Below the pieces are notes generated by a model, which ran no database searches, was not told the DNA's origin, and saw only the letters and a program-made list of their open reading frames with translations. From assembly GCF_020034655.1 (NCBI RefSeq), contig NZ_JAIQDJ010000001.1:744001-808000 (forward strand): DNA of 64,000 bases. The letters are read 5' to 3'. Source of the stretch: Thermomonas beijingensis. Lineage in GTDB: Bacteria > Pseudomonadota > Gammaproteobacteria > Xanthomonadales > Xanthomonadaceae. Made by a program: the position numbers and the translations under genes. Shown here in pieces: positions 1-64,000 of the stretch. Every line of letters begins with the position of its first letter. Position 1 is the stretch's first letter.

Positions 1-601
1 GCGCGGCCAGCGTGCGCGCGATGTCCAGAAAGGGTTTATTGGGGCCAATGGTTTCATCGCGGTCTTGCGGGCCGGAGCCATGCACCAGCACCACGGCGGG
101 GAACGGGCCATTGCCTTTGGGCATGGCCAAGGTGCCGGGCAGGGCGCGCTCGCCGTCGCCCACGCTGAAATCGCGTTCGCTGAAATTGGCATCGGCGGCC
201 ACCGCAGGTGCGGGGGAGGTGGATTGCGCGGGTTGAATCAAAAAGCCGACGATTTTGCCGCTGGCGTCGATGGCAAACTTCGCCACCAGTTCGGCTTTTT
301 CAAAATGCAGCGGGATCTGCACAAAATGGGTGTCGCCTTGCGCGCTGACCTGCGCTTGCTCGCGGCCCTTGGCGTTGCCCATTTGTGCGGGCAGTGACTC
401 CCAAATGGCTTGCAGCTTGTCAGCCGGCACTGCAGCGGCCATCTGTGGGCCAAACAGTTGCTCCACTTGCGCGTAGTGACCGGCATCCAGCGCATCCAAG
501 GCTTGCTGTGCGAGTGCGGCAGGGTCGGCAGTTTGCGCATGGCTGGTACCGGCGATGGCAAGGCTGGCGGCAAGGACGGAGGCGATGAATGTATGACGCA
601 T
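1..601 (-). CDS. Secreted alpha/beta hydrolase with N-terminal DUF3887 domain (3' end cut by window)
   Basis: The reading frame starts at the ATG at 601 and is open to base 1, so the C-terminus lies outside the window. Residues 1 to about 22 form a signal peptide ending in SHA, so the enzyme is probably periplasmic or secreted. Residues of about 25-120 look like the DUF3887 domain that often precedes alpha/beta hydrolases. Near residue 170 the hydrolase fold begins with VVLVHGSGPQDRDE, the oxyanion-hole HGSG motif of dienelactone-hydrolase-like esterases. The catalytic Ser, Asp and His lie beyond the edge. AAGGAAG upstream of the ATG is a good ribosome binding site. It is the last visible gene of the SPFH operon, one base after the DUF4177 stop. 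Substrate unknown. Confidence 0.8.
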   Translation of the reverse strand, partial: MRHTFIASVLAASLAIAGTSHAQTADPAALAQQALDALDAGHYAQVEQLFGPQMAAAVPADKLQAIWESLPAQMGNAKGREQAQVSAQGDTHFVQIPLHFEKAELVAKFAIDASGKIVGFLIQPAQSTSPAPAVAADANFSERDFSVGDGERALPGTLAMPKGNGPFPAVVLVHGSGPQDRDETIGPNKPFLDIARTLAA

Positions 602-602
602 C

Positions 603-791
603 TCAGGCTTCCTTCTTGAAGATGAGGGTGGGGGAGGACACCGTGGGCGTGGCATGGACGACATTGACCAGTTCCCAACCATTGCGGCCTTGCTTGTCCA
701 ATTCTTCCTGCAAGGTTTCCAGCTTGAAGCCGCCCATCAGGCCGGTTTTCAGTTCAATGACTTGATATTTCCATTGGGTGCTGGTGTTCAC
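603..791 (-). CDS. DUF4177 domain protein
   Basis: A 62-residue protein with the WKYQVIELKTG...LQEELDKQGRNGWELVNV pattern typical of DUF4177, a small alpha/beta domain of unknown function. The start is GTG at 791. Its GTGA overlaps the TGA of the upstream Arc-like gene, so translation is probably coupled. No signal peptide or membrane segment is visible. It sits between the ribbon-helix-helix protein and the secreted hydrolase in the SPFH operon. Function cannot be stated beyond the family. Confidence 0.8.
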   Translation of the reverse strand: MNTSTQWKYQVIELKTGLMGGFKLETLQEELDKQGRNGWELVNVVHATPTVSSPTLIFKKEA

Positions 792-970
792 GTTGCATCG
801 TCCTCGGGTGTTTGGGTTGGCGCGGGCAGGCGCCCGGCTTTGCGCAGGGATTCGCGCAGTACGTATTCGATTTGCGCGTTCAGGCTGCGCAGTTCGTCAT
901 CGGCCCAGCGCTGCGCGGCCGCCAGGATGTCGGCATTGATACGCAGCGGGTAGGCTTTTTTTTCGGCCAT
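788..970 (-). CDS. Arc-like ribbon-helix-helix DNA-binding protein
   Basis: A 60-residue protein. An N-terminal strand (KAYPLRIN) is followed by helix A and by [20 protein letters not shown], which closely resembles the Arc repressor helix-B region (RSVNSEI...). Such proteins bind DNA as dimers through the antiparallel beta ribbon. It lies three bases after the SPFH gene and overlaps the DUF4177 gene by GTGA. I infer that it may autoregulate the operon through the palindrome at 1895-1917. No toxin partner is recognisable, so a toxin-antitoxin role is less likely. Confidence 0.8.
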
Positions 971-973
971 GGC

Positions 974-1858
974 TCAGTACAGCGAGCCGGTATTGACGAT
1001 CGGTTGGGTGCTGCGCTCGCCGCACAAGACCACCAGTAAGTTGCTGACCATGGCCGCTTTGCGTTCTTCGTCCAGTTGCACCACGCCGTTTTTTTGCAGC
1101 TCGGCCAGCGCCATTTCCACCATCCCCACCGCACCGGCGACGATCCGCGTGCGCGCGGCAATGATCGCGTTGGCTTGTTGGCGCTGCAGCATCGCTTGGG
1201 CGATTTCTGGTGCGTAAGCCAAGTGGCTGATGCGTGCGTCGATCACTTGTACACCGGCATCGGCCAGGCGCTCTGCGAGTTCATCACGTAAATGTTGTGA
1301 GACTTCCGTGGCATGACTGCGCAGCGCAATCTGGCCGTCTTCATGCTGATCATACGGGTAGCTGGTGGCCATCGTGCGCAGTGCGGATTCCGACTGGATG
1401 TGCACGAAACTTTCGTAGTCATCCACGTTGTAAACCGCCTCGGCACTGTCTTGCACTTGCCAGACAATCACGGCGGCAATTTCAATCGGGCTGCCGTCGA
1501 GCTCGTTGACCTTGAGCTTGCCTGACTCGAAGTTGCGCACCCGCAGCGAGATTTTTTTCTTCGCATAAAACGGGTTGTTCCAACGCAGGCCGTCGTGTTT
1601 GACGGTGCCCACGTATTTGCCGAACAAGCTGAGCACGGCGGCTTGGTTGGGCTGCACCATGTACAGGCCGGTCAGGCTGAACCCGGCCAATACAGCCATG
1701 CCGATGCCGCTGAAAACGCTACCGATGGAGGCTGGGCCTGCGGCATTGGCATCGGGGCCGATGCCGGTGATCAGCAACCAGATGCCGGCAGCGGCGAGCA
1801 GCAGCATCGCCAGCAAAAAGGGAATGCCGGGGAGGGAGGACAGCGGGTTTTCTTTCAT
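974..1858 (-). CDS. SPFH (stomatin/prohibitin/band 7) domain membrane protein
   Basis: A 294-residue protein when started at the ATG at 1858 (MKENPLSS). A longer in-frame start at 1894 would abut the operator palindrome and is less likely. Two N-terminal hydrophobic stretches (about residues 10-30 and 45-65) anchor it. The SPFH/band 7 domain follows ([19 protein letters not shown] ... [32 protein letters not shown]), then a helical region rich in Ala, Glu and Gln. SPFH proteins form membrane-associated oligomers that organise microdomains or bind proteases. It is the first gene of an operon with an Arc-like protein, a DUF4177 protein and a secreted hydrolase. The partner in this operon is unknown. 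Confidence 0.85.
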
Positions 1859-1894
1859 GGCAAGGCTCGCATACGCCCGTCTGGGCTTCGGCAT

Positions 1895-1917
1895 ATTGAT
1901 ATCAAAATGATATCAAT
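1895..1917 (-). promoter_or_regulatory. Perfect palindromic operator in front of the SPFH operon
   Basis: Two perfect 10-base arms, ATTGATATCA and TGATATCAAT, flank AAA. Each arm itself contains the palindrome TGATATCA, so the site can also be read as two tandem copies. It sits where the promoter of the minus-strand operon should be: TTGCAT lies just upstream, and TATCAA within the site could be the -10 with an 18-base spacer. A DNA-binding protein here would block transcription; the Arc-like protein encoded by the second gene is the obvious candidate (inference). Confidence 0.65.
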
Positions 1918-1972
1918 CAATGCAAGCGTCGTCCGACGAACGGTAGGCTGCCTGCCTGATCGGATGCGGCAG

Positions 1973-2896
1973 CTATTGCTGCGGAACGAGGTAATACAGG
2001 GGTGCCGGGCGTGATTCCCCGCTGGCATACAGGCCGGCCCCACCGGCGCTCCAGCCCAGTGCTTCGGCTTGCGGGATCCAGGGCACATCATGGGTTTCGG
2101 GCGGGTGGGAGACGGCATCGGCCCAGGTCTCGCCCTCCTGGCGACGGTAAAACAGCACGCTGCCATAGGTCAGCACCGCCAGCGTTTTGCGGTCGGGCGA
2201 CATGTCGGCGGCAGTCACTTGCGAAAACAGCGCGGCCAGCGCGGGATCCTTGTCCCGCATCGCCGCGCTGACTTGCGGCACACCTTCCAGCCGGCCAATG
2301 CGGCGCGCCTCTTGCACCTGCCCATGCGGGTTGCTCAGCGGCAGTGAAAACAATTCCGGAGGGAAGCGCTTTTTCGATATCAACAGCACTTGCCCGGTGG
2401 CGGCATCCACGGCGACCGCTTCGCAATCGCGCGGGCCATCCGGCCAATGCGCGCGGATGCTCCATGCTGGCCGCACAACGCCGCTGGTCAGTTGCGCGGG
2501 TTCTTCAATTACGTGCAACGCAAAGTCACGCCGCTGTCCGCCGTTGTCGCCGATATCGGCCAGCAGCAGGTAGTGCTTGCCGTTCAAATTGAAACTGGCG
2601 ATGTCTTCCCAGTCGATGTTCTTGGCGCCCACCACATCAAAGCGTGCCAGCAGCCGGCCACGGGTGCTGATGGCATACAGCCGCGCCGGGTTGCCACTGT
2701 CGTTGTGCACCCACAGCACATCCTCGTGCACATGCGAGGCCGCTAAGCCACTGATTTCGTCCAGCTCGCGGTGGGTGATCAATCCAGCCAGCCGCGCAAA
2801 CGGCAGCGAAGGGGCCGAACAGGCGGCGATGCAAACCAGCAGCGTGGCCAGGCACGTCAGTGGCAGCGCACGGCGGATGGCAAAAAAACGAGGCAT
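1973..2896 (-). CDS. Predicted lipoprotein with beta-propeller-like (SdiA-regulated/phytase-like) domain
   Basis: A 307-residue protein starting at the ATG at 2896; the open frame upstream of this is antisense to purT and is not coding. The signal sequence ends in a lipobox, CIAAC, with the lipidated Cys at residue 26. The mature part has repeated strands such as ELDEISGLAASHVHEDVLWVHNDSG and DWEDIASFNLNGKHYLLLADIGDN. These recall beta-propellers of the esterase-like phytase or SdiA-regulated type. Likely periplasmic and membrane-tethered. The function is not known; the fold assignment is from pattern only. It is divergent from purT. Confidence 0.7.
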   Translation of the reverse strand: MPRFFAIRRALPLTCLATLLVCIAACSAPSLPFARLAGLITHRELDEISGLAASHVHEDVLWVHNDSGNPARLYAISTRGRLLARFDVVGAKNIDWEDIASFNLNGKHYLLLADIGDNGGQRRDFALHVIEEPAQLTSGVVRPAWSIRAHWPDGPRDCEAVAVDAATGQVLLISKKRFPPELFSLPLSNPHGQVQEARRIGRLEGVPQVSAAMRDKDPALAALFSQVTAADMSPDRKTLAVLTYGSVLFYRRQEGETWADAVSHPPETHDVPWIPQAEALGWSAGGAGLYASGESRPAPLYYLVPQQ

Positions 2897-2977
2897 GGGT
2901 GCAAGGATCGCATAGCCCAGCGCGCTGGCTGAGTCTGCTGCCTTTAGAATCGCGATTCCAGTGATTGAGTTTTGCCG

Positions 2978-4171
2978 ATGACCCGAATTGGTACCCCCCT
3001 GTCGCCACAGGCTACCCGTGTACTGTTGCTGGGCTCGGGCGAGTTGGGCAAGGAAGTGGCGATCGAGTTGCAGCGTTTCGGGGTGGAAGTGATTGCCGCC
3101 GATCGCTACGCCAATGCGCCGGCGATGCAGGTGGCGCATCGCAGCCATGTGTTGGATATGTTGGATGGTGACGCCGTGCGCGCGCTGATCGCGCTGGAGC
3201 AGCCGCATATCGTGGTGCCCGAAATCGAGGCGATCAACACCCACGTGCTGATTGCATTGGAGGCGCAGGGTGCGCTGCGGGTCATCCCCACCGCGCGCGC
3301 TGCGCAGTTGACGATGGACCGCGAGGGCATTCGTCGTCTCGCTGCGGAGACGCTGGGGCTGCCGACGTCGTCGTACCGGTTTGTGGACACGCCAGACGAT
3401 TACCGCGCAGCGGTAGCCGCCATTGGCTTGCCCTGCGTGGTCAAGCCGGTGATGTCGTCTTCGGGGCATGGGCAATCGTTGCTGCGCACACAGGCCGACA
3501 TCGACGCCGCATGGGATTATGCGCAAACGGGTGGGCGTACTGGCGCGGGGCGCGTGATCGTGGAGGGCTTTGTCGATTTCGATTACGAAGTCACCCTACT
3601 GACCGTGCGCCATGCTGGCGGGACCTGTTTTTGCGCACCGATTGGCCATTTGCAGGAAGACGGCGATTACCGCGAAAGCTGGCAACCACAGCCGATGTCG
3701 GCGCTGGCGCTGCAACGTGCACAAGACATCGCCCGCGCGGTGGCCGACAATCTGGGCGGCTGGGGTGTGTTCGGCATGGAGTTTTTCATCAAAGGCGATG
3801 CGGTGTGGTTCAGCGAAGTCAGTCCGCGCCCGCATGACACCGGGCTGGTGACGCTGGCCTCGCAAGACCTGTCCGAATTTGCGCTGCATGCGCGCGCGAT
3901 TTTGGGCCTGCCGATTCCGCACATTCGCCAGTTGGGGCCATCGGCCTCGTGCGCGGTGTTGGCGCATGGGCAGGGCGTACCGGTGTTTGATCATGTGGAC
4001 GCTGCCTTGATGCAGCCCGACACACAAGTACGTTTGTTCGGCAAGCCGCGTGTGGCCGGGCATCGGCGGGTTGCGGTGACTTTGGCGCGCGGCGACAACA
4101 TTGACGCGGCCCGCGCCACCGCCCGCGATGCCGCCGCCGCGCTTGTCATCCACCTTGAATCCGAGTCTTGA
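2978..4171 (+). CDS. purT: Formate-dependent phosphoribosylglycinamide formyltransferase (GAR transformylase 2)
   Basis: A 397-residue ATP-grasp enzyme that makes formyl-GAR from GAR, formate and ATP in purine synthesis. The N-terminus ([30 protein letters not shown]) matches E. coli PurT closely, with the nucleotide/GAR-binding GSGELG motif at about residues 20-25. The ATP-grasp core follows, with [15 protein letters not shown] and [10 protein letters not shown]. Length is close to the E. coli protein (392). The ATG at 2978 is preferred to a TTG two codons earlier. A -10-like TAGAAT lies about 30 bases upstream, but I see no convincing -35 or purine operator. Confidence 0.97.
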
Positions 4172-4191
4172 ATCTGAGTGAGGAGTCCACC

Positions 4192-4548
4192 ATGAGCGAA
4201 TCGTCTGGCTATGCCGTGTTCTTGTTTCCACAAGCGTTGGAGGCGTTGGGCGATGCGGTCAAGCCGTATTTGCAAACCGGCCCGGCCGGCCCGTTTGTGC
4301 CGTGCAAGGAAGTGGATACCGGCGGTGCGTTTATCGAGATGATGCTGGAAGGCCGTAGCCCGGACGGGCGCGTGATTGAACTTGAACTGATGGTGCCCGG
4401 AAATATGGTGCGGATGATTGTGTCTGCGCATAGTGAATCGGGCGGCCCGGATTTCGGGTTCTACAACCGCAAGCCAACACCATCCGTTGAGCCTGGGTTG
4501 CCGCCAACGGCCAGCGCCAACACGGCGGCAATATCCGTGCAGGGTTAA
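4192..4548 (+). CDS. Conserved hypothetical protein
   Basis: A 118-residue soluble protein starting at the ATG at 4192, preceded by GAGGAG at a good distance. It begins 20 bases after the purT stop, so it is probably co-transcribed. It has no signal peptide, and I recognise no named domain. The central part (VPCKEVDTGGAFIEMMLEG and VIELELMVPGNMVRMIV) reads as an alternating beta-strand domain; the last 20 residues look disordered. It resembles small hypothetical proteins of Xanthomonadales. No function can be given. Confidence 0.65.
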   Translation: MSESSGYAVFLFPQALEALGDAVKPYLQTGPAGPFVPCKEVDTGGAFIEMMLEGRSPDGRVIELELMVPGNMVRMIVSAHSESGGPDFGFYNRKPTPSVEPGLPPTASANTAAISVQG

Positions 4549-4558
4549 GTGGGCAGCG

Positions 4559-5278
4559 TCAGGCGGGCAAGGGTCCCCAGCCGCGCCCATCGAAGGCTTC
4601 CAGCGGCTGGAAGCGGCGTTTGTAGGCCATCTTCGGATGGCCGGCGATCCAATAGCCCAGATACAGATGTGCGCGGGCGTCACGCTGCGCCCATTCGAGT
4701 TGTTTGAGCACACCCAGCGTCCCCAAACCGCGTGCAGCTTCATCCGGATCGAAGAAGGTATAGACCGCCGATACCGCATCCGGCAGCACATCGCTGACCG
4801 CCACCGCCAGCAAGCGATGGGTGTTGCGCTGGCGAAGCTCCAAAAAGCGCCCGTCATTCCAGCTGCCGATCAGGAATTGTTCGAACTCGTGCGCGCCGTG
4901 GTCGTCCATGCCGCCACCGCGATGGCGTGCACCCAGATAGCGCTGGTACAGATCCAGATATTCGGCATGACTGGACGGCGCGACAATGTGCGCATCCACA
5001 TCGACATTGCGTGCCAAACAGCGGCGCTGGCTGCGATCCGGGCAAAACGTGGCGACTGGAATGCGCACCGGCACACAGGCACGGCAACTGCCGCAGCTGG
5101 GCCGATACACGATGTCGCCGCTGCGCCGAAAGCCCCATTCCAGCGCCATGGGATAGTAGCCAGACAGACGCGGATCGCACGGGTCGAGCACCAAATCGCG
5201 TGCTTCCCGCTCTGGCCAATAGCCGCAAGGGTGCGGGGCGCTGTGGAATAGGCGCAGGTTGTCGGCGTCATTGCGCAT
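4559..5278 (-). CDS. bpt: Aspartate/glutamate leucyltransferase (leucyl-tRNA--protein transferase, Bpt type)
   Basis: A 239-residue member of the ATE/Bpt family. It transfers Leu from Leu-tRNA to N-terminal Asp or Glu of proteins, making them ClpS-ClpAP substrates in the bacterial N-degron pathway. The N-terminal half has the family cysteines ([13 protein letters not shown] near residue 18 and [14 protein letters not shown] near residue 62). The C-terminal half has the GNAT-like acyltransferase part with [14 protein letters not shown] and [19 protein letters not shown]. Length is usual. It converges with the hypothetical gene ending at 4548 and diverges from the EF-hand gene. Confidence 0.93.
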
Positions 5279-5389
5279 GTTGCCAGCATAGCGCCGTCGT
5301 TCATGTGTGCGCAGGGTTGGCGGTCAACCGTGGGTGAGGTGATGCGTTTTCGATGACAAGCCCGGACGGTGCCGGGAGGAGATGATGCG

Positions 5390-5872
5390 ATGAAGAAGTT
5401 GCTGTTATTGACGTTGGCGGTTTCTGTTGGATTGGCTTCCGCCTGTGCGCTGGCCCAAGCGGCTGGGCAAGCGGAGCCTCAGTCAGGCCACAACAAGATG
5501 ATGTCGCGCATGGATGCCAATGGCGATGGTGCGATCAGCAAGGACGAGGCGGCGAAGTTCCCGCGCCTTGCCGCCAGTTTTGATCAGATCGACACCAACA
5601 AGGACGGCAAACTGAGCCAGGATGAGCTGGCCGCATGGCGTAAGAGTCGCGCCGCTTCAGGTGATCGCATGCATAGTGGCTACAAAGACCCCGAAGATAT
5701 GCAGGCCCGGCGTGCCGCATGTTTCGACAAAGCCGACACCAATCACGATGGCCAGTTGAGCCGCGATGAGTTCACTAAAATGGGCGAGGTCTGCGGGATG
5801 GGCCATGGGGGCCGTGGGCATATGCCGCCACCTGCACCGCCTGCTGCTCCGGTAGCGCCGGTAAAGAAATAG
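5390..5872 (+). CDS. Secreted EF-hand calcium-binding protein
   Basis: A 160-residue protein with a signal peptide (residues 1 to about 22, MKKLLLLTLAV...ALA). It has three canonical EF-hand loops: DANGDGAISKDE (42-53), DTNKDGKLSQDE (68-79) and DTNHDGQLSRDE (116-127). All have acidic or polar residues at positions 1, 3, 5, 9 and 12 and Gly at 6, so Ca2+ binding is expected. The C-terminal tail is rich in Pro and Ala. The start is chosen because GGGAGGAG lies eight bases upstream; a GTG at 5369 overlaps that site. Probably a periplasmic calcium buffer or sensor; the partner is unknown. Confidence 0.9.
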   Translation: MKKLLLLTLAVSVGLASACALAQAAGQAEPQSGHNKMMSRMDANGDGAISKDEAAKFPRLAASFDQIDTNKDGKLSQDELAAWRKSRAASGDRMHSGYKDPEDMQARRAACFDKADTNHDGQLSRDEFTKMGEVCGMGHGGRGHMPPPAPPAAPVAPVKK

Positions 5873-5886
5873 TCCACGTGCATCAC

Positions 5887-5920
5887 CACGGCCCGCCCAG
5901 TGCGGGCCGTGTGATTTTGT
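5887..5920. terminator. Bidirectional intrinsic terminator
   Basis: A perfect 10-bp stem (CACGGCCCGC with GCGGGCCGTG) and 5-base loop, followed on the plus strand by TGATTTTGTT. It lies between the convergent EF-hand gene and the DUF2007 gene. Confidence 0.8.
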
Positions 5921-5924
5921 TGCG

Positions 5925-6731
5925 TCAGTGCCTGCGCACGACGCGCCAGGCCGTGCCGTTGCGCTCGACATCGACCAATTGCGAATCTTCCACGTCCAGA
6001 TCCAGTTGCACCGTGCCACTGCCGCTGCCATCGGTCATGTAGTCGTGCACGGCGATCACAAAACCACCGGTGGCCGGGCAGATGGATGCCGGGTAGAGCT
6101 GGCTACCGCGAATGTCGGACAAGGCTTGCAGCAGTACTGGCGAAGGATCCTTGCCATCCACTTCCAGGCAGGCGTGCCGGGGTTTGCGGTTGCGCACGGC
6201 TTCATCCAGCAATAAATGCGCCAGTGCGGTGGGCACATCGACGCGGTGCACGGCCAATTCGGTAATCGTTTCCGGAATCGGGGGCGGCGGAGTCTTTGCC
6301 ATGCTCCGCGCCGTTGGCGGGGGGGCAACGCTGGGTGCTGGCGCTTGTTTGCGCACGGTGTAGGTGATCAGGCCAATCCCGGCGATCAGCAACACCAGCA
6401 AGCCTTGACGTACACGCTTGCCACTCCAGAAACCAGAGGTGGTGGCAGCGTGACGCGCGCTGGGCAGAAAACTGGGTAACTCTTCGCGGGTACTCTCAAG
6501 CAGGCCCATGTCACGCAGCAGTTGCCGGCCGCGGGGCTGGTCTTCGGCATTCACGATCCAGACTGCGGGCACCACAACCGAGGCTTTGCGCTGGTCGTAG
6601 CTGAAGTTGCCACGGCGATGGCCTTTCCAACTGCGGCCATTTTCGATCTTGACCGCAATGCCTTCGGCACGCAGCAGGTTGGCGACCTCTTCCACGTTTT
6701 CAAGGCGCTGGCTGGAAAATACCTTTCTCAC
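5925..6731 (-). CDS. DUF2007-domain protein with one membrane segment
   Basis: A 268-residue protein. Residues 1 to about 80 (RKVFSSQRLENVEEVANLLRAEGIAVKIENG) match the DUF2007 putative signal-transducing domain. A single hydrophobic helix follows at about 108-126 (GLLVLLIAGIGLITYTV). After a Pro/Ala-rich linker comes a C-terminal domain of about 120 residues with CLEVDGKDPSPVLLQALSD. The start is GTG at 6731, whose GTGA overlaps the tesB stop, implying coupled translation. The topology would place the C-terminal domain in the periplasm. I do not recognise that domain; the link to thioesterase is by operon position only. Confidence 0.75.
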   Translation of the reverse strand: MRKVFSSQRLENVEEVANLLRAEGIAVKIENGRSWKGHRRGNFSYDQRKASVVVPAVWIVNAEDQPRGRQLLRDMGLLESTREELPSFLPSARHAATTSGFWSGKRVRQGLLVLLIAGIGLITYTVRKQAPAPSVAPPPTARSMAKTPPPPIPETITELAVHRVDVPTALAHLLLDEAVRNRKPRHACLEVDGKDPSPVLLQALSDIRGSQLYPASICPATGGFVIAVHDYMTDGSGSGTVQLDLDVEDSQLVDVERNGTAWRVVRRH

Positions 6732-7603
6732 GCAGTTTGACCGTTGGCCAATACACGGATCAGCCCTTCCTGCGCGGTGCTGGCTACCAAGCGGCCACTG
6801 CGGTCGTATACCTGTCCCCGCGCCAAGCCGCGCCCACTTTGTGCGCTGGGGCTGTCGATGGAATACAGCAGCCACTCGTCGGCACGGAACGGGCGGTGGA
6901 ACCACAGGGCATGATCCAGCGATGCCATCAACACGTTTGGTTGGTAATAGCTGATGCCATGTGGAAAGGTGGCAGTACCGAGTAAATGGAAATCGCTGGC
7001 GTAGGCCAGCAGTGCACGATGCAACTCGGGAGCATCGCCCACTTTTTCCACCAAACGGAACCACACCTGTTGATACGGCGGGCGCTTGGGTGGGTTCAGC
7101 TCATCGCGCGGGTAGACATGGCGAAACTCGAACGGGCCTTGCCGATCCAGCCAGCGTTGCACCTTGGTGGGCAGGCGCGCCAGCGCTTCTGCCGACAGTG
7201 GCGGTGCAGGCTCCAGATCCTCGGGCAGGGGCACTTCAGGCATGGATAATTGATGTTCGCCACCGATTTCCTCATCCTGGAATGAGGCGGCACAGAAAAA
7301 AATCACCTTGCCATGCTGGATGGCGGTCACCCGGCGCACGGAAAAGCTGCCGCCGTCACGGGTACGATCCACCTCATACACGATCGGCGCTTCGATATTG
7401 CCGGCGCGCAGAAAATACGCATGCAGTGAATGCGCGTTGCGCGGTTGGTCCAAGGTCGCCTGCGCCGCCGAGAGTGCCTGTCCCAGCACTTGCCCACCAA
7501 ACACGTACTTGGTGCCGATATCACGGCTTTGGCCGCGAAACAGGTTGTCTTCCAGCTGCTCCAGCGAGAGCAGCTCAATCAGTTCAGAGACGGGCGCATT
7601 CAT
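6728..7603 (-). CDS. tesB: Acyl-CoA thioesterase II
   Basis: A 291-residue double hot-dog thioesterase that hydrolyses medium and long-chain acyl-CoA. Family signatures are FRGQSRDIGTKYVFGGQVLGQALSAA near the N-terminus, HSLHAYFLRAGN, and the C-terminal hot-dog with YASDFHLLGTATFPHG and SLDHALWFHRPFRADEWLLY, which holds the catalytic Asp region. Length matches E. coli TesB (286). Start at the ATG at 7603; an in-frame start at 7630 would lie upstream of the -10 box. The promoter TATAAT is only seven bases before the ATG, which predicts a leaderless transcript. Confidence 0.95.
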   Translation of the reverse strand: MNAPVSELIELLSLEQLEDNLFRGQSRDIGTKYVFGGQVLGQALSAAQATLDQPRNAHSLHAYFLRAGNIEAPIVYEVDRTRDGGSFSVRRVTAIQHGKVIFFCAASFQDEEIGGEHQLSMPEVPLPEDLEPAPPLSAEALARLPTKVQRWLDRQGPFEFRHVYPRDELNPPKRPPYQQVWFRLVEKVGDAPELHRALLAYASDFHLLGTATFPHGISYYQPNVLMASLDHALWFHRPFRADEWLLYSIDSPSAQSGRGLARGQVYDRSGRLVASTAQEGLIRVLANGQTA

Positions 7604-7610
7604 CCCGCTG

Positions 7611-7616
7611 ATTATA
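7611..7616 (-). promoter_or_regulatory. -10 element of tesB promoter, predicting a leaderless mRNA
   Basis: A perfect TATAAT (minus strand, 7616 to 7611) ends seven bases before the tesB ATG at 7603, so transcription should begin at or within a base or two of the start codon. No clear -35 hexamer is visible 16-18 bases upstream. Confidence 0.55.
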
Positions 7617-7670
7617 CGGAGTTGCTGCATGGCCCTTCCTTTCAGGGGGCCGATTGGGTGGGGGTGGTGT

Positions 7671-8231
7671 TCAGCAGCGAGCGCGCCGCAGTGCTACCGC
7701 CGCCAGCACCGCAGGCCAGGGAAACTGCGGCCCCGGGTCAAGCTTGCGGCGCACCATGATCGACGGGTCATCGCTGGCAGGCACTTCGGCCTGGTCCAGA
7801 TCCTCGTGCCCTGCGATCTGGATGAGCGTGGGAACTTGCCCGCCCAGCCATTGCAGCAGCGCAATCAGGGCTTCGATCTGCACATCGGGATAAGGCGCGT
7901 CCATCGCCTGGTGGCGGGAGTCCAGCCAATCCGGAAAGCGCCCGCGGTTGGCCAGTTCGATCCCGATACTGCGCGCATTCCAGCCATGGGTGTGGTGCGC
8001 CACGCGCGAGGGCGGCACATATTCTTCGATCCGGCCATCGTGGTCGATGTAGTAATGCCCACTGTTGCCGGTACCGGAGGGGTACAGCACGCGCTCGCCG
8101 TACTCGCGTGCGGTCGCCATATCCGGCAGCTCGGTGCAGTGGATGACCACACTGTCGATGGCGTCCAGCGGGCGTGCATCCAAAGACAGCACATACGGCA
8201 GTGGCAGCGGGTGGATGGCGAAGGAATACAT
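7671..8231 (-). CDS. N-acetylmuramoyl-L-alanine amidase (amidase_2/AmpD fold)
   Basis: A 186-residue zinc amidase that cleaves the bond between N-acetylmuramic acid and L-Ala in peptidoglycan or its turnover fragments. The zinc ligands visible by family pattern are His31 (VVIHCTELPD), His142 (GHEDLD) and Asp165 (RKLDPGPQF). The conserved core SIGIELANRG and the substrate-cleft region GHYYIDHDGRIEEYVPPSRVAHHTHGW are present. There is no signal peptide, which fits cytoplasmic recycling of the AmpD type, but the sequence is not close to E. coli AmpD, so I leave the symbol blank. It is divergent from the esterase gene, with 22 bases between start codons. Confidence 0.88.
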   Translation of the reverse strand: MYSFAIHPLPLPYVLSLDARPLDAIDSVVIHCTELPDMATAREYGERVLYPSGTGNSGHYYIDHDGRIEEYVPPSRVAHHTHGWNARSIGIELANRGRFPDWLDSRHQAMDAPYPDVQIEALIALLQWLGGQVPTLIQIAGHEDLDQAEVPASDDPSIMVRRKLDPGPQFPWPAVLAAVALRRARC

Positions 8232-8253
8232 GTGCCGATGCTAGCATTCACCC

Positions 8254-8778
8254 ATGAAAGGACACTGCATACTCTCGCACGGCTTCGAAAGCGGCCCCGA
8301 TGCCACCAAGGTGACCGCACTGGCCGAAGCCGCGCAGCGCCTCGGCTGGAGCCATGAGCGCCCGGATTACACCGACCTTGACAGCAAGCGCGAGGTGACG
8401 CCGTTGGGCGATGTGCCCGCCCGTATCGCACGCCTGCTGGCGTTGGCACAGGCGGCAGCACAACGCGGCCCGCTGGTCTTGGCGGGGTCAAGCCTGGGGG
8501 CTTACATCAGCGCCCATGTGGCACAGCAAATGCCGGTGGCCGGGTTGTTTTTCATGGCGCCACCGGTGGTGATGCAAGGCGCGCCGCCGATGCCGGCAGC
8601 CCATGTGCCCACGTCCATCCTGCATGGCTGGCACGATGAATTGATCCCGGCGCAACAAGTCGTGGACTGGGCTGCGCCGCGCAGTGCGCGCCTGCTGCTG
8701 GTGAATGACGGCCATCGCTTGAGTGATCATGTGCAGGTCAGCGCCGAGGCGTTTGCGGCATTGTTGGGGGCGCTGTAA
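8254..8778 (+). CDS. Small alpha/beta hydrolase (YqiA/YcfP-like esterase fold)
   Basis: A 174-residue protein with an alpha/beta-hydrolase layout. ILSHGFESGPDATK is the oxyanion strand-turn, VLAGSSLGAYIS holds the nucleophile Ser in GxSxG form, HGWHDELIP carries the candidate catalytic Asp, and NDGHRLSDH near the end carries the catalytic His. The short size, without a lid domain, resembles YqiA/YcfP-type esterases. No signal peptide, so cytoplasmic. It ends three bases before the rlmL ATG, so the two are probably one operon. Substrate unknown. Confidence 0.85.
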   Translation: MKGHCILSHGFESGPDATKVTALAEAAQRLGWSHERPDYTDLDSKREVTPLGDVPARIARLLALAQAAAQRGPLVLAGSSLGAYISAHVAQQMPVAGLFFMAPPVVMQGAPPMPAAHVPTSILHGWHDELIPAQQVVDWAAPRSARLLLVNDGHRLSDHVQVSAEAFAALLGAL

Positions 8779-8781
8779 CGC

Positions 8782-10911
8782 ATGAAATTTTTTGCATCCT
8801 GCGGTAAAGGCCTAGAATATCTGCTGGCCGATGAATTGCTGGCACTGGGCTGTGCGCGTGCTACCGCCACCATGGCGGGAGCCAATGTGGAAGGCAGCCT
8901 GTTGGATGCGCAGCGGGCGGTACTATGGTCGCGCCTGGCCAGCCGCATCTTGTGGCCGATTGCCGAGTTCGAGTGCGCCGACGAGCACGCGTTGTACGCC
9001 GGTGCCGGTGCGCTGGATTGGACGCAGCACATCGGGCCGGGACACAGCATCGCCATTGATGCGCACGTCTCCGGCGAGGCCATTACCCATGCGCGCTATG
9101 CCGCGCAGCGGGTCAAGGATGCCATCGTCGATAGCTTGCGCGGCAAGACCGGGCAGCGTCCGGATGTGGATGTGGACGCCCCCGATGTGCGTATCAGCCT
9201 GGTGCTGCGCAAGGGCCGTGCGCTGCTGTCGATTGATTTGTCGGGTGGGCCGATGCACCGGCGCGGTTGGCGCAAGGTGCAAGGGGAAGCGCCGCTGAAA
9301 GAAACGGTGGCGGCGGCGGTACTGCTGCGCGGCAAATGGCCGCAGGCATATGCCGAAGGTGGCGACCTGCTGGATCCGATGTGCGGCAGCGGCACGTTGT
9401 TGATTGAGGGTGCGTTGCTGGCGGCCGACGTGGCACCAGGCTTGCGTCGGCACGACGCCCGCCCACCCACGCGCTGGCCGGGCTTCGATGTGGATGCCTG
9501 GACTGGCTTGCGGGTGGATGCGCTGGCGCGTGAGGCACGCGGCTTGGCCACGTTGCGCCCGTGTTTTTCCGGCAGTGATCTTGACCCGCATGCCATCCGC
9601 GCCGCCCGTGAAAACGCGCAGTACGCGGGTGTGGATGATGCCATCACCTTTGCGGTGCGCGATGTTGCGGATTTGCCCGTGCAGCAAAACCCGCTGGGCG
9701 TAGTGGTGTGCAATCCGCCGTATGACGCACGACTGGCGGCCGATCCCGCCCTGTATCGCGCGCTGGGTGATGCCCTCAAGCGCGCCACACCGCAGTGGCG
9801 TGCAGCGTTGCTGTGCGGGGATGCCGAACTGGCGCGTGCCACCGGCCTGCGGGCGAAGAAGAGTTATCAATTGTTCAATGGCCCGATCGAATGCAGCTTG
9901 ATCGCGGTGGATCTGATCGCGCCAGTGCAGCGCGAAAACAGCGCGCCGCGTGCGTTACCGGAAGGTGCGCAGATGGTGGCCAATCGGCTGCGCAAGAATC
10001 TGGACAAACTCGCACGTTGGCGGCAGCAAGCACAAGTGAGCTGCTATCGCGCCTACGATGCCGACATCCCGGAGTATGCGTGCGCGGTCGATGTGTACAC
10101 CACCATCAACGATGACATCTGGCTGCACGTGCAGGAATACGCCGCGCCGGCTGAAATCCCGGAGGCCACCACCCGCAAGCGCTTGACTGATTTGCTGTTG
10201 GCGGTGCGCGAGGTGTTTGGACTACCCAAGGAGCGGGTGGCGGTGAAAACCCGCAGCACCGGCAAAGGCGGCTCGAAATATGGCCACTTCGATCACCGTG
10301 GCGAATTTCTGATTGTGGAAGAAGGCGCGGCGAAGCTGCAGGTCAATCTGTTCGACTATCTGGATACCGGCCTGTTTCTGGATCATCGCCCGCTGCGTGC
10401 GCGGATGGCGCAGGAAGCACGCGGCAAGCATTTCCTCAACCTGTTTTGCTACACCGGCGTGGCCACGGTACAAGCGGCAGTGCAAGGTGCGCTACAGACC
10501 ACCAGCGTGGATTTGTCGGCAACCTATCTGGAATGGTTGGCCGACAACCTGCGTGAAAACGGCATGGGCGGCACTCGGCACCGCATCACCCAGGCCGATG
10601 CGCTGAAATGGTTGGAAGCCGATAGCGGCCACTACGACGTGATCTTCTGTGACCCGCCAACGTTCTCCAATTCCAAGCGCGCCGACGACTTCGATGTGCA
10701 GCGCGACCACGTGCGCCTGTTGCGCGCCGCGGTGGCGCGGTTGGCGCCCGGTGGCGTGTTGTATTTTTCCAACAACTTCCGCCGCTTCAAGCTGGATGAA
10801 GCCGCCTTGGGCGAGTTCGCACGGATCGAGGACATCAGCGCCGCTACCATCCCACAAGACTTTGCCCGCAATGCCCGCATTCACCGTGCATGGCGGTTGA
10901 CGGTGCGCTGA
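8782..10911 (+). CDS. rlmL: 23S rRNA (guanine-N2/N7) bifunctional methyltransferase RlmKL
   Basis: A 709-residue fusion of two methyltransferases, as in E. coli RlmL (702 residues), which methylates G2445 (N2) and G2069 (N7) of 23S rRNA. Order: N-terminal domain with THUMP (about 45-155), RlmL methyltransferase with [16 protein letters not shown] (about 195) and catalytic CNPPYDARL (about 310), then the RlmK half with a PUA-like linker, [13 protein letters not shown] (about 550) and [12 protein letters not shown] (about 621). Both active-site motifs are intact. It starts three bases after the upstream esterase gene. Confidence 0.97.
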
Positions 10912-10954
10912 GTCAGCCCACCGCGTTGTCCTTCATTGGCGGGTTACCGGTGAC

Positions 10955-11914
10955 TTAGTGCGCTTCGTAGGCACCATAGCCACGCAGGCGCTGGTAGCGG
11001 CGTTGCAGCAGGTCTTCAATGGGCAGTGCTTCCAGGCGATCCAATTCATTCAGCAGCACCGCTTTCAGGCGCTTGGCCATCTGCACCGGGTTGCGGTGCG
11101 CGCCGCCGGCGGGTTCGCGCATGACTTTGTCGATCAGGCCCAAACTCTTCAAGCGCTTGGCGGTCATGCCCAGTTGCTCGGCGGCATCCTTGGCTTTGCC
11201 GGCGTCGCGCCACAGGATCGAGGCGCAGCCTTCCGGGGTGATCACCGAATAGGTGCTGTACTCGAGCATGATGGTGCAGTCGCCCACGCCGATGGCCAGC
11301 GCGCCGCCGCTGCCGCCTTCGCCAATCACGCTGCAGATGATCGGTACGCGCAGTTCGGCCATTTCCAGCAGATTGCGGGCGATGGCCTCGGACTGGCCGC
11401 GTTCTTCGGCATCGATGCCGGGCCACGCGCCCATGGTGTCGATGAAGGTCAGAATCGGCAGGCCAAAGCGCTCAGCTATCTGCATCAGGCGCAGTGCCTT
11501 GCGGTAGCCCTCGGGCTTGGGCATGCCGAAATTGCGCTTGAGCTTGCTCTTGGTGTCGCGGCCTTTTTCGTGGCCGATCACCATCACCGGGCGGCCGTCG
11601 ATGCGGGCCAGCCCCCCCACAATCGCATTGTCATCGGCAAATGCGCGGTCGCCGGCCAGCTCCTGGAATTCATCGCAGATCACCCGCAGGTAATCCAGCG
11701 TGTACGGGCGCTGCGGGTGGCGCGAGAGCTGCGAGACCTGCCATGGGGTGAGGTCGCGGAAAATGGCCGCGGTGCGCTTGCGCAGTTTTTCCTGCAGCGC
11801 ATGCACTTCCTTGTCGATGTTCAGCGCCGGGCCATTGCTGGCTTGTCGCAGCTCCTGGATTTTGGTTTCCAGATCCGCGATGGGCTGTTCGAAGTCGAGA
11901 TAGTTCGGGTTCAT
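10955..11914 (-). CDS. accA: Acetyl-CoA carboxylase carboxyltransferase subunit alpha
   Basis: A 319-residue subunit that with AccD transfers CO2 from carboxybiotin to acetyl-CoA, the first step of fatty-acid synthesis. Typical stretches are [20 protein letters not shown] at the N-terminus, [57 protein letters not shown] and [15 protein letters not shown], which form the crotonase-fold core and oxyanion holes. Length equals E. coli AccA (319). It lies 45 bases downstream of dnaE, as in E. coli and relatives. The operon ends here; I see no clear terminator in the 43 bases before rlmL. Confidence 0.98.
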
Positions 11915-11959
11915 TCGTGCAAGTTTAGCCCAGACCGCCGCCCATACCGAATCGTATGG

Positions 11960-14900
11960 CTAGCTGTTGGCCCACGGCCTTGCCAGTTGCACGTTGACCG
12001 TGCCAATCCCCGGCAGGCTGCGCAGCAGGCTTGGCAGCTGGGCATCCACGCGCAGGCCACGCCCACCATTCAAGGTGAGGCGGCCGATGCCGGCGGCGGT
12101 GATGACCTCCAGCAGCACCGGGGTTGTCCCGGCGTGTGATTTTAGGATGTCTTCGAAACAAGCCAGCGCATCGGGATGACGCAGGTCGAGGCGGATGGCG
12201 ATACGCTGCGCCTGCTGGTTGCAGATCTGGGTGAAGTCCCAGCAGCGTTCTGCACGCAGCGAATAGCCACCATTGAATTCGTCCTCACGCAGGCCGCCTT
12301 CGATCACAAGCAGACGGTCGCGGGTCAGTAGTGGCGCGAATTCCTGCCATGTGTCGCCGAAGAAGCCGCATTCAATCTGGCCGCGGCCGTCATCCAGTTG
12401 CACGAACGCCTGCGAATCGCCGCGTTTGCGCATGCCCAGCACTTGCCCTGCGACCACGGTTTGCACCAGCGGGCGCCAACTGCGGCCTTCCTGCGGGCGA
12501 TGGTTGCGAGAGCCGCTTTCCCAGATGCTGGCCAAGGCCGACAGGTCATGGCCCACGAGTTTTTGCACATCCTCGCGGTACGGATCCATCGGGTGCCCGC
12601 TGAGGTAATGCCCCAGCGTGTCGTGTTCGCCCTGCAGGAGTTGCGCCAGCGGCCACTCGTCGGTATCTGGCAGTTCGATCCGGATGTCACTGCTGCCGCC
12701 ACAGCCGAACATATCGAACATGCCGGCATCGCGGTTCTTGGTCATCTGTTCGGTGGCCCGCATGGCCTCGGGCAATTGCAGCATCAGCGAGGCGCGGTTC
12801 TTCGCCAACGCATCCAGTGCGCCAGCATGGATCAAGGCTTCCTGCGTGCGCTTGTTCATGCCCCCGGCGGACACGCGTTGGCAGAAGTCCAGCAAGTCGC
12901 GGAAGGCGCCGCCGCTATCACGTGCGGCTTCAATGGCTTCGCATACGCCTTGTCCGACACCTTTGACTGCGCCCAGACCATAGCGAATCGTGTCGGGTGT
13001 GGTGGCCTTGAACATATAGCCGGAGGTGTTCACGTCTGGCGGCAACACGGTCAGCTTCAGCCCGCGGGCTTCCTCCAGAAAGGCCACTACTTTATCGGTC
13101 TTGTCCATGTCCGAGGAAAGCGTGGCGGCCATGAATTCGGCCGGGTAGTGCTTCTTCAGCCACGCGGTCTGGTAGGCCACCAGCGAATAGGCGGCGGCGT
13201 GCGATTTGTTGAAACCGTAGCCGGCGAACTTCTCCATCAAGTCGAAAATTTCGTCGGCCTTGGCCGCGCTGACCGCGCCCTTGGCGGCACCTTCGCGGAA
13301 GATCTCGCGGTGCTTGGCCATTTCGGCCGGCACTTTCTTGCCCATCGCGCGGCGCAGCAGGTCGGCACCGCCCAGCGAGTAGCCGCCGACGATCTGCGCC
13401 ATCTGCATGACCTGCTCCTGATAGACCATGATGCCGTAGGTTTCTTGCAGCATGGCTTTGGTGCGCGGGTCGGGGTAGTCGAAGGTCTCGGTGCCGTGTT
13501 TGCGCGCCACGAACGAGGGGATCATCTCCATCGGGCCAGGGCGGTACAGCGCGTTCAGTGCGATCAGATCCTCGAAGCGGTCGGGTTTGGCGTCTTTCAG
13601 TGCGCGACGCATGCCGGCCGATTCGAACTGGAACACCGAGCCGGTATTGCCGTTGGCGAAGATGTCGCGGAACACGCTGGCGTCGTCCAGCGGAATGCTG
13701 CTGATATCAAGTGGTGCTTGGCCTTCCTGGGCGCGGCGAATATTGATCGCCTTCACCGCCCAATCAATGATGGTCAGCGTGCGCAGGCCCAGGAAGTCGA
13801 ACTTCACCAGGCCCACCGCTTCCACGTCGTCCTTGTCGAACTGTGTGACGGGGTTTTTGCCCAGCAGGCCGTGGTCGTGTTCGGCATACAGCGGGCTGAA
13901 ATCGGACAGCGGGCTGGGCGCGATCACCACACCACCGGCATGTTTGCCGGCATTACGGGTCAAATCTTCCAGCTGCAAGGCAAGGTCGATGAGGTCGCGG
14001 ACGTCGTCTTCACTTTCATAGCGCTGGATCAGCTCGGGTGAGGCCATCTCGCCATCCATCCCGCCCTTGCCCTGACCCATCGCGTCCTTCAGCGAGATGC
14101 CGAGGATGTTGGGGATCAGCTTGGCGATGCCGTCCACCATGCCGTAGCCGTACCCGAGCACGCGGCCGGTATCGCGCAGCACGGCCTTGGCCGCCATCGT
14201 GCCGTAAGTGATGATTTGCGAAACGCGGTCGCGGCCGTATTTGCGCGCGACGTAGTCGATGACCTCGTCGCGCCGGTCCATGCAGAAGTCGATGTCGAAG
14301 TCGGGCATCGACACGCGTTCCGGGTTGAGGAAGCGCTCGAACAGCAGGTTGTACGGCAACGGGTCGAGGTCGGTGATCTGCAGCGCCCACGCCACCAGCG
14401 AGCCGGCGCCGGAGCCGCGGCCGGGGCCAATCGGGATACCTTGGTTTTTGCCCCACTGGATGAAGTCGGCCACGATCAGGAAGTAGCCGGGGAAGCCCAT
14501 CTTGATGATGGTATCCAGCTCGAATTCCAACCGCGCCTCGTAGTCCTCACGGGTCTTGCCGGGTGCTATCGGATTTTTTTCAAGCCGCGCCGCAAGCCCG
14601 CGTCGTGATTCACTGCGAATCCAACTGTCCAGTGTTTCATCCGCAGGCACTGGATAGGCGGGCAGGAAGTAAGTGCCCAGTTTGAGTTGCATATTGCAGC
14701 GCTGCGCCAGCGCCACGGTGTTGTCCAGCGCGTCGGGGACATCGGCAAACAGCGCCACCATCTCATCGGTGGAGCGCAGGTATTGCTGCGCGCTGTAATC
14801 ACGCGGGCGGCGCGCATCGTCCAGCACGCGGCCGGTGGAGATGCACACGCGTGCTTCATGCGCATCAAACCCGGCGGCATCCAGAAAGCGCACATCATTG

Positions 14901-15529
14901 CTGGCGATCAACGGCAAACCAAGTGTGCCGGAGGCATGCAGTGCAAATTGGTTGAACGCATCTTCGCCGTCGCGGCCGGTGCGGGTCAGCTCCAGATGCA
15001 GATCCGCGCCGAACACGCGTCGCCATTCTGCCAATTGCGCTTCAGCGATGTCATGCCGGTTGGCCACCGCCATGCGCCCGGCCAGACTTTGCCGGCCGGC
15101 AATGGCGAACAAGCCGGCGTGGTCATCGCGCAGCCACTCCGGATTGATCGCCACGCAATCGCCGCGCTGGCCTTCCAGCCAGGCACGGCTCAGCAAGCGC
15201 GACAAACTCAGGTAGCCGCTGTGGTCGCGGCACAGCAAGGTCAGTAGCGATGGCGCATCGCCGCCGTCGGCAATCAATACATCGGCGCCAGCAATGGGTT
15301 TGATGCCCACACTCTCGGCGGCTTTGTAGAACTTGACCAGCGCAAACAGGTTGTTGCGGTCGGTGATCGCCAGTGCCGGTAATTGCAGTTCCACTGCGCG
15401 GCTGAGCAGGTTCGGGCGGTCACCGGCTTTTTCCGGGCGCGCATAGTCCGGCTTCTCGGGCACGCGGATGGTGGAATCCACAAGCGAGAATTCGGTGTGC
15501 AGGTGCAGGTGGACGAATTGGGCGGGCAT
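11960..15529 (-). CDS. dnaE: DNA polymerase III alpha subunit
   Basis: A 1189-residue C-family replicative polymerase, slightly longer than E. coli DnaE (1160). The N-terminal PHP domain begins with FVHLHLHTEFSLVDSTI. The catalytic aspartates are in PDFDIDFCMDRRDEVIDY near residue 405, with the third active-site region GSVFQFES near 640. KHAGGVVIAPSPLSDF and GYGFNKSHAAAYSLVAYQTAW belong to the palm and fingers. The OB fold and tau-binding C-terminal part follow. It sits 74 bases after rnhB. I see no frameshift. Confidence 0.98.
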   Translation of the reverse strand: MPAQFVHLHLHTEFSLVDSTIRVPEKPDYARPEKAGDRPNLLSRAVELQLPALAITDRNNLFALVKFYKAAESVGIKPIAGADVLIADGGDAPSLLTLLCRDHSGYLSLSRLLSRAWLEGQRGDCVAINPEWLRDDHAGLFAIAGRQSLAGRMAVANRHDIAEAQLAEWRRVFGADLHLELTRTGRDGEDAFNQFALHASGTLGLPLIASNDVRFLDAAGFDAHEARVCISTGRVLDDARRPRDYSAQQYLRSTDEMVALFADVPDALDNTVALAQRCNMQLKLGTYFLPAYPVPADETLDSWIRSESRRGLAARLEKNPIAPGKTREDYEARLEFELDTIIKMGFPGYFLIVADFIQWGKNQGIPIGPGRGSGAGSLVAWALQITDLDPLPYNLLFERFLNPERVSMPDFDIDFCMDRRDEVIDYVARKYGRDRVSQIITYGTMAAKAVLRDTGRVLGYGYGMVDGIAKLIPNILGISLKDAMGQGKGGMDGEMASPELIQRYESEDDVRDLIDLALQLEDLTRNAGKHAGGVVIAPSPLSDFSPLYAEHDHGLLGKNPVTQFDKDDVEAVGLVKFDFLGLRTLTIIDWAVKAINIRRAQEGQAPLDISSIPLDDASVFRDIFANGNTGSVFQFESAGMRRALKDAKPDRFEDLIALNALYRPGPMEMIPSFVARKHGTETFDYPDPRTKAMLQETYGIMVYQEQVMQMAQIVGGYSLGGADLLRRAMGKKVPAEMAKHREIFREGAAKGAVSAAKADEIFDLMEKFAGYGFNKSHAAAYSLVAYQTAWLKKHYPAEFMAATLSSDMDKTDKVVAFLEEARGLKLTVLPPDVNTSGYMFKATTPDTIRYGLGAVKGVGQGVCEAIEAARDSGGAFRDLLDFCQRVSAGGMNKRTQEALIHAGALDALAKNRASLMLQLPEAMRATEQMTKNRDAGMFDMFGCGGSSDIRIELPDTDEWPLAQLLQGEHDTLGHYLSGHPMDPYREDVQKLVGHDLSALASIWESGSRNHRPQEGRSWRPLVQTVVAGQVLGMRKRGDSQAFVQLDDGRGQIECGFFGDTWQEFAPLLTRDRLLVIEGGLREDEFNGGYSLRAERCWDFTQICNQQAQRIAIRLDLRHPDALACFEDILKSHAGTTPVLLEVITAAGIGRLTLNGGRGLRVDAQLPSLLRSLPGIGTVNVQLARPWANS

Positions 15530-15603
15530 CGCGGTATCGCGTTATGACGTAGCAGGGTAGGGCGGTGACGCAGATGGAGCAAGGCTTGACATCGGCAACG
15601 GCA

Positions 15604-16185
15604 TCAACCGGGGCCACGTGTCTGCAACAGTGCACGCACCGGCGCATAGCTGCGCCGATGTTCCGGGCAGGGGCCATGCGCCAGCAAGGCGGCGCGGTGC
15701 GCAGCGCTGGGATAGCCCTTGTGGCGGTCGAAGCCGTAGTGCGGGTAGTGCGCATGCAATTCCAGCATGCGGCGGTCGCGGCTGACTTTGGCCAGGATCG
15801 AGGCTGCGGAAATCGCCGGTTCGCTGGCATCGCCCCCAATGATCGCGGTGGCAGGGCAGGGCAAGTGGTTGGGGATGCGGTTGCCGTCGATCAATGCGTG
15901 TTGCGGTGTAATCGCCAGGCCCTCCAACGCACGCTGCATACCGGTCAAGGTGGCTTGCAGGATGTTGAGGCGGTCGATCTCGTCGGCTTCGACAAACTCG
16001 ATGCGCCATGCCAATGCGCGTTCAAGGATCAGCGGATACAGCGCCTCGCGTTTGCGTTCGCTCAGTTGCTTGGAGTCGTTCAGGCCAGCAATCGGGTGCG
16101 TTGGATCCAGAATCACCGCAGCTACCGTCACCGGCCCTGCCAGCGGGCCACGCCCGGCCTCATCCACGCCGGCAATGTGGATCAT
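15604..16185 (-). CDS. rnhB: Ribonuclease HII
   Basis: A 193-residue type 2 RNase H that removes misincorporated ribonucleotides and RNA in RNA/DNA hybrids. The N-terminal motif [20 protein letters not shown] gives the metal-binding Asp and Glu plus the GRG motif that recognises the RNA-DNA junction. LIDGNRIP carries the third acidic residue, and [17 protein letters not shown] is the conserved helix. Its ATG overlaps the lpxB stop (ATGA, 16182-16185), the conserved lpxB-rnhB arrangement of gammaproteobacteria. Confidence 0.97.
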
Positions 16186-17318
16186 GGTTGCAACACCTCG
16201 GCCACCGCCTCCGCCGCGCGCGCCGACGCATCGCAGCGCAAGCTTTCATGCAGGGTCAGAAACTGCGGCTGCAAGGCAGCCACCGCGTCAGCATCGGTAA
16301 ACCAATGCAGCAAGGCGCGATGCAAATTGTCTGCGGTGCATTGGTCTTGCAATAGCTCCGGCACCAGCGTCTTGCCTGCCAGGACATTGGGCAAGCTGAC
16401 GTGTGCGGATTTCAATAAGCCGAACAATTTGACAATGCGATACGTCAGCGCGGAAATGCGATGGCCAATCACCATCGGCCGCTTGCACAGCATCGCTTCC
16501 AATGCAGCGGTGCCCGAGGCCAGCAACACCACATCGCTGGCGATCATGATCTGCTGCGCCTGGCCGTCGATGACGCGAAACGCCGGCGCGTCGCCGAGGA
16601 TGGCGTCGATGGCGGCACGGCACTGTGCGTTTGCCGCCGGCACCAGCACGCGGAGACCGGGAATGCCTGCGGCAAGGCGGCGCGCGGCATCGACGAAGTC
16701 GGGCAGCATGCGACGGATTTCACCCAGCCGGCTGCCCGGTAGCAGCGCCAGAATCGGCGTATCGCTGGATTCGCCTAGCGCAGCGCGTGCGGCAGCGCGG
16801 TCGGGTTGCAGCGGGATCGCATCGGCCAGTGGGTGGCCGATAAAGCGCGCAGCCACGCCGTGCTGCGCGTAGATCGGCGGCTCCATCGGGAACAGACACA
16901 GCACGCGGTCGGCGCTCTCGCCGATCTTCGCAGCGCGCCCCTGTCGCCACGCCCAAATCGAGGGGCTGACATCGTGCACGGTGCGCACGCCGCGCTGCTT
17001 CAGCCAGCGCTCGATGCCGAGATTGAAGTCGGGCGCGTCGATGCCGATGAAGACATCCGGCTGCCACGCCAGCACGCGCTTACGAAATTGTTTGCGCAGG
17101 CGCAGCAAGCGCGGCAGATGTGCCAATACTTCGGCCAGACCCATCACCGCCAATGCATCGGCATCCCACCACGTTTGCATCCCCGTGGCGCGCATCAACG
17201 GGCCGCCAATCCCGGCAAATTGCGCATCCGGGTAGCGTGCACGCAGTGCGTGGATCAGCCCCTCGCCGAGTTGGTCGCCGGAGGTCTCGCCGGCACACAG
17301 CGCAATACGAAGCGTCAT
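16182..17318 (-). CDS. lpxB: Lipid-A-disaccharide synthase
   Basis: A 378-residue GT19 glycosyltransferase that joins UDP-2,3-diacylglucosamine and lipid X to form the lipid A disaccharide at the inner membrane. The N-terminal [21 protein letters not shown] and [13 protein letters not shown] motifs are diagnostic. [36 protein letters not shown] and the C-terminal [23 protein letters not shown] complete the GT-B fold. The length is normal. It is separated from the upstream lpxA by 133 bases that contain a long inverted repeat, unlike the tight overlaps elsewhere in the operon. Confidence 0.97.
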
Positions 17319-17339
17319 CAGTCACCTCGTGCCAGAGCT

Positions 17340-17424
17340 GCACTGTTGCGGGGTCTGCGGTGTATCCCGAGTCGCTCCCCGATACTCGCTTTGTCGGGAC
17401 ACACCGCAGACCCCGCACCAGCGC
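17340..17424. repeat. Long imperfect inverted repeat between lpxA and lpxB
   Basis: Arms of about 31 bases (17340-17370 and 17394-17424) pair with about three mismatches around a 23-base centre. The inner 23 bases of each arm (17348-17370 and 17394-17416) differ at one position and include GGGGTCTGCGGTGT and its complement. It lacks a U-tract, so it is not a standard terminator. It could be a small mobile palindromic element or an RNA hairpin that alters mRNA stability within the lpx operon. Confidence 0.8.
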
Positions 17425-17451
17425 TAATCGCGATGTTCACAGCAACCAATC

Positions 17452-18243
17452 TCACCGCAACAACGGCCGCTCGCCGGCGTCGATGAAATCGAGAAAAGCA
17501 CGCACATCGCTGCTGCCCAGGGCGATTTCGCCCAGCTCGGTCTTGGCTTCTTCCAGCTTGGTATCGCCCATGAACAACGCACGGTAAGCGCGCTTGATTG
17601 CAGCGATGCGGCTGGCATCGAAGCCATGCCGCTTCAAGCCCTCGGCATTGATCCCGCGCGGGCGCGCATATTTTTCTTGCGCCACCATCAAATACGGCGG
17701 CACATCGCCGTTGACGAACGCCCCCATGCCGATAAACGCAAAATCACCGATGCGGCAGAATTGATGCACGCCGGAGAAGCCGCTGAGGATGACGTGGTTG
17801 CCCACCGTCACGTGCCCCGCCAGTGTGGCGTTGTTGGAAAACACGCAGCCATCGCCCACGCTGCAATCGTGCGCGATATGGCAGTACGCCAAAATCCAAT
17901 TGCCGCTGCCCACGCGGGTGCTGCCGCCACCGTCGCCGGTGCCACGGTTGATGGTGACAAACTCGCGAATGGAATTGCCATCACCAATCTCAAGCGTCAC
18001 GCGCTCGCCACGGTATTTCTTGTCTTGTGGCTCGCCACCGATGGCGGCGTGCGCATGCAGGACGTTGTCGCGGCCAATCCGGGTGGGGCCTTCGATGGTG
18101 CAATGCGGGCCGATGCGGGTGTTGTCACCGATGACAACTTCGGCCCCGATCACCGCATACGCACCTACTTGCACGCCCGCCCCCAATACCGCCGACGGGT
18201 CGATCACCGCAGTGGGGTGGATCGCAGGCGCGGCGCAGTTCAT
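17452..18243 (-). CDS. lpxA: UDP-N-acetylglucosamine acyltransferase
   Basis: A 263-residue left-handed beta-helix enzyme, the first step of lipid A synthesis. It moves R-3-hydroxyacyl from ACP to UDP-GlcNAc. Hexapeptide repeats run from [14 protein letters not shown] through VRVG-like turns; [20 protein letters not shown] includes the catalytic-His region. The C-terminal helical domain contains [19 protein letters not shown]. coli LpxA has 262 residues. The ATG at 18243 overlaps the fabZ stop as ATGA, so it is preferred to an upstream in-frame codon at 18264. Confidence 0.97.
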
Positions 18244-18710
18244 TCGCGTGCCGCTGCTGCACACAGGATTTCGGCGCAGGCCACTTGCTGCCCATCTACC
18301 CGGGCCACGCCCACGTACTGCGCCATGTTGCGAATGCGGCGCTTGAGCTCCACATCCAACTCCAGGCGATCACCGGGCACGACCATCCGGCTGAACTTGG
18401 CGTTGTCCACTTTCACCAGATAAAACACTTGCCCCTCACCCGCGCCGGGGTCGCGCGAGAGCTGGGTGAGCAGACCGCCAGCCTGCGCCAGTGCTTCCAC
18501 CACCAGCACGCCCGGCATCACCGGGTTGCCGGGGAAGTGGCCAGTGAAAAACGGTTCGTTGTAGCTGACATTCTTGTACGCCAGCACGCGCTTGTCTTTT
18601 TCGAATTCGACCACGCGGTCCACCAGCAAAAACGGATAGCGATGCGGCAGCAGATGCTCGATTTCGCTACTGGTGACAGGCAGGGTGACGGTGTCGTGTG
18701 AATCAGTCAT
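18240..18710 (-). CDS. fabZ: 3-hydroxyacyl-[ACP] dehydratase
   Basis: A 156-residue hot-dog enzyme that dehydrates 3-hydroxyacyl-ACP in fatty-acid elongation and competes with LpxA for hydroxyacyl-ACP. The signature [14 protein letters not shown] is followed by catalytic His58 in GHFPGNP and Glu72 in [11 protein letters not shown]. It overlaps lpxD upstream and lpxA downstream by ATGA at both ends, so its translation is coupled within the lipid A operon. Confidence 0.97.
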
Positions 18711-19726
18711 TCGGAATCCTTCTCAGCACCGGGCAAGCGCCTGGCGATGCGATCAAGTTGTTTAAAGCGCGCCGCGCTTTTGCGCCAGCTGCGGTTGTCC
18801 ATCAAGGGTGTGCCGGAAGAATACTCGCCCGGCTCACGGATGCTGTGTGTCACCAACGACATCGCAGTGATGATCACGCGGTCGCAGACCTCCAAATGGC
18901 CCAGTACGCCGGCACCGCCACCAATCAGGCAGTGCCGGCCGATGCGGGCGCTGCCGGCCACTGCCGCGCAACCCGCCATCGCGGTGTGTGCACCGATGTG
19001 TACGTTGTGGCCAATCTGGATCTGGTTGTCCAGACGCACATCGTTTTCCAGAATCGTGTCGTCCAGCGCGCCGCGGTCGATGGTGGTATTGGCCCCGATT
19101 TCGCAATCATCGCCAATGGCCACACCGCCCAGCTGCGGCACCTTGATCCAATGACCGGCATCCATCGCAATGCCAAAGCCATCGGCACCCAACACGACGC
19201 CGGGATGCAACAGCACGCGCTTGCCCAGCCGTACCCGCGTCACCAAGGTGACGCGGGCCACCAGCTCGCAGTCTTCGCCAATGACGCAGGCATCGCCAAT
19301 CACACAGCCCGGGCCGATACGCGCACCCGCCGCCACTACGCTGCCCGCACCAATACTGACGTGTGGACCGATACTGGCGGCAGGGTCGACACGCGCAGTT
19401 GGATCGACGCATGCGGTGGAGTGAACGCCTGCAGCAAACGTGGGTTTGGGTTCAAACAGCGCAGCGATTTTTGCATAGGCCGCATACGGATCGCGGGCGA
19501 TCAGTGCGCTGCCTTGACGGCCCTGCACATCGGCCTCGCGCAGCACCACCACGCCGGCGCGGGTGTCCACCAATTGCGTGCGATAGCGCGGGTTGGCGAG
19601 GAAGGCCAATTGCGCGGGGCCGGCGTCGGCAAGGGTGCCGACACCTGTAATTGCGTGATCTTCCCCACGCAACTCCAGCCCAAAGCGCGCAGCCAGCATT
19701 GATGCGGTGTATGCCGGCGCGTTCAT
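18707..19726 (-). CDS. lpxD: UDP-3-O-(3-hydroxyacyl)glucosamine N-acyltransferase
   Basis: A 339-residue beta-helix acyltransferase, the third step of lipid A synthesis. The N-terminal uridine-binding domain (YTASMLAARFGLELRGEDHAITGVGTLADAG) precedes about ten hexapeptide turns, including NTTIDRGALDDTILENDVRLDNQIQIGHNVHIG, where His is catalytic, and a C-terminal helix. Start at the ATG at 19726, 11 bases after the bamA stop; an upstream extension would overlap bamA. The periplasmic chaperone gene skp, present between bamA and lpxD in enterobacteria, is absent here. Confidence 0.97.
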   Translation of the reverse strand: MNAPAYTASMLAARFGLELRGEDHAITGVGTLADAGPAQLAFLANPRYRTQLVDTRAGVVVLREADVQGRQGSALIARDPYAAYAKIAALFEPKPTFAAGVHSTACVDPTARVDPAASIGPHVSIGAGSVVAAGARIGPGCVIGDACVIGEDCELVARVTLVTRVRLGKRVLLHPGVVLGADGFGIAMDAGHWIKVPQLGGVAIGDDCEIGANTTIDRGALDDTILENDVRLDNQIQIGHNVHIGAHTAMAGCAAVAGSARIGRHCLIGGGAGVLGHLEVCDRVIITAMSLVTHSIREPGEYSSGTPLMDNRSWRKSAARFKQLDRIARRLPGAEKDSE

Positions 19727-19737
19727 GCCATTGCCCG

Positions 19738-22209
19738 TCAGAGCTGACCACCGAAGTTGAACTGCAAGCGCTCGATCTGGTCGCCATCCTTCTTGCGCAA
19801 CGGCAGTGCGTAGCTGATCGACAGCGGCCCCATCGGCGAGCGCCACAGCAGGGCGATACCGGCCGAAGCGCGTAGCTCGGACGCACTGAAGTTCTTGTAG
19901 CCGTTGTACACGTTGCCGAAATCCAGGAACGCAGACACGCGCGCGGCGGGGCTATCGAATAACTTCGGGAAAATGGCTTCCACAGACCCGGCCACCAGCA
20001 CCGAGCCGCCCAGCGGCTGGCGGTAACCAAAGCCGGAGACATAGGCGGGGCCCAGGGTATTGTCGGTGAATCCGCGCACCTTGCCGCTGGACGCAATACC
20101 GCCGGCGTAGAAGTTTTCGAAGAACGGCAGGCCGGTGGCAGTGACGGTCTTGATGTAATCGGTGGAGGTGGTCAGGCAGGGGTTGCTGGGCGGTGGCGGT
20201 GCGGGAGGTTGGGTTGGATTGGGGTTGTCGGTCGTGGGCGGAATCGGCGGCAAGGGGGCGGTGAAGCACAGGTTGCGGCTGTAATTCTTGCCGTAAGAGT
20301 CACCGTAACCCAAGTTAAGTCCGGTCTTGAGCACCAGCGCTTGACTCAACGGCCAGTATTTGGCGACGTCGTATTGCAGCTTGAAATACTCCACCGTGGA
20401 GCCGGGCAGGGCGATTTCGGCGGAGAGGTTCTGGGTGCTGCCCACCACAGGAGTGAAGTAGTTGTTGCGGGTGTCGCGGCCCCAGCTCAACTGGGTGCGC
20501 CAGCTGTGGAAGGTGTTCTGACCCACCGCTTTGATGTAGTCCACCATCGGCGGCGGGGTGCTGCCTTCAAATGCCAAAATCTGGTTGGAGTCGATGCCGA
20601 ACATCACTTGCACCGAATCACTTTCACTCAATGGCAGGCCCATGAACACCTGGAAGGCGCCACTATTGGTGGAGTATTGGGCGACGTTGTAGTTGGAGTA
20701 GTCGAACTCGCGCCACCAGAGGTTGTAGCCCAGTGACAGCCCGTCATCGGTGAAGTATGGGTTCATGTACGAGAAGTCGTAACGCTTCTGGTAGTTGCTC
20801 TTGGTCAGCGCCATGGAGACCCGATTGCCGGTACCAAGGAAGTTGTTTTCCGAAAGCTGCAACGACAAGTTAATGCCCGACAATTGCGAATAGCCAACAC
20901 CGGCCGAAATACTGCCGGAAGTGGTTTCCTTGACGGTGTAGGTCACGTCCACCTGGTCATCACTGCCGGGAACTGGCTGGGTATCCACGTCCACGGTTTC
21001 GAAATAGCCCAAGCGATCCAGGCGCACCTTGCCGCGGTCAATCGCGGCTTGCGAATACCAGCTACCTTCGAACTGGCGCATTTCACGACGCAAGACCGGG
21101 TCGGCAGTGCGGGAGTTGCCCTTGAACACGATCCGGCGCACGTTTACGCGCGGGCCGGGTTGCACCTGGAAATCAATCGCGACGGTGCGCTTGTCGCGGT
21201 CGATGGTGGGGACCGGATTGACCTTGGCGAATGCGTAGCCGATGTTGGCCAGGCGCGCGGTGACCGAGTTGGTTGCCAACTCCAGCAGCCCGCGCGAAAA
21301 CACATTGCCCGGACGGATAAAGCTGACCAGGGTTTCGATTTCCGGCTTCGGCAAGATGGTGTCGCCAGAGACGCTGATAGCAGCAAAATTGTAAGCCTCA
21401 CCCTCGGTCATGCCGGCGGTGATGAACATGTCTTTCTTGTCGCCGCTGATTGCCACTTGGGTGGAATCCAGGCTGAAATCGACGAAACCGCGATCCAGAT
21501 ACCAGGAGTTGAGCTTTTCGATATCGCCAGATAACTTCTCGCGCGAATACTGGTCATCTTTCTTGTACCAGGACATCCAGTTGCTGGTATGCGACTCCCA
21601 GTCCTTGGTGATGTCTTCCTCAGGGTAGCGATCGTTGCCAATCAGGTTGATGTGGCGGATCTTGGCCGCCTTGCCTTCCTTGATAGTGATGGTCAGGTTG
21701 ACGCGGTTGCGATCCAGGTGCTCGACGCTGGGTGAGATCGACACGTTGTACTTGCCGCGATTGTTGTACTGGCGGGTCAATTCCTGGGTAACCCGGTCCA
21801 GATTGAGCGGGTTGTAAGTCTCACCCTCGGCCAAGCCGATTTCTTTCAGACCTTTGATCAGATCTTCGGTTTTCAGATCCTTGTTGCCGGTCAAGGTCAG
21901 CTTGTTGATGGCCGGGCGCTCGATCACCTTGATCACCAGAATGCTGCCCTGATGGTCAATGCTGATGTCTTCAAAAAACCCGGTCTTGTACAAGGCGCGC
22001 ACGGCCTCGGCGGCCTTGCCCTGATCCAGGGTGTCGCCGCGCTCAACCGGCAAATAGGTAAATACGGTGCCGGCGCCGATGCGCTGCAGGCCGTCGATGC
22101 GGATGTCGCTGACCGTAAACGGGGTAAACGCCGCCTGCGCCCAGACTGGCAGGGAAAGTGCCGAAGCCAGGGCAAGGGTCAGTAAGCGGCGGGACATGGG
22201 TCGGGTCAT
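19738..22209 (-). CDS. bamA: Outer membrane protein assembly factor BamA
   Basis: An 823-residue Omp85 protein that folds beta-barrel proteins into the outer membrane. A signal peptide (cut near WAQA) is followed by five POTRA domains up to about residue 420 (the first starts PFTVSDIRIDGLQRIGAGTVFTYLPV) and a C-terminal 16-strand barrel. The barrel ends GGQL rather than in the common aromatic residue, though RLQFNFGGQL retains the Phe-containing strand. VRGFTDNTLGP is the conserved VRGF loop-6 motif. Residues of about 645-676 hold a Pro-rich insertion bracketed by two Cys. The start at 22209 is chosen for AGGA seven bases upstream; 22218 is the alternative. Confidence 0.97.
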   Translation of the reverse strand: MTRPMSRRLLTLALASALSLPVWAQAAFTPFTVSDIRIDGLQRIGAGTVFTYLPVERGDTLDQGKAAEAVRALYKTGFFEDISIDHQGSILVIKVIERPAINKLTLTGNKDLKTEDLIKGLKEIGLAEGETYNPLNLDRVTQELTRQYNNRGKYNVSISPSVEHLDRNRVNLTITIKEGKAAKIRHINLIGNDRYPEEDITKDWESHTSNWMSWYKKDDQYSREKLSGDIEKLNSWYLDRGFVDFSLDSTQVAISGDKKDMFITAGMTEGEAYNFAAISVSGDTILPKPEIETLVSFIRPGNVFSRGLLELATNSVTARLANIGYAFAKVNPVPTIDRDKRTVAIDFQVQPGPRVNVRRIVFKGNSRTADPVLRREMRQFEGSWYSQAAIDRGKVRLDRLGYFETVDVDTQPVPGSDDQVDVTYTVKETTSGSISAGVGYSQLSGINLSLQLSENNFLGTGNRVSMALTKSNYQKRYDFSYMNPYFTDDGLSLGYNLWWREFDYSNYNVAQYSTNSGAFQVFMGLPLSESDSVQVMFGIDSNQILAFEGSTPPPMVDYIKAVGQNTFHSWRTQLSWGRDTRNNYFTPVVGSTQNLSAEIALPGSTVEYFKLQYDVAKYWPLSQALVLKTGLNLGYGDSYGKNYSRNLCFTAPLPPIPPTTDNPNPTQPPAPPPPSNPCLTTSTDYIKTVTATGLPFFENFYAGGIASSGKVRGFTDNTLGPAYVSGFGYRQPLGGSVLVAGSVEAIFPKLFDSPAARVSAFLDFGNVYNGYKNFSASELRASAGIALLWRSPMGPLSISYALPLRKKDGDQIERLQFNFGGQL

Positions 22210-22243
22210 TCGGAACATCCTGAGGTGGGTGCTGCGCGGGGGT

Positions 22244-22265
22244 GGCAGCGCGAACTTGCGCTGCC
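22244..22265. repeat. Intercistronic hairpin between rseP and bamA
   Basis: A perfect 8-bp stem (GGCAGCGC with GCGCTGCC) with a 6-base loop in the 97-base gap between rseP and bamA. No U-tract follows, so termination is unlikely; an RNA-processing or stability role is possible. Confidence 0.55.
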
Positions 22266-22306
22266 GGGTGCTGCGTCAATCGTGGGGGCGAACAGGTAGA
22301 AACAGG

Positions 22307-23665
22307 TTAAGACACGAGGTGCAAAATATCGTTGTAAAAGGCCAGCCCCATTAGTCCTGCGATCATTGCAAGACCAAGGTACTGACCCACAGCCATCGCC
22401 CGCTCGCCCAATGGGCGGCGGATCGTCAGCTCGATAAGGTAATACAGCAAGTGACCCCCGTCCAAGACCGGGATGGGAAGCAAGTTGATCAAGGCCAAAC
22501 TGACCGACAGCAGGGCCAGAAAGTTCAGGAACCACGCCGGGCCACGGGACGCAAAATCATTGGCAGCCCGGGCAATGGTGATCGGTCCGGATACGGTATT
22601 TTGCACCGAAACCTTGCCGGAAACCGCCCGCATCACCATATCCACGATCTGTTTGGCCTGGTAGCCGGTTTCCTGCACAGCAGCCGGCACCGCAGCCAGC
22701 AGCCCCAGTTTCAGCACTGCGTCGTGGGGGGGCTCCACCGGGGCAGCATTGGTGACGCCCAGGATCCAATGCGGTTGACCGTCGTTGCCCTGCATGCGCC
22801 GCGGAGTCAGTTCCAGTGCCAAGCGTTCACCGTCGCGCTCGACTTCCACCATCCCTGGGCCACCGCGCGCGCCCAATTTTGCTACCAGCGGGGCAATGTC
22901 TTCGAAGCTGACAACCGGATGTGAATCAATTGCGGTGATGCGATCACCCTCGGCCAACACCCCCCACGCCGGACTGCCTTCGCGCACACTCCCGACCAGG
23001 GCCGGCAGCAGCAAATGCCGCGGAATCAGGCCGATGCCACTCAGTGCGCGCAACTCATCCACGGAGGCCGGCAGATTCTGCAGCGGCAGCGTGCGCTGCA
23101 CGAGGCGGCCATTGGCGCGGCGTAGCGACAGCGTGACCGGCTGACGATCCAGGGCATCCACATTCAACGCCATCACCAGCTCGCTCCAGGTGGGCGTGAC
23201 GCGGTCGCCAACGGCCAGTATGTGATCACCCGGCTGCAATCCGGCCTGTGCCGCAATGGCGGTGGCCTGGCCCACCACCGGGGCATAGTCAGGGCGGCCA
23301 ATCACCAGCATGGCCCAGAGCAGGCCAAACGCCAGCACCAGATTGGCCAGCGGCCCGGCGGCGACGATTGCAATACGCTGCAGCACCGGTTTGCGATTGA
23401 ACGCCAGATGTAACTGCTGGGCGGGCACGTCATCCTCGCGTTCATCCAGCATGCGCACATAGCCGCCCAAAGGGATTGCGGCGAGCACGTATTCGGTGCC
23501 GTCTTTGCCACGATGTGTCCACAGCGGTTTGCCAAAGCCTATCGAGAATCGCAGGACCTTGACGCCGCAGCGGCGCGCAACCCAGAAATGGCCAAATTCG
23601 TGGAAAGTGACCAATACGCCCAGCGCCACCAGCAGCCACCAGACCGAGCCGAAGAACGTGCTCAT
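22307..23665 (-). CDS. rseP: Site-2 intramembrane zinc protease RseP
   Basis: A 452-residue M50 protease of the inner membrane that cuts anti-sigma-E factor RseA and signal-peptide remnants. The zinc site HEFGH is at residues 22-26 in the first membrane helix, and the third ligand is in LDGGHLLYY near residue 400. Two periplasmic PDZ domains lie between (about 110-290; [12 protein letters not shown] and [13 protein letters not shown]). Length matches E. coli (450). The ATG overlaps the dxr stop (ATGA). It directly precedes bamA, a conserved pairing that links envelope stress to barrel assembly. Confidence 0.96.
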
Positions 23666-24837
23666 GTTCGGCTTCCGGCAATGCGGGCAATCGTCTGTCG
23701 GGCGTTGACGCGGGCCTGCGCGTCGCTGGCCAGCAAGGCTTCGATGGAGTCGGTGGGGTTCGCTGGCATGGCGTCCAGGGCGGCGGCAACGGTGGAGGGG
23801 ATGTCCAGAAAACCAATATGGCCCTGAAGAAATGCTGAAACTGCTTCTTCATTGGCAGCGTTGAGTACGGCCGGTGCGGTGCCACCGGCGCGGATCGCTG
23901 CAAATGCCAGCGACAAACATGGAAATGCGGCCAGATCCGGGGGTTCAAACTCCAGCCGTCCACCCTCGCTAAGCAAATCCAGCGCCGGCACCCCCGAGGC
24001 AATGCGCTTGGGCCAGCCCAAACCGACCGCCAGCGCGGTGCGCATGTCGGGCAGCCCCAACTGGGCCAGACTGCTGCCGTCGATGAAATCCACCATCGAA
24101 TGCACCAATGATTGCGGATGTACCAGCACCCGAATGGCATCGACGGGTACCTCGAACAAGTGGTGGGCCTCGATGACCTCCAGGCCCTTATTCATCAAGG
24201 TGGCCGAATCCACCGAGATTTTTGGACCCATTGACCATTTGGGATGGGCCACCGCCTGTGCCGGTGTCACCTGCGCCAATCGCCTGCCAGACCAGCCACG
24301 AAACGGTCCGCCGGAGGCCGTCAGGGTGATGCGTGAGGGTGTGTTGCCATTCGCCAGGCATTGGAAAATGGCGTTGTGCTCACTGTCGATCGGGACGATC
24401 ACCGCGCCATGTGCGTGCGCCTCGCGCATCAGCAGTTCACCAGCCAGCACGAGTGATTCTTTATTTGCCAGCAACAGGCGCTTGCCGACACGGGCTGCCG
24501 CCAAGGTGGACGGCAATCCCGCAGCTCCCACAATGGCCGCCACTACGGTATCGCAAGCATCGCTGGCTACCAATGCATCCAGAGCTTCGCTGCCGGCGTG
24601 TGCTTGAGTGGCAAGCCCCGCCGTACGCAGGCCATCGCGCAGTGCGCTGTAGCTGGCCATATCGGCGATGACCGCGTGGTCTGGTGCATGCGAGCGACAC
24701 AGCGCCAGCAGGGCATCGACTTGGCTGCCGGCTGCCAGCACACTGGCGCGCATGCGCTGCGGGTGACGTGCGATCACATCCAGCGCGGATGTGCCAATCG
24801 ACCCTGTGGCACCCAGAACGGCAACACGTTGCATCAT
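23662..24837 (-). CDS. dxr: 1-deoxy-D-xylulose 5-phosphate reductoisomerase
   Basis: A 391-residue NADPH enzyme that makes 2-C-methyl-D-erythritol 4-phosphate, the committed step of the MEP isoprenoid pathway. N-terminal [19 protein letters not shown] is the NADPH-binding Rossmann motif. [24 protein letters not shown] and [10 protein letters not shown] contain metal and substrate ligands, and [14 protein letters not shown] is the C-terminal signature. The start is the first of two adjacent ATGs that overlap the cdsA stop (TGATG). dxs, the preceding pathway step, is also in the window at 49840-51744. Confidence 0.96.
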
Positions 24838-25688
24838 CAGAAACCCAGCCATATCTTGCCCAGTGCAAACACCGGCAGTGCGGCCAATACACTGTCCACC
24901 CGATCCAGCACACCGCCGTGACCTGGGATTAAGGAGCCGGAATCCTTCATGCCGGCATGGCGTTTGAGCAGGCTTTCGAATAAATCACCGGCCACGCAGA
25001 ACAGCACGGTGATCGCCGCAGCTCCCGCGATCGCCGGGAATTTGCTCGCCGGCGCGCCGATCAGCCATGCCCCCAACAAGGCCACTAGCATCGCCAAGGC
25101 CACGCCACCGCTGACCCCTTCTAGGGTTTTATTCGGGCTGATGCGTGGCGCCAATTTGCGGCCGCCAAACCATTGCCCGCCGAATTTGCGGCCGGTGAAG
25201 TAGGCGCCGCTGTCGGCTGCCCACACGATCAGCAATACCAGCAGTAGCCAGCCGGGGCCGCGCGGTTGACTGCTATGAATGACGGCCAGCGCGCACCAGG
25301 CGGGGATGATGGCGGCGGTGGCAGCCACCAGTTTGGCCGCACGCGCCTTGCCAAGGACTTCTGCGGAAAAGTGATAGTGCTTCAGCCATAGCAACGCCAG
25401 CAGCCACCACAACACGCCCAGCACAACAATGAGCTGGAACAAGGGAAGTGAGCGCACCGAATGCGATTGCGAGCCCCACACCAAGGCAACCATCAGTCCA
25501 AGGTTGCAGGCCAGCAGTGCGCTACGCGCCAATGTGTCTTCCAAACCGGCCAAGCGCAGCCATTCCCACAGTGCCAGCAAAAATACGATGGCGCTCACCA
25601 GCATCAGCCAACCGGTGGGCAACAACAACACGGCGGCAATAACGGCGGGTGCCATGATCAGCGCGGCCAAAATGCGGGTTTTGGTCAT
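24837..25688 (-). CDS. cdsA: Phosphatidate cytidylyltransferase
   Basis: A 283-residue inner-membrane enzyme that makes CDP-diacylglycerol from CTP and phosphatidic acid for phospholipid synthesis. It has about eight hydrophobic segments. The C-terminal part contains the family signature, with [16 protein letters not shown] and later [33 protein letters not shown], whose acidic residues bind metal. The start ATG overlaps the uppS stop (ATGA). Length matches E. coli CdsA (285). Confidence 0.96.
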
Positions 25689-26437
25689 GGCGTATTCCCG
25701 GGGTGGGGTGCCCGAAGTTGGGCGCTAGTCAGGCCGAAGCGGCGTTCGCGGGTGGCAAAGTCATCCACCGCTTGTTGCAGCATTTGCGCATCGACATCCG
25801 GCCACAGTGTGTCGGTGAACCATAGCTCGGTATACGCCATCTGCCACAGCAGGAAATTACTGATGCGCAATTCGCCGCCGGTCCGGATGAACAAATCCGG
25901 TGCCGGCAGGTCGGCCAATGCCATCTGTGCCGATAGTGCGGATTCGTCAATCTGCTCGGGCAGCAAGCGGCCTGCAGCGACGTCCTCCGCCAGCAGTCTT
26001 GCCGCATGAACGATGTCCTGGCGACCGCCGTAACTGGCCGCAATCGTGAGCTGCAGTTTTGGATTGCTGGCGGTCAGGGCTTCTGCAGCGTGCATGCGCG
26101 CTTGTATTGCAGGGTCAAACCGCGAGCGTTCACCGATAAAACGCAGGCGTGCACCCAGGCGATGCAGCTCGTCCACCTCACGTTCCAGCGCACCCAAGAA
26201 CAGCTTCATCAGGCCGCCAACTTCCTCGCTGGGGCGGTTCCAGTTTTCGCTGGAGAAGGCAAACAGCGTGAGTGCCTCGATCCCACGCTGCAGGCAAAAC
26301 TCGACGCAACGCTTGACCGCCTGCGCACCCGCACGATGGCCGATGATGCGCGGGCGATGGCGTCTTTGCGCCCAGCGGCCATTGCCATCCATGATGATGG
26401 CAATGTGGTGCGGCAGCGGTGCGGCGCGGGTCGGCAT
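25685..26437 (-). CDS. uppS: Undecaprenyl diphosphate synthase
   Basis: A 250-residue cis-prenyltransferase that makes the C55 lipid carrier for peptidoglycan and O-antigen. The catalytic Asp is in HIAIIMDGNGRWAQRR near the N-terminus; LTLFAFSSENWNRP and the C-terminal DLFIRTGGELRISNFLLWQMAYTELWFTDTLWPD are diagnostic. The start is uncertain: the ATG at 26437 is given, but a TTG at 26458 would overlap the frr stop as TTGA, matching the 4-bp overlaps common in this operon. Neither has a strong ribosome binding site. Confidence 0.95.
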   Translation of the reverse strand: MPTRAAPLPHHIAIIMDGNGRWAQRRHRPRIIGHRAGAQAVKRCVEFCLQRGIEALTLFAFSSENWNRPSEEVGGLMKLFLGALEREVDELHRLGARLRFIGERSRFDPAIQARMHAAEALTASNPKLQLTIAASYGGRQDIVHAARLLAEDVAAGRLLPEQIDESALSAQMALADLPAPDLFIRTGGELRISNFLLWQMAYTELWFTDTLWPDVDAQMLQQAVDDFATRERRFGLTSAQLRAPHPGNTP

Positions 26438-26454
26438 GGGCAGGCTCGTATGCC

Positions 26455-27012
26455 TCAAACCGACATCAATTCCTGCTCTTTCGCCTTGACCACATCATCC
26501 ACATCCTTGATCGCAGCATCGGTGATCTTTTGGATTTCGGCCTCGGTGCGTGCGCTTTCATCCTCAGTGATCTGCTTGTCTTTCAGCAGTTCCTTGACTT
26601 GATGGTTGGCGTCGCGGCGGATGTTGCGTACCGCTACCTTGGCGTCCTCGCCCTCGCCATGCACGACCTTGGTCAGGTCACGGCGGCGCTCTTCGGTCAG
26701 TGCCGGGATATTGAGCCGAATGGTGGTGCCGGCGGTATTCGGGGTCAGCCCCAGATCAGACGCCAGAATGGCCTTTTCCACCGCGCCAACCATTTGCTTT
26801 TCCCACGGCGTGATCAGGATCGAACGGGCATCTGCCACCGACACGCTGGCGACTTGTGACAGCGGCATGTCGGAGCCGTAATAGTTGACCTTGATGCTGT
26901 CCACCAGGCCGGCATTGGCGCGGCCAGTGCGCACTTTCACCAGATTGTGGCGGAGCGATTCGATGCTTTTGACCATGCGGGCTTGGGCATCTTTCTTGAT
27001 TTCGTTCAACAT
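26455..27012 (-). CDS. frr: Ribosome recycling factor
   Basis: A 185-residue protein that with EF-G splits post-termination ribosomes. The sequence [32 protein letters not shown] and the central [26 protein letters not shown] are typical of the L-shaped RRF, and length equals E. coli RRF. A GGAG is placed seven bases before the ATG. It lies between pyrH and uppS in the conserved order. Confidence 0.97.
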
Positions 27013-27078
27013 GGCATCGCTCCGAACTGAATGTGCAAACCGCTGATTATAAGCGGCAAGCAGGCTATCGGGCGCGGT

Positions 27079-27801
27079 TTAGCTGCGGCCTTGCACCAAG
27101 GTGCCCACCTGCTCGCCGTGCAGAATGCGCAGCAATACGCCGGGTTCGGCCATGTCGAAAATGCGCAGCGGCAGGCTGGCATCACGGCACAGGGCGAATG
27201 CCGCGGTATCCATCACTTGCAAGTTGCGGGCAATGACTTCGTCATAACTCAGGTTATTCAGCTTGATTGCATCGGGGTACTTCTTGGGGTCTTTGTCATA
27301 GACGCCGTCGACTTTGGTCGCTTTCAGCAATAAATCGGCACCGATCTCGATCGCGCGCAGCGCAGCACCCGAGTCGGTGGTGAAGAATGGGTTGCCGGTG
27401 CCGGCGGCAAAAATGACCAGACGACCCTTTTCCAGGTGGCGGATAGCGCGCCGCCGGATGTAGTCTTCGCACACGTCATTGATTTTCAAGGCGCTCATTA
27501 CGCGGGCCTTGCCACCTTGCTTTTCCAATGCATCCTGCATGGCCAAGGCATTGATCACCGTGGCCAGCATGCCCATATGGTCGCCGGTGACCCGATCCAT
27601 CCCGCCGGCGGCCAACCCTGCGCCGCGGAAGATATTGCCGCCGCCGATCACCAGTGCAATCTGCGCACCGGCTTCGCTGGCTTCAATCACTTCTTGCGCC
27701 AACCGGATCAATACATTGGGGTCGATACCGTAATCCTCGTTGCCCATCAATGCCTCGCCGGAAAGTTTCAACAGCACACGGCGATAGGCAAGTTGCGACA
27801 T
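27079..27801 (-). CDS. pyrH: Uridylate kinase
   Basis: A 240-residue UMP kinase of the amino-acid-kinase fold. [24 protein letters not shown] begins the protein; [15 protein letters not shown] and [17 protein letters not shown] hold the phosphate and nucleotide sites, and [14 protein letters not shown] is the ATP-site motif. It has AGGA six bases before the ATG. It is the first gene of the long minus-strand operon that runs to accA. A TAGAAT near 27829-27834 could be its -10 box, but the -35 is poor. Confidence 0.97.
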
Positions 27802-27917
27802 GGGAATTCCTAGTCAAGAGGGCGACCAATTCTAACGGAAAGCCCCGCATGACGATTCGACGTGCACAGGTCAATCGCAAGACTTGGACTGCCGCTGCAA
27901 GAAATTTGCGAAAAATG

Positions 27918-27946
27918 TTGCGCGATCGAAAAACCCTGCGTATGAT
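27918..27946 (+). promoter_or_regulatory. Promoter of tRNA-Asp
   Basis: A -35 TTGCGC (27918-27923), exact 17-base spacer and -10 TATGAT (27941-27946), placing the start a few bases before the mature tRNA 5' end at 27961. Confidence 0.75.
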
Positions 27947-27960
27947 TGCGGGCTCACAGC

Positions 27961-28037
27961 GGAGTGGTAGTTCAGTCGGTTAGAATGCTGGCCTGTCACG
28001 CCGGAGGTCGCGGGTTCGAGTCCCGTCCACTCCGCCA
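27961..28037 (+). tRNA. tRNA-Asp (GTC)
   Basis: A 77-base cloverleaf including an encoded CCA. The acceptor stem GGAGTGG pairs with CCACTCC, the anticodon loop is CTGTCAC with anticodon GTC, and the T arm is GCGGGTTCGAGTCCCGT. Nearly identical to E. coli tRNA-Asp. It has its own promoter and terminator. Confidence 0.98.
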
Positions 28038-28049
28038 GTTTGAAGCAAA

Positions 28050-28075
28050 AGCCTCGCAGCAATGCGGGGCTTTTT
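28050..28075 (+). terminator. Terminator of tRNA-Asp
   Basis: A 9-bp stem AGCCTCGCA with TGCGGGGCT (one G-T pair), a GCAA tetraloop, then a run of T. It follows the tRNA by 12 bases. Confidence 0.85.
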
Positions 28076-28207
28076 GCTTTTTGCTTTGCGCACGTCGTGC
28101 CAGTGCGCCCAATCGACGCCAAGCAGCATGGGCGAGCACGACCAACTGGACTAGGGTTGCATTAGACGAGTTAGACTACGCGGCTACGCCTCAATGTCAG
28201 CTTGCCC

Positions 28208-30175
28208 ATGTTGCAGAAACTTCGCGAAAAGACCTCCGGCTGGATCGCCACCGCAATCCTCGGCCTCCTGATTGTTCCGTTCGCTTTCTTCGGCATGGAG
28301 TCTTACATGTCGCAGCGAGTGGACACCTATGTGGCGCGGATCGCGCAGCCGCCGTCGTGGTGGGCCTCGGCACCACGAGTGTGGCCGATCACCTATCTGT
28401 GGAAGATCGAAGACATTGATGCCGCGGCCTATAAAGAGCGTCTGGAAACGGCGCGTATGCGGATGCGTGCGCAGCAGGGCGAGAGCTACGACGCCAAGGC
28501 ATTCGAGTCGGTCGAAAACAAGCGCAAGATTCTTGACACCCTGATCGATGATCGTTTGATGCAGCTGGCAACCAAGCGCGACAACATCGTGATCAGTGAT
28601 GCGCAGGTGGCCGAGGCCATTGGCAAGATTCCGGACTTTCAGGTCGATGGCGCATTCAATACGGATCGTTATCAGATGTTGCTGTCGACGCAGAATCCGC
28701 CGATGACGCCGCGCAGCTTTGAAGCCAAGGTGCGCGACGGACTGATGGATGACTTGATTCCTTCGCGGATCGCACAATCCGCCTTCGTTACCGATACCGA
28801 GCTGGATCGGCTGATGCGGTTATTGGGTGAGCATCGCGATGTCAGCTATGTCAACCTGCCTGCCCCCGCCGCCGATACTTCCGAAGTCACCCAGGCCCAG
28901 ATTGATGCTTGGTACAAGGCGCATGCAGCGCAGTTCCATGCCCCGGAAACCGTGCGCTTGGAATATGTCGAAGTGGATGGCAGCAAGCTGGCCCCACCCG
29001 TGGTCGACGATGCGGCCTTGCATAAGAAGTATCAAGAGCAGATTGCGAAATCGCCCTCAGGCGACAAGCGTGAGGTCTCGCATATCCTGATCGCAGTGGC
29101 GGCAAATGCCAGCGATACCGAGAAGAAAGCCGCCGAGGCCAAGGCCAGGCAACTTGCAGACATGGCGCGTGCGCCGGGTGCAGATTTTGCAGCGCTGGCC
29201 AAGGCCAATTCGGATGACAGTGGCTCCAAAGCCAAAGGTGGCGACCTCGGCTGGCTGAGCAAGGGCGGCATGCCGGGTACGTTTGACGATGCTGCGTTTG
29301 CCATGCAGCAAGGTGAGATCCGTGGCCCGGTCAAAAGTGATTTCGGCTGGCATGTGATCAAGGTCAACCAAATCCAGCAGGGTGTGCAGCGCTCGTTTGA
29401 AGACATGCGCGCCGATCTTGAAAAAGAGTTGCAGCAAGGTGGGCGTGAGCAAGCATTCAATGAATTGACCGGTAAATTGGTCGATGCGGTGTACAAGAAC
29501 CCAACCTCGCTGGAGCCGGCGGCCAAGGCCTTGGGGCTGACGGTGCAAACCACACCGGCGTTCACCCGTACCGGCGGCCCTGGCATTGCTGCCGATCCGA
29601 AGGTGCTGCGTGCAGCGTTTTCGGACAACCTGATGCAAGATGGCACGGCCAGTGACCCCATCGAAATTGGCCCTGAACACACGGTGTTGATTCGCGTGAT
29701 TGCACATGAGCCAGAACGGGCGTTGCCGCTGGCACAAGTGCGTGATGCGGTGGTGCAGGCAATCCATGCCGACCGCCAGCGCAAGGCAGCTGAAAGCGCA
29801 GCGGATGCATTGCTGAAAGCAGCGCAGGGCAAGGGTTTGGCTGCGGCAGCGCAGGCCGCCGGGTTGGCCGTAGCCGATGCCAATGACCTTGTGCGGCGCA
29901 GCCCATTGCCTTCGGCACAAGCGGTGGAGGCATTCTTCAATCTGCCGCGTGCGCGTGACAACAAGTTGTCGATGGGCAAGGCCTTGATCGGCGGCAGCTA
30001 CATGGTGTTTGAGTTGCGTGCGGTGCGTGATGCCGACATTGGTCAGGTATCGGCGCAAGAGCGCACGCAGTTGCGCCAACAGGTCTCACAGAGCACGGGG
30101 ATGCAGGCACAAGATGCCTTCGTGCGCGCTGCACGTGCGCATTACGATATCAAGGTGGCGGAAGACCGGCTGTAA
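28208..30175 (+). CDS. ppiD: Periplasmic folding chaperone / peptidyl-prolyl isomerase PpiD
   Basis: A 655-residue SurA-like protein anchored by one N-terminal membrane helix (GWIATAILGLLIVPFAFFGM, about residues 12-31). The SurA N-terminal chaperone domain follows. A parvulin domain lies at about residues 275-385 (REVSHILIAV ... DSGSKAKGGDLGWLSKGGMPGTFDDAAFAMQQGEIRGPVKSDFGWHVIKV), then a C-terminal chaperone domain. It assists outer-membrane and periplasmic protein folding at the SecYEG exit. The ATG at 28208 is preferred to a TTG two codons upstream. Length is close to the usual 620-650. Confidence 0.93.
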   Translation: MLQKLREKTSGWIATAILGLLIVPFAFFGMESYMSQRVDTYVARIAQPPSWWASAPRVWPITYLWKIEDIDAAAYKERLETARMRMRAQQGESYDAKAFESVENKRKILDTLIDDRLMQLATKRDNIVISDAQVAEAIGKIPDFQVDGAFNTDRYQMLLSTQNPPMTPRSFEAKVRDGLMDDLIPSRIAQSAFVTDTELDRLMRLLGEHRDVSYVNLPAPAADTSEVTQAQIDAWYKAHAAQFHAPETVRLEYVEVDGSKLAPPVVDDAALHKKYQEQIAKSPSGDKREVSHILIAVAANASDTEKKAAEAKARQLADMARAPGADFAALAKANSDDSGSKAKGGDLGWLSKGGMPGTFDDAAFAMQQGEIRGPVKSDFGWHVIKVNQIQQGVQRSFEDMRADLEKELQQGGREQAFNELTGKLVDAVYKNPTSLEPAAKALGLTVQTTPAFTRTGGPGIAADPKVLRAAFSDNLMQDGTASDPIEIGPEHTVLIRVIAHEPERALPLAQVRDAVVQAIHADRQRKAAESAADALLKAAQGKGLAAAAQAAGLAVADANDLVRRSPLPSAQAVEAFFNLPRARDNKLSMGKALIGGSYMVFELRAVRDADIGQVSAQERTQLRQQVSQSTGMQAQDAFVRAARAHYDIKVAEDRL

Positions 30176-30196
30176 GTGCCGCAGCGGTATCGCAAC

Positions 30197-30227
30197 AAAA
30201 ACGCCCGGCGATATGCCGGGCGTTTTT
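30197..30227. terminator. Bidirectional intrinsic terminator between ppiD and fabI
   Basis: A 9-bp stem ACGCCCGGC with GCCGGGCGT, flanked by A-run and T-run, serving the convergent ppiD and fabI. Confidence 0.9.
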
Positions 30228-30253
30228 CTATGCGGCAATGGGGCGCGAGTGTT

Positions 30254-31042
30254 TCACTCGATCCCGCTCATGCCCATGATGTTGTAGCCGGCATCCACAT
30301 AGGTGACCTCGCCGGTGATGCCATTGGCCAGATCCGAGCACAGGAACGCAGCAGCGTTGCCCACATCTTCGATTGTCACCACGCGCCGCAGCGGTGCGGC
30401 GGCTTCGAATGCACTCAGCATCTTGCGGAAATTGGCCACGCCACTGGCGGCCAAGGTGCGGATCGGGCCGGCCGAAATCGCATTCACGCGGGTGCCCTCC
30501 GGGCCCAGCGCCATCGCCATGTAGCGTACGGTCGCTTCCAGCGAGGCCTTGGCCACGCCCATCGTGTTGTAGTTGGCCAGTGCGCGTTCCGCACCCAGAT
30601 ACGACAGGGTCAGGATGCTGCCGTTGCGCCCCTTCATCAGCGGGCGCGCCGCCTTGCCCAGCGCCGCCAACGAGTAGGCGCTGATGTCGTGGGCAATGTG
30701 GTAACGCTCGCGGTTGATGCCGTCGAGAAAATCCCCTTCGATCGCTTCACGCGGGGCGAACGCGATGCAATGCACGAGGATGTCGAACCCATCGTTCCAA
30801 TGCTTGCCCAGTTCGGCAAAGCAATGGTCGATTTGCGCGTCGTCGGCCACGTCCAAAGGCAGCACGATAGTGCTGCCATACTCGGCGGCGGCGTCTTCCA
30901 CCCGCGATTTCAGTTTTTCGTTCTGATAGGTCAACGCCAACTCCGCGCCTTCGCGGTGGAAGGCGTCGGCAATGCCGGTGGCGATGGAGCGTTGGCTGGC
31001 GATGCCGGTGACCAGCGCACGCTTGCCTTGCAGGAATCCCAT
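30254..31042 (-). CDS. fabI: Enoyl-[ACP] reductase [NADH]
   Basis: A 262-residue short-chain dehydrogenase-type reductase that completes each fatty-acid elongation cycle; target of triclosan and diazaborines in the family. [35 protein letters not shown] is the FabI-type NADH site. The catalytic pattern Tyr-x6-Lys is visible in [11 protein letters not shown], with [14 protein letters not shown] near the substrate loop. E. coli FabI has 262 residues. An AAGGAGA site precedes the ATG. It lies downstream of gloB on the same strand. Confidence 0.97.
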
Positions 31043-31139
31043 GGTGTCTCCTTGTGAGTTGCGCGTGGGGCGCGTCGAGCGAATGCTCTAGTTTGCCTTG
31101 CGCGGCTGCTTGCGGCCAGTCCCATTGCGTTTGCCCGCG

Positions 31140-31904
31140 CTATCCCGCAAACCCATCCTTCCATGCGCGTAGCGCGGCAAACACGGCGGTCTCGTCGGGC
31201 AGTGCCATTCCGGCATGCTGCTGCACCGCAGCGCGCACGCCCGCGGCATGGCAGCGCAAAAACGGGTTGCAGGCGCGCTCGGTGTCCAGCCGCACGGGCA
31301 GGCTGGGATGCCCGGAAGATCGCAGCACGTGGATCTCTTTGACCCGTTGCTGTAGTGCCGGGTTATCCGCATCCACGACCAGTGCGAATGCAGCATTGGC
31401 CAGCGTGTATTCGTGTGCGCAGCAAACCCGGGTGTCACCCGGCAGCGCCGCCAGTTTCGATAGCGAGGCATGCATCTGTGCCGGCGTGCCTTCAAACAGA
31501 CGCCCGCAGCCAAGGCTGAACAAGGTGTCGCCGCAAAACAGCAGGTCTTCCCCGACATAGGCAAGGTGGCTGCGGGTATGGCCGGGGACAGCCAGCACGC
31601 GGAACTGCCACGGGCCGATGGCGAGCACCTGGCCCTCGCTGACCCGCTGGGTGGCATGTACGATGCGCGCATCATCCGGTGCAAACACGGGCGTGTCCGG
31701 CCAGCGCGCCAACAGCGCCGGCAGTCCGCCGATGTGGTCGCTATGGTGATGGGTAATCACGATGGCGTGTGGCGCAGGGCCATCGCCGATTGCAGCCAAA
31801 ACGGGCGTAGCATCGCCAGGATCAACGACCAGCGCACGCCCGCTGGCATCACGCAGCAGCCAGATGTAATTGTCATCAAATGCGGCAAGCGCGTGCAGAT
31901 TCAT
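31140..31904 (-). CDS. gloB: Hydroxyacylglutathione hydrolase (glyoxalase II)
   Basis: A 254-residue metallo-beta-lactamase fold enzyme that hydrolyses S-lactoylglutathione in methylglyoxal detoxification. The metal motif THHHSDH is at residues 51-57; GHTRSHLAY, FCGDTLFSLGCGRLFEGTPAQM and CAHEYTLANAAFA supply the remaining ligands. The start MNLHALAAFDDNYIW at 31904 matches family N-termini; a longer frame to 31952 overlaps the divergent methyltransferase gene. The gloB / methyltransferase / rnhA / dnaQ grouping is the same as gloB-yafS-rnhA-dnaQ in E. coli. Confidence 0.96.
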   Translation of the reverse strand: MNLHALAAFDDNYIWLLRDASGRALVVDPGDATPVLAAIGDGPAPHAIVITHHHSDHIGGLPALLARWPDTPVFAPDDARIVHATQRVSEGQVLAIGPWQFRVLAVPGHTRSHLAYVGEDLLFCGDTLFSLGCGRLFEGTPAQMHASLSKLAALPGDTRVCCAHEYTLANAAFALVVDADNPALQQRVKEIHVLRSSGHPSLPVRLDTERACNPFLRCHAAGVRAAVQQHAGMALPDETAVFAALRAWKDGFAG

Positions 31905-31950
31905 GATTCCAGCGGTGACGGCGCGCGGGCTTTCCCGCAGAATCACCACC

Positions 31951-32625
31951 ATGCCGCTGCCTGTCCCTGATCGTCAACCCAAGTTTGCCGCCACCGATGC
32001 GTGGTTTGCCAGCGTGGCCGGACAAGCGCTATTGGCCAGCGAGGCCGAATGCGTGCGTATTGCGGGCCAGCAATCGCCGGGGCAGCCGTATGTGTGGCTG
32101 GGAGCAGGCGCCAGCTTGCTGCCGCCCGATACGGGTGGCAGTGGCCTGTTGCTGCGCCTGCATTGCGCGGAACAGGGGGGCTGGGCGGGCGATCTATGCT
32201 GTGATTTGCCGTTGCCCGTGGTCAGCGAATCGTGCGCCAGCGTGATCGTGCAACATGCATTGGATGCAAGCCCCGTGGCAAATGAGTTACTGCACGAATG
32301 TGCACGGATCCTGCTGCCGGGCGGCATTCTGTGGCTGCTGGCACTGAACCCCATTTCACCGTATCGCCTGCGTTGGCAGGGGCAGGGGTTGGCAGCCTCC
32401 GAGCCGATCCGTTGGCGTCGGAGGCTGCGTGCAGCGGGGCTCAACCCAGAACCTGTTTCGCAAGGTGTGGGGCCGACATGGAACGTGGCACCAGTACTGG
32501 ACGTACAAGAAGGCGCGGGGTTGCGGGCTGCGTTCCTGTTGCGTGCGCACAAGCGCCGCCTTCCGATGACGCCGATGCGTAGTAAACCACACGCATTGGG
32601 CTGGCACCCTGAGGTTGCGGCATGA
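31951..32625 (+). CDS. YafS-like class I SAM-dependent methyltransferase
   Basis: A 224-residue protein in the position of E. coli yafS, divergent from gloB and overlapping rnhA by ATGA. The C-terminal half has the methyltransferase post-core layout ([31 protein letters not shown]). The glycine-rich SAM motif I is degenerate ([14 protein letters not shown]), so activity is not assured. The start at 31951 avoids overlap with gloB. Substrate unknown. Confidence 0.75.
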
Positions 32626-33080
32626 CAAACGCCCGCAAACAGGTGGATATCCATACCGATGGTGCCTGTTTGGGTAATCCCGGCCCGGGAGGCTGGGGTG
32701 TGTTGTTGCATTGGTGCGGGGTTGAGCGCGAGCTCTCCGGCGGCGAGGCTGATACCACCAATAACCGCATGGAACTGATGGCCGCGATTGCCGCGCTGGA
32801 GTCGCTGCGCGAGCCGTGCGAAGTTATTTTGCACACCGACTCCCAATATGTGCGGCAAGGTATTTTGGAGTGGATGAGTGGTTGGATTCGACGGGGCTGG
32901 AAAACAGCGGGCGGTGCGCCGGTCAAGAACCGCGATCTGTGGGAACGGTTGCATCAGGCGGCAGCCCGGCATCAGGTGGATTGGCGCTGGGTCAAGGGCC
33001 ATAGCGGTGACCCCGGCAATGAACGCGTGGATCAACTGGCGCGCAACCAGGCACTGAAATTCAAGGAGAACGCAAGCTGA
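32622..33080 (+). CDS. rnhA: Ribonuclease HI
   Basis: A 152-residue RNase H1 that cleaves RNA in RNA/DNA hybrids. The metal-binding acidic residues are visible: Asp in [19 protein letters not shown], Glu in [16 protein letters not shown], Asp in LHTDSQYV, and Asp in [14 protein letters not shown]. The length matches E. coli (155). It overlaps the methyltransferase (ATGA) and dnaQ (TGATG). In E. coli rnhA and dnaQ are divergent, whereas here they are collinear. Confidence 0.97.
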
Positions 33081-33790
33081 TGCGGCAAGTGATTCTGGAC
33101 ACTGAAACCACCGGCCTGGATTGGCGCAAAGGCAACCGCGTGGTCGAAATTGGCTGTGTCGAGGTGCTGGAGCGGCGTCCCACCGGGCGCACCTTCCATT
33201 ACTACCTGAATCCGGATTGCGAATTCGAGCCGGGGGCGCAGGAAGTGACCGGCTTGAGTTTGGATTTCCTAGCCGACAAGCCGCGCTTTGCCGACATCGC
33301 AGAAGACTTCATTGCATTTATCGACGGCGCCGAGCTGATCATCCACAACGCAGCTTTCGATATCGGGTTTTTGGATGCTGAACTTGCACGGCTGAAAGAC
33401 TTCGGCAAAGTGCTTGATCGATGCACGGTGGAAGACACCTTGTTGATGGCGCGGCAACGCTTCCCAGGCCAGCGCAATTCCCTGGACGCTTTGTGCAAGC
33501 GATTGGGGGTGGATAATTCCCACCGACAGTTGCACGGCGCATTGCTGGATGCGCAGATTTTGCTGGATGTGTATCTGGCACTGACTTCGGGCCAGGGTGA
33601 AATTGGCTTTCAGATCTGTGAGGAAGCAGTACTCTCAGCGGCAGTCGTGGTCAATCCACAAGCCGGCGATGCGTCACGGCCACGGGTGCTCATTCAACCC
33701 GAAGAGGCGCAGGCGCACGCAGAGCGCCTTGCGGGGCTACAAAAAAAATCAGGCAGGTGCCTGTGGCTGGAAGCGGATGCCTTGATCTGA
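33080..33790 (+). CDS. dnaQ: DNA polymerase III epsilon subunit (3'-5' proofreading exonuclease)
   Basis: A 236-residue DEDDh exonuclease that proofreads for the replicative polymerase. Exo I is VILDTETTGLD with catalytic Asp and Glu, Exo II is LIIHNAAFDIGFLDAEL, and Exo III is NSHRQLHGALLDAQILLDVYLALT with the His and last Asp. The C-terminal tail with theta- or alpha-binding residues is present. It begins at the rnhA stop (TGATG). Its partner DnaE is encoded in the same window. Confidence 0.96.
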   Translation: MRQVILDTETTGLDWRKGNRVVEIGCVEVLERRPTGRTFHYYLNPDCEFEPGAQEVTGLSLDFLADKPRFADIAEDFIAFIDGAELIIHNAAFDIGFLDAELARLKDFGKVLDRCTVEDTLLMARQRFPGQRNSLDALCKRLGVDNSHRQLHGALLDAQILLDVYLALTSGQGEIGFQICEEAVLSAAVVVNPQAGDASRPRVLIQPEEAQAHAERLAGLQKKSGRCLWLEADALI

Positions 33791-33838
33791 GCAGGCGTTG
33801 CTGGATGGCCGCAAGCATGCTGGTCATCCCTGATTGCT

Positions 33839-34543
33839 TCAGTGCCGGCGCACCAGCACGACCGTGACATTATCCGAGCCGCCACCGTCCAGCGCGGCGG
33901 CCACCAAACCATCCACACATTCCTGTGCACTGCATTCGCCATGCGCCAGCACCCGCGCAATTTGGCGATCGTCCACTTCCTCGGTCAGGCCGTCGCTGCA
34001 TAGCAGCAATTGCATGCCTGCACGCAGCTCGCCGTTGAGCGTTTCCACGTTCAACTGTTCTGGTGCCGTCACCCCGAGTGCTTGCGTCACCACGTTGCGG
34101 TGCGGATGGTTGCGTGCCTGCGCAGCACTGATCGCACCTTGTGCAATGAGCTCTTGCACATAACTATGGTCATGCGAGATCTGGGTCAGTGTCCCATCAC
34201 GCCACAGGTACACTCGGCTGTCGCCCACCCATGCAACCTCGAACTGGTTGCCGTGGATACGCGCCGCAACCACGGTGGTCCCCATCGGCAGGCTGTCGCC
34301 ACGGCGCTTGGAGCAGCGGATGATTTCCTCGTCGGCTACTTTGATGGCACGGCTCAAATCGCTGCCTGCGCGCACTTCATTGACGATGATTTCGCGCGCC
34401 ATAGCCGCAGCCACTTCGCCGTATTCATGGCCACCCATGCCGTCGGCCACAAGCCACAGCCCCAGCTCGCTGTCCCCGTAATAGGTATCTTCGTTCAGCT
34501 CGCGTCGCAGGCCGACATGGGTCAGATGTCCGAATTCAATCAT
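33839..34543 (-). CDS. PP2C-family serine/threonine phosphatase
   Basis: A 234-residue Stp1/PrpC-type metal-dependent phosphatase. Metal-binding and core motifs are visible: RRELNEDTYYGD, LWLVADGMGGHEYGEVAA, GTTVVAARI, EVAWVGDSRVYLWRDGTLTQISHDHS, LLLCSDGLTEEVDD and GGSDNVTVVLVRR. It is cytoplasmic. No kinase gene is adjacent, but a Hanks-type Ser/Thr kinase is encoded about 19 kb away at 53709-55706. The pairing is inference. It is convergent with dnaQ. Confidence 0.93.
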   Translation of the reverse strand: MIEFGHLTHVGLRRELNEDTYYGDSELGLWLVADGMGGHEYGEVAAAMAREIIVNEVRAGSDLSRAIKVADEEIIRCSKRRGDSLPMGTTVVAARIHGNQFEVAWVGDSRVYLWRDGTLTQISHDHSYVQELIAQGAISAAQARNHPHRNVVTQALGVTAPEQLNVETLNGELRAGMQLLLCSDGLTEEVDDRQIARVLAHGECSAQECVDGLVAAALDGGGSDNVTVVLVRRH

Positions 34544-34771
34544 GCGTAGGGCAGGCGTCCGGTGTTTATGGTGGTAACGGAATGGTGCGATAGAACCGGA
34601 CGGGGGCGCGGCACATGGACATCATGCGAAGCAGTATGACGTTCTTCCCGTGTCGAAAGTGGGGTGAAATCCGACCTGATTCACGATTCTGTTAGATGAG
34701 TGGGTATTCCCGGATCCGTAATCTGGGCAGCGGGCTTGGGTATGGTGTCGCGGAGCCGACGCAGCTGATAC
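34544..34771. other. Intergenic region upstream of the PP2C gene
   Basis: About 230 bases with no convincing ORF, RNA gene or repeat. It must contain the minus-strand promoter of the phosphatase gene; I could not pick a pair of hexamers with good spacing. Confidence 0.5.
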
Positions 34772-34794
34772 AAAAACACCCCCGAGCGGGGGTG
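34772..34794 (-). terminator. Terminator of tRNA-Ser
   Basis: On the minus strand a 7-bp stem CACCCCC with GGGGGTG, loop GCTC, then TTTTTG. It lies eight bases beyond the CCA end of the tRNA. Confidence 0.88.
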
Positions 34795-34802
34795 GTTTGT
34801 AG

Positions 34803-34893
<91 letters not shown>

Positions 34894-34908
34894 GGAAGTG
34901 GGCCGCAA

Positions 34909-34937
34909 ATGATAACGGGATAGAGACTTTGCTGCAA
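34909..34937 (-). promoter_or_regulatory. Promoter of tRNA-Ser
   Basis: On the minus strand, -35 TTGCAG (34937 to 34932), exact 17-base spacer and -10 TATCAT (34914 to 34909), placing the start about 10 bases upstream of the mature 5' end. Confidence 0.75.
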
Positions 34938-34971
34938 GGTTGTCACGTCTTGATGGCAGCGGCTGGTAACA

Positions 34972-35003
34972 AAAAAAACCCGCCAGCACGGGCGGGTTTT
35001 TTT
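34972..35003 (-). terminator. Terminator of the rpsB-tsf operon
   Basis: A 6-bp GC stem (CCCGCC with GGCGGG), flanked by runs of A and T that extend the stem, about 25 bases after the tsf stop. It separates the rpsB-tsf transcript from tRNA-Ser. Confidence 0.9.
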
Positions 35004-35027
35004 CCGGAACTCAAGCTGGTGCCTGGT

Positions 35028-35906
35028 TCAGACCTGCATCGCCTTTGCAACTTCGGCGGCGTAGTCTTCCACCACCTTTTCGATGCCTTCACCCACCACC
35101 AGACGCTGGAAGCCGATCACGTCGGCACCGGCAGCCTTGAGCACGGCCTCCACGGTCTTGTCGCCGTCCAGCACGTAGGGCTGACCGTACAGGGTCACTT
35201 CGTTGATGATCTTGGCGATCTTGCCGCTGATGATTTTTTCCAGGATGTCGGCTGGCTTGGCCTTGTCCTTTTCGCTCATCTTGGCCAGCTCGATTTCCTT
35301 TTCCTTGGCCACGAACTCGGCCGGTACATCGGCCGCCTTGTTGTGCGGCGGGTTCATCGCGGCAACGTGCATCGCCAGGCCACGGGCGAGGTCGGCATCG
35401 CCGCCAGCCAGTTCCACCAGTACGCCGATCTTGCCGCCGTGGACGTAAGCGGCCACGTGGTTGCCGGTGTTCATGCTGACCATGCGGCGCACCTGGATGT
35501 TTTCCCCCAGCTTGGCGATGGCTGCGGCGCGGGCTTCTTCGACGGTGTCGCCGGAGGCCAGCTTGGCGGCCTTCAAGCTGTCGACATCGGTGCTACCCGA
35601 GGCCAGTGCGGCAGCGGCGATGGCTTCGCACAGGTCAACAAAGTTGCCGTCTTTGGCCACGAAGTCGGTTTCCGAGTTGATTTCCACCAGTACGGCCTTG
35701 CCGCCGGCTTGGGCTGCGGCCACGCGGCCTTCGGCAGCCACACGGCTGGCCTTTTTGTCGGCCTTGGCCAGACCCGACTTGCGCAGCGCTTCGGCCGCGG
35801 CGTCGATGTCGCCATTGGTTTCGGTGAGTGCCTTCTTGCACTCCATCATGCCGGCGCCAGTGCGCTCGCGCAGTTCCTTCACAAGGGAAGCGGTGATTTC
35901 AGCCAT
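35028..35906 (-). CDS. tsf: Elongation factor Ts
   Basis: A 292-residue guanine-nucleotide exchange factor for EF-Tu. The N-terminal UBA-like region ([40 protein letters not shown]) is the EF-Ts signature. The core contains [22 protein letters not shown] with the TDFVA motif that contacts EF-Tu. Length is usual. It follows rpsB on the same transcript after a 181-base gap that holds an interspersed repeat. Confidence 0.98.
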
Positions 35907-35937
35907 TGGGATTACCTCTGAATTGAATACGGTGAAA

Positions 35938-36053
35938 CCCCTCTCCCGTTGGGAGAAGGGTTAGTGTGAGAATTTGGCGCGTGCGGAATTCCACAACGCG
36001 ACCGAACCCTCATCCGGCACTTACGGGCCACCTTCTCCCAGCGGGAGAAGGGA
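35938..36053. repeat. Interspersed palindromic repeat pair between rpsB and tsf
   Basis: Two copies of a small palindrome, CTCTCCCGTTGGGAGAAGG at about 35941-35959 and CTTCTCCCAGCGGGAGAAGG at 36032-36051, flank about 70 bases containing CCCTCATCCGGC. Similar CCCTCTCCC...GGGAGAAGGG elements occur interspersed in many proteobacterial genomes, including Xanthomonadales. As RNA each copy makes a hairpin. Confidence 0.75.
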
Positions 36054-36087
36054 CAGTCGCAGCCTGCGCGGCTGCGTGATGGGGTGA

Positions 36088-36864
36088 TTACTCGCCCTTC
36101 TTGCCGCGACGGCTCGGCTTGGCCTCTTCGCCTTCAACCGCAGCAGTGAAGTCTTCTTCACGCACGTTGGCGGCGTTCGGCGCAGCGGCCTTGCCTTCCA
36201 GTACGGCGTCGGCAGCAGCGCGTGCGTACAGCTGCACTGCGCGGATGGCGTCGTCGTTGCCGGGAATGGCGTAGTCCACCAAGGCCGGGTCGTAGTTGGA
36301 GTCGACCACTGCGATTACCGGAATCCCAAGCTTCTTGGCTTCCTTGATGGCGATGTCTTCATGGCCGATATCAATCACGAAGATCGCGTCGGGCAGGCGG
36401 TTCATTTCCTTGATACCGCCGAGCGAGGCCTCCAGCTTGTCGCGCTCGCGGCGCAGGCCCATCACTTCGTGCTTGACCAGCTTCTGGAAAGTGCCATCGG
36501 TTTCGGCGGCTTCCAGTTCCTTCAGGCGGGCAACCGACTTCTTCACGGTGGCGAAGTTGGTCAGGGTGCCGCCCAGCCAACGCTGGTTCATGAAGGGCAT
36601 GCCGCAACGCTCGGCTTCTTCCTTGATGGCTTCACGCGCGCTGCGCTTGGTGCCCAGGAACAAAATGATGCCGCGCTTCTGCGCAACGCCGCTGATGAAG
36701 TTCATCGCGTCATTGAACAGCGGGACGGTCTTTTCCAAGTTGATGATGTGGATCTTGCCGCGCGCACCAAACAGGTACGGGGCCATCTTGGGGTTCCAGT
36801 AGCGGGTCTGGTGGCCGAAATGGACGCCGGCTTCCAGCATCTGACGCATGGTGATTTGGGGCAT
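36088..36864 (-). CDS. rpsB: 30S ribosomal protein S2
   Basis: A 258-residue small-subunit protein. [27 protein letters not shown] is the S2 signature 1 region and [53 protein letters not shown] is signature 2. The start at the ATG at 36864 has GGAGTG six bases upstream; a GTG three codons earlier is less likely. The C-terminal tail is extended and charged. It has a strong promoter at 37068-37096 and a leader of about 200 bases. Confidence 0.98.
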
Positions 36865-37061
36865 TGCAAACACTCCGATTGAATGGAATCCGCGCCGGTT
36901 GAATGAGGGCGCTGCACCCTGTCCGCAAGGATGGGTGCGGGATTCCGGGGTTGGGCCTCCCTGTCGTCACTGTGTCCGAACCCGCTTGCGCGGGCACCCC
37001 GGAACAGGGATTGCCGACAGGTGTGGATTCGACGGTACGCCCGTCGTGGCGGCGATAAAGC
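36865..37061 (-). ncRNA. Long 5' leader of rpsB, candidate S2 autoregulatory RNA
   Basis: About 197 bases of untranslated leader follow the predicted start. It has GC-rich hairpins such as CCCGC-GCAA-GCGGG near 36986-36999 and no ORF of note. In gammaproteobacteria, rpsB leaders are known to bind S2 and repress the rpsB-tsf operon. The length and structure fit, but I did not identify the consensus S2 site. Confidence 0.45.
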
Positions 37062-37067
37062 CCCCGA

Positions 37068-37096
37068 AGTATAGGGGAAACCAGGCGGCAGGGCAA
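37068..37096 (-). promoter_or_regulatory. Promoter of rpsB-tsf
   Basis: On the minus strand, -35 TTGCCC (37096 to 37091), exact 17-base spacer and -10 TATACT (37073 to 37068). The start is predicted near 37061, directly before a G-rich initial transcribed sequence. Confidence 0.8.
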
Positions 37097-37169
37097 TCTT
37101 GGCGGTGGGCGCGCCACTGGCCTGGCGCGTGCGGCACAGCCACATGATCGATCTGCCTCTTCAATGCGC
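37097..37169. other. Divergent promoter gap between rpsB and map
   Basis: The rest of the gap between the rpsB promoter and the map -10 box. I see no ORF, repeat or further regulatory site in it. Confidence 0.5.
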
Positions 37170-37175
37170 GATAAT
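37170..37175 (+). promoter_or_regulatory. -10 element of map, predicting a leaderless mRNA
   Basis: GATAAT lies six bases before the map ATG at 37182 and no ribosome binding site is present, so transcription is predicted to start at the start codon. The -35 region (about 37147-37152) does not match consensus. Confidence 0.45.
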
Positions 37176-37181
37176 GCGCAA

Positions 37182-37958
37182 ATGACAATCAATCTGAAGA
37201 CCCCGGCGGATATCGAAAAAATGCGCGTGGCGGGCCGTTTGGCCGCCGAAGTGCTGCAAGTGGTGGCCCCATTCGTGAAACCGGGCGTCACTACTGAAGA
37301 ACTCGACCGCATCTGCCATGACCATATCGTCAATGTGCAGGGCGCGATTCCGGCCAATGTCGGCTACCGTGGCTTTCCCAAGACCGTGTGCACCTCGGTC
37401 AATAACGTGATCTGCCACGGGATTCCCAGTGACACCAAAGTGCTGCGTGATGGCGATATCGTCAATATCGACGTGACCGTGATCAAAGACGGTTGGCATG
37501 GCGATACCAGTCGGATGTACTACGCGGGCACGCCGTCGGTGATGGCCAAGCGTTTGGTGGATGTGACCCGCGAGGCGATGTTCCGTGGCATCCGTGCCGT
37601 GCGCCCCGGGGCCACCTTGGGCGATGTGGGGCACGCCATCCAGAGCTATGTGGAAGCCGAGCGCTTCAGCGTGGTGCGCGAATATTGCGGGCACGGCATC
37701 GGCAAGATTTACCACGATGAACCGCAGGTGCTGCATTACGGTCGGCCCGGCGAGGGCTTGGTTTTGCAGGAAGGCATGACCTTCACCATCGAGCCGATGG
37801 TCAACGAAGGTGCCCGCCATACGCGCTTGTTGCCGGATGGTTGGACGGTGGTGACCAAAGACCGCAAATTATCTGCGCAATGGGAACACATGGTGGTGGT
37901 CACCCATGACGGTGTGGAAATCCTGACCCGCTTGCCGGGTGACGACAACGATTTGTGA
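37182..37958 (+). CDS. map: Methionine aminopeptidase, type I
   Basis: A 258-residue metalloprotease that removes N-terminal Met. MTINLKTPADIEKMRVAGRLAAEVL aligns with the E. coli Map N-terminus, so the ATG at 37182 is preferred to the ATG six codons earlier. The five metal ligands are visible in DIVNIDVTVIKDGWHGDTSRMYY (two Asp), GHGIGKIYHDEPQVLHYG (His), FTIEPMVNEG (Glu) and QWEHMVVVT (Glu). It is divergent from rpsB and its stop overlaps the GTG start of glnD. Confidence 0.97.
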   Translation: MTINLKTPADIEKMRVAGRLAAEVLQVVAPFVKPGVTTEELDRICHDHIVNVQGAIPANVGYRGFPKTVCTSVNNVICHGIPSDTKVLRDGDIVNIDVTVIKDGWHGDTSRMYYAGTPSVMAKRLVDVTREAMFRGIRAVRPGATLGDVGHAIQSYVEAERFSVVREYCGHGIGKIYHDEPQVLHYGRPGEGLVLQEGMTFTIEPMVNEGARHTRLLPDGWTVVTKDRKLSAQWEHMVVVTHDGVEILTRLPGDDNDL

Positions 37959-40555
37959 GCATGCAGGCGGCGGCAACCGGCGCGCTGATCGACGATGCTG
38001 CGTGGTCGGTGGCGGCACGTACTGCGGTGGCGTTGGCCGATGCCAAATTGGCGCGGCGCTTTGATGCCGGTGCGCCAGCAGACCGTTTGATTGCGCTGCG
38101 TGCGCGTGCGGTGGATGTGCAAGTGCGCGCCGCGTGGCAGCGTTGTTTCGATGAAGCGGTGCCGCTGGCACTGTTTGCCGTCGGTGGCTACGGGCGCGGC
38201 GAATTGTTTCCGCATTCCGACATTGACTTGTTGGTATTGGCCGAACCTGCCGCGCAGCAACAAGGTGAAACCGCACTGGCCAGGTTCAATGCCATGTTGT
38301 GGGATGCCGGTTTGCAAGTCAGCATGGCGGTGCGCTCCGCACAGGAATGCACGCAAGCCGCCGCCGATATCACGGTGGTGACGGCCCTGATCGAAGCCCG
38401 CCCGTTGTGTGCCAATGACGCGGATGTGGCACGTTTGGCGGATGCGGTTTCATCCGGGCACTTGTGGCCGCCGGCACGGTTTTTTGCTGAAAAATGCGAA
38501 GAGCAGCGCCGCCGCCATGCGCGCTTCGGGGACACTTCCGACAACCTGGAACCCAATCTCAAAGATGGTCCGGGTGGCTTGCGTGACCTGCATCTGTTGG
38601 GCTGGTTGGCGCTGCGCAGCTTTGGCGCGCGCAGCTTGGATCAGATGATCGAGCTGGGCCGATTGGGGTTTGATGAAGCCGCCGCGCTGGAGCGCGAGCG
38701 TCGCGCCTTGTGTCGTTTTCGCTATGGATTGCATCTGGTGGCGGGGCGGCGCGAAGAGCGTTTGCGTTTTGATTATCAAAAACCGCTTGCGGCACGTTTG
38801 GGCGATGTGGACGATGCCGATTCGCTGGGTGTCGAGAAAATGATGCAACGCTTTTACCGCAGCGCCGCCATCGTGCGCCGGGTGGGTGAGCGCCTGTTAC
38901 AACGTTTCGAAGAATACTTTGCGGGTATCCAGCCGCCGGAGCCACTGGACACCCAGTTCGAGCGGCGCGGTGATTATCTTGCTACGGCTGTTTCCGGTTG
39001 GTTGGAAGCGGATCCTGCGCATGTGTTCGCAATGTTTGCTGCCTGGGCAGCCACGCCCGGGCTGCGTGGCCTGCATTCGCAAACCGCACGTGAGTTGGCC
39101 TTGGCATTGCCTTTGATTCCAGCGTATGACGAGGCTCCGGCTTCCCTGCGCGAGGCGTTCATGCAATTGCTGCGTGGGCCGCAAGCGGTGGCCACTCTGG
39201 AACGCATGGCCAGGCTGGGCGTGTTGGGGCACTGGATTCCAGCATTTCAGCGGGTTTCCGGGCGGATGCAGTTCGACTTGTTCCATGTCTTTACCGTCGA
39301 TCAACACACGTTGACCGTGTTGCGCAATCTGGCCAGCTTTGCCAGTGGCGAGGCGGATCCGCGTTTTGCGATTACCCATCTGGTGTGGCCGTCGCTGCGC
39401 AAGCCGGAGTTGTTGTTGCTGGCGGGCTTGTTCCACGATATCGGCAAGGGCCGCGGGGGCGATCATTCCGAGCTCGGCGCGGTGGATGCGCGCACCTTTT
39501 GCGAAGCGCATGGCTTGTTGGAAGCCGACATCGCGCTGGTGGAATGGCTGGTGCGCAAGCATTTGTTGATGTCCGTCACCGCGCAAAAACAAGACATCAC
39601 CGACCCGGATGTGATCCATCGTTTTGCGGAAATCGTGGCCGATCGCCAGCGGTTGGACTATTTGTATTTGCTCACCTGCGCGGATATCGCCGGCACCTCG
39701 CCAAAACTCTGGAATGGCTGGAAAGACCGCTTGTTGGCGGATTTGCACACTGCCACCCGGCTGGCATTGCGGCGCGGCCTGGGGCAACCGGTGGCGGCGG
39801 AAGAGCGTATATCCGAAAACCGTGAAGCGGCGCGTGCGATGCTGCTTGCCGAAGGACATGACGATGCGGCGATTGCGGCGATGTTTGCACGGATGCCACA
39901 GGAAAATTTCCTGCGCAGCCGGCCCGACCAGATTGCGTGGCAGGCCGCCTCATTGCATTTGGCGGCAGCAGGCGAGGCGGTAGTGGCATCACGTGCCATG
40001 TCCGGACGCGATGGGCTGGAAGTGCTGGTGCATATGCCCGATCAGGATGGGCTGTTTGCCGCCATCGTGATGGCACTGGACCGGTTGGGGATGAGTGTGC
40101 AGCAGGCACGGGTGCTGGATGCGCCGGGTGGTGCGATTCACGACACCTTTCACGTACTCCCCGTGGATACCCGGCAAGCCATTGAGCCGGCACGATTGGC
40201 CAACGCACTGGCGCATGCACTGGTGGGTGATGTCGGGCGAATGCTGCCGGCACGGCGCAGCCAGCCGCGTCATCTCAAACATTTCAAAGTGGCACCACAA
40301 CTGGATTTCATCGACCTTGCCGGTGGCACCCGCATTGGCTTGGTCTGTACCGACCGCCCCGGGTTGCTGGCGGATATCGCGCGAGTCCTGCGCGAACAAC
40401 ATCTGCGTGTGCACGATGCACGTATCGCCACCTTCGGCGCACGCGCCGAAGACTTGCTGCTGGTCAGCGATGAGCACAATCACCCCCTTTCGCCAGAACG
40501 TTGTGATGCACTTCGCATTGCCTTGCTGGCGGTTCTTGATGGAGACATTGCATGA
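37955..40555 (+). CDS. glnD: Bifunctional PII uridylyltransferase / uridylyl-removing enzyme
   Basis: An 866-residue nitrogen sensor that uridylylates and deuridylylates PII in response to glutamine. Order: nucleotidyltransferase domain ([22 protein letters not shown], about residue 75), PII-uridylyltransferase helical domain, HD domain ([21 protein letters not shown], about 490) for the removing activity, and two C-terminal ACT domains that sense glutamine ([22 protein letters not shown] and [21 protein letters not shown]). The start GTG at 37955 overlaps the map stop as GTGA; an ATG at 37961 is the alternative. Confidence 0.96.
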
Positions 40556-41397
40556 GTTCGCCCCACATCGACAGCCTGCGTGACACCTTGGAAGATGCGT
40601 GGGAGCGCCGCACTGACTTGCAGGCTGACGAGATCGCCAGCCGCGTGCGCCCGGCAGTGGATCAGGCGATTGCCGGATTGGAGCAAGGCACGCTGCGGGT
40701 GGCCGAACCCGACGGGAATGGCGGCTGGCAGGTCAACCAATGGTTGAAAAAAGCGGTGCTGTTGTATTTCCGTACCCAGGACATGGCGCTGATGGATGCC
40801 GTGCCCGCCCCGTTCTGGGACAAAGTGCCGGCGCGCTTTGCCGGCTTCGATGAGGCTGCCTTCCGTGCTGCGGGTGTGCGTGTGGTGCCTGGCGCCGTGG
40901 TGCGCGCCGGCAGCCACATCGGCAAAGACGTGGTGTTGATGCCGAGTTTCGTCAACATCGGCGCCTTCGTGGGCGAAGGCACGATGGTGGATACCTGGGC
41001 CACGGTGGGAAGCTGCGCGCAGATCGGCAAGGGCTGTCATCTGTCGGGCGGCGTGGGCATCGGTGGCGTGCTGGAACCGCTGCAGGCGGGCCCGACCATC
41101 ATCGAGGATCATTGTTTCATCGGCGCACGTTCGGAAGTGGTGGAAGGCTTCGTGGTCGGCCATCACAGCGTGGTGGGGATGGGTGTGTTCCTCGGCCAGA
41201 GCACTCGCGTCTACAACCGCATGACCGGCGCAGTGAGCTACGGCAGTGTGCCGCCGGGGAGCGTGGTGGTGTCCGGCTCGCTGCCCGCAGCCGATGGCAG
41301 CCATTCGTTGTACTGCGCGGTGATCGTCAAGCAGGTGGACGAGAAAACCCGCAGCAAGACCAGCGTCAACGAGTTGCTGCGCGGGTTGGCGGATTGA
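40552..41397 (+). CDS. dapD: 2,3,4,5-tetrahydropyridine-2,6-dicarboxylate N-succinyltransferase
   Basis: A 281-residue trimeric beta-helix enzyme of lysine/diaminopimelate synthesis by the succinylase route. The N-terminal helical domain is followed by hexapeptide turns, with [52 protein letters not shown] and [34 protein letters not shown] as signatures. Its ATG overlaps the glnD stop (ATGA). The succinylase route is completed by dapE two genes downstream. Confidence 0.97.
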
Positions 41398-41418
41398 TCT
41401 TTACCCGTATCGCGAAGC

Positions 41419-41518
41419 TGGCCGGCATGCAGTTTCCGCGACACGCCGTGAATACGTCCTTGTAGGCTCATCGGCGACATCCCTGTCGCCGATGGTCGCG
41501 GAACCCGCATGCCGGCCA
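41419..41518. repeat. Nested inverted-repeat element between dapD and the yffB-like gene
   Basis: Outer arms of 24 bases (41419-41442 and 41495-41518) match except for two or three bases at the centre of each arm. They enclose GTGAATACGTCCTTGTAGGC and an inner perfect 11-bp hairpin (41469-41479 with 41484-41494). The GTGAATAC...TGTAGGCTC core is reminiscent of an interspersed element common in Xanthomonas and Stenotrophomonas genomes. No terminator-like U-tract. Confidence 0.75.
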
Positions 41519-41537
41519 TCTCCATGGAGTTTCTCGC

Positions 41538-41897
41538 ATGACCACGTTGTACGGACTCAAGAGCTGCGACACCTGCAAGAAAGCACAAAACTGGCTTAAA
41601 CGTTTTGGCGTGGAATACACCTTCGTGGATTACCGCGACCAGCCGCAGTCGCCGGAAACCCTGCTGACATGGAAAGACGCGGCGGGTGGTTGGGATGCGC
41701 TGATCAACAAATCCTCGACGACCTGGCGTGAACTTGCGCCGCAGCGCAAAACCCCGGGCAGCGATGCCGAATGGAGATTACTGCTGCGCGAATATCCGCA
41801 ATTGATCCGGCGGCCCGTGGTGGTGTTGGCTGATGGCCGCGTGGCGCAAGGATTTTCCGACAATGGTTTCAAGAAATTGTTCGGGGTAGGCGCATGA
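41538..41897 (+). CDS. ArsC/Spx-family thioredoxin-fold protein (YffB-like)
   Basis: A 119-residue protein of the ArsC/Spx/YffB superfamily. [20 protein letters not shown] has the CxxC pair at Cys10 and Cys13, and the C-terminal region [19 protein letters not shown] contains the cis-Pro turn. It lies between dapD and dapE and overlaps dapE by ATGA; E. coli yffB is also next to dapE. It may be a glutathione-dependent thiol reductase. An arsenate reductase role is not supported by context. Confidence 0.85.
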
Positions 41898-43027
41898 ATG
41901 ACGTGTTGCAACTGACATGCGAGTTGATCGCGCGCGCCTCGATCACACCGGACGATGCCGGTTGCCAGCCATTGATCGCGCAGCGCTTGCAAGCGGTGGG
42001 GTTTTCCATCGAATCCTTGCGCTTTGGCGATGTGGACAATCTTTGGGCCACCCACGGCAGCGGCGACGGCCCGGTGCTGGTGTTGCTGGGGCATACCGAT
42101 GTGGTGCCGCCTGGCCCGCGTGAGGCGTGGGCCAGCGATCCCTTCGTCGCCGAGATTCGCGACGGCGTGTTGTACGGGCGCGGTGTGGCCGACATGAAGG
42201 GCAGCGTAGCGGCGTTCGTGATCGCGCTGGAACGCTTTGTGGCCGCGCATCCGCAACATGCCGGCACGGTGGCGTTGCTGTTGACCTCCGACGAAGAAGG
42301 CGATGCCATCGACGGTGTGCGCAAGGTGGCCGACGTGTTCCGCGCACGCGGTCAGCGCATCGACTGGTGCATCACCGGCGAGCCATCCTCCAGGCACGCC
42401 TTGGGGGATTTGCTGCGGGTTGGCCGGCGCGGCAGTCTGTCGGCCACACTCACCGTGCGCGGCGTGCAGGGGCATGTCGCGTATCCGGAAAAAGCGCGCA
42501 ACCCGATCCATCAGGCGCTGCCGGCGCTGGCCGAATTGGCCGCACGGCAATGGGACCAAGGTTTCGAAACCTTCCCGCCGACCCGTCTGCAAATTTCGAA
42601 CATCCACGCCGGCACCGGCGCCAACAATGTGATCCCCGGCGAGCTGCAGGTGCTGTTCAACCTGCGCTACAACCCGCATTGGACGGCAGGAGCACTCGAA
42701 GCCGAATGCGAGGCCGTGCTGCGTGCGCATGCACTTGACTACGCGATCCACTGGCACCGCAGCGGCGAACCCTTCTACACCCCGCAAGGGTCGCTACGTG
42801 CAGCGGCGCGCAAGGTGCTGGCCACGTTTGCCGGCGCAGCCCCCGAAGAAAGCACTGGCGGCGGCACCTCGGATGCGCGCTTCATTGCGCCACTGGGCGC
42901 GCAGTGCATTGAAATCGGCCCGGTCAATGCCAGCATCCATCAAGTGAATGAGCAGGTACGGGTGGAGGATTTGCAGCAGCTGCCGGCGTTGTATTTAGAA
43001 TTGATGGAGACGTTGTTGCTGGGTTGA
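41894..43027 (+). CDS. dapE: Succinyl-diaminopimelate desuccinylase
   Basis: A 377-residue M20 zinc hydrolase that releases succinate from N-succinyl-LL-diaminopimelate. Metal ligands are visible in [13 protein letters not shown] (His), [15 protein letters not shown] (bridging Asp) and [13 protein letters not shown] (catalytic Glu and metal Glu). [12 protein letters not shown] is the C-terminal signature with the last ligand region. The dimerisation domain lies at about 180-290. It overlaps the upstream gene by ATGA and abuts the convergent acylase gene with no gap. Confidence 0.97.
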
Positions 43028-45391
43028 TCAGCGCGTTGCCGGCAGCAACGTCAACGTGTATTTCACCGGTCCCGGCAGGAACGGTGCGGGGTCGCCCTCC
43101 ACCCATGCGGCGTGGCCGGCACCCCAGAACGGTGACAGCGGGTGGCCGCTTTGGCCGCCGGGCATTTCGATGATGCCGTCTTGTTCGTGGCCCGGTGAGA
43201 CCACCATGCGTTCAGACGCACCAAAGGCGGGGCCGGCTACGCGCGGCATGTTGCCATCGCCGGCCAAGGCTTGTGCGGGCATGCATAGCCAAGGTTTGCC
43301 GAAGATGGGAATGGCTTTGGCCAAGGGGTGGCAGATCGCGGCGGTATTGCGCTGCCCCCAGGTGCGCTGGCCCAGTGGGCCGGATTTTTCCAAGTTACTG
43401 CGCACTTCGCTGGCGGCATCTTCAAACAGCGCGTTCCAACTTGCATAGTGACGTGGCAGCAGATTGATCGGCATCTGCGTCACCAGCGGCCAGACCACGC
43501 CCTCCAGTTGCGGAAGATGGGGTTTTTCGAACGCTTTACCCAGTGCCACACGCGCCGGGGCGATCAGGCCATCGGCAATCCGCGCGGTGACGGCCAACCG
43601 CCAAGCGCGCACGATGTGGTAGCTCACCGAGGCAGGGGCGGCGCGGCCCTCCCAGGTGGATGCGGCCTGCGCCAAGGCATGCAGTGCGGGCGTGTTGGCA
43701 GTCCTGGCGCGTGCTTGCAGCAGGTGTTGCCACGGGGTGAGGAATACAGCGCGATCGTCCAATTGCACGGCCAGTAAATCATACTCCCGGAAGCGTTGCT
43801 TGGCGTGCAAAGCATCGCGAATTTGCGCGCCACGGGCACCCAGGGCGTAGCCGCCATCGCCTACGGTGGCCAGCGTTGCGCCATCCACCACGCGGGCGTT
43901 GGCGGTCCACAAACGCGGGAATTCCGGCGAACGCAGAACAGGAGTGTTGCGGGTGGACATGGCCCATGGCGGGCAGACTTGCGTGCGTGCATCGATCACG
44001 GTGTTGCTGGCGCGGCAGCTGGCGGCCCGTTGCGGAATCGGCCCCAACAACCGCCATGCGATCTGGCCTTGGGTATCGGCGATCACCAGGTTTTGCGTAG
44101 GCAGGGCAATGTCCTGCGCCAGTTGCAGGGCGTTATCCACGCTCTGTGCCAATGCAAACCGGCTCAAGCCAAGATTCACCGCTCCTGGTAATTGCGCCAC
44201 CCAGCGCAGGCTGAGCACGCGGCCATCGGCTTGATGCTGCATGACAGGGCCCCATGCGGATTCTTCTACCTGCAAGGTGGCCGGCTTGGCGTGGGCGATC
44301 TCGATGCGCTCAGTGAATTCACGCAGCGGCGCGCAACCCGATGCGACGGCACGGGTGCAGGGGGTTTCCAGCTTCCAATCCTGTGTGTCGATATAGCTAT
44401 TGGTAAAGCCCCAGGCCACCCGCCCATTGCTGCCGGCCACCACCAGCGGCAGGCCGGGGAGGGTGAAGCCCTGCACATCGACCTTGCCGTCGGGCGCAGC
44501 CGGGTCGCGGTAGCGCAGGCGCGCACGAAACCAGATATTGGGCGCGCGCAGGGTCAGGTGCATGTCGTCGGCGACGATGGCGCGGCCGTCGGCGGTCAGA
44601 CTGGCGGCCACCGCAAAATTATTGCTGCCGGGGGCGTGCCAGACATCCGCGGTGACCGTGTCCACAGGATCGCCGGGAAGGGTGCGCAAATTCACCTGCT
44701 CAGCACCGGGTAGCATCGCATCGCCACGCGCGGTGCCTTGCAGCGGCGCATCCCAACGCGTGCCATCGCGAGTCAGCAGGGCATACAGCGCCGGTGGCAG
44801 ATGCGGGCGTATTCGCCACAGCGCAAGTTCACTTGTGTTGTCACCACCTTGCAGATCGAAATACATGGCCATCGCGGCCAGCGGCGTGTCTTCGGCCATC
44901 CACGGCTGTGGCGCTTCGCGCAGCAACAGGTATGGCCACGGGCGTGCACGCAGCGCGGCAAGACCTGCGTTGACGCCGGCGACATAGGCATCCAGTTGCG
45001 GCCGTTTGTCCGCCACGATCAGTGGCAGATCCTGTTTCACCCGCGCACGCAGGCGATGCAGGCGGTGCTGTTTATCCACGTCAAGCGCCAGTGGTCCCAC
45101 CAGTGCGGCCAGCTCGCCTGCGGCGCTGCGGCGCATCAAATCCATTTCGAAAAAGCGCTCCTGTGCATGCACATAGCCGAGTGCACGCAGGGCGTCGGAT
45201 TCGTTTTGCGCGTCGATGGTGACGGTACCGTTGGCATCGCGTGACACGGTGGCGGTTGCCTGCAAGCCCGGCAAGGCGTGCTGGCCTTCCAGCGTGGGCA
45301 GGCTGCCGCGCAACAGGCAATAGACCGTGATGGACGCAGCCACCACCAGCAGCAACAATGCAAGCAATCCCCGGTTAAGCCATCGACGCAT
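43028..45391 (-). CDS. Penicillin acylase family protein (Ntn-hydrolase)
   Basis: A 787-residue precursor with one N-terminal hydrophobic helix (LLALLLLVVAASITVYCLL) that acts as signal or anchor. The alpha-chain part contains DANGTVTIDAQNESDALRALGYVHAQERFFEMDLMRR. Autocleavage is expected before Ser256 in HAPGSNNFAV, the N-terminal nucleophile of the beta chain. Members include penicillin G acylases and acyl-homoserine-lactone (quorum-sensing signal) acylases. Substrate cannot be told from sequence. The start at 45391 follows the signal-like helix; the frame further upstream lies in the asnB leader region and is not coding. Confidence 0.9.
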   Translation of the reverse strand: MRRWLNRGLLALLLLVVAASITVYCLLRGSLPTLEGQHALPGLQATATVSRDANGTVTIDAQNESDALRALGYVHAQERFFEMDLMRRSAAGELAALVGPLALDVDKQHRLHRLRARVKQDLPLIVADKRPQLDAYVAGVNAGLAALRARPWPYLLLREAPQPWMAEDTPLAAMAMYFDLQGGDNTSELALWRIRPHLPPALYALLTRDGTRWDAPLQGTARGDAMLPGAEQVNLRTLPGDPVDTVTADVWHAPGSNNFAVAASLTADGRAIVADDMHLTLRAPNIWFRARLRYRDPAAPDGKVDVQGFTLPGLPLVVAGSNGRVAWGFTNSYIDTQDWKLETPCTRAVASGCAPLREFTERIEIAHAKPATLQVEESAWGPVMQHQADGRVLSLRWVAQLPGAVNLGLSRFALAQSVDNALQLAQDIALPTQNLVIADTQGQIAWRLLGPIPQRAASCRASNTVIDARTQVCPPWAMSTRNTPVLRSPEFPRLWTANARVVDGATLATVGDGGYALGARGAQIRDALHAKQRFREYDLLAVQLDDRAVFLTPWQHLLQARARTANTPALHALAQAASTWEGRAAPASVSYHIVRAWRLAVTARIADGLIAPARVALGKAFEKPHLPQLEGVVWPLVTQMPINLLPRHYASWNALFEDAASEVRSNLEKSGPLGQRTWGQRNTAAICHPLAKAIPIFGKPWLCMPAQALAGDGNMPRVAGPAFGASERMVVSPGHEQDGIIEMPGGQSGHPLSPFWGAGHAAWVEGDPAPFLPGPVKYTLTLLPATR

Positions 45392-45484
45392 CACGTTCCC
45401 CGTCTTAATCTGGTGATGTATCGAAGAAGTTGCATCCGCAAGCATCGCTTGCGCACAGGCAAGCAAATAGTGCACGATCGCCGC

Positions 45485-45574
45485 ATGTCGTTCGCCCTTG
45501 CCAACATTAACAATAATTGCAACCGCAATAATCGCGGCACGAGACAGCGTGCGCGGCAGCGGGCCCGCGCATAG
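45485..45574 (+). CDS. Asparagine-rich leader peptide of asnB (candidate attenuator)
   Basis: A 29-codon ORF, ATG at 45485 to TAG at 45572-45574, upstream of asnB. Residues 6-16 read ANINNNCNRNN: seven Asn codons (AAC and AAT) within codons 7-16, in an otherwise GC-rich genome. The tail is rich in Arg and Gln. The stop lies 26 bases before a terminator-like hairpin, and asnB starts 111 bases after the stop. This is the layout of leader peptides that make the ribosome stall when the end-product aminoacyl-tRNA is scarce. A GTG five codons upstream (45470) is a possible alternative start. No strong ribosome binding site is visible, and I could not identify the promoter. Confidence 0.75.
   Translation: MSFALANINNNCNRNNRGTRQRARQRARA
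45550..45571 (+). promoter_or_regulatory. Pause-type hairpin in the asnB leader
   Basis: A 7-bp stem (45550-45556 with 45565-45571) with an 8-base loop, overlapping the end of the leader ORF. The loop carries GCGGG (45559-45563), which is complementary to CCCGC (45605-45609) in the 5' arm of the terminator, so an alternative antiterminator pairing is possible. Confidence 0.5.
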
Positions 45575-45600
45575 GCAAGGCAAGACTAGCCGAACTTCCC

Positions 45601-45636
45601 AAGACCCGCATCGCAAGATGCGGGTCTTTTCGTTTT
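45601..45636 (+). terminator. Attenuator (terminator hairpin) in the asnB leader
   Basis: A perfect stem AAGACCCGCATC with GATGCGGGTCTT (12 bp, 45601-45612 with 45617-45628), closed by a GCAA tetraloop and followed by TTCGTTTT. It stands after the Asn-rich leader ORF and before the asnB ribosome binding site. No upstream plus-strand gene needs a terminator here: the neighbouring acylase gene is divergent. Confidence 0.85.
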
Positions 45637-45685
45637 ATCCCTTCGCAATCCACCCACATACTCTCTTCCAGCAAGGACCTCCACC

Positions 45686-47374
45686 ATGTGTTCCATCTTC
45701 GGAATATTTGATCTGCAATCGGCCAGCGAAAGTCAGCAACTACGGCGCGAAGCCCTGGAGCGCTCCGGCCATCAGCGCCACCGTGGCCCGGATTGGAGCG
45801 GGGTGTATGTGGATGCCGGCGCGATCCTTGTGCATGAACGGCTTGCCATCGTCGATCCCGCCGGTGGCTCGCAGCCGCTGCTGTCCGACGACGGCCAACT
45901 GGTGCTGGCGGTCAATGGCGAGATCTACAACCATCGCGCCCTCAAAACCGAGCTCGCCCAGCCCTATGCCTTCCAGACCGAATCCGATTGCGAGGTAATC
46001 AACGCGCTGTATCGCGAAGACGCGCCGGCCTCCTTCCTCAACCGCTTGAACGGCATCTTCGCGTTCGCGTTGTGGGACAAGGCCAAGGGGGGCGCGATCA
46101 TCGCCCGCGATCCGATCGGCGTGGTGCCGCTGTATTGGGGCCATGACAAGGAAGGCCGCTTGCGGGTGGCATCGGAGATGAAGGCGCTGGAAGCCGACTG
46201 CGCGGACGTGGCGCAGTTTCCGCCGGGGCATTGGTTCGATACGGCCACGGGAGAACTGACCCGGTACTACCAACAGCCGTGGCGTGATTACGCGGCGGTG
46301 GAAGGTGCAGAGGTCGGGTTGGCCGAATTGCGCGAAGCGTTCGAAGCCGCCGTGCATCGTCAGCTGATGACCGACGTGCCGTATGGCGTGTTGTTGTCGG
46401 GCGGTTTGGATTCCTCGTTGGTGGCCGCTGTGGCTGCACGCTATGCGCGGCATCGGGTTGAGGATGGTGATCAAACCGAAGCGTGGTGGCCGCGCTTGCA
46501 CAGTTTTGCCATCGGCTTGAAGGGCTCACCGGATCTGGCTGCAGCTAAGGTGGCGGCAGACATGCTGGGTACCGTCCATCACGGGTTCGAATACACCTTC
46601 GAAGAAGGTCTCGACGCGCTGCCGGAGGTGATTCGTCATGTCGAAACCTATGATGTGACGACCATTCGCGCATCGACGCCGATGTTCCTGCTGGCACGCC
46701 GGATCAAGGCGATGGGGGTGAAGATGGTGCTGTCCGGCGAGGGCAGCGACGAGATTTTTGGTGGCTATTTGTATTTCCACAAAGCGCCCAATGCACGTGA
46801 ATTCCACGAGGAGTTGGTGCGCAAACTGGATGCGCTTTACAACTACGACTGCCTGCGTGCCAACAAGTCGATGATGGCCTGGGGCGTGGAGCCACGGGTG
46901 CCGTTTCTGGACCGCGAATTCCTAGACGTGGCGATGCGCATGGATGCCAAGGTCAAGATGGTGGACAAGGCCAGCGGGCGGATTGAAAAGGCGGTGCTGC
47001 GGCAAGCCTTCGAGGGCTATCTGCCGAAGGAAATTTTGTGGCGGCAAAAAGAGCAATTCAGCGATGGTGTGGGCTACGGCTGGATCGATGGTTTGAAGGC
47101 GCATGCCGAGGCGCATGTCACCGACCGCACGCTTGCCGCCGCCGACAAGCGCTTTCCGCACAACCCGCCGCAGACGAAAGAGGCCTATTTCTACCGCACG
47201 ATGTTTGCGCGCTTCTACCCCAGCCCGGCAGCGGCGGAAACCGTGCCCGGTGGCAAGTCGATCGCGTGCTCTTCACCCGCCGCCATTGCGTGGGATGCCA
47301 GCTTTGCCGCGATGGCCGACCCGTCCGGACGCGCGGTGGCAGGGGTACATGAGCAGGCGGTGACAGTGGTGTGA
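45686..47374 (+). CDS. asnB: Asparagine synthase B (glutamine-hydrolysing)
   Basis: A 562-residue enzyme that makes asparagine from aspartate, glutamine and ATP. Cys2 (MCSIFGIF) is the glutaminase nucleophile after Met removal, with RLAIVDP and NGEIYNHRAL in the glutaminase domain. The synthetase domain has the ATP pyrophosphatase loop GVLLSGGLDSSLVA (about 230), SGEGSDEIFGGYLYFHKAP and VEPRVPFLDREFLD. Length is close to E. coli AsnB (554). AAGGA lies nine bases before the ATG. The 300-base upstream region holds an Asn-rich leader peptide and terminator, which suggests regulation by asparagine supply. Confidence 0.97.
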   Translation: MCSIFGIFDLQSASESQQLRREALERSGHQRHRGPDWSGVYVDAGAILVHERLAIVDPAGGSQPLLSDDGQLVLAVNGEIYNHRALKTELAQPYAFQTESDCEVINALYREDAPASFLNRLNGIFAFALWDKAKGGAIIARDPIGVVPLYWGHDKEGRLRVASEMKALEADCADVAQFPPGHWFDTATGELTRYYQQPWRDYAAVEGAEVGLAELREAFEAAVHRQLMTDVPYGVLLSGGLDSSLVAAVAARYARHRVEDGDQTEAWWPRLHSFAIGLKGSPDLAAAKVAADMLGTVHHGFEYTFEEGLDALPEVIRHVETYDVTTIRASTPMFLLARRIKAMGVKMVLSGEGSDEIFGGYLYFHKAPNAREFHEELVRKLDALYNYDCLRANKSMMAWGVEPRVPFLDREFLDVAMRMDAKVKMVDKASGRIEKAVLRQAFEGYLPKEILWRQKEQFSDGVGYGWIDGLKAHAEAHVTDRTLAAADKRFPHNPPQTKEAYFYRTMFARFYPSPAAAETVPGGKSIACSSPAAIAWDASFAAMADPSGRAVAGVHEQAVTVV

Positions 47375-47406
47375 CGGTGCGGGGGGGCTGCCGGGGCGCG
47401 AAAGGT

Positions 47407-47436
47407 TTGACAATGAGAGGTCGTTAGTAGTATTAC
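47407..47436 (+). promoter_or_regulatory. Promoter of lexA
   Basis: A consensus -35 TTGACA (47407-47412), 18-base spacer and -10 TATTAC (47431-47436). The -10 lies inside the LexA palindrome. The predicted start is one to three bases before the lexA ATG, so the mRNA is nearly leaderless. Confidence 0.7.
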
Positions 47437-47442
47437 TACTAA
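47424..47442 (+). promoter_or_regulatory. LexA operator (SOS box of Xanthomonadales type)
   Basis: TTAGTAGTATTACTACTAA, a perfect palindrome around one central base, two bases before the lexA ATG. This matches the TTAGTAG...CTACTAA site known for LexA autoregulation in Xanthomonas, and differs from the enterobacterial CTG-N10-CAG box. Confidence 0.88.
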
Positions 47443-47444
47443 CC

Positions 47445-48080
47445 ATGATGCTTACCGACACCCAGCTCGCCATCCACGCCTTCCTTGCCGAGCGCATCGA
47501 AGCTGATGGGTTTGCGCCGTCGCAGACGGAAATCGCGCGTGCCTTTGGCTTCAAAGGCGTACGTGCGGCCCAATACCACTTGGAGGCACTGGAAGCGGCG
47601 GGGGTGCTGGAACGCAGCCCCGGCCGTGCGCGCAGCCTGCGCCTGCTGCAATGGCCAGACGGCCCCAAGCAGCTGCCCTTGCCTGCCAATGATGACGCCC
47701 TGCAATTGCCGGTACTGGGGCAAGTGGCCGCCGGTGTACCCATCGGAGCAGACATTGGCAGCGAGCAGATGGTGCTGATGGATCGCGCCTTGTTCACGCC
47801 CACACCGGATTACTTGTTGAAGGTGAAGGGCGATTCGATGCGCGATGAGGGCATCTTCGATGGCGATTTGATTGGTGTGCATCGCACCAACGAAGCCCGC
47901 AACGGGCAGATTGTGATTGCGCGCATTGATGACGAAATCACGGTGAAGTTGCTGCGCATCGGGCAAGGCCGCATTCGCCTGTTGCCGCGCAACCCCGACT
48001 ACGCCCCCATCGAAGTCAAACCCGGCCAGGACTTCGCGATTGAAGGCTTGTACTGCGGTCTGGTGCGCCCCAATGCGTAA
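47445..48080 (+). CDS. lexA: SOS repressor LexA
   Basis: A 211-residue repressor/protease. The N-terminal winged helix (residues 1 to about 66; SQTEIARAFGFKGVRAAQYHLEALEAAGVLER) diverges from E. coli in the recognition helix, in keeping with a different operator. The cleavage site is Ala96-Gly97 in QVAAGVPIG. The catalytic Ser131 (KGDSMRDEG) and Lys168 (ITVKLLRIG) are intact. RecA, which triggers its self-cleavage, is encoded directly downstream. A second ATG at 47448 could also be the start. Confidence 0.96.
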   Translation: MMLTDTQLAIHAFLAERIEADGFAPSQTEIARAFGFKGVRAAQYHLEALEAAGVLERSPGRARSLRLLQWPDGPKQLPLPANDDALQLPVLGQVAAGVPIGADIGSEQMVLMDRALFTPTPDYLLKVKGDSMRDEGIFDGDLIGVHRTNEARNGQIVIARIDDEITVKLLRIGQGRIRLLPRNPDYAPIEVKPGQDFAIEGLYCGLVRPNA

Positions 48081-48187
48081 ATCTCGCCCAATGCCTGCTG
48101 CATGCGCAAGTGCAATTCCGACGCCGTACACGGCATTTCCCGATGCCCGGCGGTGCAGCAACGTGCGAATTTTTAATCCGGCCCAAT

Positions 48188-48210
48188 GCTGTCGCAGCCT
48201 GTGCGACAGC
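48188..48210. promoter_or_regulatory. Inverted repeat in the recA leader
   Basis: Perfect 9-base arms GCTGTCGCA and TGCGACAGC around GCCTG, about 50 bases before the recA ATG. It has no U-tract, so it is either a leader hairpin or a protein-binding site. The lexA-type palindrome is not present in this gap. Confidence 0.5.
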
Positions 48211-48262
48211 TGCCGCCTAAGCTGACCCCATTCCAGACATCACCGACTTGAGGAGCACCACA

Positions 48263-49294
48263 ATGGACGAGAACAAAAAGCGCGCACTTGCCGCTGCCCT
48301 GGGCCAGATCGAACGCCAGTTCGGCAAGGGCTCGGTGATGCGGATGGGCGACCGCACCGTGGAAGCGGTGGAAACCATTGGTACCGGCTCGCTGATGCTG
48401 GATATCGCGCTGGGCATTGGCGGCCTGCCCAAAGGCCGCGTGGTGGAAATCTACGGGCCGGAATCTTCCGGCAAGACCACACTGACCCTGCAAACCATCG
48501 CCCAGTGCCAGAAGGCCGGCGGCACCTGCGCCTTCATCGATGCCGAGCACGCACTGGATCCGGTCTATGCGCAGAAGCTGGGCGTAAATCTTGAAGATCT
48601 GTACCTGTCGCAGCCGGATACCGGCGAACAGGCGCTGGAAATTGCCGACATGCTGGTGCGCTCGAACGCGGTGGACATGGTGGTCATCGATTCGGTCGCT
48701 GCGTTGACCCCGAAGGCCGAAATTGAAGGGGAAATGGGTGACCAATTGCCTGGCCTGCAGGCCCGTCTGATGAGCCAGGCGCTGCGCAAGCTGACCGGCA
48801 ATATCAAGCGCAGCAACTGCATGGTGTTCTTCATCAATCAGTTGCGCCAGAAGATCGGCATCATGATGCCGGGCCAAAGCAACGAAGTGACCACCGGCGG
48901 TAATGCGTTGAAGTTCTATGCCTCGGTGCGGTTGGATATCCGCCGGATTGGCAGCATCAAGAAAGGTGATGAAATCATCGGCAACCAGACCCGCATCAAA
49001 GTGGTCAAGAACAAGCTGGCGCCGCCGTTCAAGCAAGTCGTCACTGAGATTTTGTATGGCGAAGGCATCAGCCGCGAAGGCGAGCTGATCGACATGGGCG
49101 TGGATGCCAAATTGGTTGACAAGGCCGGCGCTTGGTACAGCTACGACGGCGAACGCATTGGCCAGGGCAAAGAAAACGCCCGTCAATACCTCAAGGAAAA
49201 CGTGGCCGCGGCGCAGAAACTGGAAGCTGCACTGCGTGAGAAATTCGTACCGGAAGAAGCCTCCCGCGATGAAAGTGAAGGCCGCGAAGAATGA
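48263..49294 (+). CDS. recA: Recombinase RecA
   Basis: A 343-residue strand-exchange ATPase and SOS co-protease. The Walker A motif GPESSGKTT is near residue 66 and Walker [10 protein letters not shown] near 140. Loops L1 and L2 ([23 protein letters not shown] and [10 protein letters not shown]...[16 protein letters not shown]) are conserved, as is the acidic C-terminal tail. The start MDENKKRAL at 48263 has GAGGAG upstream; an in-frame codon at 48248 precedes that site. Its stop overlaps the recX start (ATGA). Confidence 0.98.
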
Positions 49295-49791
49295 GCGCAT
49301 CGGGTGGCGGTGACGCTGCGTCGTCCTCGTCAGTGGGGCAACGTCGCCGCCGCCCGGAGCCTTCACCCACCCAGCGGGCGTTAGGCTTGCTGACCCGGCG
49401 CGAACATTCCCGGCAAGAGCTGACGCGCAAGCTCCAGCAGCGCGGTGTTGCCAGCGCGGATGCAGCAGCGGTGATTGACAAACTGGCTAGTGCGGGCTGG
49501 CAAAACGATGCAAGGTTTGCCGAATCACTCGTGCGCAATCGTGCCAATAGCGGCTATGGACCGGCCTATATCCGCGCAGAGCTTTCCACTCATGGCCTCA
49601 GCGGTGAGGCCATCAACATTGCAATGGATGGTTTTGAAGGCGATTGGGCAGCGATTGCCCGGGATCTGGTCGACCGTCGCCACCCACAGGCTTTGACAGG
49701 CGACCGTGGGGTTCAGCGCAAAGCTGCGGATTTTCTGCTGCGGCGCGGGTTTGCAATGGACCATGTGCGGGCTGCGATAGGCCATCCGTAG
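49291..49791 (+). CDS. recX: Regulatory protein RecX
   Basis: A 166-residue inhibitor that caps RecA filaments. The core is three-helix repeats typical of RecX ([24 protein letters not shown] ... [25 protein letters not shown] ... [25 protein letters not shown]). The N-terminal 25 residues are Ser- and Arg-rich and look disordered. It overlaps recA by ATGA, the usual arrangement. Confidence 0.95.
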
Positions 49792-49839
49792 CAGCGGCCG
49801 ATGGCCGCGACCTCGGTTGTGATGCCGCATTTTCAGCGG

Positions 49840-51744
49840 TCAGGCGCTACGCGCAGCACCAGCCGTTTGTGTCAGGTGTGGCCAGCGCTGCAGCACCGCA
49901 GCACGGATACCCGCTACATCCAGCCCGGCTTCGGCCAGCAGGTCTTCACGGCTGGCGTGATGCTGGAAGGCGTCGGGCAGACCCAAGTGCAGGATGGGCA
50001 GGTTGCTGCCTTCGGCGGCCAGCAATTCGGCCACACCACTGCCGGCGCCCCCGGCCACCACATTGTCTTCCAGTGTCACCAAGCCTGCATGGGTCTTGCT
50101 CAGTTCCAGAATCAGCGCGCGGTCGAGGGGTTTGACAAAGCGCATGTTCACCACGGTCAGGCCAAGTTCTGCCGCCACCTGTTCTGCCGCCGGCACAATC
50201 GCGCCAAATGCCAACAGTGCAATGCGTGAACCTTGCCTGCGGAGCTGCGCCTTGCCGATCGGCAGCGTGTCCAGCGTGGACTGCACTGCCACGCCGGGGC
50301 CGGTGCCGCGTGGGTAGCGGACGGCGGCGGGGCCGTTGTAGTGAAAGCCGGTGCTGAGCAGTTGCCGGCATTCGTTCTCGTCGGCCGGGGCCATCACCAC
50401 CATGTTGGGCACGCAGCGCAGGAAACTCAGATCCAGATTGCCGGCATGGGTGGCGCCATCCGGACCGACCACACCGCCACGGTCGATGGCAAACAACACG
50501 TCCAATTGTTGGATGGCCACATCGTGCACCAGCTGGTCATAGCCGCGTTGCAGGAACGAGGCATAAATCGCGACGACGGGTTTGGCGCCTTCGCAGGCCA
50601 TGCCAGCGGCCAGTGTGATGGCGTGTTGCTCGGCGATGGCGACATCAAAATAGCGCTGCGGATACTCTTGGCTGAACCGCACCAGCCCGGAGCCTTCGCG
50701 CATCGCCGGGGTGATGCCCAGCAACTTCGGATCAGCGGCGGCCATGTCGCACAGCCAGTCGCCAAACACGTCGGTATAGGTGGGCTTCTTCGCGCCAGCT
50801 TTGCCAATCACACCCACCGACGGATCAAACGGGGCAACCGCGTGGTAACCGATTTGATCGCCCTCGGCCAGATCATAGCCCTTGCCCTTGGTGGTGATGA
50901 TATGCAGTAGCTGCGGGCCTTTCAGGCCTTTGAGGGTTTTCAGGGTATCCAGCAGGGCGGCGGTATCGTGGCCATCAATCGGGCCGGTGTAGTGGAAGCC
51001 CATTTGTTCGAACAAGGTGGACGGCACGAACATGCCTTTCCAATGTTCTTCCCAGCGCTTGACGAAGCGCGCCGGTGGGTTGTGCTTGTCACCCAATAAT
51101 TTTTTGCCGCCTTCGCGAATGGCGTTGAGGGTGCGGTTGCCGGACATGCGGCCCAGCATCTTGGTCAGCCCGCCCACTGCCTCGCTGATCGACATGCGGT
51201 TGTCATTGAGGATGACCAGCAGGTTGGGATCGGGTTCCATGCCGCCGGCGTGGCCCAGTGCTTCCCACGCCATGCCGGCGGTCATCGCGCCATCGCCAAT
51301 CACCGCCACCACTTTGCGCCCGCTGCCGGTCTGTGCACTGGCAATCGCCATGCCCAAGGCCGCCGAAATCGAGGTGGACGAATGCCCCACGCCAAAGCTG
51401 TCGTAGTCGGACTCGTCGCGCTTGGGGAAGGGGGCCACGCCGCCTTTTTGCTTGACGGTGTGAATGGCATCGCGCCGCCCGGTCAGGATTTTGTGCGGGT
51501 AGCACTGGTGGCCAACATCCCACACCAGGCGATCGCTTGGGGTGTCGAACAAATAGTGCAACACGGTGGTCAGCTCCACCACACCGAGGCCCGCACCAAA
51601 GTGACCGCCGGACTTGCCAACCGATTCAATCAGGTACGCGCGCAGCTCATCGGCCACCGCACGCACCTCCGTCTCAGGCAGGGCGCGCAGGTCGGCGGGG
51701 CGGTCGATCTTGGATAGCAGGGGGTAGCGGGCAGCATCAATCAT
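49840..51744 (-). CDS. dxs: 1-deoxy-D-xylulose-5-phosphate synthase
   Basis: A 634-residue thiamine-diphosphate enzyme that condenses pyruvate and glyceraldehyde 3-phosphate at the start of the MEP pathway. [46 protein letters not shown] is the N-terminal ThDP region. [22 protein letters not shown]...[13 protein letters not shown] is the GDG...N metal motif, and [17 protein letters not shown] carries the catalytic Glu. The start [13 protein letters not shown] at 51744 fits the family; a longer frame to 51780 has no support. It is convergent with recX. Confidence 0.97.
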
Positions 51745-51810
51745 GGTGCGTATTGTCGCGCCGACGGGCGGAGCGGGCAATGCGGGCGCGCATGGGCGGG
51801 CTTAAACCAG

Positions 51811-51833
51811 CAAAGCCCGCGATGCGGGCCTTG
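51811..51833 (-). terminator. Weak terminator-like hairpin after the HMA-like gene
   Basis: A 6-bp stem GCCCGC with GCGGGC and 3-base loop, about 30 bases after the stop at 51860, followed on the minus strand only by TTTG. Likely weak. Confidence 0.4.
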
Positions 51834-51859
51834 CCGGGGAGTCGCTGGGTTTGGCTGAA

Positions 51860-52096
51860 TCAGCCGCAACTGCCGCAGCAGGTGCTGCCTTCGGGGTGCT
51901 CCGGGGCCATGGTGGCAGGGTAGCCGGCCGCACGCAGGGCATCACTGATGGTGTTTTCGTCCACTGCAGAGTCCACCAACAGACGGCCGCGGGCCAGGTT
52001 GGCGGTGATTTTGGCGTGTGGGTCGGCCGCATGGACGGCAAACGCGATGGAGCGGGCGGTGGTTTCATCCACCAGGCCAAGGACGTCGAACAGCAT
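51860..52096 (-). CDS. Small HMA-like (ferredoxin-fold) protein with C-terminal CCGSCG tail
   Basis: A 78-residue protein whose pattern fits a beta-alpha-beta-beta-alpha-beta heavy-metal-associated fold: MLFDVLGLVDETTARSIAFAVH, ITANLARGRLLVDSA, ENTISDALRAAGY. It lacks the usual CxxC in the first loop, where it has LVDETTA. It ends in STCCGSCG, which could bind metal instead. The start at 52096 has GGAG five bases upstream. No transporter or metal regulator is adjacent, so the role is unknown. Confidence 0.75.
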   Translation of the reverse strand: MLFDVLGLVDETTARSIAFAVHAADPHAKITANLARGRLLVDSAVDENTISDALRAAGYPATMAPEHPEGSTCCGSCG

Positions 52097-52210
52097 GGGA
52101 ACTCCAGATAACAAAATGCGCGTGGCACGGTGGCCGCATGATCGAATAGTGCGGCAGCGAACGCCTTGACCGATGTCAGATCATCGCCACTTCGCCGATA
52201 TGCCGGATGG

Positions 52211-52981
52211 TCAGTCTTCCTGCGCCGCCAGCGTGCGCAGTTCGGCGGCGCGATCGTGCCCCAGATAGCGGTGGATGCCGACGCGGGCCAAATACAGCAG
52301 CGGAATCAGTGCGATGGCGGCCAGCATTTTGTAGACGTAATTGAGCGTCCCGATGGCCAGGAATTGTGCCGTGGGCCAATGCTGAGGGCCGATCACAAAG
52401 GCGATGTACAGCACCACGAAACTGTCGACCAATTGCGACACTGCGGTAGAACCGGTGGCGCGCAGCCACGCGTGACGGTCACCGGTGTGGCGACGAATGC
52501 GGTGGAACACCCGCACGTCGATCAGTTGCCCGACCAGGAATGCCACCAGTGACCCCACAATGATCCACATGCCCTGCCCGAAGATGGCGGCATACGCGGC
52601 CTGATAGTCGGGTACCCCCTGCGTTTGCGCCGCGCCCATCCACCACGTGGCTGGGGCCAGATGGATGGCGATGTAGGCGAACAGGAAGCCGTACGCCACC
52701 AGCCCTGCGGCCAACCAACTGATCATGCGCACACCGCGCATGCCGAAGTATTCGTTGACGGTGTCGGTCATGATGAACACGATTGGCCAGATCACGGTGC
52801 CGGCGGTGAAATCCAGCGTGCCGCGATTGCCGAACAAATCCCAATGCAGGGGCGCGATGCCCAAAGTGGCTTCCAGCGCAAAAATCTTGACCCCGATGAA
52901 TTCGGCCAGCACCGCATTGGCACAGAAAAACGCCGCCAGCCCTACAAATAAGCGGATGGTGCGGTCTTCCAGAAGGCGCAT
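52211..52981 (-). CDS. Queuosine precursor transporter (YhhQ/QPTR family)
   Basis: A 256-residue inner-membrane protein with about six to seven helices. Family signatures include FFCANAVLAEFIGVKIF, DFTAGTVIWPIVFIMTDTVNEYFG, and the C-terminal TAVSQLVDSFVVLYIAFVIG. E. coli YhhQ imports queuosine precursors such as preQ0 and preQ1 for tRNA modification. The start at 52981 lies two bases after the stop of the DUF502 gene, so they are probably one operon. Confidence 0.88.
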   Translation of the reverse strand: MRLLEDRTIRLFVGLAAFFCANAVLAEFIGVKIFALEATLGIAPLHWDLFGNRGTLDFTAGTVIWPIVFIMTDTVNEYFGMRGVRMISWLAAGLVAYGFLFAYIAIHLAPATWWMGAAQTQGVPDYQAAYAAIFGQGMWIIVGSLVAFLVGQLIDVRVFHRIRRHTGDRHAWLRATGSTAVSQLVDSFVVLYIAFVIGPQHWPTAQFLAIGTLNYVYKMLAAIALIPLLYLARVGIHRYLGHDRAAELRTLAAQED

Positions 52982-52983
52982 AT

Positions 52984-53676
52984 TCAGGTGGTTCCGGCCG
53001 TGTCAGCAGGGCGCGCCGCCGGCGGCGAGAATGGAATCGTATCGGGGGCCACGGCGCCCCCGCTGATGATGAAGCTCATCGCCTGATCCACGTTCCAGTC
53101 GGTGGGGGTGATTTTCTCCATCGGCACGATTTCCAAATAGCCCGATGTGGGATTGGGTGTGGTGGGCACATACACCGCAGCCAATTCGCGGCCGGTGCCT
53201 TGTTCGCGCATCACCCGGGTGACGAAACCGAGGGTCTTCATTTCGTTGTGCGGAAAATCGATCAGCACGACGCGCTGGGTGCCGTCAGGCTTGGTTTGCA
53301 GGATATCCAGCAATTTGCGCGCGCTGCCGTAGATGGTGCTGGCCAGTGGGATTCGCGCCACCAGCGCTTCGAACCAGCCCAGCAGGCGCTGGCCAATCAC
53401 GCGGCGGGTCAGCCAGCCGACCAGCAGGATCACCAGCACGGTGGCGACCAGGGCCAGTGCGTTTTGCACCCACGGTTCCACCAGCCAGCCAAAGGTCATG
53501 GGGTTGCCTTCGGCGATACCTCGCAGGGTCGGCTCCACCATGGGCTTGCTTAAATCGCCCAGCAAGACAAAGACAAATTTCACCACCACCCAGGTCAACC
53601 AGAGCGGCAGCAGGGTGAGCAAGCCCGTCAGGAACAGGCGTTGCAGGCGGTGGCCAAGCGTGAGGGGGGCAGACAT
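52984..53676 (-). CDS. DUF502 family membrane protein
   Basis: A 230-residue protein with two membrane helices (about residues 13-38, LFLTGLLTLLPLWLTWVVVKFVFVLL, and 72-92, LALVATVLVILLVGWL). A soluble domain follows, with LASTIYGSARKLLDIL and the DUF502 motif VVLIDFPHNEMKTLGFVTR...VYVPTTPNPTSGYLEIVPMEKI. The family has no established function. It lies just upstream of the queuosine transporter. Confidence 0.88.
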   Translation of the reverse strand: MSAPLTLGHRLQRLFLTGLLTLLPLWLTWVVVKFVFVLLGDLSKPMVEPTLRGIAEGNPMTFGWLVEPWVQNALALVATVLVILLVGWLTRRVIGQRLLGWFEALVARIPLASTIYGSARKLLDILQTKPDGTQRVVLIDFPHNEMKTLGFVTRVMREQGTGRELAAVYVPTTPNPTSGYLEIVPMEKITPTDWNVDQAMSFIISGGAVAPDTIPFSPPAARPADTAGTT

Positions 53677-53708
53677 CCGGCTAGTTTACGGGCAACGCGG
53701 TGCGGCGT

Positions 53709-55706
53709 TTAGTCCAATTTTGCCAGTCGTATCCCCACATTGTCATAACCGCGCACGGAATCCAGTGCTTGCAACTTGCCACTGGTCATGCGCTGGGTGC
53801 AGGCATGGTCGGCGCACAGGCTCAGCCAGCCCGCCACCGGAGTGGTGGGCTGCGCACGCAATTCGCCGGCACTGGGCAGGCGATAGTGGTGGCCATCCTG
53901 TGCTTGCAGCCAACGCGCATAGGCTTGCGCATCGGCAGCGTTGACGCAGACCACCGGCTTGCGATCATTGCCGGTGTTGTTCCAGCGCAGGCTGCGGCCC
54001 AGGAAGCCTTTGCCGCAGTCGGCCGCGTCACGCGCGGTGGCGGTGGCAAAGCGTGCGTAGTCGCTTCGGCTGACAGTGATAATACTGACCGGTGTCGTCG
54101 CCACCGGCGCCGCCGCCGCCGTTACCTGTGCCGAGGCGCTGGTAGGGCCATTTTGCGCAGCGCTGATACGCGCTTGTAGGTTGCGTTTACGCGCGGGATC
54201 CAAGCCTAGCCAGGCGACCTGATCCAACAGTATTTGCGCGGTCTTGCGCGTCTCGGGTTTGGCCAGTTGCACGGTGAGCCGCTCATCCAGCGCTTTGTCC
54301 AGTCGAGCCTGCAGCAGGCTGATGGCAGTGCCGGTGCCGCCTCGCCGGTTATCCAGGGTCTGTGCGCGCGCGAATGCGAGTTTGGCGGTGACAGTATCGC
54401 CATTGTGCAGTGCCCGCTCTGCTCGATCCCCTAGCGCATCGAATAGCAGCGCAGTCAAACGCAGGGTTTGCGGGTGGGTTGGGGCAACGTGCCACGCAGC
54501 TTCAATGCTGTCCCATGCATTGCCATTGCGGGGTTCCAGCAGCTGCCCGGTACGCAGTTGCTCTTCGGCATTGGCTACAAACGCGGCAATGCTGGCATCA
54601 GTGCGATCGGTTGCAGGCAGGGCAAGCACGGGGCTAGACGATGCGGGACTACTGGTCGGTGCGGGCAAACCGGTGGCGGGTTGTGTTGCTGCCACCGCGG
54701 CGGGCTGGATGACCGCAGCTGTGGATTGATTTGCAAGGTGCAGGTAGTAAGCAGCGCCCAGTGCAGCGAGCAGTACGACGCCAGCCGCTGCAAGCCACAG
54801 ACCGCGGCGGCGGCTGGTATCTGCCGTTGCCCGCGAGGTCGCCTGCGCTGAAGCGTCAAAGGCGGCCGGAACCTCCACCGCGGCGAACGCCTTCCCTGAT
54901 TGCTTTTCCAATTGCACTAGCGCGCTCAGCATTTCTTGCGCGCTGGCGAACCGGTCACCTGGTTGCTTGGCCATCGCCTTGTCGATGAAAGGCTGCCAAT
55001 GCTTGAGTACTGACGGTAAGCGCGGGATGGGTTCCTGCACATGCCTGATCGCCATGGTCAGCGCATCGCCAGCGTTGTACGGCAGGCGGCCCACCAGCAT
55101 TTCCCAAGTCAAGACACCCATGCTGTAAAGATCAGCACGGCGATCTACTTCTTGCCCACGTGCTTGTTCCGGCGGCATGTAGGCCGTGCTGCCCACCGCC
55201 AGCCCGGCATTGGTCAGGCGTGGGTTGCTGCCACGCCGCAGGGCGATACCGAAATCAGTCAGCAGCGGTCGGTCGGCCTCATCGAATAGCACATTTTCGG
55301 CTTTGACATCGCGATGCACCACCCCGCGCACATGCGCGTAGTCCAGCGCCTGCAACAGTTGGCTCAGGATCGCGGTGATTTTTGGTTGGTCGCCGGCCAG
55401 CTTGCGTTGTGCCAAATGCCCATGCGAGAGATACGGCATCGAATAGAACAGGAGGTTTTCGGGGGTGTGGCCAACCTCGTGAATACGTACGATGCCGGGG
55501 TGTTCCAGCCGTGCGATGGTGCGGGTTTCATTTTCGAAACGCGCGCGATTGGTGCCATCGGTCAGTGCATCGGGCAACATCACCTTCAACGCAACCTTGC
55601 GATCCAGCGAGACTTGCTCGGCCAGATATACGGTGGACATGCCGCCTTGGCCAATAACGCGCAACAGCTTGTAGCCGTCAATGCGTGGAAAGGTTTGATC
55701 TGTCAC
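53709..55706 (-). CDS. Hanks-type serine/threonine protein kinase fused to a formylglycine-enzyme-like domain
   Basis: A 665-residue protein from the GTG at 55706, which has GGAG nine bases upstream. The kinase domain covers about residues 10-270: glycine loop IGQGGMSTVY, Lys41 (VALKVM), catalytic loop HRD at 131-133, metal-binding DFG at 151-153, and YMPPEQARG in the activation segment. A single membrane helix follows at about 300-322, so the rest (about 325-665) should be periplasmic. Residues of about 540-665 (VSRSDYARFA ... VNAADAQAYARWLQAQDGHHYRLPSAGELRA) resemble the C-terminal part of formylglycine-generating/SUMF1 domains. The sensed signal is unknown. Confidence 0.88.
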   Translation of the reverse strand: MTDQTFPRIDGYKLLRVIGQGGMSTVYLAEQVSLDRKVALKVMLPDALTDGTNRARFENETRTIARLEHPGIVRIHEVGHTPENLLFYSMPYLSHGHLAQRKLAGDQPKITAILSQLLQALDYAHVRGVVHRDVKAENVLFDEADRPLLTDFGIALRRGSNPRLTNAGLAVGSTAYMPPEQARGQEVDRRADLYSMGVLTWEMLVGRLPYNAGDALTMAIRHVQEPIPRLPSVLKHWQPFIDKAMAKQPGDRFASAQEMLSALVQLEKQSGKAFAAVEVPAAFDASAQATSRATADTSRRRGLWLAAAGVVLLAALGAAYYLHLANQSTAAVIQPAAVAATQPATGLPAPTSSPASSSPVLALPATDRTDASIAAFVANAEEQLRTGQLLEPRNGNAWDSIEAAWHVAPTHPQTLRLTALLFDALGDRAERALHNGDTVTAKLAFARAQTLDNRRGGTGTAISLLQARLDKALDERLTVQLAKPETRKTAQILLDQVAWLGLDPARKRNLQARISAAQNGPTSASAQVTAAAAPVATTPVSIITVSRSDYARFATATARDAADCGKGFLGRSLRWNNTGNDRKPVVCVNAADAQAYARWLQAQDGHHYRLPSAGELRAQPTTPVAGWLSLCADHACTQRMTSGKLQALDSVRGYDNVGIRLAKLD

Positions 55707-55827
55707 TGCGTCTTGCTCCAGCAAGCCCCCCCGAGCCCGCCGCGAGCATACGACGGACACGCAGGCCAAGGGAATGCTTGTGCTTGACCAGTGTGAAGCG
55801 GTGCCAGCGTACCAATCACACCGGCAA

Positions 55828-56700
55828 TTACACCAGCAGCAATGCCGACATCTGCCGGCGCACGCGGCTGACCAGATCTGCGTCGTCCAGAATCCGGAAC
55901 GCATCGATCAGCGATTTGCGCGCCAGCCCGTCGGCGTAAGCCTTGTCGCGCCTCAGCATGTCGATGAATTGCGCCAGCCCGGCTTCGGCATCACCGCCGA
56001 CCAATTGGCGTACGCCCAGCAGGTGGCGCGCGCGCAGGTCGGCGGGGTCACTGGCAATCGCGGCGTGCAGCACTTCGAGCGGTGGCGCGTCCTTGAGCAG
56101 GGCGGCAAAACCCAGACGAGCACGTGCCTTGATGGTGCGCTCATCGGTGGCCAGGTTGGCCGGCAGCTTGTCCAGCAAGTGTTCGGCTTCCACCGCCGCA
56201 CCGGTTTGCAGCAGCGCCAGTGCCAGATCGAGTTGGTGTTCAGCCTTGTCCGGCTCGATCTCGGCCAGCTTGCGCAGACGCAGCACTTCGGCGTGCGGGT
56301 CGAGCGGGGCGGAGGGGACTTCGGCCGCGGCGTCATCGACAGGCTCCGCCGGTTGGATGCCCACTTGCGCCAGCATCTCGCGCAATTGGCCCTCCGGCAG
56401 TGCGCCGGGGATCGCGCCCAGCACTTGGCCGTCCTTGACCACCGCAATGGTGGGCACAGAGCGAATCTGGAACGCGGCGGCCAGCTCCTGCTCCTTGTCC
56501 ACATCCACCTTGGCCAACACGAAGGCGCCGTGGTATTCGGCGGCCAGTTTTTCCAGCACTGGCCCAAGCGTCTTGCACGGCCCGCACCATGTGGCCCAGA
56601 AATCCACCAGCACGGGCGTTTCCAGCGATTTGCGGATCACCGTGTCTTCAAAGGTGGCAGCGGTGGCATCGAATACGTGCGGATTGTTGGCGTCGGTCAT
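55828..56700 (-). CDS. cnoX: Thioredoxin-like chaperedoxin CnoX (YbbN)
   Basis: A 290-residue protein with an N-terminal thioredoxin domain (residues 1 to about 110; FWATWCGPCKTL with Cys39 and Cys42 intact, cis-Pro in IRSVPTIAVV). A helical TPR-like domain with LRKLAEIEPDKAEHQLDLALALLQTG follows. The family holds oxidised substrates and hands them to GroEL. E. coli CnoX has SxxC, so the complete CxxC here suggests redox activity may remain. It is upstream of the kinase gene on the same strand, separated by about 120 bases. Confidence 0.9.
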   Translation of the reverse strand: MTDANNPHVFDATAATFEDTVIRKSLETPVLVDFWATWCGPCKTLGPVLEKLAAEYHGAFVLAKVDVDKEQELAAAFQIRSVPTIAVVKDGQVLGAIPGALPEGQLREMLAQVGIQPAEPVDDAAAEVPSAPLDPHAEVLRLRKLAEIEPDKAEHQLDLALALLQTGAAVEAEHLLDKLPANLATDERTIKARARLGFAALLKDAPPLEVLHAAIASDPADLRARHLLGVRQLVGGDAEAGLAQFIDMLRRDKAYADGLARKSLIDAFRILDDADLVSRVRRQMSALLLV

Positions 56701-56757
56701 GGCGGCGGCGTTCTTGGGAATGCACAGGAGATGGCGGCGATTGGGCAGGTTAACAAG

Positions 56758-56834
56758 TGATGTAAAAAATAGTTGACATCACGAAACCGGTATGTAAATT
56801 GCACATTACATCTAGTCTGTTGGAGTTTACATCA
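56758..56834 (+). promoter_or_regulatory. Promoter and iterated operator half-sites of the XRE operon
   Basis: A consensus -35 TTGACA (56773-56778) with a 16-base spacer and -10 TAAATT (56795-56800). Around it are five related 9-base half-sites: TGATGTAAA (56758), TTGACATCA (56773), TATGTAAAT (56791), ATTACATCT (56805) and TTTACATCA (56826). Two are inverted relative to the other three, and 56792-56811 forms ATGTAA-N8-TTACAT. The last site is next to the ATG at 56835. The XRE regulator in the operon is the likely binder. Confidence 0.65.
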
Positions 56835-57485
56835 ATGCTCGGGTTGTCTCCGCGTCACCAATTGATGGTCTGGCTGTTGTTGGCCGGGGTCGGCTTGGCG
56901 CTATTTTTCAGCGGTGACTACCGCGATATCCCGTTTCCGGTTGGCTGGTTCGGCGCCTGCCTGTTCGTGGCAGCGGTGTGGTTTTCGGTTGCCAAACTGC
57001 ATGCGCTGCCGCGTAGCGAAGATGAGGCGCAGATTGCGCCGGGGGAGTGGCAGGCATGGATTGGCGTGGCGTTTGTCGGTGCGGTGATTGTGGCTTGTGT
57101 CATGCGCGCCGATGCCTTTCTGCCGCAGGTGCCGATTGGCCATAATCCCGAGGCCAGAGTGGCAGGCAAGCACATCGGCACCTTGTTCGTGGCGTGGCTG
57201 GTCTTGTTGCATGTGTTGAAAAAGCGCTGGGCCGGCAGCGTGCTGGCCGATGAGCGGGACGCGCACATCGCCCTGATCGCCGGCCACTGGGCGCGTTGCA
57301 TCACGGCGCTAGGCATCATTGCCATTGCGGTGACATTGGGCTTTTCCGACACCGAGCGCTTGCTGCAATTCAGTTATCCCTTCATCGCGCAAGCGCTGAT
57401 GTCGGTGCTGCTGGCGGGGCTGTGGTGCGAGCAACTGGCAGCGGCGCTGTTGTATTGGCGTGATCGCCGTGGAGTACAGGCATGA
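56835..57485 (+). CDS. Membrane protein, first gene of XRE operon
   Basis: A 216-residue protein with about six hydrophobic segments (LMVWLLLAGVGLALFF, FGACLFVAAVWFSVA, WIGVAFVGAVIVACV, LFVAWLVLLHVL and two more). A short conserved-looking ADERDAHIALIAGHWARC lies between helices 4 and 5; a similar [18 protein letters not shown] occurs in the next gene, so the two proteins are related in this loop. Start at 56835 with GGAG nine bases upstream. I do not recognise a named function. Confidence 0.75.
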   Translation: MLGLSPRHQLMVWLLLAGVGLALFFSGDYRDIPFPVGWFGACLFVAAVWFSVAKLHALPRSEDEAQIAPGEWQAWIGVAFVGAVIVACVMRADAFLPQVPIGHNPEARVAGKHIGTLFVAWLVLLHVLKKRWAGSVLADERDAHIALIAGHWARCITALGIIAIAVTLGFSDTERLLQFSYPFIAQALMSVLLAGLWCEQLAAALLYWRDRRGVQA

Positions 57486-57937
57486 AGTTCTGGATGCAGG
57501 GGAAGGCTGAGCGTGACCCCCGGGCGTTTGGTGAGCGTTTTGCGTGGCGGATGGTCATGCTGTTCGCGGGAATGGCGGTGTATCTGACGTTCGGCTCGAT
57601 TATCGGCGGCCGGCCGATCGCCATCCTGGCGACGCTGATCGCCTTGCCGTTGTCGTACGGCTTCCGCCTGCGTGCCGCTGCCGAAGAGCGGCGTCGGGGC
57701 GAGACGATGGAGGACGAGCGCGATGCCTGGATCTTGGCGCAGGGTGATCGTGGGTTTCGGATCGCGGTCTCGTGCTGGTATGGCGTGTTGACGTTGGCGC
57801 TGTGCTTTGACACTCCTCGTGCTGCGCTGCAGACGAACGATTGCGCGCTCCCTAGCATGGTCCTGCTGGGCCTGATCGTCGCCAACATCGTAGGGCAGCT
57901 GACAGTGGCGGTGCTGTATCGCCGTGACAGGCAATGA
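57482..57937 (+). CDS. Small membrane protein, second gene of XRE operon
   Basis: A 151-residue protein with about four hydrophobic segments ([48 protein letters not shown]-like and [20 protein letters not shown]). Its [18 protein letters not shown] loop resembles the loop of the preceding membrane protein, suggesting they may pair. It overlaps both neighbours by ATGA. Function unknown. Confidence 0.72.
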
Positions 57938-58152
57938 CGGGTACCCGAATCGCCAATCAGATTCGCCGCCTGCGTTTCGAGCGCGGCGAATTGACCCAGC
58001 AGGCGCTGGCCGATGCCTGTGGCGTCACCCGACAGACCATCATTGCGCTGGAAGCGGGGCGCTATGCGCCGTCGCTGGAGTTGGGCTTTCGCATCGCTGA
58101 TGCGCTGGGTGTGCGGATCGAGGAGGTGTTTCAGTGGCACGCCAGATCATGA
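57934..58152 (+). CDS. Small XRE-family helix-turn-helix regulator
   Basis: A 72-residue protein that is essentially one HTH_3 domain: [54 protein letters not shown]. The recognition helix is [12 protein letters not shown]. Such short regulators (YozG-like) usually sit beside small membrane proteins and control their own operon. The repeated TGATGTAAA-like sites at the promoter are the candidate operators. Confidence 0.9.
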
Positions 58153-58778
58153 AATCCATTGCATTGCCGCAGCTGGGAGCTTGGTTGGCATTGGCGTTTT
58201 TCCTTGTCGCCTTGTTGTTGGCCAACCTCGGTGTTCCCGAATATTCCCATCTGCTGCATCCGCTGGCGCTGCGCGGGGCCACCGGTGTGCCGGGGGCGCT
58301 GTGGTTCAACCTGGGCGCATTTGTATTGCCGGGTGGGTTGCTGCTGTTGCAGGCACATCTGCTGCGCAAGGCCGTGCAGGAGGCAAGCTGGCGGGTGCGA
58401 CTTGGGCTGACGCTGATGCAGTTGTCGGCGCTGGCATTTGCCATGCAAGGGTTATTGCCGCTGGATCAGCGGGGTGTGGATGCGGCGGCCAGCCGCTTGC
58501 ATGTGCTGATGTGGATGCTGTGGTGGATTGCGTTTGTACCCGGTGCGCTGCTGTTGGCGTTGGGCCTGCTGCGGCAGCGGCGCGGGTTGGCGGTGGTGAG
58601 TGCGGCGGTTGGTGTATTGGTGCCGCTGCTGGCGGTATGGGCCCCCATTGGTGCGTGGGTGGGGCTGGCGCAGCGGCTGGCATTTGTACTGTGGTTTGGT
58701 GGGTGGCTGCTGGTCAGCCGCTGCCTTATTGGTACTTCAGCTTCAGCGCCAAAATCGTTGCCGCCAGCAGGAAGGTGA
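58134..58778 (+). CDS. DUF998-like multi-pass membrane protein
   Basis: A 214-residue protein with about six hydrophobic segments ([57 protein letters not shown] and others). The DUF998-like opening is [15 protein letters not shown]. The start GTG at 58134 has AGGAGG seven bases upstream; an ATG at 58149 overlapping the regulator stop (ATGA) is the alternative. The 3' end overlaps the convergent semiSWEET gene by 53 bases. Function unknown. Confidence 0.72.
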
Positions 58779-58977
58779 TCGCATTCGACACGATCATCGG
58801 CCATGAATGCAGGAAAATGCCGTAGCCAAACCAGCAGGCAATACCAAACGTGAACACCACATACATCCACAACGAGATTCCCGAGGTGTCCCGCGTGCGG
58901 ATGGTTTTGATGGCCTGCGGCACAAACGACAGCGTGGTGCAGGTCGCAGCCAAATAGCCAAACCATTCCAGCGTCAT
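58726..58977 (-). CDS. SemiSWEET family sugar transporter
   Basis: An 83-residue, three-helix protein with the PQ motif of the MtN3/SWEET family: LEWFGYLAATCTTLSFVPQAIKTIRTRDTSGISLWMYVVFTFGIACWFGYGI. SemiSWEETs form dimers that facilitate sugar diffusion. The frame is open far upstream, but the family N-terminus fixes the start at the ATG at 58977; the rest is antisense to leuS. It overlaps the end of the convergent DUF998-like gene. Confidence 0.9.
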   Translation of the reverse strand: MTLEWFGYLAATCTTLSFVPQAIKTIRTRDTSGISLWMYVVFTFGIACWFGYGIFLHSWPMIVSNAITFLLAATILALKLKYQ

Positions 58978-59001
58978 GCGGCCGCCATGGCGGGCAAATA
59001 G

Positions 59002-61857
<2,856 letters not shown>

Positions 61858-61866
61858 CAGCACGTT

Positions 61867-61902
61867 CCGACCCCGTTGTAATGGGGTCGGCAGCAATTTT
61901 TC
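61867..61902 (+). terminator. Terminator-like hairpin between leuS and lptE
   Basis: A perfect 8-bp stem CCGACCCC with GGGGTCGG, 8-base loop, then CAGCAATTTTTC. The U-tract is seven bases from the stem, so termination may be partial; lptE-holA-nadD could then also be read from leuS. Confidence 0.65.
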
Positions 61903-61928
61903 TGTCGTTTTCGCCTAGACTTCCAAGA

Positions 61929-62438
61929 ATGAACTCACGCCTGCTTACCATCGCCCTTGCCGCAACCTTGCTGTCCGGTTGTGGTTTCCATCTGCGCAAT
62001 GCGCTCAACCTGCCGGCCAATCTGGGCCCCGTGCGGGTGTTGGCCGCCGATCGCTACAGTCCCTTGTCGGAACTGTTGGCGGATGGTTTGCAGCGTGCCG
62101 GCGCGCAGGCGGCTGCGGCCGATGCCACTGAAGGTGTTGCCACCTTGCAGGTGATTTCCGAGCAATGGGCCGATACCCCCATCAGCAACGACCAGTCCGG
62201 GCGAGCACAGGAATACGCGCTGCGCTATGCGGTGATTTTCAGCCTGCATCGCGCCGACGGCAGCGTGGCCGTGCCGCAGCAGGCAGTGGAATTGTCGCGC
62301 GACTATCTGGCCCCGGCGGTGGACTCCATCGGCAAGGCCAGCGAGCGCGAAATGCTGGTGAAGGAGTTGCGCCGTGATATGGCCGCAGCGATTTTGCGGC
62401 GGGTCGATGCGGCATCGAAAGCGGTGGTTGTGCCCTGA
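61929..62438 (+). CDS. lptE: LPS-assembly lipoprotein LptE
   Basis: A 169-residue outer-membrane lipoprotein that plugs LptD during lipopolysaccharide export. The lipobox is LLSGC with the lipidated Cys near residue 18, followed by GFHLRNALNLP, the LptE start (CGFHLR). The C-terminal helix includes LVKELRRDMAAAILRRVDA. Its place between leuS and holA is the conserved gammaproteobacterial arrangement. Confidence 0.94.
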   Translation: MNSRLLTIALAATLLSGCGFHLRNALNLPANLGPVRVLAADRYSPLSELLADGLQRAGAQAAAADATEGVATLQVISEQWADTPISNDQSGRAQEYALRYAVIFSLHRADGSVAVPQQAVELSRDYLAPAVDSIGKASEREMLVKELRRDMAAAILRRVDAASKAVVVP

Positions 62439-62484
62439 TCCGGGCGCAACCCGGCTCTGTGGCTGGCGTATGGAGCGCTGACAG

Positions 62485-63525
62485 ATGGAACTAAGCGCCG
62501 ACCGGTTGCCCGCACAGCTTGCGGCGGAGCCGCTACGCCCGATCTATCTGGTCGCGGGCAGTGAAGCGTTATTGGTATTGGAAGCGGCCGACGCCGTACG
62601 TGTGGCGGCGCGCAAGCAGGATATCAGTGAGCGTGAAGTGCATGACATGGACGGCCGCGATGCCGACTGGGATGCACTGGACGCCAGCATCCATGCCCCC
62701 AGTTTGTTTGCCAGCCAGCGCTTGATCGAGGTGCGTTTGCCGACCGGCAAACCCGGCACCGACGGCAGTAAATTGATCACGGGGTTTTGCGCCAATCCAC
62801 CCAGTGATGTGGTGCTGCTGGTAATCGCCGCAGAGTGGTCAAAAGCCCATGCCGGCAAATGGAGTGAAGCGATTACCAGGACCGGGCATGTGGTGGTTGC
62901 ATGGCCGGTCAAGCCGCATGAGTTGGTTGGCTGGATGGGCGCACGTTTGCGTAGCCGCGGCCTCAAGGCGACGCCGGATGCGGTGACGCGGCTGGCGCAA
63001 CGGGTGGAAGGCAATTTGCTGGCGGCGGCGCAGGAAGTGGATAAGTTGGCGCTGCTGCTGCATGGTAGTGGCGAAGTGCTGGATGTCGAGCGGATGGACG
63101 CGTTGGTCGCCGACTCTGCCCGCTTCGACGTGTTTCGACTTGCCGATGCCGCGTTGAACGGGCAGGCCGCGCAAGTGGCCCGCATCATCGCTGGCCTGCG
63201 CGCGGAAGGTGAAGCCATCCAGGCGTTGATGGGCATGGTGGTCAAAGAGTTGGGCACGGTGGCAGCGCTGGCGCAGGCGCGCAATTTTGCCGCCGAGTGC
63301 AAGGCGCAGCGCATCTGGGATTCGAAGCAAGCGGTGTACAAGCGTGCCTTGGCGCGCCATTCGCCGGAGCGTTGGCAGCGGTTTCTGAGCGATGCCGGCC
63401 GCGTGGATCGCATCTCCAAAGGCCGTGCTCGCCTGGGTCAGGAAACTACCGACGCGTGGCAGCAATTGGAACGCCTGCTGCTGGCGGTGGCGGATAAAGG
63501 CGCGCTGCGCTTGCTGGCCCCGTGA
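62485..63525 (+). CDS. holA: DNA polymerase III delta subunit
   Basis: A 346-residue clamp-loader subunit that opens the beta clamp. The N-terminal LRPIYLVAGSEALLVLEAADAVRVAARKQ is the AAA+-like delta start, with the clamp-binding region LFASQRLIEVRLPTGKPG. The middle contains GLKATPDAVTRLAQRVEGNLLAAAQEVDKLALL and DSARFDVFRLADAALNG. Length is close to E. coli HolA (343). Its stop overlaps the nadD GTG start. Confidence 0.95.
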   Translation: MELSADRLPAQLAAEPLRPIYLVAGSEALLVLEAADAVRVAARKQDISEREVHDMDGRDADWDALDASIHAPSLFASQRLIEVRLPTGKPGTDGSKLITGFCANPPSDVVLLVIAAEWSKAHAGKWSEAITRTGHVVVAWPVKPHELVGWMGARLRSRGLKATPDAVTRLAQRVEGNLLAAAQEVDKLALLLHGSGEVLDVERMDALVADSARFDVFRLADAALNGQAAQVARIIAGLRAEGEAIQALMGMVVKELGTVAALAQARNFAAECKAQRIWDSKQAVYKRALARHSPERWQRFLSDAGRVDRISKGRARLGQETTDAWQQLERLLLAVADKGALRLLAP

Positions 63526-64000
63526 GCCGTTTGCGCATTTGCTATGGCGGAAGCTTCGACCCCGTGCATAACGGGCACCTGGCGGTAGCCACGGCCGCCC
63601 GTGATGTATTCGCGGCCGAGGTGTTGATGCTGCCGGCGGGCGATCCGCCGCATAAGGGCATCACCCATGCCGATGCCGAGCAACGCGCGGCGATGCTGGC
63701 ATTGGCGCTTGCCAATGTGACTGATATTGCGTTGGATCGCCGCGAGCTGCACCGTGCTGGCCCGTCCTACACGGTGGATACCCTGCGCGAGCTGCGCGAC
63801 GAATGGGGCCCACGCACACCCATCGCATGGTTGATCGGTGCCGATTCCCTGTTGCAATTACACACATGGCACCGCTGGCGCGAATTGTTCGACTTCGCCC
63901 ACATCCTGTGCGTGCAACGCCCTGGCTCGCAATTGGATGCGAAACGTCTGCGCACCGCAGCGCCCGAGGTGTTGGCGCAAATCAATGGCCGCTGGCTGCC
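63522..64000 (+). CDS. nadD: Nicotinate-nucleotide adenylyltransferase (3' end cut by window)
   Basis: The frame starts at GTG 63522 (GTGA overlap with holA) and stays open to the right edge, giving the first 159 residues. ICYGGSFDPVHNGHLAVA contains the nucleotidyltransferase HxGH motif. GDPPHKGITHADAEQRAAMLALAL and PSYTVDTLRELRDEWGPRTPIAWLIGADSLLQLHTWHRWRELF are NadD signatures. It makes deamido-NAD from nicotinate mononucleotide and ATP. The ISSTxIR motif lies beyond the edge. Confidence 0.95.
   Translation, partial: MSRLRICYGGSFDPVHNGHLAVATAARDVFAAEVLMLPAGDPPHKGITHADAEQRAAMLALALANVTDIALDRRELHRAGPSYTVDTLRELRDEWGPRTPIAWLIGADSLLQLHTWHRWRELFDFAHILCVQRPGSQLDAKRLRTAAPEVLAQINGRWL

Follow-up and report, generated by a model that had tools for sequence, protein, structure and literature searches.

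The window analyzed here, a 64,000-nucleotide stretch of DNA from Thermomonas beijingensis, carries asnB on its plus strand (45686 to 47374). NCBIfam models PRK09431.1 and TIGR01536.1 identify the product of this gene, the proposed target of regulation, as a glutamine-hydrolyzing asparagine synthetase. The score against PRK09431.1 was 872.7 bits (cut-off, 499), confirming the initial annotation, which had named asnB as the gene downstream of a terminator. A Shine-Dalgarno-like AAGGA precedes the gene on the same strand (45673 to 45677). The genome contains asnS and one full asnB, and searches of it for gatB and asnA gave no match. Since asnS is present without asnA or gatB, asnB looks like the sole source of asparagine in this genome.

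A leader ORF of 29 codons lies upstream of asnB on the plus strand (45485 to 45574; translation MSFALANINNNCNRNNRGTRQRARQRARA, then stop), and corresponding ORFs are present in relatives. Codons 7, 9, 10, 11, 13, 15, and 16 (45503 to 45532, plus strand) specify Asn and are the putative control codons; the short ORF thus concentrates codons for the amino acid that the downstream enzyme synthesizes. Rereading of the sequence showed that the ORF and its seven Asn codons within codons 7 to 16 had been described correctly. The frame stays open further 5', with a GTG at 45278 and an ATG at 45416, and so the start at 45485 is assigned from its conservation in relatives.

Two hairpins follow on the plus strand, both found where the initial annotation had placed them. 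The first (TGCGCGG/CCGCGCA, 7 bp, 45550 to 45571) is a candidate protector or pause structure of the untranslated state and holds in its loop region 2, the sequence GCGGG (45559 to 45563), which is the predicted 5' arm of an antiterminator within the ORF. The second belongs to a predicted intrinsic terminator (45601 to 45638), which is conserved in 97 sequences and comprises a 12-bp, GCAA-capped hairpin (AAGACCCGCATC-GCAA-GATGCGGGTCTT, 45601 to 45628, beginning 26 nt past the leader stop codon) and a T-rich tail (TTCGTTTTAT). Its left arm, region 3 (45601 to 45612), is common to the antiterminator, in which its CCCGC (45605 to 45609) would pair with region 2. An intrinsic terminator between the leader ORF and the structural gene was found in the window and in relatives. 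The upstream neighbor gene, which runs from 43028 to an ATG at 45391, lies on the minus strand, and the terminator therefore does not close a plus-strand gene located 5' of it. The region 2:3 helix is only 5 bp long in the window, as in 8 of 105 loci, and reaches up to 11 bp elsewhere; it measures at least 7 bp at 84 of the 105 loci versus 16.5% of 5250 shuffled segments.

With a threshold of at least three Asn plus a hairpin, the same order of parts was observed upstream of asnB at 105 of 114 loci, one of which is that of the window, with 18 to 36 nt between stop codon and hairpin. The genera with this layout include Xanthomonas, Stenotrophomonas, Lysobacter, Rhodanobacter, and Dyella, and two further loci outside the count (L053 and L057) carry it as well. 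Dinucleotide shuffles of the relatives' upstream regions and other stretches of the same loci served as chance controls. A single one of the 525 shuffles and three of the 510 other stretches reached the threshold, as did one of 38 distant asnB loci (L124 to L161). A leader with at least five Asn was present at 87 of the 105 loci and in none of the 525 shuffles, 510 other stretches, or 38 distant loci. Conservation at this level, set against the shuffle controls, rules out a chance ORF. When the window was tiled, 1 of 604 tiles combined at least five Asn in 12 codons with a hairpin of 8 bp or more, and this was the leader locus itself. Asn accounts for 658 of 3377 leader codons versus 765 of 48260 asnB codons at the 105 loci, the leader ORFs having been picked for Asn. 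The poorest leaders (L036, L039, L076, and L112) have three Asn in 12 codons.

Nine of the 114 loci were misses: L023 has masked bases, L040 has its leader further upstream, L056 has an Asn-rich ORF for which no hairpin was found, and L097, L098, and L122 come from records labeled as other taxa; the others were L050, L060, and L061. The putative attenuator was found in three families of Xanthomonadales and was absent from the other families sampled. Of 229 genomes in a class-wide search, 8 had an asnB match (E values up to 1e-60), and 3 of these were previously known. Two of the five new loci could be located (L182 and L183, each from an ATG resembling a start codon close to the anticipated position), and no leader was found at either.

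Both alternative helices were then assessed in alignment A1, from which eight atypical rows had been removed beforehand. In the antiterminator, 81.1% of cells were paired across 97 sequences, versus 73.9% in column shuffles, none of 500 of which was as high, and 22.6 to 41.1% in slid-helix controls. The terminator was paired in 95.3% of cells in the 97 sequences, versus 23.8 to 55.3% for slid helices. Two-sided changes, whose counts are inflated by the relatedness of the sequences, occur at 8 of 11 antiterminator pairs (97 sequences) and at 7 of 12 terminator pairs, the latter figure being reached by 147 of 500 shuffles. Further pair types did not exceed shuffles in either helix (87 of 500 for the antiterminator; 83 of 500 for the terminator), and the pair adjoining the antiterminator core is unpaired in 33 of 97 rows. 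In five sequences, a C-to-U change in region 3 is matched by a G-to-A change in region 2, and region 4 keeps its G, leaving a GU pair in the terminator. These co-changes point to selection on the antiterminator itself. The GCGGG and CCCGC sites proposed for mutually exclusive folds were confirmed in the window, and an antiterminator formed from the leader ORF and a terminator arm is kept by compensatory change. The comparative test set by the initial annotation, a conserved Asn-rich ORF and terminator before asnB with compensatory changes, was therefore passed.

Taken with the folding models described below, these comparisons make it very probable that the asnB leader is a ribosome-mediated transcription attenuator tuned to the supply of charged Asn-tRNA. 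The general scheme of such leader-peptide attenuation of amino acid operons is outlined in the available portions of two articles (PMC1183508, PMC9413887). Transcription would begin at or beside the AUG of the short leader ORF, and a ribosome would translate the ORF close behind RNA polymerase. With Asn-tRNA charged, the ribosome would clear the Asn run and cover region 2, in the last ~10 codons, while region 3 emerges; region 3 would then pair with region 4 to form the terminator, and asnB would be off. When asparagine is scarce, a ribosome stalled on the Asn codons would leave region 2 exposed to pair with region 3 ahead of region 4 synthesis, preempting the terminator so that asnB is transcribed. 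The parts, their conservation, the two-sided changes in both helices, and the ribosome-masking geometry were all obtained by computation. We infer ribosome stalling, coupling, readthrough, and a response to asparagine in cells.

It is improbable that the leader instead controls asnB without amino acid-specific stalling, through the Asn-rich peptide or the terminated leader RNA (~150 nt) acting alone or in trans. Such action has a precedent in Sinorhizobium meliloti, where the trpL leader peptide (peTrpL) and RNA (rnTrpL) act in trans according to the available text of PMC7298713, and the terminated asnB leader would be a compact RNA. The conserved features nevertheless fit attenuation in cis: the amino acid specified by the control codons is the one that the asnB enzyme makes, and two-sided changes are found in both alternative helices. 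The peptides of relatives, moreover, diverge widely except in the Asn stretch and in the terminal part whose codons hold region 2.

In order to model the effect of ribosome position on attenuation, eight leaders, including that of the window, were folded with a masked ribosome, with results at every second codon. The antiterminator was free mainly when the modeled ribosome stood on or before the Asn codons. In the window, pairing of regions 2 and 3 ahead of region 4 was 0.70 to 0.86 at codons 7 to 11, 0.24 at codon 13, and 0.07 at codon 15; in the other seven leaders, it was at least 0.49 at most sampled Asn positions. This pairing was lost within the Asn run in the window and at or just after its end in the other seven, and it fell to 0.00 soon after the run. 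Comparison of folds with and without a ribosome, as had been suggested, places the switch within the Asn run or where that run ends. With the ribosome absent, the pairing was 0.04 in the window, 0.00 in L079, and 0.78 to 1.00 in the other six leaders, and in Stenotrophomonas maltophilia region 2 remains free (1.00) with the modeled ribosome placed on the stop codon. Equilibrium folding of the full-length RNA prefers the terminator in most states, and antitermination would therefore have to be kinetic. In sum, conservation, two-sided changes, and the masking folds give computational support to the candidate Asn-sensing attenuator of the initial annotation.

The same folds bear on a still less probable reading, in which the attenuator senses general translation, or arginine through the many Arg codons of the leader. 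These codons are indeed common toward the 3' end of the ORF. Many of them, however, overlap or adjoin region 2, where a modeled ribosome gives no antitermination, and so scarcity of Arg would turn asnB off rather than on. The product of the next gene's enzyme, in addition, is asparagine.

Upstream of the leader ORF, a -35-like TTGCGC (45449 to 45454, plus strand) was read from the sequence, its TTGC being conserved in relatives, and conservation places a -10-like CACGAT (45473 to 45478, plus strand) after an 18-nt spacer, with transcription predicted to start at or beside the leader ATG. Unbiased counts of position upstream of this ATG were used because a consensus search admitted only 5 to 9 nt before it. 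TTGC stands at -36, -35, or -37 in 87 of 103 distinct upstreams (background, ~0.6 per position), and [TC]ANNNT stands at -12 or -13 in 79 of 103. A generic scan of 45000 to 46000 found no sigma-70 site, and, when the window was scored by itself, the consensus gave slight preference to a different site, 5' of the upstream ATG at 45416; our promoter assignment in the window is made from conservation. The conserved promoter ends 6 to 7 nt 5' of the leader ATG, and the mRNA from which the leader peptide is made is therefore probably leaderless. In relatives, the spacing of the promoter and the scores for a Shine-Dalgarno site agree with such a start (in the Shine-Dalgarno control at random positions, a score of 0 was obtained at 20 of 103 places, which probably lay beyond the end of short stretches). 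Least credible of all is an ordinary intergenic terminator with a chance ORF and an asnB promoter downstream of the terminator, which would suit the empty sigma-70 scan and the genes that, by eye, seem to end close upstream in some relatives but is opposed by the recurrence of Asn-rich ORF and hairpin (105 of 114 loci; 1 of 525 shuffles), by the conserved promoter seen when relatives' pre-ORF stretches were compared, and by the opposite-strand neighbor in the window.

The leader was compared with Rfam families Thr_leader (RF00506), Leu_leader (RF00512), and Trp_leader (RF00513). On the plus strand of the window, Thr_leader scored 17.5 bits (gathering threshold, 55) and Leu_leader 17.4 (gathering threshold, 50), and the best score of five relatives against Rfam leaders was 23.9 against a threshold of 41. 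Membership in these three families was rejected, as no match reached the gathering level in the window or the five relatives, and no other Rfam family passed its cut-off at the leader. A T-box riboswitch was likewise rejected, there being none among the window's two gathering-level matches or the five matches with E values of ≤10 in 45400 to 45700. No asparagine attenuator was found among the matches listed in a literature search, and an earlier mention may exist; none is described in the available portions of PMC2965389, PMC1262725, PMC1183508, PMC3771888, PMC7298713, and PMC9413887. The Xanthomonas asparagine synthase gene XCV1533 is unchanged in an sRNA mutant, according to the accessible part of PMC3771888, which has no bearing here.

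Model R1 also matched other leaders. Its second-best match in the T. beijingensis genome (G000:C4:69967-70091, L187; E value, 7.2e-12) is an ilvC-like leader, ilvC being named by eye from sequence, and is only about two orders better than L188 (1.1e-9), a hairpin without a leader. Among the secondary matches, which had been considered as candidate second targets, L187 and L189 to L193 are leaders of what reads as ilvC, L199 is a leader-like ORF (..LLILI..) ahead of what reads as ilvD, L200 and L202 to L205 are asnB leaders, and L188, L194, L198, L201, and L206 are hairpins without a leader; this reading leaves out L196, most of L197, and part of L195.

The type of attenuator is already known, and asparagine would be the new amino acid sensed. 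We suggest, tentatively, that this is the first Asn-responsive ribosome-mediated attenuator, present in three Xanthomonadales families, and one of a leaderless set (asnB and ilvC) that shares a build and differs mainly in control codons, perhaps by an evolutionary swap of the sensed amino acid. An attenuator of asnB would bring asparagine in among the amino acids with leader-peptide control of their synthesis, and a group rich in plant-associated and opportunistic species would gain a rule of asparagine supply that can be put to the test. In T. beijingensis, where asnB seems to be the one route to asparagine, the switch would govern a single point of failure. The predicted leaderless start raises the question of how ribosomes load without a Shine-Dalgarno sequence fast enough to stay coupled to polymerase.

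The his, trp, leu, thr, ilv, and phe operons are controlled by leader-peptide attenuation. The asnB leader resembles them in its product-rich ORF, its 2:3 antiterminator opposed to a 3:4 terminator, its U-rich tail, and the structural gene that comes next; unlike them, it has Asn as the control codon, asnB as the gene, and a leader ORF predicted to be leaderless. Asparagine supply is also the signal for the Asn T-boxes of Firmicutes, which bind uncharged tRNA directly, and for AsnC, the protein that controls Escherichia coli asnA. In those systems the sensor is a tRNA-binding RNA or a protein, whereas here sensing would be ribosome mediated. In S. meliloti trpL, the RNA begins at the ATG of the leader ORF, which makes its leader peptide leaderless, as predicted for the asnB leader; trpL differs in responding to Trp and in belonging to the Alphaproteobacteria, and it is described as acting in trans as well (trpL as described in the available text of PMC7298713). 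The leaders of apparent ilvC genes in the same genomes likewise have an ORF that stops ~25 to 30 nt short of a similarly built terminator, and TTGACA lies 36 nt upstream of a leader ATG, but the control codons specify Leu, Val, and Ile (..LVLVLI..) in place of Asn.

The short ORF at 45485-45574 (+ strand), with the product MSFALANINNNCNRNNRGTRQRARQRARA*, lies upstream of asnB (45686-47374, + strand), and a 12-bp hairpin without mismatches, followed by a T-rich tail, begins 26 nt past its stop codon. This Asn-rich ORF and hairpin had been reported in the initial annotation, and both were confirmed at these positions. The leader frame stays open farther upstream (GTG at 45278 and ATG at 45416); the choice of 45485 as the start is therefore based on conservation. 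The segment 45470-45690 has a more stable fold than shuffled versions of it (z, -3.1), of which 1 in 200 reached the same stability. The hairpin is not the terminator of an upstream + strand gene, since the neighboring gene (43028 to its ATG at 45391), which gave only a weak partial match to the acylase PvdQ, lies on the - strand. This gene sits between dapE and asnB in the window; in several relatives, the stretch directly before the promoter, read by eye, resembles the 3' terminus of a + strand gene, which may be dapE. A palindrome, TTAGTAGTATTACTACTAA (47424-47442), lies directly before lexA (47445-48080) and resembles the LexA box of xanthomonads.

An asnB match (E up to 1e-60) was found in 269 of 296 genomes of the family. 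The proposed comparison of asnB upstream regions was made on 114 loci (the window's own, L001, and L003 to L123, minus L053, L057, L059, and five duplicates), scored for a short ORF carrying three or more Asn codons within a stretch of 12, followed soon after by a hairpin of at least 8 bp. The Asn-rich ORF and terminator are kept in 105 of the 114, with two-sided base changes. The stop codon and hairpin are 18 to 36 nt apart in all 105, the search having permitted up to about 75 nt, and 25 to 222 nt separate the hairpin from asnB. Named carriers include Xanthomonas, Stenotrophomonas, Pseudoxanthomonas, Luteimonas, Lysobacter, Arenimonas, Thermomonas, Rhodanobacter, Dyella, Frateuria, and Fulvimonas. 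The nine loci scored as negative were L023, which has masked bases; L040, where the leader sits further upstream and has four Asn codons; L056, where the Asn-rich ORF is present and the hairpin search gave none; L097, L098, and L122, which are in records labeled as other taxa; and L050, L060, and L061. Outside the 114, L053 and L057 carry the leader, and none was found at L059.

The pairing of an Asn-rich ORF with a hairpin is not due to chance. At least five Asn codons plus a hairpin occurred in 87 of the 105 real loci. None of 525 dinucleotide shuffles had this combination, nor did any of 510 stretches taken elsewhere in these loci or any of 38 distant asnB loci (from Shewanella, Vibrio, Colwellia, and others); among 604 window tiles, the one positive was the asnB leader locus itself. 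With the looser threshold of three Asn codons, the counts were 105 real loci, 1 of 525 shuffles, 3 of 510 other stretches, and 1 of 38 distant loci. Asn takes up 658 of 3,377 leader codons versus 765 of 48,260 codons of asnB genes, a contrast that is inflated because the leader ORFs were chosen for Asn, the shuffles being the fair control; the two shifted frames of the leader ORFs hold 1 and 8 Asn codons. AAC and AAT are nearly equal in the leaders (350 and 308), whereas asnB favors AAC (649 to 116). This balance points to selection for the amino acid, not for a single codon.

Two mutually exclusive folds had been claimed for the leader RNA. Region 2 falls within roughly the last ten leader codons; by pairing with region 3 (the terminator's left arm), it can form an antiterminator (2:3) that would exclude the pairing of region 3 with the right arm, region 4. 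The 2:3 pairing was borne out, with a best helix of 7 bp or more at 84 of the 105 loci versus 16.5% of 5,250 shuffled segments; at a few loci, this helix lies away from the usual place. An alignment of 97 distinct sequences (the 105 minus the atypical L032, L036, L044, L046, L055, L100, L101, and L112) has 81.1% of antiterminator cells paired, compared with 73.9% in column shuffles (0 of 500 as high) and 22.6 to 41.1% in slid helices; for the terminator, the value is 95.3% (slid helices, 23.8 to 55.3%). Two-sided changes occur in 8 of 11 antiterminator pairs and 7 of 12 terminator pairs. Further pair types were no better than in shuffles (87 of 500 for the antiterminator and 83 of 500 for the terminator), and terminator pairs changed on both sides were matched in 147 of 500 shuffles. 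The most telling covariation, in our view, is seen in five sequences: C becomes U in region 3 and its partner G in region 2 becomes A, while the G of region 4 is retained and forms a GU pair. These five may reflect one event, and related rows inflate such counts. The pair adjoining the antiterminator core is U-A in 41 rows, G-C in 12, and C-G in 9 and is unpaired in 33 of 97. The consensus fold of the alignment displays the terminator.

Eight leaders were folded with a 29-nt ribosome footprint masked, and every second codon was printed. In the window leader, before region 4 exists, 2:3 pairing stood at 0.84 to 0.96 with the ribosome before codon 7 and at 0.70 to 0.86 with it on codons 7 to 11, dropping to 0.24 at codon 13 and 0.07 at codon 15, both within the Asn run, and to 0.00 from codon 17. 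A Xanthomonas leader gave 0.86 to 0.95 at the printed positions through codon 19, with a drop to 0.29 at codon 21 and to 0.00 from codon 23 onward. Pairing on the Asn run was weaker in L079 (0.49 to 0.71), and in the remaining leaders it was lost at the end of the run or just beyond. Folding with and without a ribosome, which the initial annotation had called for, favors 2:3 in the model with the ribosome on or before the Asn run, with loss within or just after it. Without a ribosome, 2:3 does not form in the window (0.04) or L079 (0.00) and reaches 0.78 to 1.00 in the six others, so the untranslated state may vary between lineages. Since full-length equilibrium folding mostly favors the terminator, we infer that the switch would have to be kinetic. 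In S. maltophilia, region 2 stays accessible (1.00) when the masked ribosome sits at the stop codon, a state that would be expected to increase basal readthrough.

A conserved promoter lies upstream of the leader ATG: TTGC occurs at -36, -35, or -37 in 87 of 103 distinct upstream sequences and [TC]ANNNT at -12 or -13 in 79 of them, each against a background of <1 per position; promoter alignments also were made for 60 loci in four groups. In the window these elements are TTGCGC (45449-45454, + strand) and the -10-like CACGAT (45473-45478, + strand), poor matches to the consensus whose positions are kept in relatives. A generic promoter scan of the window did not pick them up, and a scored search on the window alone favored another place. 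A gap of 6 to 7 nt separates the -10 element from the leader ATG, which places the expected transcription start at or next to this codon and predicts a leaderless leader mRNA. Shine-Dalgarno scores are mostly 3 to 4 of 6 at the leader ATG, like random places, and mostly 4 to 5 at asnB. Leaderless leader peptides are already known, S. meliloti trpL being an example (PMC7298713), so this would not be a new principle. An inverted repeat (GTTGC-N4-GCAAC or a near variant) is present just 5' of the promoter, at -51 to -53 from the leader ATG, in 26 of 105 loci (L007 to L011, L013 to L018, L081, L092, and others); the pattern occurred at any position in 7 of 2,100 mononucleotide shuffles. It is a possible operator, which would imply dual control of asnB; no copy was found within 90 nt upstream of the window's leader.

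A covariance model of the leader was run against 250 genomes of the order. Strong matches (best E of 3.0e-10 or lower, a cut picked after inspection of the list) were limited to families f1 (48 of 54 genomes), f2 (3 of 3), and f12 (42 of 50), with none in the other families among these 250 genomes; one of the denominators may be off by one, as the list lacks one genome that had no match. The cut misses some leaders, since a weaker f12 match (G486, 4.5e-9) also is an asnB leader (L200). Of the six f1 genomes that lack a strong match, four (G107, G076, G128, and G002) have no asnB match and two (G040 and G022) have an AsnB of only 64 to 65% identity, which suggests that the leader follows a single AsnB lineage. 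At family loci L059, L060, and L061, AsnB is only about 65% identical and no leader was found, a pattern that would fit a second AsnB lineage. G107, from the window's genus and rated 100% complete, gave no asnB match at E 1e-60, though asnS is present; its best leader match was not strong (E, 1.1e-6).

The window's own genome (2.79 Mb, 60 contigs) carries asnS. It was searched for gatB and asnA, with no match to either, and its only other asnB-like match is a single 31% partial one. With this gene content, free asparagine made by AsnB should be needed to charge tRNA-Asn, and this charging is the signal that the leader would read.

The attenuator reading of the asnB leader is supported by sequence comparison and modeling, and the predicted mechanism in cells stands as a proposal from sequence and folding. 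Rfam leader families score far under threshold on the asnB leaders, and a literature search, in which attenuator surveys and Xanthomonas transcriptomes were incompletely covered, found no asparagine attenuator. In the window's own genome and in several relatives, the next-best matches of the covariance model are leaders of an apparent ilvC (gene as read; L187, L190, L191, and L193 among the loci inspected). L187 (G000:C4:69300-70800; match at 69967-70091, - strand) is a Leu/Val/Ile-run leader attenuator in the window's own genome; similar leaders are present in L189 to L193, and a leader-like ORF precedes an apparent ilvD in L199. The apparent ilvC leaders share similar spacing with the asnB leader, with TTGACA 36 nt before the leader ATG, but differ in carrying branched-chain runs such as LVLVLI. 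In this internal comparison, the asnB leader resembles switches of a known type, with a new control codon.
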